Of a stretch of DNA of 36,643 bases, positions 1-36,643 are shown piece by piece. The DNA lies in the NCBI GenBank assembly GCA_019695295.1, contig JAIBAH010000036.1:1-36643 (forward strand), written 5' to 3'. A program made the translations under genes and the position numbers. Position 1 is the first letter of the stretch. Each line of letters begins with the position of its first letter. Source of the DNA: Bacteroidia bacterium. GTDB lineage: Bacteria > Bacteroidota > Bacteroidia > J057. The notes under the pieces are model-generated. The model made no database searches. It had not been told where the DNA came from and saw only the letters and a list, made by a program, of their open reading frames with translations.

Positions 1-115
1 TCGAAAGACACTCACAGGTTTGCTCAGCTACCTTTTGGGTATATTTATCAGACTGAGCATAAAATGAATTGAAGAATAAAACAAATAAGAATAGTGGTAA
101 TAATTTTTTTTCCAT
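1..115 (-). CDS. Secreted protein, N-terminal part only (runs off the window start)
   Basis: An ATG at 113-115 on the minus strand opens a frame that stays open to base 1 (38 codons). It begins MEKKLLPLFLFVLFFNSFYA, a typical Bacteroidota signal peptide with a KK n-region, a hydrophobic core and likely cleavage after FYA before QSD. The mature start holds a Cys-x-Cys (TCECLS). The start lies 18 bp downstream of the broken ABC ATPase gene's stop, so the two were probably one transcription unit. Only the first 38 residues are visible and no function can be assigned. Confidence 0.7.
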   Translation of the reverse strand, partial: MEKKLLPLFLFVLFFNSFYAQSDKYTQKVAEQTCECLS

Positions 116-133
116 TTTAAAATCAATTATTAA

Positions 134-829
134 TTAGTGTTTTAGTTTTGTTTTATCTGTAAAGCTTACTTTTCCGTTTTCCACCTCCAGAATTTTGTCG
201 GCATAGTCTCTGAGGCGGTAATCGTGGGTAACGATAACTACAGCCTTATCCATTTTGGAAAGCATGACAAGTTCATTCATAACTGTCGCAACAGATTGAG
301 TATCAAGCGAAGCAGTAGGTTCATCACACAAAAGAATCGGGGGATTGGTCACTAAAGCGCGTGCAATGGAAACCCGCTGAGACTGCCCTCCGGAAAGCTG
401 ACGGGGGAGATTTTTGGCACGGTCTGTCATCCCTACTTTATCCAGTGCTTCCATCGCTCTTTTGCGGGCTTAACTGTTTGACACCCCGAGCAACTGAAGG
501 GGATAAATCACATTTTCCAGAGCATTCAAAGGAGCAATCAGATTAAAAGACTGGAATACAAATCCAATATTTTCCAATCTGAGTTTTGCCATCTTTCTGG
601 AATTAAGGGTTTTGGTATCCACTCCGTTGATAATCACCTGACCGGAAGTCGGGTAAATGACACATCCCAGCAAAGACAGTAAGGTGGTTTTGCCCGAACC
701 GGAAGGTCCGATAATCAGCAGCAATTCCCCGGTCTTGATGGTCAGGTCGGTTTTATCCAAAGCGGTAATCAGAGTGTCTCCGCTTTTGTATATTTTATTG
801 GCTCCTGCTAATTCAGCGACTACTCTCAT
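134..829 (-). pseudogene. ABC transporter ATP-binding protein (LolD/MacB/DevA type), interrupted by an in-frame TAA
   Basis: Read through, this is one frame of about 231 codons, the usual length for export ATPases of the LolD/MacB/DevA group. The first 119 codons carry Walker A (GPSGSGKTT) and the Q-loop (FVFQSFNL). A TAA at 470-472 then interrupts the frame. Five codons later an ATG at 454 begins a second open stretch with the signature LSGGQSQRVSIARAL, Walker B (ILLCDEPTASLD) and the switch histidine (VTHD). Both halves share one frame, so this is a nonsense change and not a frameshift. Neither half can be a working ATPase alone, because Walker A and Walker B are separated. No permease gene is visible. 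A sequencing error cannot be excluded, and the bases themselves are unambiguous here. Confidence 0.85.
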
Positions 830-881
830 ATAAATTTTTTCTGTCCGGAAATCCAGGATTAATGTATTGTGTTACTGAAAT

Positions 882-933
882 TTTAGGGTATATCTGATGA
901 AACACAAAAATACCATTTTATACCCTAAACAGA
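882..933 (-). promoter_or_regulatory. Inverted repeat flanking a candidate promoter for the ABC ATPase gene
   Basis: An 11-bp perfect inverted repeat has arms TTTAGGGTATA (882-892) and TATACCCTAAA (919-929), with a 26-bp spacer. Within the spacer, on the minus strand, is TATTTTTG (905-912), which fits the Bacteroidota -7 box TAnnTTTG. A TCTG (930-933), close to the -33 box TTTG, lies 17 bp upstream of it. One arm would fall between the two promoter boxes and the other just after the transcription start, as in an operator for a dimeric regulator. The regulator is unknown. The promoter call is inference from consensus. Confidence 0.4.
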
Positions 934-1075
934 TTGTTGTTTCATTTTGTTTACATCCTTTTGAAACAAAAAACAATAACAGAATAAAATACAGATTCGC
1001 CCTGTCAATCACATAAAATTTCATTTTTTTTTGAAAAGTGAGAAAACTTTATTTATTTTACACATCAATTTATAA

Positions 1076-2602
1076 ATGTTAAATATGGGAAGACTCTTTC
1101 TTTTTTGTATCGGAGGAACCGGCTCAAGGGTTATGCGTTCATTAGTAATGCTTTTGGCCTCAGGAGTTAAGGTAGATGTAGAAAAAATCGTACCGATTAT
1201 CATAGATGTGGACAGTAAAAACGAGGATACAGCCCGGGCAATCAAATCGCTTGAGTTGTACAAACTCATTCGTGAACGGGTGTATGCTTCCAAGAATGTC
1301 CCTCAGGATGGTTTTTTCCTGACGGATATGTCTCCTTTGGGTTCTGAGGCGGTAGAAGGCTCAAACGTAACCAATATCAAAACCGCCTTTCAGCTGGAAT
1401 TCGGAAATATCACCAAGACTTTTTATAATTATCTGGAAGTAGCAAGGATGAATGACAATACTCAGACTCTCCTCCGTTTGCTGCTCGATGATTCTCCGGA
1501 GGAAGACCGGAATACAGAGTTGAATCTGAATCTGACCGTAGGGTTTAAAGGCAACCCGAATATAGGAAGTGTGATTTTCAATGAGCTGGTAAATACTGAC
1601 GAGTATAAATACTTTGCAAGGGCTTTTAATCCCAATGACAAAATTTTTATTGTAAGCTCTATTTTCGGCGGGACAGGCTCTGCCGGTTTTCCCCAACTCG
1701 TAAAAAACCTGAGAAGGAACTCCGGAAACATGAATGACGCGCTCAAAAAAGCAAAAATCGGAGCAACCGTAGTAATGCCTTATTTTACAGTAGAAGACAA
1801 TAACGGAAGTGCGGTAGATGCCCGTAATTTTATGTCAAAAACCAAAGCAGCCCTTTCTTATTATGAAAAGGAACTGAGAGGAGACGAAAAACTGGATGCT
1901 GTATATTATTTATATGATGAACCCGGAAATCCCTACGCCAACAATGAAGGAGGAGTTTCTCAGAAAAATGACGCACACTTTGTGGAAATGCTCGCAGCAA
2001 AGGCAGTCATTAAATTTGCCAATCAGAAACAATATGACGCAAGCACGGAATATTATGAGTATGCAATCCGTTCCAAGGAGCCTGTGCTCAATTTCACGCA
2101 TTTATTTGAAGACCCCACAAGGGACGTATTCCTGACGCTGCCAATGACCTGCTTCACCTATTTTGCCAAACTTTATGAAACAGTTTTGCCTTACGCTATC
2201 TTTCAGAAGGAAAAAGAGTTTGCAAAAAACCTTGAGCTGAAAAATAAATTCAAGGATAGCCGTTATATTTACAAGGATATTGATATTTTCCTCAGAGAGT
2301 ATTTCCTTCAGTATATGTCTGAACTTAGCCGGAATTCCAAGTTTGAGCCATTTAACCTTGCCGGTGACTTCAATGGAATGATAAACGGAAAACCCATTGT
2401 CGATACAAGAATCCGTGCGCTGAGGTGGGGAGATTTTGCGCTCAATGACGAAGGAACGTTTACGCAAAGAATGTCTCAGACAGAAGAAGCCCTCCGCAAG
2501 CAAAATGTTCCGGACGAAGAGCGGTTTATGAAAGTCTGTTATGATGCCTGCCGTTATGCGTTCGAACAGTATATTCAGCAGGCCCCGGTAGCCGATTATT
2601 GA
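1076..2602 (+). CDS. Tubulin/FtsZ-like GTPase-fold protein
   Basis: The 508-residue product has the two glycine-rich loops expected of the tubulin/FtsZ fold. An N-terminal nucleotide loop reads FCIGGTGSRVMRSL (about 10-23), and a tubulin-signature-like SSIFGGTGSAGFP sits at about 194-206. Between them is an acidic strand (IIIDVDSKNED, about 41-51). This pattern matches Pfam 'Tubulin_2'-type proteins as I recall them; no search was run. There is no signal peptide or clear membrane segment, so it is probably cytoplasmic. The start at 1076 is the first ATG; MGRLFLF at 1085 is an equally good alternative. It is followed 138 bp later by a pspA-like gene on the same strand, which suggests a membrane-associated role. 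Polymerisation and GTP use are unproven. Confidence 0.72.
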   Translation: MLNMGRLFLFCIGGTGSRVMRSLVMLLASGVKVDVEKIVPIIIDVDSKNEDTARAIKSLELYKLIRERVYASKNVPQDGFFLTDMSPLGSEAVEGSNVTNIKTAFQLEFGNITKTFYNYLEVARMNDNTQTLLRLLLDDSPEEDRNTELNLNLTVGFKGNPNIGSVIFNELVNTDEYKYFARAFNPNDKIFIVSSIFGGTGSAGFPQLVKNLRRNSGNMNDALKKAKIGATVVMPYFTVEDNNGSAVDARNFMSKTKAALSYYEKELRGDEKLDAVYYLYDEPGNPYANNEGGVSQKNDAHFVEMLAAKAVIKFANQKQYDASTEYYEYAIRSKEPVLNFTHLFEDPTRDVFLTLPMTCFTYFAKLYETVLPYAIFQKEKEFAKNLELKNKFKDSRYIYKDIDIFLREYFLQYMSELSRNSKFEPFNLAGDFNGMINGKPIVDTRIRALRWGDFALNDEGTFTQRMSQTEEALRKQNVPDEERFMKVCYDACRYAFEQYIQQAPVADY

Positions 2603-2740
2603 TTGGATTTTATTTGCGGGATTTCCCGAAAATGTAATAATTATTTTCCGGTTTCTACAAATATCCAAACTTTCTTTTTGATAGTTTCGTATATTAGTCT
2701 TATTATTGCAAAAAATTAGAAATTATAACTTTAAACTTGT

Positions 2741-3466
2741 ATGTGGAAAAGATTTGTACGTGCGATTAAATCCCTTTTTGGTGCAGGTATCAGCGCTATC
2801 GAAGATCCTAAGTTAATTCTGGAGCAAAATATCCGTGAATTAAACGATCAGGTTCCTAAAATGAATGAAAACATCGCTACTGTTAAGGCAAGCGTGAATC
2901 TTCTGGAAAAGGAAATGAACCGGCTGAAAACGGAATATCAGGATCTTGTATCCAAAATGAAAGCAGCTATTCAGGGTGGAAGAGATGATATTGCGCAGAA
3001 TTATGCACTTCGTCTTGAAACTGTGAAGGCTTCTCTTGCACAGACTCAGGCTCAGCATGCTTCTGCTCAGAAGGCATACGAAAAATCGCTGGAGGTTAAA
3101 AAAGCCTTTATGCGTGAGAAAGATAAAAAAATATCCGAAGCAAAAGAAGCCCTTCGTGCACACGAGAGAGCGAAATGGCAATCCAAAATTGCGGATACCC
3201 TCGAATCTTTTGAGGTGGCCGGACTTGATCAGACGCATGATGAAATGCTGAACAGAATAAACGAACAAACCGCTAAAAATGAAGCACGTATGGAAATCGC
3301 ACTCGAATCTGTGGATACCGAAGGGATGAAACTGGAGGAAGAAGCAGAAAAATTACGCGCTCAGGACCTGGTGAATAAATTCAAGGAGGAAATGGGAATG
3401 TTCGATTCCAATAAAAACAAAGTTCAGGACGACGTTGAAAATAATACACAGAAGTTAAAGAATTAA
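2741..3466 (+). CDS. pspA: PspA/IM30 (Vipp1) family membrane-remodelling protein
   Basis: The 241-residue protein is almost entirely predicted coiled coil. It starts with MWKRFVRAIKSLFGAGISAI, an amphipathic helix like helix alpha-0 of PspA/IM30, followed by EDPKLILEQNIREL, which matches the conserved family start. The length is slightly above E. coli PspA (222). PspA/IM30 proteins are homologous to ESCRT-III and form rings or rods that stabilise or remodel the inner membrane under envelope stress. The C-terminal tail after about residue 220 is Asp/Asn rich. No pspF, pspB or pspC is nearby; the partner here is the upstream tubulin-like gene. TTG (2706-2708)-N17-TAACTTTA (2726-2733) resembles a promoter, but it would leave almost no leader. 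A hairpin at 3483 ends the unit. Confidence 0.9.
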   Translation: MWKRFVRAIKSLFGAGISAIEDPKLILEQNIRELNDQVPKMNENIATVKASVNLLEKEMNRLKTEYQDLVSKMKAAIQGGRDDIAQNYALRLETVKASLAQTQAQHASAQKAYEKSLEVKKAFMREKDKKISEAKEALRAHERAKWQSKIADTLESFEVAGLDQTHDEMLNRINEQTAKNEARMEIALESVDTEGMKLEEEAEKLRAQDLVNKFKEEMGMFDSNKNKVQDDVENNTQKLKN

Positions 3467-3482
3467 TCTTTGCCTCATCTGT

Positions 3483-3519
3483 AAAAAACTGCTCTTTTTA
3501 TTAAGGAGCAGTTTTTTTT
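3483..3519 (+). terminator. Bidirectional rho-independent terminator
   Basis: A 12-bp stem pairs AAAAAACTGCTC (3483-3494) with GAGCAGTTTTTT (3506-3517) around an 11-nt loop, and the T run continues to 3519. It sits between two convergent genes, the pspA-like gene and rdgB. The A run on the 5' side supplies a T run for the minus strand as well, so it can serve both. Confidence 0.85.
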
Positions 3520-3534
3520 ATGTACTGTCTGATT

Positions 3535-4113
3535 CTATCGGTTTTTTATAAAATCGAAAAAACGCTTCATTGCTTTGCCTCTGTGAGAGATTTTGTTTTT
3601 TTCTTCCGGATTCATCTCTGCAAAAGTAATATCGTATCCGTCAGGCTGAAAAACGGGGTCATATCCGAATCCGCCATCGCCTCTGAGGGTATCCAGTATT
3701 TTCCCCTGCACTTCTCCCTCAAAGTAATACATCTCTTTCCCGTCATAAAAAGCAATTACCGTCAAAAACCTTGCGCTTCTGTCTTCTTTGTCTTTGAGAT
3801 TCTCAAGCAAAAGCCGGATATTGTCTGCTGCCTTACATTCCGGTCCGGCATAACGGGCAGAATAAACCCCGGGCGCACCGTTTAATGCCGCTACTTCCAG
3901 GCCGGTATCATCCGCAAAACAGGGAATACCGGTGTGTTCATAAAACGCTTTGGCCTTCAGGGCTGCATTTCCTCTCAGGGTGCTTTCTGTTTCTTCCACA
4001 TCAAAGGGGGGAAAATCCATAAAACTCAATAACTTATACTGATCTCCCAGAATCTCCCTGATTTCCTTTAATTTTCCGGTATTATTTGTTCCAAAAAACA
4101 ATTCTGTCCCCAT
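3535..4113 (-). CDS. rdgB: XTP/dITP diphosphatase (RdgB/HAM1 family)
   Basis: The 192-residue protein hydrolyses non-canonical purine triphosphates (ITP, dITP, XTP) to monophosphates, keeping them out of nucleic acids. It shows the family N-terminal motif TNNTGK (about 9-14), FADDTGLEV, and GDGGFGYDPVF near the C terminus, at the usual length. I chose the ATG at 4111-4113 (MGTELFFGTNN). The frame is open 14 codons further up, but that part (MLQIFFNNFYIYIF) does not match the family and overlaps the likely promoter. A TAACTTTG box lies about 40 bp upstream. It converges with the pspA-like gene over a shared terminator and diverges from the amidotransferase gene. Confidence 0.95.
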   Translation of the reverse strand: MGTELFFGTNNTGKLKEIREILGDQYKLLSFMDFPPFDVEETESTLRGNAALKAKAFYEHTGIPCFADDTGLEVAALNGAPGVYSARYAGPECKAADNIRLLLENLKDKEDRSARFLTVIAFYDGKEMYYFEGEVQGKILDTLRGDGGFGYDPVFQPDGYDITFAEMNPEEKNKISHRGKAMKRFFDFIKNR

Positions 4114-4152
4114 AAATATGTATATATAAAAATTGTTAAAAAATATTTGCAA

Positions 4153-4160
4153 CAAAGTTA
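4153..4160 (-). promoter_or_regulatory. Candidate -7 box for rdgB
   Basis: On the minus strand the sequence is TAACTTTG, an exact match to the Bacteroidota -7 consensus TAnnTTTG. It would start a transcript about 35 nt before the rdgB ATG. No convincing -33 TTTG was found at the right distance. Confidence 0.4.
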
Positions 4161-4214
4161 AGGGTTTATGGGTTATACTTTTTATCTTAGTATAAAATTT
4201 AGAAAATAAAAATC

Positions 4215-5045
4215 ATGTCATTCTCTCTTCCTAAAGTAGCGATTTTGGATTTATATAACGGGATAGCCAATCTTGGAATGAAAAATATTATTCATCTTAT
4301 TCATTCTGTGGGGCTTGAATACGATGTTTATGATGTAAGAGCCAAAAATGAAATCCCCGATATTGAAAAATATGATATCTATATTTCCACCGGAGGCCCC
4401 GGAAGTCCGTATGACGGAGAAGGCCTGCGCTGGGAAAATGACTATTTTTATCTCATAGACGAAATATGGAATCATAATCAGCAGAGGGAGAATAAAAAAT
4501 ATGTGTTTTTTATCTGTCATTCCTTTCAGATGATGGTGAGATACTTTAATCTGGGAGAAATTTACAAACGGCGCTCCATGTCTTTCGGTATTTTCCCGGT
4601 ACATAAAACGGAGGCAGGTGAAACAGACCCGCTTTTTAAAAACCTTGCAGACCCGTTTATGGTAGCCGATTTTCGGTATTATCAGATGATTCATCCCAAT
4701 ATGGCCAATATAGAAGGATTGGGAGGCTCTATTCTGGCACTGGAAAAAATCCGGCCTCAGGTAAGCCTTGACCGGGCAATTATGGCGATGAGAATCTCCC
4801 CTGAATTTATCGGGACTCAGTTTCATCCGGAAGCAAACCCGGAAGGGATGAGGATTTATTATTCTCACCCCGAAAAAAGAATTGAAATCATCAAACAGCA
4901 CGGTGAAGGAAAATATGACGGCATCATGGACCTGCTCGACGACAAGGACAGTGACAGTATTCAGACTACGTACGACTATCTTTTGCCGACCTTTCTCATT
5001 CAGGCTAAAAATCAGGTAATGAAAAACTCCCTTGAACTGGTTTAA
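4215..5045 (+). CDS. Class I (type 1) glutamine amidotransferase-like protein
   Basis: The 276-residue protein has a flavodoxin-like GATase1 layout. A glycine-rich STGGPGSPYD (about 58-67) comes first, then a nucleophile elbow FFICHSFQMM with Cys101, then QFHPEANPEG with His204 and Glu206 completing a Cys-His-Glu triad. The elbow is ICHSF rather than the usual G-x-C-x-G, as in several stand-alone amidotransferases. After about residue 215 there is a family-specific tail (LLDDKDSDS...) I do not recognise. Such enzymes release ammonia from glutamine or hydrolyse gamma-glutamyl compounds; the substrate and any synthetase partner are unknown. No partner domain is fused. It lies 55 bp upstream of the ANK-oxidoreductase gene and may be co-transcribed with it. 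Confidence 0.8.
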   Translation: MSFSLPKVAILDLYNGIANLGMKNIIHLIHSVGLEYDVYDVRAKNEIPDIEKYDIYISTGGPGSPYDGEGLRWENDYFYLIDEIWNHNQQRENKKYVFFICHSFQMMVRYFNLGEIYKRRSMSFGIFPVHKTEAGETDPLFKNLADPFMVADFRYYQMIHPNMANIEGLGGSILALEKIRPQVSLDRAIMAMRISPEFIGTQFHPEANPEGMRIYYSHPEKRIEIIKQHGEGKYDGIMDLLDDKDSDSIQTTYDYLLPTFLIQAKNQVMKNSLELV

Positions 5046-5100
5046 TTTTTTTCTCAAAAAGAAGTAAACCCGCCGCCAGAAATAAAAACTGAAAAACATT

Positions 5101-6369
5101 ATGTCTCAGGCTGACTGGAAATATATGTTTAAAGCAGTTCAGGATAATGATGCTGATATCCTGAATTATTACATTCAGCAGGGAATAGACCTGAACTTTC
5201 AGCATCCTGAATATTTTACGAGTGCGCTGATAGAAAGTATCCGGCTTGGTCATCATCGTATAACTCAGATTCTGCTTGAAAACGGAGCTTCTCCTGACAT
5301 TTGTGAGGTGGAGTCAGATAAAACCGCAAGGCAAATAGCCGAAGAGCTAAATAACAAAGATGCAATCCGGCTGATAAATTTTTATTCCGGAACCAATGCT
5401 TCTCCCCAAGAACCTCATTTTAACTCCAATAAGTCATTGAATCAAAATATGAAAGCAGTTATTTGTACTAAATACGGACCTCCTGAGGTATTGGAAATCC
5501 GGGAAGTTGCAAAGCCTGAGCCCAAAGACAACGAGGTGCTTGTCCGCATTGTTGCCACGGCTGTAAATTCAGGAGATGTGAGGGTCAGAGGGCTTGCGGT
5601 AGAAGGGTGGATGAAATGGATGATGCGACTCATTATTGGCTTCTCAGGTCCGAGAAAATCCATTTTGGGAACAGTATATTCAGGGATTGTGGAAAGGGCA
5701 GGCTCAAAGGTGTCCAGCTTCAAAACCGGAGATAAAGTATTCGGTATGACCGGATTCAGTTTTGGTACTTATGCAGAATACATAACCGTTAAGGAAAGGG
5801 GTAATATTGCTTTTATGCCGAAAAATGCCTCATATGAAGAGGCCGCTTCCCTGATTTTCGGGGGGCAAACTGCTATTCATTTTCTGGAGAAAGCCGGGAT
5901 TAAAGAACGGAAAACTCCCAAAGTGTTGATTATTGGCGCAACCGGTTCGGTGGGTACCGCTGCTACTCAGATAGCCTTGTATTATGGGGCTGATGTCACT
6001 GCAGTGTGTAGCACTCAGGGGAAAGAAATAGTGGAAAATGCAGGTATTTCCCAAATCATTTTATATGACAAAGAAGACTTTACCAAACAGGAAAACCGGT
6101 TTGATATCATCTTTGATGCCGTAGGCAAAACGAGCAGTAAGCAATGTAAACCTTTGCTGAATAAAGGCGGTATTTATAAAACTGTAGGAGGAACAGAAGT
6201 TGCTTCAGAGTCCCGGGAGCAGTTGGAGTTTCTGAAAGAACTGTATGAAAAAGGACTTCTGAAAGCAGTAATTGACAAAATTTACCCCATGAATCAAATC
6301 GTTGAAGCCCACAGATATGTTGATACCGGTAGAAAAAAAGGAAATGTAGTGCTGAAAATATCAGACTAA
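5101..6369 (+). CDS. Ankyrin-repeat / zinc-independent quinone-oxidoreductase (MDR) fusion
   Basis: The 422-residue product has two parts. Residues 1 to about 95 look like ankyrin repeats (AVQDNDADILNYYIQQGIDL and ALIESIRLGHHRITQILLEN, then GASPDI). Residues 117-422 are a full medium-chain dehydrogenase of the quinone-oxidoreductase type. They begin MKAVICTKYGPPEVLEI, have a GroES-like half, and then an NAD(P)-binding GATGSVG at about 279-285. The zinc-binding cysteines of alcohol dehydrogenases are absent, fitting zinc-independent NADPH:quinone or enone reductases. The ATG at 5449 has a context like a genuine start, so the oxidoreductase could also be made alone. The parts are joined by a Ser/Asn-rich linker without a frameshift. 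The substrate is unknown. Confidence 0.85.
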   Translation: MSQADWKYMFKAVQDNDADILNYYIQQGIDLNFQHPEYFTSALIESIRLGHHRITQILLENGASPDICEVESDKTARQIAEELNNKDAIRLINFYSGTNASPQEPHFNSNKSLNQNMKAVICTKYGPPEVLEIREVAKPEPKDNEVLVRIVATAVNSGDVRVRGLAVEGWMKWMMRLIIGFSGPRKSILGTVYSGIVERAGSKVSSFKTGDKVFGMTGFSFGTYAEYITVKERGNIAFMPKNASYEEAASLIFGGQTAIHFLEKAGIKERKTPKVLIIGATGSVGTAATQIALYYGADVTAVCSTQGKEIVENAGISQIILYDKEDFTKQENRFDIIFDAVGKTSSKQCKPLLNKGGIYKTVGGTEVASESREQLEFLKELYEKGLLKAVIDKIYPMNQIVEAHRYVDTGRKKGNVVLKISD

Positions 6370-6464
6370 TATTTCTCACCCCTTTTACCGGTTTTTTAAA
6401 CAGAAAGCTGCTTAGAGGCATACTATTGTAGGTCGTCCTCGGTGCATTCGCTCAATAACAGAAT

Positions 6465-7694
6465 TTACTGCTTCACAATCAGGCTTTTGTGCATATAGCC
6501 CTGATTGCCTTTCTCTGTGATTACTTCCCACCATGAGGTGCCGTTATCTTTACAGGAAATCCGCTGATTCGTCGGGATTCTTTCAATCAGCTTAGCGTCC
6601 TGATTGGGTTTTTGTCTGAGATTGGCAAAGCCTGTTGAACTTTTGACATAAGCAGCAGTAAAGCCCGCTGGTGCGCTTACAGTAACGGGGGCGGGAGCAG
6701 GCTTGGATGCCGGAACAGTAGCAGCAGGCCTGGACGCAAACGGGTTATCTGCCGGGCCGGTAGGGCCGTAGGAAGTGGTTGCCGGAACAGGATTCAGGAA
6801 ATTATCCACCTCCGATTTCCATTCATTATGATTGAGCACCTTGCTGCAAACCGTCTGAATAAAGGAATAACTCTCCGGCTGTAAAAACGTATTGCTCTTC
6901 TGGCGGAAAGTGGATGGAATCGTATTGGTAATTACTACATGAGTACCTTTGGTTACAAAATTTCCTACGGTAACGATATTTTTGGTAGAAACTTCCTGAC
7001 CCTCATCTATAATCCGTACACACCCTTCGGTCGGGCGGCTGTACCCTCCGTGAATACAGATTCCCCCTCCGGTTTTTTTCTCTTTGGAGTCATGTACATT
7101 GGGATAATTCAGGTGAATATTGTACCCCCCGAATTTATTGTAGATTTCATCATCATCCACTGTGGTAAGGTCATTGGTAATCGCTGACTCAGAAGTAACA
7201 CAATAATGTCCCAAAGGTGTTTTTTTATCGCCTTCTTTTTGTTTCATAATACCCGATATTCCAAATTTGCATTTGAAACGGTTTTTGATTTTTACCTGTT
7301 GGGTTTTATTATCAATAGAAATCAGATAGCAGAGCCCTTCGGTAGCACTTGTCGCATGAATCAGCACTAATTTGGTAATATTCACAGCCTGATAAGTAGG
7401 AAACCCCTTACGATGAGTGCCATCTGACTCTGTCAGGTATTTACCATCCACATAACCCGTATAATCGCCCCATTTTACCTTGTGCCAGGTGGCATTGCCT
7501 TTTTTCAGGCTTTCGAGGCTCGTCAGGGTTTCTCCGTCAGGAATCAAAGCCAACGCCTCTCCTTTTTGAGCCTGAGCATATAAAAATATATCTTCCTCTG
7601 TCGGATTAGTGACATCAAAATCTTTTTGTCCGTAAGATTGTCCGAAAAGCAGACAAATAAGCATGAAGGTTGAAAATAAAAGTGAAATTCTCAT
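6465..7694 (-). CDS. Secreted L,D-transpeptidase (YkuD domain) with SH3b domains
   Basis: The 409-residue protein has a signal peptide (1 to about 22, ending SYGQ). An SH3b-like domain follows at about 35-88 (WHKVKWGDYTGYVDGKYL), a YkuD catalytic domain at about 100-258, a Pro/Ala-rich linker (about 295-340), and a second SH3b domain at the end (FANLRQKPN...WWEVITEKGNQGYMHKSLI). The catalytic signature is CIHGGYSRPTEGCVRI with His215, Cys225 and Arg227. Here TEGC takes the place of the usual SHGC, while His, Cys and Arg are kept. The family makes 3-3 peptidoglycan cross-links or attaches proteins to peptidoglycan. It converges with the ANK-oxidoreductase gene; no clear terminator lies in the 95-bp gap. 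Confidence 0.9.
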   Translation of the reverse strand: MRISLLFSTFMLICLLFGQSYGQKDFDVTNPTEEDIFLYAQAQKGEALALIPDGETLTSLESLKKGNATWHKVKWGDYTGYVDGKYLTESDGTHRKGFPTYQAVNITKLVLIHATSATEGLCYLISIDNKTQQVKIKNRFKCKFGISGIMKQKEGDKKTPLGHYCVTSESAITNDLTTVDDDEIYNKFGGYNIHLNYPNVHDSKEKKTGGGICIHGGYSRPTEGCVRIIDEGQEVSTKNIVTVGNFVTKGTHVVITNTIPSTFRQKSNTFLQPESYSFIQTVCSKVLNHNEWKSEVDNFLNPVPATTSYGPTGPADNPFASRPAATVPASKPAPAPVTVSAPAGFTAAYVKSSTGFANLRQKPNQDAKLIERIPTNQRISCKDNGTSWWEVITEKGNQGYMHKSLIVKQ

Positions 7695-7876
7695 AAATCT
7701 TAGTCAAAAAATAAATCAATATTAAGTTCTTTACAAATATCGCAAAAATTATACAAAACTCCATTTTACAGGAAATTATAAGTGATTTTTTTGTGAAAAA
7801 TTTCTTTTTTCAGTAAAAAAATCAATCTGTCTGAATTTTTAATGAACTGTTTTCTACCGTATTCACCGGAAATCTG

Positions 7877-8755
7877 ATGGATAATTTGCCGTTTCCGGAT
7901 AAAGAATTAATTTTGTTGCGACAGAAAGTACAAAAAACAATACAGAAAATGAAGGTACAAAAAACAACTTTTAAAATATCCAGAATGGATTGTCCTTCCG
8001 AGGAGCAAATGATTCGGATGAAACTGGATGGTCTTTCTGATATTCAATCGCTGGGTTTTGATATTCCCAACAGGCAACTTACGGTTTTTCACACTGGTAG
8101 TTACGAACCCATTTTTCAGCGTCTGGATAGCCTGAAGTTTGATACTTCTGTAACTGAAAGCATTATTTCTGATGATTTTGTCCGGTCAGCAGAAAATACA
8201 GGAAAGGAAAGAAAATTGCTGTGGCAGGTTTTACTGATTAATTTTTTCTTTTTTGTGCTGGAAATGGCTACCGGATTTTTTTCCCGGTCTATGGGACTTG
8301 TGGCGGATAGTCTGGATATGCTGGCCGATAGTATTGTTTACGGACTTGCTCTTTTTGCGGTGGGAGGGTCAGTGGCCCGGAAAAACAATATTGCAAAAGC
8401 GGCAGGATACTTTCAGCTCCTGCTGGCAATCACAGGTTTTACAGAGGTAATCCGGCGATTTACAGGTATGGAGGAAGTCCCTGGCTTTCAGACCATGATT
8501 CTTGTTTCTGTGCTGGCCCTGATTGGGAATGGGCTTTGTCTGTATTTACTTCAGAAAAGCAAAAGTCAGGAAGCGCATTTACAGGCAAGCATGATTTTTA
8601 CGTCAAATGACGTTATTGTAAATCTGGGGGTAATTATTGCAGGCGGACTCGTGTATCTTACGCATTCGAAATATCCCGACCTTATTGTCGGTACGATTGT
8701 GTTTCTGATTGTTGGTCAGGGGGCTTTGAAAATCCTGAAACTCGCAAAAGGATAA
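7877..8755 (+). CDS. Cation diffusion facilitator-like transporter with N-terminal HMA-like domain
   Basis: The 292-residue protein begins with a ferredoxin-like HMA-type domain (TFKISRMDCPSEEQMIRMKL). Only one Cys remains of the usual CxxC metal site. About six membrane helices follow from residue 113. Helix 2 carries ADSLDMLADS, matching the D-x3-D half of the CDF metal site. Helix 5 carries SNDVIVNLG where classical CDF proteins have H-x3-D, so metal choice may differ. The first ATG is at 7877; MKVQKTTFK at 7949 is an alternative start directly before the HMA domain. A direct repeat GTACAAAAAACAA lies around that second start. It converges with the helicase gene across 42 bp. The metal is unknown. 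Confidence 0.82.
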   Translation: MDNLPFPDKELILLRQKVQKTIQKMKVQKTTFKISRMDCPSEEQMIRMKLDGLSDIQSLGFDIPNRQLTVFHTGSYEPIFQRLDSLKFDTSVTESIISDDFVRSAENTGKERKLLWQVLLINFFFFVLEMATGFFSRSMGLVADSLDMLADSIVYGLALFAVGGSVARKNNIAKAAGYFQLLLAITGFTEVIRRFTGMEEVPGFQTMILVSVLALIGNGLCLYLLQKSKSQEAHLQASMIFTSNDVIVNLGVIIAGGLVYLTHSKYPDLIVGTIVFLIVGQGALKILKLAKG

Positions 8756-8797
8756 ACGGGGTAATTCACATCTATTCTCTATTACTGACGACCAGGG

Positions 8798-11077
8798 TTA
8801 TTTCCCAAAACAGGCCTGACCGATTCGTAGTTCGGCCCAGCTGAATTCATCGGCGATTTGCTCCTTTATATTCCCGATGGGTGCGTCTTTTTCTGTATTG
8901 GAGAATAACGCTTTCAGTCTCTCTACTTTTTCAGACGGCAGAATTTCCTCAATCTGCATTTTATTCATTCGGATTAATTTTGCAAAATGAGTCAGTATTG
9001 TACCGACACTCAGTTTCCGATGCTCTGCTATTTCTTCCGGCGTCATATTTTGCTGATGAAGCGCAAGCGTTTCCTCGTAGGTTGCTCCTTTCTGGGGTTT
9101 TTCCTTTGGGGTTTTCGATTTTTTTTCGAGTACAATTGCTTCCTCAGGCTCATCCACAGTAGTCAGATGATTTGTGGTGTATTGTTTGACTGCGTCTTTC
9201 TTCAACAGGCTGTGATATTCTGAAAATTCCACCGCGGCCAGACTGCTTTTGTCAATATGCTTATTGAGATACAGACATTCCGCAAACTTCTGCAAACGGA
9301 ACATTTGTTCAATCATCGTCAGGAGCTGATAATCCAGTTCCAGTAATTCCTCGTTATACTCCCTGGTTCGCTTTTGTTTTTGAGTATCAATGAGTTTTAT
9401 TTTTAGTTTGAGGTGAATTTCCCTTAAAGAAGGTAAAAAATAATTCATTGCGTCCTGCGTTCTTTTGTGCAAAAAACCGAAATCTATCGGGGATTGCTGA
9501 AAGGCCTTATTGAGATGAGCCATGAATTTTTCTGCTGGCTTCTCTACTTCTTCAAAAGCCTTAAATAACTCCTTCATGGGATTCAGAGAAAGACTTTTAT
9601 AGGAGTTTTGGGCGGCGTCCTGATAGGAATTGAGATGGTTGAGCCAGTAGGATTTCACTTTTTTCCAGTTGTAGGCTTCCATAAAAAGGCTTTTGGCAAA
9701 AACTTCTTTTTCTTTCTGAAGGGTCAGTTCATTGTCTTCAAACTCTTTTTTATTTGACGCAAAAGCCAGAACATCTTCGTGAGAATCAAAACGTTGTACT
9801 TTAAACGGCGTAAGCAGTACTAATCCGTCAATGCTGGTAAGTCTTGAAAAGGCTACGTATAATTGTCCGGAGACGAAGGCTTCATTGACATCCAAAGCGG
9901 CTTTTTTAAAGGTAAGCCCCTGACTTTTATGAACAGTAATTGCCCATGCCAATTTTACAGGAAATTGCACAAAACTGCCTATCACTTCTTCCTCGATTTC
10001 CTTTGTATCTTCATTGAGTTTATATTTTATGTTTTCCCATTCATATCGTTCTACTTCGATGATTTTGTCTTCCTCGGGAAAATATACATACACTTCGTTT
10101 TCGGAAAGTTTTTGAACTATCCCCATTTTCCCATTATAAAACTGTTTGTCCTGTCCTGAATCATTTTTGATGAACATCACCTGCGCACCTACTTTGAGTA
10201 TTAAATTTTCCTCTACGGGGAAAATATGGGAGGGGAAATCGCCCGTTACTTCAGCCGGATAGGTAAAGGGGGTCAGCGGTAATTGCTCCAGCGCCTGCTG
10301 ATTTATCTGGTCCGCTTTACGGTTATGAGTGGTCAGTACGATGTAGCCTTCATTATGATAAATGTCAAAATCTGCATTATATTTTTGATTGAGAATGTGT
10401 TTATAATGCTCTTCCAGTTGATTGTACCGGAGCTGATTCAGGATGTCTATAAATAAGAAATCCTGCTGACGGTAGATTTTATCCAGTTCGATGTAAAGGG
10501 GCGGCTGTTGTTCAAGCACTTTGGCATGAAAGAAAAATTTTCCTGCATAATATTGTTTCAGGACCTGCCACTCTTCCTGATTGATTACCGGTGGCAACTG
10601 CATTAAATCCCCTACAAACAATACCTGAACGCCTCCAAAAGGAATATACCTTCTGCGTATGCGCTGAAGCATAAAGTCCATAGCGTCCAGGATATCCGGC
10701 CTTAACATACTTACTTCATCTATAATCAACAGTTCCATTTCCTGTATCACCCTCAGTTTGGTAGCATTCATTTTGAAATGTCGCCCCAGTGTGTTTCTGC
10801 CTTCTATTTTTCCGGCGGTCAGTAAATGGGCCGGAGGGTTATTATCCGGTACAAAGCAGGCAAAAGGCAACTGAAACATGCTATGAATCGTAACGCCTTT
10901 GGCATTCAGTGCGGCGATTCCTGTGGGTGCTACCACCACATATTTTTTGTAGGTATTTTCCACAATATAATTGACAAGGGTAGTCTTGCCGGTACCTGCA
11001 TTACCCGTGAGAAATACGTTCTGACGGGTTTGATTGATGAATTGAATCGCCTGACTGGCAACAGGATTGAACTGCAT
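8798..11077 (-). CDS. PIF1/RecD-like superfamily 1 DNA helicase with C-terminal HTH domain
   Basis: The 759-residue protein carries the SF1B helicase motifs in order: Walker A GNAGTGKTT (25-33), motif Ia VAPTGIAALNAKG, Walker B LLIIDEVSML, motif III GDLMQLPPV, motif V AITVHKSQGLTF and motif VI VAFSRLTSIDG. This is the PIF1-like pattern of ATP-dependent 5'-3' helicases. The last ~100 residues (YEETLALHQQNMTPEEIAEH, LSVGTILTHF) form a helix-turn-helix like the C-terminal HTH_40 domain found on bacterial helicases. A charged middle region (about 430-650) is family specific. The start MQFNPVASQAIQFI fits the family, and a TATCTTTG box lies about 40 bp upstream. Confidence 0.9.
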   Translation of the reverse strand: MQFNPVASQAIQFINQTRQNVFLTGNAGTGKTTLVNYIVENTYKKYVVVAPTGIAALNAKGVTIHSMFQLPFACFVPDNNPPAHLLTAGKIEGRNTLGRHFKMNATKLRVIQEMELLIIDEVSMLRPDILDAMDFMLQRIRRRYIPFGGVQVLFVGDLMQLPPVINQEEWQVLKQYYAGKFFFHAKVLEQQPPLYIELDKIYRQQDFLFIDILNQLRYNQLEEHYKHILNQKYNADFDIYHNEGYIVLTTHNRKADQINQQALEQLPLTPFTYPAEVTGDFPSHIFPVEENLILKVGAQVMFIKNDSGQDKQFYNGKMGIVQKLSENEVYVYFPEEDKIIEVERYEWENIKYKLNEDTKEIEEEVIGSFVQFPVKLAWAITVHKSQGLTFKKAALDVNEAFVSGQLYVAFSRLTSIDGLVLLTPFKVQRFDSHEDVLAFASNKKEFEDNELTLQKEKEVFAKSLFMEAYNWKKVKSYWLNHLNSYQDAAQNSYKSLSLNPMKELFKAFEEVEKPAEKFMAHLNKAFQQSPIDFGFLHKRTQDAMNYFLPSLREIHLKLKIKLIDTQKQKRTREYNEELLELDYQLLTMIEQMFRLQKFAECLYLNKHIDKSSLAAVEFSEYHSLLKKDAVKQYTTNHLTTVDEPEEAIVLEKKSKTPKEKPQKGATYEETLALHQQNMTPEEIAEHRKLSVGTILTHFAKLIRMNKMQIEEILPSEKVERLKALFSNTEKDAPIGNIKEQIADEFSWAELRIGQACFGK

Positions 11078-11117
11078 TCTTCTGCGCTGATTTTATCTTT
11101 GAGGAGTAAATATTGTG

Positions 11118-11125
11118 CAAAGATA
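11118..11125 (-). promoter_or_regulatory. Candidate -7 box for the helicase gene
   Basis: On the minus strand the sequence is TATCTTTG, an exact match to TAnnTTTG, giving a leader of about 35 nt to the ATG at 11077. A TTTG (11137-11140, minus) lies nearer than the usual -33 spacing, so the upstream box is uncertain. Confidence 0.4.
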
Positions 11126-11270
11126 AAAAATCTGTCCAAATGTTAATGGGTTTTTTGATTAAACTTCAGGACAATTTTTGGAAGTAAGACCGGAAAGGGT
11201 CATAAGTTTATCCCTCAGGGAGGAAGATTGTGGTAAGCTGCTTCATTTTTGTAATCAGTATAAAATCATC

Positions 11271-11298
11271 AGAGGAGAACCGGTAAAAGTTCTCCTCT
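11271..11298. other. Perfect 10-bp hairpin downstream of the porin gene
   Basis: AGAGGAGAAC (11271-11280) and GTTCTCCTCT (11289-11298) pair perfectly around an 8-nt loop. No T run follows on either strand. It lies about 160 bp past the porin stop and could be a 3'-end stabiliser or a terminator without a U tract. The rest of the 382-bp gap between 11078 and 11459 shows no gene. Confidence 0.5.
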
Positions 11299-11459
11299 AA
11301 TTTCAGGCTGATTTATTTTTATCCATTTACGAAAGTATGTAGATTTTGAAAGCGGTAATTACTCCCATCTTTTCGCTTCGGGTATGGCCTTTCTATCTAT
11401 TCGATGATATCAGTGAATTACGAAGAAAATAAATTCCTTCCCTCCTGTAATTCCCAGGA

Positions 11460-12677
11460 CTAAAAATTCACCTGAGCCTGAATTCTTAGCAGTCGTCCTT
11501 TCTGAAGATTATCCTGATTGGCAAAATCCTCAAATCTTCTCTGAGAGAAGGTGTACATCACTACGAGTTCAAAGTTTTTGAAAGGCTGCCATTCTGTACC
11601 AATTTCCAGTTCATTTACATTATAACTTCTGGCGTCTTTTTCGTGTTTTTTGCCGCCGTCATAATACTGATAACGAATGAAGGGGAAAATTACCTGTTCT
11701 TTTATCTTTGCCATATAGTTAAGGGTGATGTATCCGCCCTGAAGAGACTGTACTTCAATCGAGTCGGTATCTTTATTAAATTCCGGTCCTTTTCCGAAAT
11801 TGTATTCGGCTGTGATTCCAAAAGGTTTGGGATATAATACAAAAGTACCTGCAATCCTCTGGTCGAGGTAGCTCAAATCGGAATTGTATTTTACGCCTGA
11901 GGAAAGGTTGGATTTCGGCATTACATAATATCCGTGATAGGCCTGAATGGAAGGTTCAATAATCTGTCCTTTGATTTCAAAAGGATATGTAATCCTACCT
12001 ACAACATGCGGAGAATTGTTGAGTTCCAGATTATTGGCTGTTTGTCCGTTATATGCCCCTAATCCCACTACGCCGTAGTCACCGCTTCCTTTTAATCCTG
12101 TGCTTACCAGCTCTGAGAATAGTTTTCTGGTTTTTTTCGGTGCCCAATAGAAGAATACACCCAAATCCCGCTCATTACTTACCGCACTGTTCAATGCGTC
12201 ATTCCGGTCAAGCGGGAGACGGTTTTGACTGGATTGCATATTTTCAAATCCAAAAGGCACTTTACTCTGCCCGATTCTGAAACGGAATTCATTGTCTTTA
12301 TCTACTCCTAAATCAAAATAGGCATCCCGCAACTGCCCAAAATGTAACCGTTCTGTACTGGGACTGCTGGCAAAATCCGGCTGTATGTAAACATATACAC
12401 GTTTTCCTACCTGCCCGTAAAAGATAAGACGCATCCTTCTGATGAAAAATCCGCCACCTTTTCCCCATGACCTGTCACATTGCTCACACCCCAAATCTTC
12501 ATTGGTTTCCAGTAATCGGTTGTACCTAATTTGAGTATAACCCCTTATAGAGAAATTCTCATGCCATTTTGGAGTGGTTTTTTGTTCTGGCTTATGGGTA
12601 TTAGTGGTATCTTTCTGAGCATTGAGAGACAAAGAAAATAAAAGGAAAAATGAAATAAGAATTGCCGAAAATTTCAT
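11460..12677 (-). CDS. Outer-membrane porin of the phosphate-selective (OprP/OprO) type
   Basis: The 405-residue protein has a signal peptide (MKFSAILISFFLLFSLSLNA, cleaved before QKD) followed by repeated amphipathic beta strands. The final residue is a C-terminal phenylalanine (IQAQVNF), the beta-barrel assembly signal. Typical family stretches are FSIRGYTQIRYNR, FFIRRMRLIFYGQVGKRVYV and FRIGQSKVPFGFENMQSS, as in Bacteroidota 'phosphate-selective porin O and P' proteins. A CEQC pair sits in an early loop (GCEQCDRSW). It probably forms a channel in the outer membrane; phosphate selectivity is only a family name here. No pho genes are nearby. The 350-bp gap upstream holds no gene. Confidence 0.88.
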   Translation of the reverse strand: MKFSAILISFFLLFSLSLNAQKDTTNTHKPEQKTTPKWHENFSIRGYTQIRYNRLLETNEDLGCEQCDRSWGKGGGFFIRRMRLIFYGQVGKRVYVYIQPDFASSPSTERLHFGQLRDAYFDLGVDKDNEFRFRIGQSKVPFGFENMQSSQNRLPLDRNDALNSAVSNERDLGVFFYWAPKKTRKLFSELVSTGLKGSGDYGVVGLGAYNGQTANNLELNNSPHVVGRITYPFEIKGQIIEPSIQAYHGYYVMPKSNLSSGVKYNSDLSYLDQRIAGTFVLYPKPFGITAEYNFGKGPEFNKDTDSIEVQSLQGGYITLNYMAKIKEQVIFPFIRYQYYDGGKKHEKDARSYNVNELEIGTEWQPFKNFELVVMYTFSQRRFEDFANQDNLQKGRLLRIQAQVNF

Positions 12678-12970
12678 GATATAATATTAATTTAATAATA
12701 AATAAACATAAATTTAAAATTTTGTGCAAATACGCAGTTTAATATTACTAAATTGTTACCAAATTAGAAGGTTAATATTATCTTTTTCTCTAATCAGTGC
12801 TTTTCGATGAGTTCAGTTTCAAACCCTGTACTAAAGATATAAATAGTTGGTAAACCCCCTGGCTTATATTATCGGGTAATAAAACCAGAAGAGTCTGATT
12901 CTATCAGAATGAAGTTGGGGTAAGAGAAGCAAGCCAAAGAGTTCAGGATAAAAAAACGCCGGTTTTTCCT

Positions 12971-12999
12971 TTTGGTTAAAAAATAAAACTTTAACTTTG
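12971..12999 (+). promoter_or_regulatory. Bacteroidota-type promoter for the BNR-repeat secreted protein
   Basis: TTTG (12971-12974), 17 bp, then TAACTTTG (12992-12999) is a full match to the Bacteroidota sigma consensus (-33 TTTG, -7 TAnnTTTG). It gives a leader of about 24 nt before the ATG at 13028. This is the clearest promoter in the window. The rest of the 12678-13027 gap is AT rich, with only a small 6-bp inverted repeat at 12894-12908 and no gene. Confidence 0.75.
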
Positions 13000-13027
13000 C
13001 CTTACAAATTTTAATCATAGCAAATAC

Positions 13028-14815
13028 ATGAAAAAGGCATTATTATTTACGGTTGTTTTACTCAGTTTCTGTGTCATTTTTGCGCAGCAGGATAAAGAAG
13101 CGGAGGCAAGGAAGAAGCTGATTCAGCATATTCTGGAAGAAAAATGGCGGTTTCGCGGGGAAATTCCGGCCTCTGGCATCGTGATACAATCCTCTGCCAA
13201 TAAGGTTGAAACGCTGCTTTCCGAGCAGTTGGTTTCCGGGGAAACGAATGCGCAGATTCAGGAAGCAGAAGCATTTGTAGCGATTAACCCTACGGATTCC
13301 AATCATCTGGTGCTGAGTTTTATGCGTCAGGACCCCAATAATTTTCAGGCTTCCCTGACTTTTCCGGTGTATTACTCTTTAGATGGAGGAAATACATGGG
13401 AACTGAGTAGTTTTGATTCAAAAGCCATTTTTGATCTGGATTATTCCGGGGCTTTCATTGCCGGCGGCGGAGATCCTGTTTTCGCTTTTGATAATACCGG
13501 AAAACTGTATCTTTCATGGATTTATCTGGGTATCAGTAATTTTACTTCTCTTACGGGAGAGATGAGTATGTACTGGGCTTATTCTGAAGACAAAGGGGCT
13601 ACTTTTCAGGTTGCTCCCGGGAGCCGGCACTTTATCGGCAGAGGCTCCCTCAACTTACTTACTCAGGAGTTAGGGCCTGATTTTGACGGAGTATTTGACC
13701 GTCAGTGGATGGATGTGGACAGAAGCGGAGGTGCAAATGACGGAAGATTATATGTATCAGCCCTTTTTGTCCCCAATGCAACGACTTCCCTTGCCGGAAA
13801 CGGAACCATCGTCAAGTATAAGGAAGCCGCAATTGACAGCTTTTCCACAGTGCATTTACCGGTTGCTTCTACTCCCAACTCTCAGTTCAGCAACCTTGTG
13901 GTTTCGGATAACGGGACTGTGCATGTGAGTTATGCCACTCTGGATGATGGGAATATTGCAGTGTATCATGCCAAAAGCAGCAATGGAATGCCGTTTACTT
14001 CCGTAAAAGTAGCAGACGCAAACGAACTGTTTAAAGTCGGTGTACATGACCGTGCCAATGCAGCAGTAAGTCTGGGTGTCTATAAGCAAAATGTATATAT
14101 TGCATGGTCGGATTCCACGCTGAATGGTACACGGGGATTCTTTGGCGTTTCAGGGGATAATGGCGCTACCTGGACTCATACCGATATCGCTGCCCTTGTT
14201 CCTGACGCAGGCACGATTTGTCTTATGCCTACAGTCGCCGTAAATCAGCAGGGACACGTTACCCTTGCCTGGTATAATCAGCTTTCCGGCTCAGAATATG
14301 TATATTACACCGCCGTTTCAACGGATGACGGTGCTACCTTTACCAATTCTACGCCGGTAGCGTCCGCTGCAACCGATTTCAGTGCCTATCAGAATATGGA
14401 ATTCTTCGGGGATTACAATAATACGATTACTCATAATTGCAAGACCTATTCAGTCTGGTCAGATGGCAGAAATCAATCGGGCCCCAAACTGTATTTTTCT
14501 ATTACCAATCAATGCGAAAACAGTGTCGGAATTCCTGATATCAATCCGGTTACAAATCTGATTTCCGTTCAGACAATTTACCCGAATCCGATCAGGGAGA
14601 ATGTATTTGTTCAAATCCAGGCGAATGAAGCGATGACAGTTAAAACAGAATGGAAAACCCCGGAAGGAAAGTCATTTGCTACCCAAACCTACGACATTGC
14701 TCCCGGAAAACAAACAATCGAAACGGACGCATTGAAAAAGGAAGCTTCCGGTTTGTATATTCTTACGATTGAAACGCCTTATGGTACTTTTGTGCGGAAA
14801 GTAGTGAAGGAATAA
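13028..14815 (+). CDS. T9SS-secreted BNR/Asp-box (sialidase-like propeller) protein
   Basis: The 595-residue protein starts with a signal peptide (MKKALLFTVVLLSFCVIFAQ). Its middle carries Asp-box/BNR repeats: SLDGGNTWELS, SEDKGATFQVA, SGDNGATWTHT and STDDGATFTNS. Such repeats build a beta-propeller as in sialidases and other exo-acting secreted proteins. The last ~75 residues (TIYPNPIRENVFVQI ... GLYILTIETPYGTF-VRKVVKE) are a T9SS type A sorting domain, so it should be exported across the outer membrane and anchored or released. No sialidase catalytic Arg triad or FRIP motif is evident, so enzyme activity should not be assumed. It has its own consensus promoter and ends at a tandem terminator. 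Confidence 0.9.
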   Translation: MKKALLFTVVLLSFCVIFAQQDKEAEARKKLIQHILEEKWRFRGEIPASGIVIQSSANKVETLLSEQLVSGETNAQIQEAEAFVAINPTDSNHLVLSFMRQDPNNFQASLTFPVYYSLDGGNTWELSSFDSKAIFDLDYSGAFIAGGGDPVFAFDNTGKLYLSWIYLGISNFTSLTGEMSMYWAYSEDKGATFQVAPGSRHFIGRGSLNLLTQELGPDFDGVFDRQWMDVDRSGGANDGRLYVSALFVPNATTSLAGNGTIVKYKEAAIDSFSTVHLPVASTPNSQFSNLVVSDNGTVHVSYATLDDGNIAVYHAKSSNGMPFTSVKVADANELFKVGVHDRANAAVSLGVYKQNVYIAWSDSTLNGTRGFFGVSGDNGATWTHTDIAALVPDAGTICLMPTVAVNQQGHVTLAWYNQLSGSEYVYYTAVSTDDGATFTNSTPVASAATDFSAYQNMEFFGDYNNTITHNCKTYSVWSDGRNQSGPKLYFSITNQCENSVGIPDINPVTNLISVQTIYPNPIRENVFVQIQANEAMTVKTEWKTPEGKSFATQTYDIAPGKQTIETDALKKEASGLYILTIETPYGTFVRKVVKE

Positions 14816-14822
14816 AATGAAT

Positions 14823-14910
14823 AATTCCGGGCGGTTAAGGTTGCCCGGAATTGATTAAACTGCCGTTGGGGATACGAATTTTCGCTATATCCACAACGGC
14901 AGTTTGTATT
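14823..14910. terminator. Tandem hairpins between convergent genes
   Basis: First hairpin: AATTCCGGGC (14823-14832) with GCCCGGAATT (14843-14852). Second hairpin: AAACTGCCGTTG (14857-14868) with CAACGGCAGTTT (14894-14905), extended inward by GGATA/TATCC and followed by GTATTTTT. They lie between the BNR gene (+) and the M43 protease gene (-) and probably stop transcription from both sides. Confidence 0.8.
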
Positions 14911-14943
14911 TTTGGGGTCATTACCGGTACAACCCCTTTCCGG

Positions 14944-16272
14944 TTATTTACCGGGTAATTCGGTGGAAACCGGATTTTTTACAGGCGGTTTGGTGGTTGT
15001 AGCGGGTTTGGTCGTTGTAGCGGGTTTGGTGGTCGTGACAGGTTTTGTAGTAGTCGCAGGCTTGGTTGTGGTAGCCGGTTTTGTCGTACTGACAGGTTTT
15101 GTAGTAGTCACGGGTTTTGTCGTTACAGGCGGTTTGGTGGTTGTAACGGGTTTGGTTGTGGTAACCGGCTTGGTTGTTGTAACGGGTTTGGTTGTCGAAG
15201 CGGGCGGAGAAGCCACCGGTTTAGTGGTAGTGACCGGCTGAGTAGTGACAACGGGAGGCGTAGTAACTACCGGCGTTACGTTTTTGGCTTTAAGATAAAT
15301 ACGGAATTTATCTGCAATTTTTCGCATGATGGCATATTGTCCTGTGGTAAACTGATAGTCGCAGCAGGCCTCGTAATAGGACATGAAGTTGTTGATTAAC
15401 GGGCGGTAATTATTGCCTTTTTCATCTTTTACCTCCCCGACAAAACGACATAACCTTACATCTACATAATTTACATCCGCAGGGTCGGCGGGAGTATCGC
15501 AAATCAGGTCTCCCGTTGTACTGCAGTTTGAACCATCGGCAAACTCTTCCGTACGGCATCCTCCGCCACAACCCATTACGTTAAAAGTATGCAGCAATGT
15601 AAAAAAGTGCCCCATTTCATGAATCAGGGTTTTTCCGTTTTCTACCGTTTTGGAACCTATACAGATTAAGTCGCGGTTTCTGCCGGTTGGGAGCGTTAAA
15701 TCCACAGGGAAAGTAAATCCGTTCAGATAACTTTCAGAACTATTGTTGTCCATCAGATACAGATTTACCATTTTGTTTTTATTATATTTATCAAAAAAAT
15801 CTTCCGCTTCAGTATAATAAAGCCCGTAATACAGGTCTTCCAGTTTCATGGAAGAACGAACGCTGTCAATTCCCTTCAGCTGAAAATGGATGTAATTTTT
15901 GTTAAAAACCCGGTTCATGTTTTTTACGGCTTCCAGAATGATTTTTTTAGGGATATGACAAATCCCTTTCTCGTTCACTACATGCACTGCAAGGTCATAG
16001 GTAATCATCTCGGGAATATTGTCAATATCTCTTTCCTGCAGTTCTCTTTCAATTTCCTGATTGATTTCGCCATATACAGAAAGCATCTCCTTTTGCTGTT
16101 CTGCTGTAAGAATTACTTCCCCGCAGTTTCTGGGGATGTTTTTCAGGGGTTTAATGAGGCTGGAATCTACTTTGGGTTTATCTCCCGCAAGCTTTTCGGT
16201 TTTTTGGGGTTTTCTACACCCGAAAGTCAAAATTAAGGACAAACAAACTGCTAAGAATACTATATTTCTCAT
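14944..16272 (-). CDS. M43 (pappalysin/cytophagalysin-like) metalloprotease lipoprotein with Thr-Pro-Lys stalk
   Basis: The 442-residue protein starts with a lipoprotein signal (MRNIVFLAVCLSLILTFGC, lipobox LTFGC, Cys19). The catalytic domain has the extended zinc motif HEMGHFFTLLH (His218, Glu219, His222, His228) and a Met-turn NNFMSYY, as in MEROPS family M43. A Cys-rich loop (MGCGGGC) follows the zinc site, as usual in this family. From about residue 335 the chain turns into repeats of TTTKPV-like units to near the end (PVSTELPGK). This suggests an extended stalk or wall-spanning region, possibly glycosylated. There is no T9SS domain, so it is predicted to be a membrane-anchored lipoprotein. 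An AT-rich 11-bp inverted repeat lies about 60 bp upstream. Confidence 0.9.
   Translation of the reverse strand: MRNIVFLAVCLSLILTFGCRKPQKTEKLAGDKPKVDSSLIKPLKNIPRNCGEVILTAEQQKEMLSVYGEINQEIERELQERDIDNIPEMITYDLAVHVVNEKGICHIPKKIILEAVKNMNRVFNKNYIHFQLKGIDSVRSSMKLEDLYYGLYYTEAEDFFDKYNKNKMVNLYLMDNNSSESYLNGFTFPVDLTLPTGRNRDLICIGSKTVENGKTLIHEMGHFFTLLHTFNVMGCGGGCRTEEFADGSNCSTTGDLICDTPADPADVNYVDVRLCRFVGEVKDEKGNNYRPLINNFMSYYEACCDYQFTTGQYAIMRKIADKFRIYLKAKNVTPVVTTPPVVTTQPVTTTKPVASPPASTTKPVTTTKPVTTTKPVTTTKPPVTTKPVTTTKPVSTTKPATTTKPATTTKPVTTTKPATTTKPATTTKPPVKNPVSTELPGK
14968..15262 (-). repeat. Coding tandem repeat, about 18-bp units encoding TTTKPV variants
   Basis: About 290 bp of degenerate 18-bp units encode TTTKPV, TTTKPA, TTKPPV and similar in the C-terminal third of the M43 lipoprotein. 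The units differ mostly at third positions and by a few substitutions (Thr/Ser, Val/Ala), so the array is not freshly expanded. Arrays of this kind can change copy number by recombination. Confidence 0.85.
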
Positions 16273-16333
16273 ATTAAATCAGAGGATAAAATGTTTGGAC
16301 ACAGATTTTATAACGCAAATAAATAAAATAATC

Positions 16334-16358
16334 TGAATATTAAAAAATTTAATATTCA
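16334..16358. repeat. 11-bp perfect inverted repeat upstream of the M43 protease gene
   Basis: TGAATATTAAA (16334-16344) and TTTAATATTCA (16348-16358) are separated by AAA. It lies about 62 bp upstream of the M43 start codon. It could bind a dimeric regulator, but it is AT rich and its role is unknown. The rest of the gap 16273-16481 shows no gene. Confidence 0.45.
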
Positions 16359-16481
16359 AAGAGAATCATTCATGACCGGGCTTATCCCTCAAAAATACAT
16401 TTTTAAGGCAATGGTTTTTGTTTGAATTCAGCACTGACCGGGAACGGTTTTTAGTCCATACGATGACTTTTATCTGGAATT

Positions 16482-17366
16482 TTAATATCCAAAATGTTTG
16501 AGATTTCCGGGATTGTTTTTCCAGTCGTCCCTTACTTTTACAAAAAGCTCGAGAAATACTTTCTTTTCCAGCAGTTTTTCTATATTTACCCTTGCCCGGC
16601 TTCCGATGAGCTTCAGCTTGCTTCCCTGCTTTCCGATTACAATTCCTTTTTGAGATTGCCGCTCCACATAGATTTCCGCATAAATCGAAACAATTTCGCC
16701 TTTGTCTTTGAACTGAGTGATATTTACTTCTGTACTGTAAGGAACCTCATCTTCCAGTTGCAAAAAAAGCTGCTCCCGGATGAGTTCCGCCACAAAAAAA
16801 CGTTCAGGCCGGTCAGTTACTTCTTCGGGGTCATAAAAAGGCGGACTTTCGGGCAGTAATTCAATGAGCTTGGCTTTTAGGGTATCGAGATTCATTTTTT
16901 TCAGGGCCGAAATTTCTTCAACTGCTTCGAACTGAAATAAGGAAGACCATTCTTCTCTTTTCTGAGCCACTACTTCCGGGCTGACGATATCCGTTTTATT
17001 AATGGCAAGAATTTTAGGAACCGTCTGTTTTTGAATAATTTCCCTGAAAGCGTCTTCCGGAAACTGCTCGTCGGCAGCTATCAATACAATGATGACATCG
17101 GCGTCTTCGAGGGCATTCCCTACAAAAGACATCATTTTTTCATGTAATTTATATTTGGGAATAATTACGCCCGGAGTGTCAGAATAAATAATCTGATAGG
17201 TTTCGGTAGAATCTATTCCCAGAATCCGGTGACGGGTAGTTTGGGCTTTAGGGGTTGTAATACACAGCTTCTGCCCCAAAAGGGCATTCAGAAGGGTTGA
17301 TTTGCCGGCATTGGGCTTTCCAACAATGGAAACAAAACCGGCTTTATAGGAAGAGGAAATATCCAT
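16482..17366 (-). CDS. era: GTPase Era
   Basis: The 294-residue product binds 16S rRNA during 30S subunit maturation. GTPase motifs are G1 GKPNAGKS (about 16-23), G3 DTPG (63-66), G4 NKTD (123-126) and G5-like ISALK. The C-terminal KH RNA-binding domain is seen in GIVIGKQGSKLKLIGSRAR. I start it at the ATG 17364-17366 (MDISSSYKAGFVSIVGKPNA), which matches family N termini. The frame is open 21 codons further upstream, but that stretch contains the likely promoter. It is divergent from the initiator tRNA gene, so two translation-related genes share an upstream region. Confidence 0.95.
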   Translation of the reverse strand: MDISSSYKAGFVSIVGKPNAGKSTLLNALLGQKLCITTPKAQTTRHRILGIDSTETYQIIYSDTPGVIIPKYKLHEKMMSFVGNALEDADVIIVLIAADEQFPEDAFREIIQKQTVPKILAINKTDIVSPEVVAQKREEWSSLFQFEAVEEISALKKMNLDTLKAKLIELLPESPPFYDPEEVTDRPERFFVAELIREQLFLQLEDEVPYSTEVNITQFKDKGEIVSIYAEIYVERQSQKGIVIGKQGSKLKLIGSRARVNIEKLLEKKVFLELFVKVRDDWKNNPGNLKHFGY

Positions 17367-17389
17367 AAAAAAATAAATATTTAAAAATA

Positions 17390-17421
17390 TTTGCAAATGT
17401 AAAAAAAAGGTCGTTACTTTG
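17390..17421. promoter_or_regulatory. Overlapping divergent promoter boxes for era and tRNA-fMet
   Basis: On the plus strand TTTG (17390-17393) and TTACTTTG (ending at 17421, one mismatch to TAnnTTTG) are spaced like a -33/-7 pair and would start about 40 nt before the tRNA. On the minus strand TACATTTG (17394-17401) is an exact -7 box for era. The two overlap around the palindrome TTTGCAAA. The assignment is by consensus only. Confidence 0.35.
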
Positions 17422-17464
17422 CACTGCATTTAAGAAACAGATATCAATTTAATTGAAAATATAC

Positions 17465-17536
<72 letters not shown>

Positions 17537-17541
17537 CTCAG

Positions 17542-17572
17542 GAGATTGTCCAAAAGGGCAATCTCTTTTTTT
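17542..17572 (+). terminator. Rho-independent terminator after tRNA-fMet
   Basis: GAGATTGTCC (17542-17551) pairs with GGGCAATCTC (17556-17565) with one G-T pair, an AAAA loop, and seven T after the stem. Confidence 0.93.
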
Positions 17573-17581
17573 ATGTTTTAG

Positions 17582-17632
17582 GGAAGCCTTCGCTTTTAAG
17601 GGTACTGTCTAAGCGATGGCTTCCTTTTTTTT
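17582..17632 (+). terminator. Second rho-independent terminator
   Basis: GGAAGCC (17582-17588) pairs with GGCTTCC (17618-17624), and TCGCTT (17590-17595) with AAGCGA (17611-17616), with one T-T mismatch between them. The stem is followed by eight T. It points in the same direction as the tRNA and backs up the first terminator. It also faces the convergent lipoprotein gene that ends at 17658. Confidence 0.85.
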
Positions 17633-17657
17633 AAAGAACTGTCCCAAAGAGTTTTTT

Positions 17658-18188
17658 TTACTCTACTTCCAGTACCGTTTCAAACTCTCCTTCTGTAAAC
17701 CGGATTGTATCAGGCGCATCGTTTAACTGCTGCTGACTCCAGTCTTTTACAAAGGTTATCTGAAAGGTGCCTTTTACCTCGTGTGTGATAGAATCGTACT
17801 GAGTGATATTCAAAAAATTATCCTCAGACTCAGAAATGATATAGGAATTTGCAACTACGTCTCCTCCTTCTCTGATATCAAAACCAGAACAACCAAAAAC
17901 AGAAGCAGTATTACAGTTTTTTTGAATTGTATGTCTGATTATTTTTAATGGTTTAATTTGAAAATGGAAAAACTGAGAATATCCTTCAATCCTACATACA
18001 TCTTTGTATGTTGGCTTAGGCAAGAATAAAACAGCAATGGAGTCCTTTTGAATCTTTCCAAAAGCCGCCCCCTTCCATTTTTTACCATTGAGTTTAGCAC
18101 AGGAAGAACCCGGGCAGGGAGAGGGGTTTTCCCTACAGGCGGAGAGTGTGAGTAATAGGATTAAGAATAAAAGAAATAAATTTTTCAT
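17658..18188 (-). CDS. Lipoprotein A of a three-gene paralogous set
   Basis: The 176-residue protein has a lipoprotein signal (MKNLFLLFLILLLTLSAC, Cys18). The mature start, CPGSSCAKLNGKKWKGAAFG, shares the (T/S)-x-C-A-x-LNGKKWKG motif with the two genes upstream. The C-terminal half has diverged but keeps the outline IT.YDSITHEVKGTFQITFVKD, matching F.EKTKVLEAEFDLHFVKG of the paralogs. It is the last gene of the minus-strand series that begins with the secreted protease. I do not recognise a characterised family; similar 'LNGKxW' lipoproteins are common in Bacteroidota. A surface or periplasmic location is likely. Confidence 0.8.
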   Translation of the reverse strand: MKNLFLLFLILLLTLSACRENPSPCPGSSCAKLNGKKWKGAAFGKIQKDSIAVLFLPKPTYKDVCRIEGYSQFFHFQIKPLKIIRHTIQKNCNTASVFGCSGFDIREGGDVVANSYIISESEDNFLNITQYDSITHEVKGTFQITFVKDWSQQQLNDAPDTIRFTEGEFETVLEVE

Positions 18189-18207
18189 TTTTTTTATATT
18201 GGAGTCT

Positions 18208-18239
18208 CCGGAACGGCTCTCCGCAAAGAACCGCTCCGG
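18208..18239 (-). other. Hairpin between lipoprotein genes B and A
   Basis: The arms CCGGAACGG (18208-18216) and CCGCTCCGG (18231-18239) pair with one G-T in the minus-strand RNA. It is the counterpart of the terminator after lipoprotein C at 19049-19081, but here no T run follows. Read-through from gene B into gene A is therefore likely. Confidence 0.5.
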
Positions 18240-18250
18240 ATTGATTTTTA

Positions 18251-18814
18251 TTAATCCATTATCTTTGTTTTTAAATGGCCGTCCTGAAAATGTAATTTTT
18301 CAGGGGCGTTGGGGTCTGGGAAAGTAAGCCCGGATATGCCCGGCCCTTTTACAAAATGCAAGTCAAATTCCGCTTCCAGTACTTTTGTCTTTTCATTGAA
18401 ACGAGTTAAACGAAAGGTGCTGGTTTGGGTGGTGTCTATTTCGTATTTATCAATGGGTGTATCTCCGTGTGATGTATCAAATGAGGAAGAAGATTCCTTA
18501 TCGGGCTGCTGGAAAATCGGTGCATACTTCTTTATCATTACCTCTCCTCCTATTTTCTTGGGAATATTGGCAATTAGAAGGCTATTGATTAATATGCCAT
18601 CTTTATCTTCAACCTCGATTCGCATACTAATCGTATCATAATGATTCTTATGTGAATAGGTTGCTCTTGGCTTAGCTTTCCATTTCTCTCCGTTCAAGGT
18701 AGCACAAGCAGTGCCCCAAGTTTCAAAGGGGGCGTTCTGGTTGTCACATCCACAAATTATTAGAAGTAATCCTGAAATAAAGATTATATTCATTGCCTTT
18801 CTGTACTTTCTCAT
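18251..18814 (-). CDS. Lipoprotein B of a three-gene paralogous set
   Basis: The 187-residue protein has a lipoprotein signal (MRKYRKAMNIIFISGLLLIICGC; a second ATG at 18793 is possible). The mature part has the motif TWGTACATLNGEKWKAKP. Its last ~70 residues are nearly identical to lipoprotein C (shared stretches KTKVLEAEFDLHFVKGPG, LTFPDPNAPEKLHF and DGHLKTKIMD), while the middle has diverged strongly. That shows a rather recent tandem duplication with a variable central region. Directly upstream (12 bp) is a remnant of the T9SS tail of the protease gene, the same arrangement and spacing as at gene C. Function is unknown. Confidence 0.85.
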   Translation of the reverse strand: MRKYRKAMNIIFISGLLLIICGCDNQNAPFETWGTACATLNGEKWKAKPRATYSHKNHYDTISMRIEVEDKDGILINSLLIANIPKKIGGEVMIKKYAPIFQQPDKESSSSFDTSHGDTPIDKYEIDTTQTSTFRLTRFNEKTKVLEAEFDLHFVKGPGISGLTFPDPNAPEKLHFQDGHLKTKIMD

Positions 18815-18826
18815 AATATAAACTTC

Positions 18827-19062
18827 TTAAAATTGAATCATAAATTTAGTAGTATAAACTTGCTCTCCCTGAATAAGAGATGCGATATATAGACCAAATG
18901 GGAATTGGCTCAAATCCAATGAGCGGGAATATTCGTGGTCTTCGTGGTTTGATTTTCTCATTCTTTCCATAATTTTCCTGAATAAAGCTGTCCTTCTGAA
19001 TGAAAGATTCTGTAAAAATACATCCCTTTGGGTAAATGTGCAAAAAAACCGAAGCGGAACAC
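18827..19062 (-). pseudogene. Remnants of two T9SS C-terminal sorting tails, joined in frame
   Basis: One minus-strand frame is open across this stretch and contains two recognisable tails. The downstream part (18827-18943) reads EDHEYSRSLDLSQFPFGLYI..., closely matching the end of the secreted protease at 19634 (EDHEYSRSMDLSQYPVGLYI...), and ends in TAA. The upstream part (about 18962-19062) reads FRFGFFAHLPKGMYFYRIFH and then SEGQLYSGKIMER, the typical end of a different T9SS type A domain with no full-length counterpart in the window. There is no signal peptide or cargo domain, so this is a gene remnant. A short ORF starting at 18970 (47 aa) exists but is probably not functional. Terminator 19042-19081 overlaps its start. 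Confidence 0.8.
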
Positions 19063-19081
19063 GGTAAGTGAACCGCTCCGG
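19042..19081 (-). terminator. Rho-independent terminator after lipoprotein C
   Basis: In the minus-strand RNA CCGGAGCGG (from 19073-19081) pairs with CCGCTTCGG (from 19049-19057) with one G-T pair. Seven T follow (19042-19048). Confidence 0.85.
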
Positions 19082-19092
19082 GGTGATTTTTA

Positions 19093-19620
19093 TTAATCCA
19101 TAATCTTCGTCTTTAAATGGCCGTCCTCAAAATGTAATTTTTCAGGGGCGTTGGGGTCAGGGAAAGTAAGCCCGGGTATGCCCGGTCCTTTTACAAAGTG
19201 AAGGTCAAACTCGGCTTCCAGTACTTTGGTCTTTTCATTGAAACGAATTAAACGAAAGGTATTAGTTTCAGTAGTGTCTATCTCATAGATTTCCCTTGGA
19301 GTATCTCCATTCCATAAATCGAAATTTGAGTTAGGCATCGTATCGGGACGGATTTGATCGTTTTTTCTATTTATTTCATAAACATCCGTTTTAAAAGGAA
19401 TTGCATTAATTGTAAGTATTTCCGAGGAGGAATTACTCCTGACCCTTACAAACATCAGGTCAGGATGTTTATTGCTCAGGTAAAACGCAGAGGGTTCCCC
19501 CTTCCATTTTTTACCATTGAGTACGGCGCAGGCAGTACCCCAGGATTCATCCCACTGATTTTTATTCTCACATCCGGTAGCGAATATACATACCAAAATC
19601 GTGAAAAGGTACTTTTTCAT
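19093..19620 (-). CDS. Lipoprotein C, directly downstream of the secreted metalloprotease
   Basis: The 175-residue protein has a lipoprotein signal (MKKYLFTILVCIFATGC). I start at the ATG 19618-19620 because the longer frame adds residues that overlap the protease's 3' end and lack signal character. The mature part begins ENKNQWDESWGTACAVLNGKKWKGEP, carrying the family motif, and the C-terminal third is almost the same as lipoprotein B. It begins 13 bp after the protease stop, so the two are very probably co-transcribed, and a strong terminator follows. A partner, inhibitor or protector role for the protease is a guess from position only. Confidence 0.85.
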   Translation of the reverse strand: MKKYLFTILVCIFATGCENKNQWDESWGTACAVLNGKKWKGEPSAFYLSNKHPDLMFVRVRSNSSSEILTINAIPFKTDVYEINRKNDQIRPDTMPNSNFDLWNGDTPREIYEIDTTETNTFRLIRFNEKTKVLEAEFDLHFVKGPGIPGLTFPDPNAPEKLHFEDGHLKTKIMD

Positions 19621-19633
19621 GGTATGAGTTATT

Positions 19634-21599
19634 TTAAGGTTGAATCGTAAATTTAGCATTATAAACTTGCTCTCCCTGAATCAGAGAGGTAATATACAGA
19701 CCCACAGGATATTGGCTCAAATCCATAGAGCGGGAATACTCGTGGTCTTCGCTGTAGGGGATATGCTCTGACGAAATACGACAGCCCCTGCTATCCGTAA
19801 TTGTGAGAAAAATATCGTTCGTTTCGGTGCTGCTAAATTTCAGGTTAAATAATCCATTCGAGGGATTAGGAGCAACTGAGAGGACGGGCGTTTGTACGGA
19901 ATTTCCTGAAGGGGACTGATATCGGGAAACACAGGCATTGCCTCCGGGAATTTGATTGGCGGCTTCTACGGTATAATATGCGGTAGCGGTTTGATTCCCT
20001 ACTTCCGTAACCGTAACTCTTACCAATACTACTTCGCCCTCTGTGCAGGGTACGGATACCATATAATATTGATTCCCTCCTCCCTGAGTCCAGGTAATTC
20101 CGTCGTTACTGTATTCCCAAAGATAGGTAAATGGTCCAACGCCACTACCGTAAGGATGCACTGTAAGTTGTTTAAACATACAGGTACAGCCGTATATTCC
20201 CCCCGAAATGCTTACAGTAAAGGGCGGGTTGGGAGAATAATAATAGCTTGCTACTTCACAGGCATTTTGTCTTATCATAGCTGCATTATTCCTTCCAGAC
20301 GTACCTGTTTCCAGACCTCTGTATTTTACATTGGGGTTAGAGTAATAGGGAATTAATCGCCTAAGGTGTAACCAAGTATTGTGCTTGGCAACATTCCCAA
20401 ATTGTGTTGTAGGTCGCTGAATATATCCCCCACAAAACTTTAACACATGTGCATGTTCTATCGCTCCGAAATCATCACAATCGCCTGAATTTGGGTTTGT
20501 ATTGCAAGTTTCGTGCCTTGCGCCCAATAGATGACCAAATTCATGAGGAGTAATGTTTGGAGTAACTTCGCAAGAGGCGGAGTTAATTAAGGAAAAAGCT
20601 TTATAGGAGGGGTTTAATCCCTGAAATGATAATCCGATTTTACTACTCCACTGTGGGTCCAATCCATAAGTTATTACTATGTCTGCTTCATAATCTGTGA
20701 TTAAATCATCGATATTTCTACTTCCCCCAAATTCAAAAATGATGTCGCTGTTCGATTCTATCCGTAATAAATCGGCTTCAATATCGTTCGTTTCAGTAAA
20801 ATCAATTTTCTCAATCCCCGCCAATTGTACTTTGAGTTGGTATTCTGAAATATCGCTGTTTCCCAAAGTTATTTTTAACATTGCTATCTGGCTTACGATA
20901 GTCTGCTCAATATCCGGAACTGCGTCTTCTCCGTTTTGGGTGTAAAGTGCCAGAATCCGAATCGGGCAGGCAGAGGACGAGGATGCGTTGATTTCTTCGG
21001 GTTCGGTGTCGTCTATTGTGCCACACTGTCCTCCATTTTCTCCCAAAGGATTTTCCTTTACTTTTCCTAAAACATTGAGGTTTTCACCCAAATCTCTTAT
21101 AACATATTCTTTTTCATCAATGGCAAACCGCCCGAATTTTTTACCGCCCTTGGATTTGATTAAAAAATCTCCGTCAAAACACTGACATTCATCACTCCCA
21201 AAGGTGTTTCCATACCAAAAATAATCTCCTTCTTCATTGTAATTGACCATTCGGGCTTTGTAGGTAAGGTTGGTACAGGGGATTTCAGAAAAATCCACAT
21301 AAATCTTTCCATTCAATTGGGTACTGGAGAGATTGCGGAATTCAATAAAAGTTAAGGCATCATACATTCCTGAGTTTTGCATTTTCTGATACTTTAATAA
21401 TTGAGATTCTGATAAAGTTGCAAGCGCAACTGTTTTTTCAAAAAAGATACTTTGCGTTTGAGAATAGGACGAGGACATTCCTATCAGGGAACAAAGTATC
21501 CAAATCAGGATTTTACCCCCCCCCCGCTATAACATTAAAAGCAAAAGAATTACGTGCCTTCTCAGGCAATACGCTTAGAAAAAATGCTTTCTGTTTCAT
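19634..21599 (-). CDS. T9SS-secreted metzincin (reprolysin-like) protease; start out of phase because of a poly-G tract
   Basis: The main frame is open from ATG 21478 (614 codons) but lacks a signal peptide. Directly upstream in the same frame is KILIWILCSLIGMSSSYSQ, a good signal peptide with no start codon of its own. The nearest ATG (21597-21599, MKQKAFFLSVLPEK...) leads into a run of ten G (21516-21525 as C), which puts it out of frame and into TAA. Nine or twelve G would join it to the signal peptide. The zinc motif is HEFGHLLGARH (His312, Glu313, His316, His322, counted from 21478). PKD/Ig-like strands and a T9SS type A tail (SVAPNPSNGLFNLKFSS ... AKFTIQP) follow. Phase variation or an indel in this isolate or assembly is possible. 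Confidence 0.8.
21516..21525. repeat. Homopolymer C10 (G10 on the coding strand)
   Basis: Ten C on the plus strand lie between the only upstream ATG and the signal peptide of the secreted protease. Runs of this length slip during replication. The reading frame is restored only when the count is a multiple of three (9 or 12). Assemblers also misjudge such runs. Confidence 0.95.
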
Positions 21600-21952
21600 A
21601 ATAATATAATGTGTTAGAAAGTGAAAAATAAATTTACACTGCAACTATAATTAAATAGAACAAGAAAAACAAGGTTTTTTTGTGCGAATGGTTATTTTTT
21701 GTGGGGGAATGGTGTTATGAGTGGGAATAAAGACCCCGGACTGACGCCTGAAGATAATCTGTGCAAACGCAGGCTTTGTAAGCGGAGCCGAACTAAGCCG
21801 AACCAATTCGAAATGAGTTCATTGAGCGGAGTCTAAGAAGTTTTTAAGTATTCGGACAAAAGAAAACCGACATTCAGATTAATAAGATAAAATTCTGTTA
21901 ATCACTTGTTTTCAAGAAACAATTTATGTCAGGTTTTTTATGGTCAGTCGAA
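21600..21952. repeat. Gene-free region with dispersed-repeat-like sequence
   Basis: No gene is seen in these 353 bp. The stretch 21776-21840 contains AGCCGAAC twice and, on the minus strand, ACTCCGCTCAATGAACTC, wording I associate with dispersed intergenic repeats in Bacteroidota. At 21856-21877 there is a 22-nt word (starting ACAAAAGAAAAC) whose exact reverse complement occurs at 34861-34882. The promoter of the protease probably lies at its left edge but has no clear consensus box. Confidence 0.55.
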
Positions 21953-22600
21953 TCATTTAGAGAAGGTTTGTTTTTTGCAATTTTCCCGTTTTTGCTGATA
22001 CCATTTCCATACATATTCTGTATCGATTCCCAGCCCCAGTTTTAGATAATACCCGCTCAAATCATGTTCTCTGTCCGGAAATACGAATCGCCATCCACTG
22101 CCCACTTTTGCAGAAAGCCATGGATTGAGGGCATAAGCCGTGTGTAACCCTATCTCTAAAGGGGCAACCCATTCCCGGCCTGTATGAATTATTTCTTCCC
22201 GGTCATCCAAGATACTGTAAAAGTTGTATCCTAATCCTGCCTGCAAATAGGTGATAAAAGTGAGTTTTTTGTAACGGAAAAAGCTGTATTCTTCTCCCAG
22301 ACTGATGAATGCCATCCGGTTGTGTTTGTGCAGGGGGAGGGGATGAAGCTGGAATTTAATGGGAAAGGGATTGCCGTTAATCCCCAGTTTTAATCGTAAG
22401 TTTTTTCCAAATCCTATCCCACAATACAATCCGTAAATCACCGTTTGATTGCCTTTCAGAAAGGTACGTCTGTTGTCTAATCCTCCGATAATGTGTCATT
22501 TTTGCTTTAATACCTGATTGGGGTCAGTAAAATCCTGAGAGCATAGGGTATTTCCCCACAATCCCAAGGCTAATGTAAGAATGGAAATCAGTATTTTCAT
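21953..22600 (-). pseudogene. Outer-membrane beta-barrel protein interrupted by an in-frame TGA
   Basis: An ATG at 22598-22600 begins a signal peptide (MKILISILTLALGLWGNTLC), then SQDFTDPNQVLKQK, then TGA at 22496-22498. The same frame continues without another stop: HIIGGLDNRRTFLKGNQTVI, then repeated amphipathic strands (KLTFITYLQAGLGYNFYS, WLSAKVGSGWRFVF, GYYLKLGLGIDTEYVWKW) to 21955. Read through, it is a secreted barrel of about 215 residues. The downstream open part alone (from a GTG at 22441) has no signal peptide and could not reach the outer membrane. A CGA-to-TGA change is the simplest explanation. TGA is a normal stop elsewhere here (for example at 2600-2602), so recoding is unlikely. 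Confidence 0.78.
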
Positions 22601-22676
22601 AGTTATTTTAACGGAAAATCTGCCTTTTTCGTTTCCAGGGGAAAACATAAGGATGTTGGGGTGGGGTGTATTGGGT

Positions 22677-22762
22677 TTCTCGCAGAGGCGCAAAGTCGCT
22701 GAGGTTGTTGGGTGAAACATACTCTCTTTGCGCTCTCCGCGGCTTTGCGTGAAAAAATTTCT
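22677..22762. repeat. Imperfect palindromic repeat built of CGCAAAG-like words
   Basis: The left arm contains CGCAGAGGCGCAAAGTCGC; the right arm, in reverse complement, contains CACGCAAAGCCGCGGAGAGC followed by GCAAAG. This matches a class of dispersed CGCAAAG-rich intergenic repeats I recall from Bacteroidota and some other phyla. It lies in the 186-bp gap between the barrel pseudogene and the four-repeat secreted protein. Confidence 0.6.
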
Positions 22763-22786
22763 TTTCTTGTAATTCCTGTAAATCAA

Positions 22787-25450
22787 TTATTCTGCTCCCA
22801 TGATTCTCTGAAATTCTATCCATTCACCGTTATGATATTTACTGATGACACAATCTTTCCTTTCTGAAAGTGCGGATTTAGACAGACAAATGCTCTGGGT
22901 TACAGGCAACATTTTACGGGATTCATGATCCCATTCGTAGTTCGTTGTGATTTCCGTAAATTGGTCTGTACGGATTCGGGTCTGACCGATAGATTTCAAT
23001 TGCAGGGGATAGTGATAAAACAGCTCAAATTTACTGAAGAGGCTGTCTTTTTCAAAGCTGTTTTGGGAGGGATTAAAGAGAAAAACGTCCCATAAAAGAG
23101 AGTTTTTTACGGATTGTCTGAAATCCTGATGTCCGTCAAAGTTATAGTCTCCGTACTCTCTCTTAATTTCCGGCTCTAATTGTACATAAGCGGTTCGTAA
23201 TGTGGTGCGATTCCCGTTTCTGTACAGGTATTCTTCAATGAAAGGTCTTTCGTTTGGATTTTTGCCCGTTTTGACGAAAGTGAGGGTGTCATTCCGGAGG
23301 GTTATATAAATATCCTGTTCTGCCTCTTTAATTTTGCCTTTGAGTATTTTTTGTGACGGATAAAACCCTGTGGTTTGCATGTTGGAGAACCATGTTTCAT
23401 TGTAAAATTGCTCTTTTTCAGTATCATATAAAAAATAGTGATACTTATCGCCTTCTGAACTGTTGTAAACCCGGATATCGGGATAGGAGTCAAAGTTAAA
23501 GTCTGCGATTTCGAGGCTGTCATTCCAGTGGGGAACTTCTCTCAGATAATTTGAATAGAGTTGAAAATTGCCCACCCGTTTTTCTCCCCTGAAAACCTGA
23601 AGCATTTTAGTGTATGAACCTTTTTCGCCTGAGGGAGGCAGGTTTTTGGGATTATAATCCATGCGGAAGGTAAAAGGATTGGCTTTTTGGATTACCGTTT
23701 TTCTTTGGAGGCTGAGGGCTTTCCGGATTTCGGTTGTGTCGTTGGTTACAATAGCCTGCTGACTCAGGTATAAACAAGTCTTTTCCAACTGGTACTCGCT
23801 TCCGGGGGTAAGGATTTTGAGGGTTAAATCCCGGAGGTTTTCGCCCCGGAAAGTATAATATTCTATGTCAAAAGGATAGGGATCATTAAAAGGGAAACCG
23901 CCCCGGTTTTTATTGTCGGAAAATCCCTGTACGGTTTTATGCTCAAAATCAAAGGAAAGTCCATTGAGTTCATTCAGGGTATTTTCCTTCTCAAAAGTTT
24001 GTTCCTGAGGGTTAAACAGGAAATAAAGATGTTTCCCTGCCCTGATTTTGTCACACAATCTCATATCCGGAAATCCGTCGAAGTTGTAATCGGCAATTTC
24101 AAGTGTGTCTTTGCAATGATTGTATTCTTTCAGGTGGTTGCCTGTTAGAATGGCAGTAAATAAAAGCTGACCTGTGGGTTCAAAATAAACAGATATCCGG
24201 TGTGCATAGGCTCCTTTTTCAGCGGGAATCTGAGTTACGGGGTTCAATTCCAGTACAAACTCAAAATCCTTTGCCCGTTTTGTAAGGATATAGGGCGGGG
24301 TGACCTTGATTTCTTTGGGCTTTGCGATCAACTCCTGATTCCGGTAGTAAAAAAAGGAAGTATCGGGCTCCGAATTCAGATGAGCTGCGTTGTAGGGGCC
24401 GTTCCAGGGATTTACCCTGGGCTGTGCGATAATTCTAAGATTGCCCAGAGCCTCTCCCTGAAATTCATAAGCGAACAAATAAGTACCTTTGCCTGACCGG
24501 ATTTCGTTCACAAAGGGAGGGGTTTCTCCATAATATGAACCCTTTGCTATTTTGGAATCTGAATCAAACTGCATCAGTATCAGTTCGCTGAGCAGGTGGT
24601 CAGGATAAAAGGTATTCTTTTGGGAATCATACAGATAATACTGCTGAAATTTCATGTAACTGTTAAAAATTCTGAAGTCTGTATGCCCATCGAAATTGTA
24701 ATCGGCAATTTGTATGCTGTCCACGTTTTCGCTGTCGTAATGCATTGCGTTTCCCTGCATCATTTTTTCAAAGACAACCTGCTCCAGTTTATTATAGACA
24801 GTCAGATATTTGCAGATACAATCTTTGCATTCGGGGCAGGGGAGAAGGGGACTGTGATCCAACTCAAAACGGAAGTCTTTTGCCGTGAGGATGGTTACAT
24901 TGGGTTTGGGGGCTTTTTGGAGTGAAAGATTGAGGATAACCGGATTATAGCCTTCCATTGCACTGGAGGGATATCCGCAAAGGGTTTGTACGATTTCGGA
25001 AGTTACGGGGATAATCTCTGTTTTGAATTGCCCGCCATTCGCCTGTCCGTCAATGTCTTCTATTTTGAGGTACCGGTCTTTTTCTTCTCTCCCTTTATGG
25101 CTGGTAATGAGGATATAATCGTTGCCGGATTGTATAAAATGCCTGCGCTCGGGGTTTCTTTTTGTATGTTTGGGGTCTTTACTGAAGGGAGGATTACGCC
25201 AGAATTTTACCGTATCCTGAATGCTTTTGATATAAATATCGTTGCCACTGTAAAGGTCTTTATTCGCAAGGATGGAGTTGCCGTTTTGGTCCACCAGGGT
25301 GATTTTGAGCTGGTCTATGATTTTTTGCGCTGAGTCCATTGGCCTTACTCCGATTAATCCGTAATGGTCATACTGACAGTGCTGTGCCTGTAAAATAGAT
25401 AGCAGGAAAATGAAAAAAAAGAATGAGAGGAAGGTTTTATTGCTGTTCAT
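22787..25450 (-). CDS. Large secreted protein with four DYNFDG-type repeats (XAC2610-related-like)
   Basis: The 887-residue protein has a signal peptide (MNSNKTFLSFFFFIFLLSILQA, then QHC). Four units share one pattern: DSIQIADYNFDGHTDFRIF, DTLEIADYNFDGFPDMRLC, DSLEIADFNFDSYPDIRVY and GDYNFDGHQDFRQ. Each is followed about 12 residues later by a YFLYDxxxxxF-type strand. The D-x-N-x-D-G-x-x-D spacing looks like a calcium-binding loop. This resembles XAC2610-related proteins; XAC2610 itself is a periplasmic immunity protein that inhibits a lysozyme-like effector. The link is from memory of the motif, not from a search. A CPECKDCIC cluster lies in the first unit. Tail residues show no T9SS domain. 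Confidence 0.7.
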   Translation of the reverse strand: MNSNKTFLSFFFFIFLLSILQAQHCQYDHYGLIGVRPMDSAQKIIDQLKITLVDQNGNSILANKDLYSGNDIYIKSIQDTVKFWRNPPFSKDPKHTKRNPERRHFIQSGNDYILITSHKGREEKDRYLKIEDIDGQANGGQFKTEIIPVTSEIVQTLCGYPSSAMEGYNPVILNLSLQKAPKPNVTILTAKDFRFELDHSPLLPCPECKDCICKYLTVYNKLEQVVFEKMMQGNAMHYDSENVDSIQIADYNFDGHTDFRIFNSYMKFQQYYLYDSQKNTFYPDHLLSELILMQFDSDSKIAKGSYYGETPPFVNEIRSGKGTYLFAYEFQGEALGNLRIIAQPRVNPWNGPYNAAHLNSEPDTSFFYYRNQELIAKPKEIKVTPPYILTKRAKDFEFVLELNPVTQIPAEKGAYAHRISVYFEPTGQLLFTAILTGNHLKEYNHCKDTLEIADYNFDGFPDMRLCDKIRAGKHLYFLFNPQEQTFEKENTLNELNGLSFDFEHKTVQGFSDNKNRGGFPFNDPYPFDIEYYTFRGENLRDLTLKILTPGSEYQLEKTCLYLSQQAIVTNDTTEIRKALSLQRKTVIQKANPFTFRMDYNPKNLPPSGEKGSYTKMLQVFRGEKRVGNFQLYSNYLREVPHWNDSLEIADFNFDSYPDIRVYNSSEGDKYHYFLYDTEKEQFYNETWFSNMQTTGFYPSQKILKGKIKEAEQDIYITLRNDTLTFVKTGKNPNERPFIEEYLYRNGNRTTLRTAYVQLEPEIKREYGDYNFDGHQDFRQSVKNSLLWDVFLFNPSQNSFEKDSLFSKFELFYHYPLQLKSIGQTRIRTDQFTEITTNYEWDHESRKMLPVTQSICLSKSALSERKDCVISKYHNGEWIEFQRIMGAE

Positions 25451-25753
25451 TCCGGATGTTTTGATTGTAAAAAAGGATATACAAAAGTTTGATTATTTAT
25501 CTCCAGGATGATTTTCAGGGATTTTTTCCATATAATATGGATTGTTTTTCTGGATTTAGAAGGATTTTTTCCGTTCGGGTAAATCTGAGGTTTCATTGTT
25601 TTATGTTTAAAGAAGCGGGAATTTATAACTCCATAACGAAAAAAGTTGCAAACTTTTTTTCATTTCAGCTTTTCAATTGAAGACTGAAAAGTACAGAGGT
25701 AGCTGTTGGAAAATAACCCGCTACTACCTTTCAGTCCGCCGGGGCGGGAAGTT
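25451..25753. other. Gene-free gap with a terminator-like inverted repeat
   Basis: No gene is seen. AAAAAAGTT (25639-25647) and AACTTTTTT (25651-25659) form a 9-bp inverted repeat with a 3-nt spacer and T-rich flanks on both strands. A longer imperfect hairpin (CTGAAAAG... with ...CTTTCAG) spans 25682-25735. Either may end transcription of the WG-repeat gene. Confidence 0.4.
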
Positions 25754-27730
25754 TTATCCTAATCCAATTACATCCTCATCCATTAGTTCCACTTCTTCCA
25801 GATTTGCGTCTGTCAGACTTTGGTCTTCCTGTAAGGTAAAAGCAAGTCCGGACTGGGTTTTCCATTTCAGGGTGAGAGCCAGATTAAAATAGAAAGGATT
25901 GCTTAAAAACAAAGCTTTCCACTCTTTTGCTGTCCAGGTTTTCCCCTGATTCAGGTGTTTTTGGAACTGCTGAACGGCAATATATTGGAGGCCTGTATAG
26001 GTTTTGGCAATTTCTTTGAAGGTTTTTTCCAGACTTTTATCCGTTCCTTTAGGGATTTTGGCGGAAATGGAATTGTTTTCATCTAAGAATTTTACGGATA
26101 AATCGGTATCTATAAATGCTTTGTAGTTTTCACCCTTGGTTACAAAAGGATAAAACAGGTTTACGAAACCATAATCCGGTACGATTACTTCGAATACTTC
26201 TTCTATGGGAAACGGCTTTTTGGCGGTGGCTGCCTGAAAAGCCTTATATACGGAATATTCCAGCGGAATAAGCGGCTTTTTATTCTTTTTAATCTGCAAA
26301 AACAAAGCTTTTATCAAGTGAGCCGACATGATTCGCTCATTCATCTGAGCGGAAGTAGCCCACTGAACTGCTATGGGCAACACTACATCGGTATCGATAA
26401 AAATCCCTTGTACCTGATCGGTTTCCATGAGATAATTCACAGTTTTGAGGAGGTCTTTGCCAAGGCTTACTTCGTCTTTCTGAGTGCTTTGTAACTTATT
26501 AAGAATATCCAGAACCGGAAAAGAGCAGCCGTTGAGCAGGTAATATTCTCCAATCTTATCTACCAATCCTTTTCTTGCATAGCTCAGGGGGATAAAATCT
26601 GTGGAATAATACATTTCATTATTGGTAATATAGGGAAATCCACCAAATTTCCCGTCTTTTTCAACCCCGATTGTAGTTCTGTGTACCTCATTTTTTTCAA
26701 AATAAAATGCGTCTCCGTAGCAACTCACCCGGACAGCTTCATTGTGTACGCCGCTTGCCGAACTTACGTGTACACTGGGATAGATTGGCGGCACAATCCA
26801 TTGATTATTCATGTCAACTACCCCTTCCAGTCCATTTTTTCTCACCCTCCGCATTCCGCAAAACTCGTGTCTGATTTCATCAAATTCAAAAGGCAGCAAT
26901 ATTTCATTCTGAGTAGAAATCATGCCCTGCTTGCCATTTCTATAGGTGATAATGTGATACTTATATCCATCCATGTGCGCATAAGTATCAAATTTCTCTA
27001 CGATTTTTCCTTCTGTATCAATGAGATAATATGCATAATTATAATTCCCCGTACTTTTGGAAACGACCGCTCTTCCCTGATGGAAATAACTTACATGATT
27101 GTATTGAGGGGGAATTATTTCTTCCCCTTTTGTATTTACATACCCCCAGCTTATTGTACCCCCATCGTCATCAATGGAAACTGCTGCCAATCCTTCATTA
27201 AAATCCAGAACATATTTGTATTTATAGGGAATAATCACTTCCCCTTTTTTGTCTATAAATCCCCATTTTTCTTTTTCTACGCGTGCCAGCCCGTTACAAA
27301 ATAAGCCCGCATCACTAAAACTTTCGGGAAATACCTGATTTCCGCTGACATCCAAAAATATAAAATCCTGCCAACTCCGCTCTACCCGGGTAAATCCTTC
27401 TTTTAAAGAACTTACAGCATTAAATCCTCTGAGCGGAATATCTTTGCTCACCTGTTTTCCGGTGGTATCAAAAAACGCACAGGTTTCATAGGTTTTATAT
27501 ACCAGAAAAACCCCTTCTGAGTAATAATGAATTGTGCGATACTCAACCGGCAGAATCTCTTTCCCGTTGAGGTCTATTACGCCGTGATTGCCATTAAGAT
27601 TAGCTCCTTTCATCACTACAGCATATCCTTCTGTAAAAGGGAAAATAAAATCGTACACAGGGGGCGCAATAAGATTTCCAAAAGAATCCCAAAGCCCGTA
27701 TTTGCCGTTTTGACTGAATTTTGTAGGCAT
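25754..27730 (-). CDS. WG-repeat protein with a C-terminal DUF4132-like region
   Basis: The 658-residue protein has no signal peptide. The first ~380 residues are WG-type repeats, each about 40 residues with (W/Y)G(L/F/Y)-(I/V)D..G.(E/V)I.P..Y.....F.EG.A.V (for example EKWGFIDKKGEVIIPYKYKY and FNEGLAAVS). The C-terminal part holds QQFQKHLNQGKTWTAKEWKALFLSNPFYFNLALTL split by spacing typical of the DUF4132 domain as I recall it. It then stops at DEDVIGLG, where DUF4132 proteins normally continue, so the end may be truncated. WG repeats are thought to bind proteins. The function is unknown. The gene lies upstream of the four-repeat secreted protein on the same strand, 303 bp away. Confidence 0.75.
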   Translation of the reverse strand: MPTKFSQNGKYGLWDSFGNLIAPPVYDFIFPFTEGYAVVMKGANLNGNHGVIDLNGKEILPVEYRTIHYYSEGVFLVYKTYETCAFFDTTGKQVSKDIPLRGFNAVSSLKEGFTRVERSWQDFIFLDVSGNQVFPESFSDAGLFCNGLARVEKEKWGFIDKKGEVIIPYKYKYVLDFNEGLAAVSIDDDGGTISWGYVNTKGEEIIPPQYNHVSYFHQGRAVVSKSTGNYNYAYYLIDTEGKIVEKFDTYAHMDGYKYHIITYRNGKQGMISTQNEILLPFEFDEIRHEFCGMRRVRKNGLEGVVDMNNQWIVPPIYPSVHVSSASGVHNEAVRVSCYGDAFYFEKNEVHRTTIGVEKDGKFGGFPYITNNEMYYSTDFIPLSYARKGLVDKIGEYYLLNGCSFPVLDILNKLQSTQKDEVSLGKDLLKTVNYLMETDQVQGIFIDTDVVLPIAVQWATSAQMNERIMSAHLIKALFLQIKKNKKPLIPLEYSVYKAFQAATAKKPFPIEEVFEVIVPDYGFVNLFYPFVTKGENYKAFIDTDLSVKFLDENNSISAKIPKGTDKSLEKTFKEIAKTYTGLQYIAVQQFQKHLNQGKTWTAKEWKALFLSNPFYFNLALTLKWKTQSGLAFTLQEDQSLTDANLEEVELMDEDVIGLG

Positions 27731-27789
27731 AAATCTTTGTTTTTTTATTCTAATATTGATTAAATTTCAAAAAGAAAACCCATTGAGTA

Positions 27790-29064
27790 TTAAACCCTGA
27801 CCTCAGCCGGGTTAGCGTCAGTTCTGAATTCAAAATACTCAAAACCACAACTGACCAAAGCCGAAAATATCAGATAGCCTATGACAATAAGGCTTCCCTG
27901 AGGAGTAAACTGATTCAGGGTAAACCACCCGTTGTAATAGTATATTATCGTCAGGCCAATCAAAAGCCGGGCTACTTCCATCAGCCAGGCAAACCGGGAT
28001 TTATCCATCAGAGAGGTATAGCTATAGACACTCAGGAAAATAAAAAAACTGTAAACAAATACCGCTGATTTGGGGATAGCAGCAATTTGAAAAACCAAAA
28101 AGGCTGTCAGTAAAAAGGTAGTAATGAGTTGTACACATGTCCATACTTTCAGATAATTACTTACTTCGGGCATATATTTTTCCTGACTGTACGGGTCATT
28201 CAGGTAAGGTACAGGATACAGTTGAGATACATCCGCAGGTCTCCATCCGGTAGGCATAAACCAGATTCTGAATTTATCCGGTATGTTTTGGGTTTGCCAG
28301 GCGTCTTTTATAAGTAAACTCAGGTGAAGAAAATTGATTTTAATGGGATTCCATGTATTCACCGGTCTCGTTAATCCATAGACTGGTTTTACATTCGGGA
28401 GTTCTTCCTGGAATGTCCCAAACAACCGGTCCCATATAATCAGGATTCCTCCATAATTTTTGTCGATATACTCAGGGTTAATTGCATGATGTATCCGGTG
28501 ATGAGAGGGAGTTACAATAATCCACTCCAGAAAACCCATTTTACCGATAAGCTGAGTGTGATACCAGAATCCCCCAAAAAGCATGACAACCGCCAAAACA
28601 GAAAGTACCTCTCCGGGAATGCTGAATATAGCGGCCGGAATTATCAGAAAAGTATAAACCAGAACAAAATCAGAGATGGTTTGCCGTAAGGCTACAGGTA
28701 AGTTATACTCTTCACTACTATGATGAATAAGATGCCTGTTCCATAAGATATTGAACTCATGTGCCCATCTGTGCGACCAGTAAGCATAAAAATCAATACA
28801 GATAAATCCGATAATGTACTGCAAAACCCTGGATTCTATTGTAAAAACACTAAAGGTTTTCAATAAAAAATCATAGGTAATGATGTAAACCGTTAGTCCA
28901 AGTACCTGTTTCAGCAGATTGGTAATGCCCGAACTCAGGCTCGAAACCGTATCCATAGTCCTGATTACCTGTTTGTTTTTATACCCTGCCACAATCATTT
29001 CTATCAGAATGAGCAGGAGAAATAGCGGAAGAACAACTCTCAGGGTACTGGCAAAAGTTTCCAT
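27790..29064 (-). CDS. Fatty acid hydroxylase / sterol desaturase family membrane enzyme
   Basis: The 424-residue integral membrane protein has the three histidine clusters that bind the di-iron centre: HRWAH (His98, His102), HLIHH (His111, 114, 115) and HHRIHH (His188, 189, 192, 193). Several hydrophobic helices precede and follow. The N-terminal two thirds resemble alkylglycerol-monooxygenase-type members of the family. The last ~120 residues (VWTCVQLITTFLLTAFLVFQ onward) add four more helices. Such enzymes hydroxylate or desaturate lipids using O2; the substrate is unknown. It lies 59 bp downstream of nothing on its own strand except a candidate TAACTTTG promoter box 117 bp before its ATG, and upstream of the WG-repeat gene. 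Confidence 0.88.
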   Translation of the reverse strand: METFASTLRVVLPLFLLLILIEMIVAGYKNKQVIRTMDTVSSLSSGITNLLKQVLGLTVYIITYDFLLKTFSVFTIESRVLQYIIGFICIDFYAYWSHRWAHEFNILWNRHLIHHSSEEYNLPVALRQTISDFVLVYTFLIIPAAIFSIPGEVLSVLAVVMLFGGFWYHTQLIGKMGFLEWIIVTPSHHRIHHAINPEYIDKNYGGILIIWDRLFGTFQEELPNVKPVYGLTRPVNTWNPIKINFLHLSLLIKDAWQTQNIPDKFRIWFMPTGWRPADVSQLYPVPYLNDPYSQEKYMPEVSNYLKVWTCVQLITTFLLTAFLVFQIAAIPKSAVFVYSFFIFLSVYSYTSLMDKSRFAWLMEVARLLIGLTIIYYYNGWFTLNQFTPQGSLIVIGYLIFSALVSCGFEYFEFRTDANPAEVRV

Positions 29065-29180
29065 ACGTTTTGTTTTTTTATTCAGGTCTCAAAAACCTTA
29101 TTAAATCCCCCCTTTTATGAAATGAATGAAAAAAAGGAAATTTTAATAATTACAGGTTTTTCGCTTTAAAGAGAAAGCTG

Positions 29181-29188
29181 CAAAGTTA
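29181..29188 (-). promoter_or_regulatory. Candidate -7 box for the sterol desaturase family gene
   Basis: The minus strand reads TAACTTTG, an exact TAnnTTTG match, giving a leader of about 110 nt. No good -33 box was found. The gap 29065-29259 shows no gene. Confidence 0.35.
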
Positions 29189-29259
29189 CAGAAAATTTCC
29201 GGTAATTCTGATAATTACGCTGGAATATACTTTGATAAATACATTACCCTTGAAAGACT

Positions 29260-29409
29260 TTAAGCAGGGTTTTTCGGCGGGTATTTCTCTAATAAATGCG
29301 CAGGCCTTACCGGCCGCTTTTCCAGCCCGCCCCCACAATTGGGACATTCATTTTTCAGCACCGTTTCTACGCATTCTTTACAAAAAGTACATTCGAAGCT
29401 ACAAATCAT
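29260..29409 (-). pseudogene. N-terminally truncated DUF1272 zinc-ribbon protein (49 aa)
   Basis: An ATG at 29407-29409 opens a 49-residue frame beginning MICSFECTFCKECVETVLKN, followed by ECPNCGGGLEKRPVRP. This is the conserved zinc-ribbon part of DUF1272 proteins, with two Cys-x2-Cys pairs (CTFC, CPNC) plus extra Cys. Full members begin about 20 residues earlier with another Cys pair. Here the frame directly upstream (LYEKEA) keeps the family 'EAMICS' match but then meets TAA, next to the end of the preceding lipoprotein gene. So the first ~20 codons seem lost. It could still be translated as a mini-protein, since the second ribbon half is intact. Confidence 0.7.
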
Positions 29410-29436
29410 GGCTTCTTTTTCATATAGTTAAATAAT

Positions 29437-30111
29437 TTAAGGGGTTACATCATAAGCTATCAATTCCCACACACGATGATGCGTATAGTGCCACTTTACT
29501 ACTCCAACATCAGGGCTAATATACAGATGCTGCACATATTTATTGATAGTGGAATCTAACTGAAACTTATCAGGGATGATATGTAAGGTACGAGCAAACA
29601 CCCCCACAGGGGTTTCTATACTATCCTCTGACACAATCTCGTTATTCCCCATGTATTTCTCCCCAATGGTGAAGGGGTACACAAAAGGGTAGGGAGGGGC
29701 GTATGTCCCACCACCACCACCACCTTGAACTACCCAATAATTGCCTAAGTTATAGGAAGAATTGTAATGCTCTGGTAAATAGTTCGGATTCCAATAAAAA
29801 AAAGTGGTATCGGAATGCCTCCACGTATTAGAATACATCCAGGTACAAGGTGCTTGATCGCAGTCGGGGTCACTTGCTCCGTCTCTATTACAATAGCGTT
29901 TGTAATCCGACACCACACACATCGTATCATACACACCTACCGTGTCTTGCAGTTGATACACCCACCAACTACCTTTAGGAAAATACCAATACCGTAAAAA
30001 CTCGGGAGGTGCTTCTACAAGTTCCTCTTCCTTGCAGAGTAGTTTTGAGTCCCCGCCGCAAGCGAAAAAGAATAACGATAAAATTGCGATAAAATACTGT
30101 CTTGTTTTCAT
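29437..30111 (-). CDS. Lipoprotein of unknown function
   Basis: The 224-residue protein has a lipoprotein signal (MKTRQYFIAILSLFFFACGG, Cys18). The mature part is rich in aromatic residues (LRYWYFPKGSWWVYQLQDTV, TTFFYWNPNYLPEHYN) and has a run of six Gly (VVQGGGGGGTYAPPYPF). The opening 'FPKGSWWVYQLQDT' and the later 'VGVVKWHYTH' are common in Bacteroidota lipoproteins that bind or sense something at the surface, but no named function is known to me. Four Cys in CNRDGASDPDCDQAPC may form disulfides. The stop codon abuts the truncated DUF1272 fragment. Confidence 0.82.
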   Translation of the reverse strand: MKTRQYFIAILSLFFFACGGDSKLLCKEEELVEAPPEFLRYWYFPKGSWWVYQLQDTVGVYDTMCVVSDYKRYCNRDGASDPDCDQAPCTWMYSNTWRHSDTTFFYWNPNYLPEHYNSSYNLGNYWVVQGGGGGGTYAPPYPFVYPFTIGEKYMGNNEIVSEDSIETPVGVFARTLHIIPDKFQLDSTINKYVQHLYISPDVGVVKWHYTHHRVWELIAYDVTP

Positions 30112-30403
30112 ATTCTATTTTGATTTAAATAGTGAATGAATTTTGAATACTCCCGCCTTGAATATAATTCGGTTGAACGACCAGTTTCTTACTTTGGGGT
30201 GCCTAATGTTTAAAAAATAGCTGGCTTAAGCCATATTAAAGCAGGTAATACTATGCAAAGCATGTTTTCAAGAAGCGGCAGTCGGTATTTTAAGCAAGAT
30301 GGTGAATCAAATAAGATATATATCTTAGAAACCGTTTAAAAGCCTAAAAAGTTAAAAAAGCGTTCAAAAATTGTAAATTTGAGTTGTCAAACGGATTCCC
30401 CTC

Positions 30404-30444
30404 GTTCCGGTAAGTGTTCAGCCGGAGGCGTCACTTACCGGAAC
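30404..30444. terminator. 13-bp perfect hairpin downstream of ftcD
   Basis: GTTCCGGTAAGTG and CACTTACCGGAAC enclose a 15-nt loop. No T run follows on either strand, so the terminator role is uncertain. Together with the hairpin at 30489-30521 it lies past the 3' end of ftcD. Confidence 0.4.
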
Positions 30445-30488
30445 TTATAATCGAAATTCTCCTGACTTTCGCAATCCATTAACGAACA

Positions 30489-30521
30489 CAGCCTTACTCC
30501 TCAAAAAAGGAAGTAAGGCTG
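30489..30521. terminator. 10-bp perfect hairpin directly after ftcD
   Basis: CAGCCTTACT and AGTAAGGCTG enclose a loop that carries six A on the plus strand (T on the minus). It lies 28 bp past the ftcD stop codon. The stem is strong but not followed by a T run in the ftcD direction. Confidence 0.5.
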
Positions 30522-30548
30522 CGCTGATTTAGTTTCAGAACCTGAAAG

Positions 30549-36643: not shown

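Follow-up and report, generated by a model that had tools for sequence, protein, structure and literature searches.

A Tubulin_2 protein encoded beside PspA/IM30 in a Bacteroidia genome is probably part of a dispersed tubulin/actin-like envelope module

FtsZl1 proteins, which fall in the Pfam family Tubulin_2, were described together with genes for vWA, OmpA and GTPase proteins, and membrane remodelling was proposed for them (Makarova and Koonin 2010, PMC2875224). Tubulin_2 proteins have been set apart from FtsZ and tubulin (PMC9871819), and haloarchaeal ESCRT loci reported to encode a CetZ-like protein provide a precedent for a tubulin encoded with ESCRT-III (PMC11188069); these three papers are cited from excerpts of their texts. 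In the main text of a PSP survey, the words "tubulin" and "FtsZ" occur 0 times (PMC11237479). Among the open-licence papers that our literature searches listed, we found no report of a Tubulin_2-PspA or a Tubulin_2-ASKHA pair and none testing what Tubulin_2 proteins do, though they have been described since 2010.

The DNA analysed here, which we call the window, is a stretch of 36,643 nucleotides from a Bacteroidia genome whose assembly comprises 4.9 Mb in 223 contigs (G000). The original prediction held that a tubulin-type protein with two glycine loops is followed on the same strand by a PspA/IM30 protein, and that the two might form an envelope system. Both open reading frames and both family assignments were confirmed, with each protein passing the cut-off of its Pfam model (PF13809 and PF04012). 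The first gene, which we refer to as TUB, encodes 508 aa, pspA encodes 241 aa, and each has one match in its own genome. The features of the locus are as follows.

1076..2602, + strand: TUB, a Tubulin_2 / FtsZ-like-1 family protein (PF13809 above cut-off; FtsZ/tubulin fold in a low-confidence model; orthologues)
1106..1132, + strand: T1-type glycine loop CIGGTGSRV (G10, G11, T12, G13 and R15, numbered in the 505-aa form, invariant in 9/9 sequences)
1661..1690, + strand: T4-type loop IFGGTGSAGF, the tubulin signature (F194, G195, G196, T197 and G198 invariant in 9/9)
1958..1987, + strand: SQKNDAHFVE, candidate T6/start of H7 for nucleotide base contact (QKNDAH invariant in 9/9)
2603..2740, + strand: gap of 138 bp between TUB and pspA (half next to TUB unconserved in pairwise alignment with G398)
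2677..2708, + strand: promoter-like element TTTG-N20-TATTATTG upstream of pspA (same element and spacing in G398, locus L045)
2741..3466, + strand: pspA, a PspA/IM30 (bacterial ESCRT-III superfamily) protein (PF04012; Vipp1/PspA PDB chains)

A second ATG in TUB, at 1085, fits the starts of its relatives better. Between G000 and the sister genome G398, TUB is 90% identical in protein sequence with a third-codon-position identity of 0.47, and PspA is 96% identical with a third-position identity of 0.48. Because the proteins have been preserved while the third positions have diverged this far, the comparison indicates strong purifying selection on each gene, and neither is a chance ORF.

We found that the TUB match to PF13809 reached 34.7 bits (cut-off 27, E 1.6e-8) and was confined to residues 182-245, and that TUB scored 18.4 bits against the classical Tubulin/FtsZ model PF00091, below the cut-off of 33. 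In an alignment of nine sequences, the two predicted glycine loops proved to be T1 and T4 loops, invariant in all nine apart from one Ser/Ala position. By analogy with FtsZ, the T1-type loop would be the phosphate-binding loop, and the order of the elements makes SQKNDAHFVE a candidate for T6/H7. The classical T7 catalytic motif is NxDxxD; by inspection, no T7 motif was noticed after helix 7 of TUB. An AlphaFold model of TUB, built from nine sequences, those of the window and of the loci of named genome records, was of modest to low confidence (mean pLDDT 58.3, pTM 0.69). When this model was compared with known structures using VIA, FtsZ 6ll6 came first (Z 12.7, 186 residues, rmsd 4.2), and all 50 rows listed were FtsZ, CetZ or tubulin entries or assemblies containing tubulin. 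Foldseek returned no match at E <= 0.001, its best being a tubulin chain at E 0.05, and a TUB profile searched against the sequences in the PDB found nothing with E up to 1. From the modelled structure, we conclude that TUB is predicted to have the FtsZ/tubulin nucleotide-binding fold. Its C-terminal part was modelled as helical at low confidence; FtsZl1 proteins feature a long coiled coil followed by a helical C-terminal domain.

PspA matched PF04012 with 72.6 bits (cut-off 33.9) over residues 2-211 of 241, and its matches in the PDB were Vipp1/PspA chains (E 5.9e-6). Against the classical phage-shock equivalog TIGR02977 it reached 25.8 bits, below the cut-off of 242.95. The prediction that classical psp regulators are absent held among the 17 window proteins that were run against Pfam, where neither PspB, PspC and PspF nor Lia partners were matched. 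Membership of TUB and PspA in a defence system was also considered and rejected: PADLOC gave no match for TUB, and the matches of PspA, to long coiled-coil-type models, were only weak.

The usual setting of pspA was visible at eight family loci outside the window's genus, where fbp, the fructose-1,6-bisphosphatase gene, lies upstream in seven of the eight and a gene of ~150 aa (L072 10158-10619 and its equivalents) lies downstream in all eight. This small gene showed weak similarity in Pfam to a mitofusin region only, and its constant position suggests that it may be the real partner of PspA. PspA proper is present in 11 of the 13 family genomes; among the 13, G405 has no PspA, and G397 gave only a short, weak match, to the ~150-aa gene. 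In G000 and G398 the small gene lies away from pspA and adjoins an ndk-like gene. Because the small gene sits elsewhere in these two genomes, PspA too has left its usual fbp-pspA-small-gene cluster.

The original prediction had cautioned that the 138-bp gap weakens the case for an operon, and the gap itself bears this out. Between G000 and G398, conservation within the gap is highest in a block containing TTTG-N20-TATTATTG, which we take to be the Bacteroidota-type promoter consensus with one mismatch, and transcription of pspA probably starts from a promoter of its own. Since the gap holds a conserved promoter-like block before pspA, it is doubtful that TUB and pspA form one operon.

Two further observations concern the rest of the window. 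At 134-829 on the - strand, a single in-frame TAA at 470-472 interrupts the gene of an ABC-transporter ATPase that is MacB/LolD-like by motif; the two halves of the gene share a frame, and the copy in G397 aligns to both of them. In addition, five mostly intergenic stretches of ~60-105 bp, at about 18950-19043, 21844-21949, 22663-22765, 30393-30473 and 34837-34974, recur on dozens of other G000 contigs in both orientations with ~75-98% identity, from which we recognise them as a dispersed short repeat family.

We found relatives of TUB in 14 of the 395 phylum genomes, in 7 of the 13 family genomes and at 8 loci of named genome records; one of the 14, G159 (E 2e-4), fails as a tubulin locus, since its locus L043 is empty in the profile map. 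We examined the neighbourhood of TUB at 18 close loci outside the genus (L019-L024, L031-L039, L044, L124 and L125); the genus loci L017/L045 and L018/L046, each present twice, stand outside these 18. Gene maps and profile maps gave the order c2-c3-TUB at 18/18 loci, and c1 lay directly downstream of TUB at 17, with L039 as the exception and a contig end falling inside c1 at L036. Loci with the core intact include those of the cultured relatives Arcicella aurantiaca (L024) and Cryomorpha ignava (L022). PspA was found at 0/18 of these loci, within flanks of ~1 to 10 kb on each side. Moreover, in a tblastn search of 26 TUB loci (including the two duplicate pairs), PspA appeared only at the G398 locus and its duplicate. 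Outside the genus, the count of neighbours thus went against the predicted pairing, and PspA as a general partner of Tubulin_2 proteins was rejected there on the 0/18. Gene order across Bacteroidota shows the constant partners of TUB, as read from these maps, to be c2, c3 and c1 rather than PspA. Many TUB loci add c4, which is MotA-like, and c5, which is MotB/OmpA-like. Farther away, TUB adjoins a c1-like gene on a cyanobacterial plasmid (L126), and the divergent TUB loci L040, L041, L042 and L047 have c1-like neighbours by profile.

Three of these loci carry peculiarities of their own. At L039 (9237-10484), TUB contains an in-frame stop and the operon also lacks c1, as if the TUB module decays as a unit. 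At L040 (1171-3062), the divergent Tubulin_2/c1 pair is followed by genes that we take to be TerD-like, and a link to Ter-type stress systems is possible. L124 is an IMG/VR contig filed as viral that carries c2-c3-TUB-c1; it could be host DNA or a phage-borne copy, and it looks like host DNA.

The partner c1 is a protein of ~1150 aa whose C-terminal half bears three motifs of ASKHA ATPases (actin/FtsA/Hsp70 fold), scored by the motif definitions used here. All three were present in 16/16 long BLAST-linked c1 proteins examined. By the pattern used, two of the four divergent c1-like proteins (L040, L041, L042 and L047) lack the first and third motifs, and the c1 of L124 lacks the third. With E values up to 10 allowed, a profile of the C-terminal half matched 13 sequences in the PDB (best E 0.0018), and 13/13 were MreB, FtsA, actin-like or exopolyphosphatase proteins; Pfam scans of single c1 sequences gave weak FtsA, EutA, Ppx-GppA and MreB matches. 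A structure model of c1 was unusable (mean pLDDT 39). From the motifs and the weak profile matches, c1 is a putative actin-type (ASKHA) ATPase. The c2 protein starts like a lipoprotein, carries an SGSM motif of the vWA MIDAS type and has no match in Pfam, and we regard it as a vWA-like lipoprotein, vWA by motif alone. The c3 protein is a small membrane protein. Similarity to ZorB models was detected for c5 (4.8e-16), and c4 was more weakly similar to ZorA and MotA_ExbB. Against the Zorya ZorB1 equivalog, c5 scored 32.3 bits, below the cut-off of 400. With the OmpA model, the c5 of L020 scored 24.2 bits against a cut-off of 27.2 and its L042 equivalent 61.3.

Within the genus the TUB operon is broken up, and TUB, c1 and c2 are all retained, each on a contig of its own. 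In G000, TUB lies on contig 63, c2 on contig 72 and c1 on contig 157. A close TUB occurs in 4 of the 13 family genomes (G000, G397, G398 and G395), and c1 and c2 each occur in exactly those four; the assemblies of these genomes are fragmented, and some neighbours are hidden by contig ends. The c1 of G398 comes as two contig pieces and that of G397 as a 290-residue piece at a contig end; in G397, c3 is still beside c2. In G395, which belongs to the family and lies outside the genus, the operon is intact, and TUB and PspA are ~2 Mb apart. The MotA-like c4 was found in 0/3 genus genomes and in nine of the remaining ten family genomes. Because most of these nine are without a close TUB, c4 homologues serve elsewhere too.

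We then weighed what the adjacency of TUB and pspA itself could mean. G398 keeps it with different genes on both sides: its DNA match is continuous over 1018-3466, the other matched window genes lie on other contigs, and no other adjacency within the first 20 kb of the window is kept. For gene pairs defined by mechanical ORFs, a few of which may be spurious, and with a partner not found on the fetched contigs counted as broken if room existed, G398 kept 4 of 18 testable adjacent pairs, TUB-pspA included (4 untestable), and G397 kept 2 of 17, TUB-pspA not among them (7 untestable); one of the two kept in G397 is the split ABC gene. In G397, TUB is followed by an XisI-like gene, with no PspA adjacent to it or found in the genome. 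One kept pair against a background of about one in five gives weak support for a local link between TUB and PspA. As a system, then, the predicted pair stood as far as the two folds are concerned, did not extend outside the genus, and inside it was kept in one of two sister genomes; the pairing looks local to one genus.

The reading of this adjacency that we consider likely is neutral hitch-hiking, in which a rearrangement in the ancestor of G000 and G398 put pspA behind TUB and the arrangement has not yet been broken. The genus has a scrambled gene order, TUB and pspA are both out of their ancestral clusters, the gap carries the pspA promoter-like block, and such a history is compatible with a dispersed module of TUB and c1. 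It sits less easily with the age of the pair: because synonymous sites are saturated (third-position identity 0.47), TUB-pspA has survived long among shuffled genes. Alternatively, TUB and PspA could be a genus-specific functional pair, with a tubulin-like filament positioning or driving a PspA coat and selection keeping the genes together. The one continuous match in G398 despite changed flanks, the low background retention of gene order (4/18) and the haloarchaeal loci with a CetZ-like protein, as excerpted (PMC11188069), all speak for it. We nevertheless think such a pair unlikely, given that G397 retains TUB with no PspA found, that the genes are far apart in G395 and never neighbours at the 18 loci outside the genus, and that pspA has its own promoter-like block; the supporting genomes are two only, and at 4/18 kept, one pair is unremarkable. 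A more ambitious version would be an envelope machine of a tubulin-type GTPase, a giant actin-type ATPase and a vWA lipoprotein, often with a ZorAB-like proton stator, which in the genus became dispersed, shed the stator and recruited PspA instead as a membrane effector. If true, it would join relatives of tubulin, actin and ESCRT-III in one pathway, and we judge it quite improbable. Least credible of all is a role for TUB in plasmid or phage segregation, as a tubulin of the TubZ/PhuZ kind. The tubulin fold and a few Tubulin_2 relatives on records typed as plasmids would suit that role; against it, no TUB relative was found in 50,697 phage records, no partition genes were noticed beside TUB, the conserved partners are envelope proteins, and the lone IMG/VR match, with its c2-c3-TUB-c1 order, looks like host DNA.

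Overall, the probable explanation in our view is a tubulin/actin-like envelope module of the FtsZl1 type that has become dispersed, with PspA as an opportunistic neighbour. TUB would be the cytoplasmic GTP-binding subunit of this module. TUB and c1 would act as a GTPase/ATPase pair on the inner side of the inner membrane, rather like FtsZ with FtsA, and this pair would respond, by way of c3, to c2, the vWA lipoprotein on the envelope side. The c4/c5 proteins could supply an optional stator-like arm for power or gating, dispensable and lost in the genus, where the module would be reduced to TUB, c1, c2 and possibly c3. PspA would be a general membrane-repair protein that moved beside TUB from its fbp-pspA-small-gene setting; it most likely works alone in membrane repair, sharing with TUB at most the membrane on which it acts. 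Counting against this explanation is the retention of the TUB-PspA adjacency in G398 though both flanks changed. The striking pairing of a tubulin with an ESCRT-III protein thus turns out to be mostly local, and we consider the dispersed tubulin/actin-like module the more interesting object. Its constant pairing of a tubulin with an actin-type ATPase offers a concrete, testable partner for Tubulin_2 proteins, and a genus with a scattered operon that yet retains TUB, c1 and c2 is a natural test of the core parts.

Compared with known systems, the window's PspA resembles the PspA/IM30/Vipp1 proteins (bacterial ESCRT-III) in matching PF04012 over almost its entire length, and differs in scoring far below the classical equivalog and in having TUB, not fbp and the ~150-aa gene, as its neighbour. 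The haloarchaeal Halo_adaptin ESCRT loci likewise encode a tubulin-family protein with ESCRT-III-type proteins; they are archaeal and multi-gene, and the ESCRT partners in the excerpts of that report were not seen here (PMC11188069). The c4 and c5 proteins of TUB relatives resemble ZorA and ZorB of Zorya, whereas the score of 32.3 is far from the equivalog cut-off of 400 and c4 was not found in the window's genus. As in the FtsZ-FtsA division pair, a tubulin-type GTPase is coupled in the relatives by gene order to an actin-type ATPase; however, TUB is no FtsZ by Pfam, and c1 is about three times as large as FtsA. The closest described system is FtsZl1. TUB differs from it in having 508 aa, about half of the type protein, in the scattering of its operon over contigs, and in its ASKHA partner c1, which the excerpts of that report leave unnamed (PMC2875224). 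It shares with FtsZl1, as described there, the Tubulin_2 match, the T1 and T4 loops and a patchy distribution, and it may share operons with vWA-type and OmpA-type proteins; the candidate for the OmpA-type protein is c5 of the relatives, and the candidate for the vWA protein is c2, with its SGSM motif and no Pfam match, which lies next to TUB in the relatives and elsewhere in G000.
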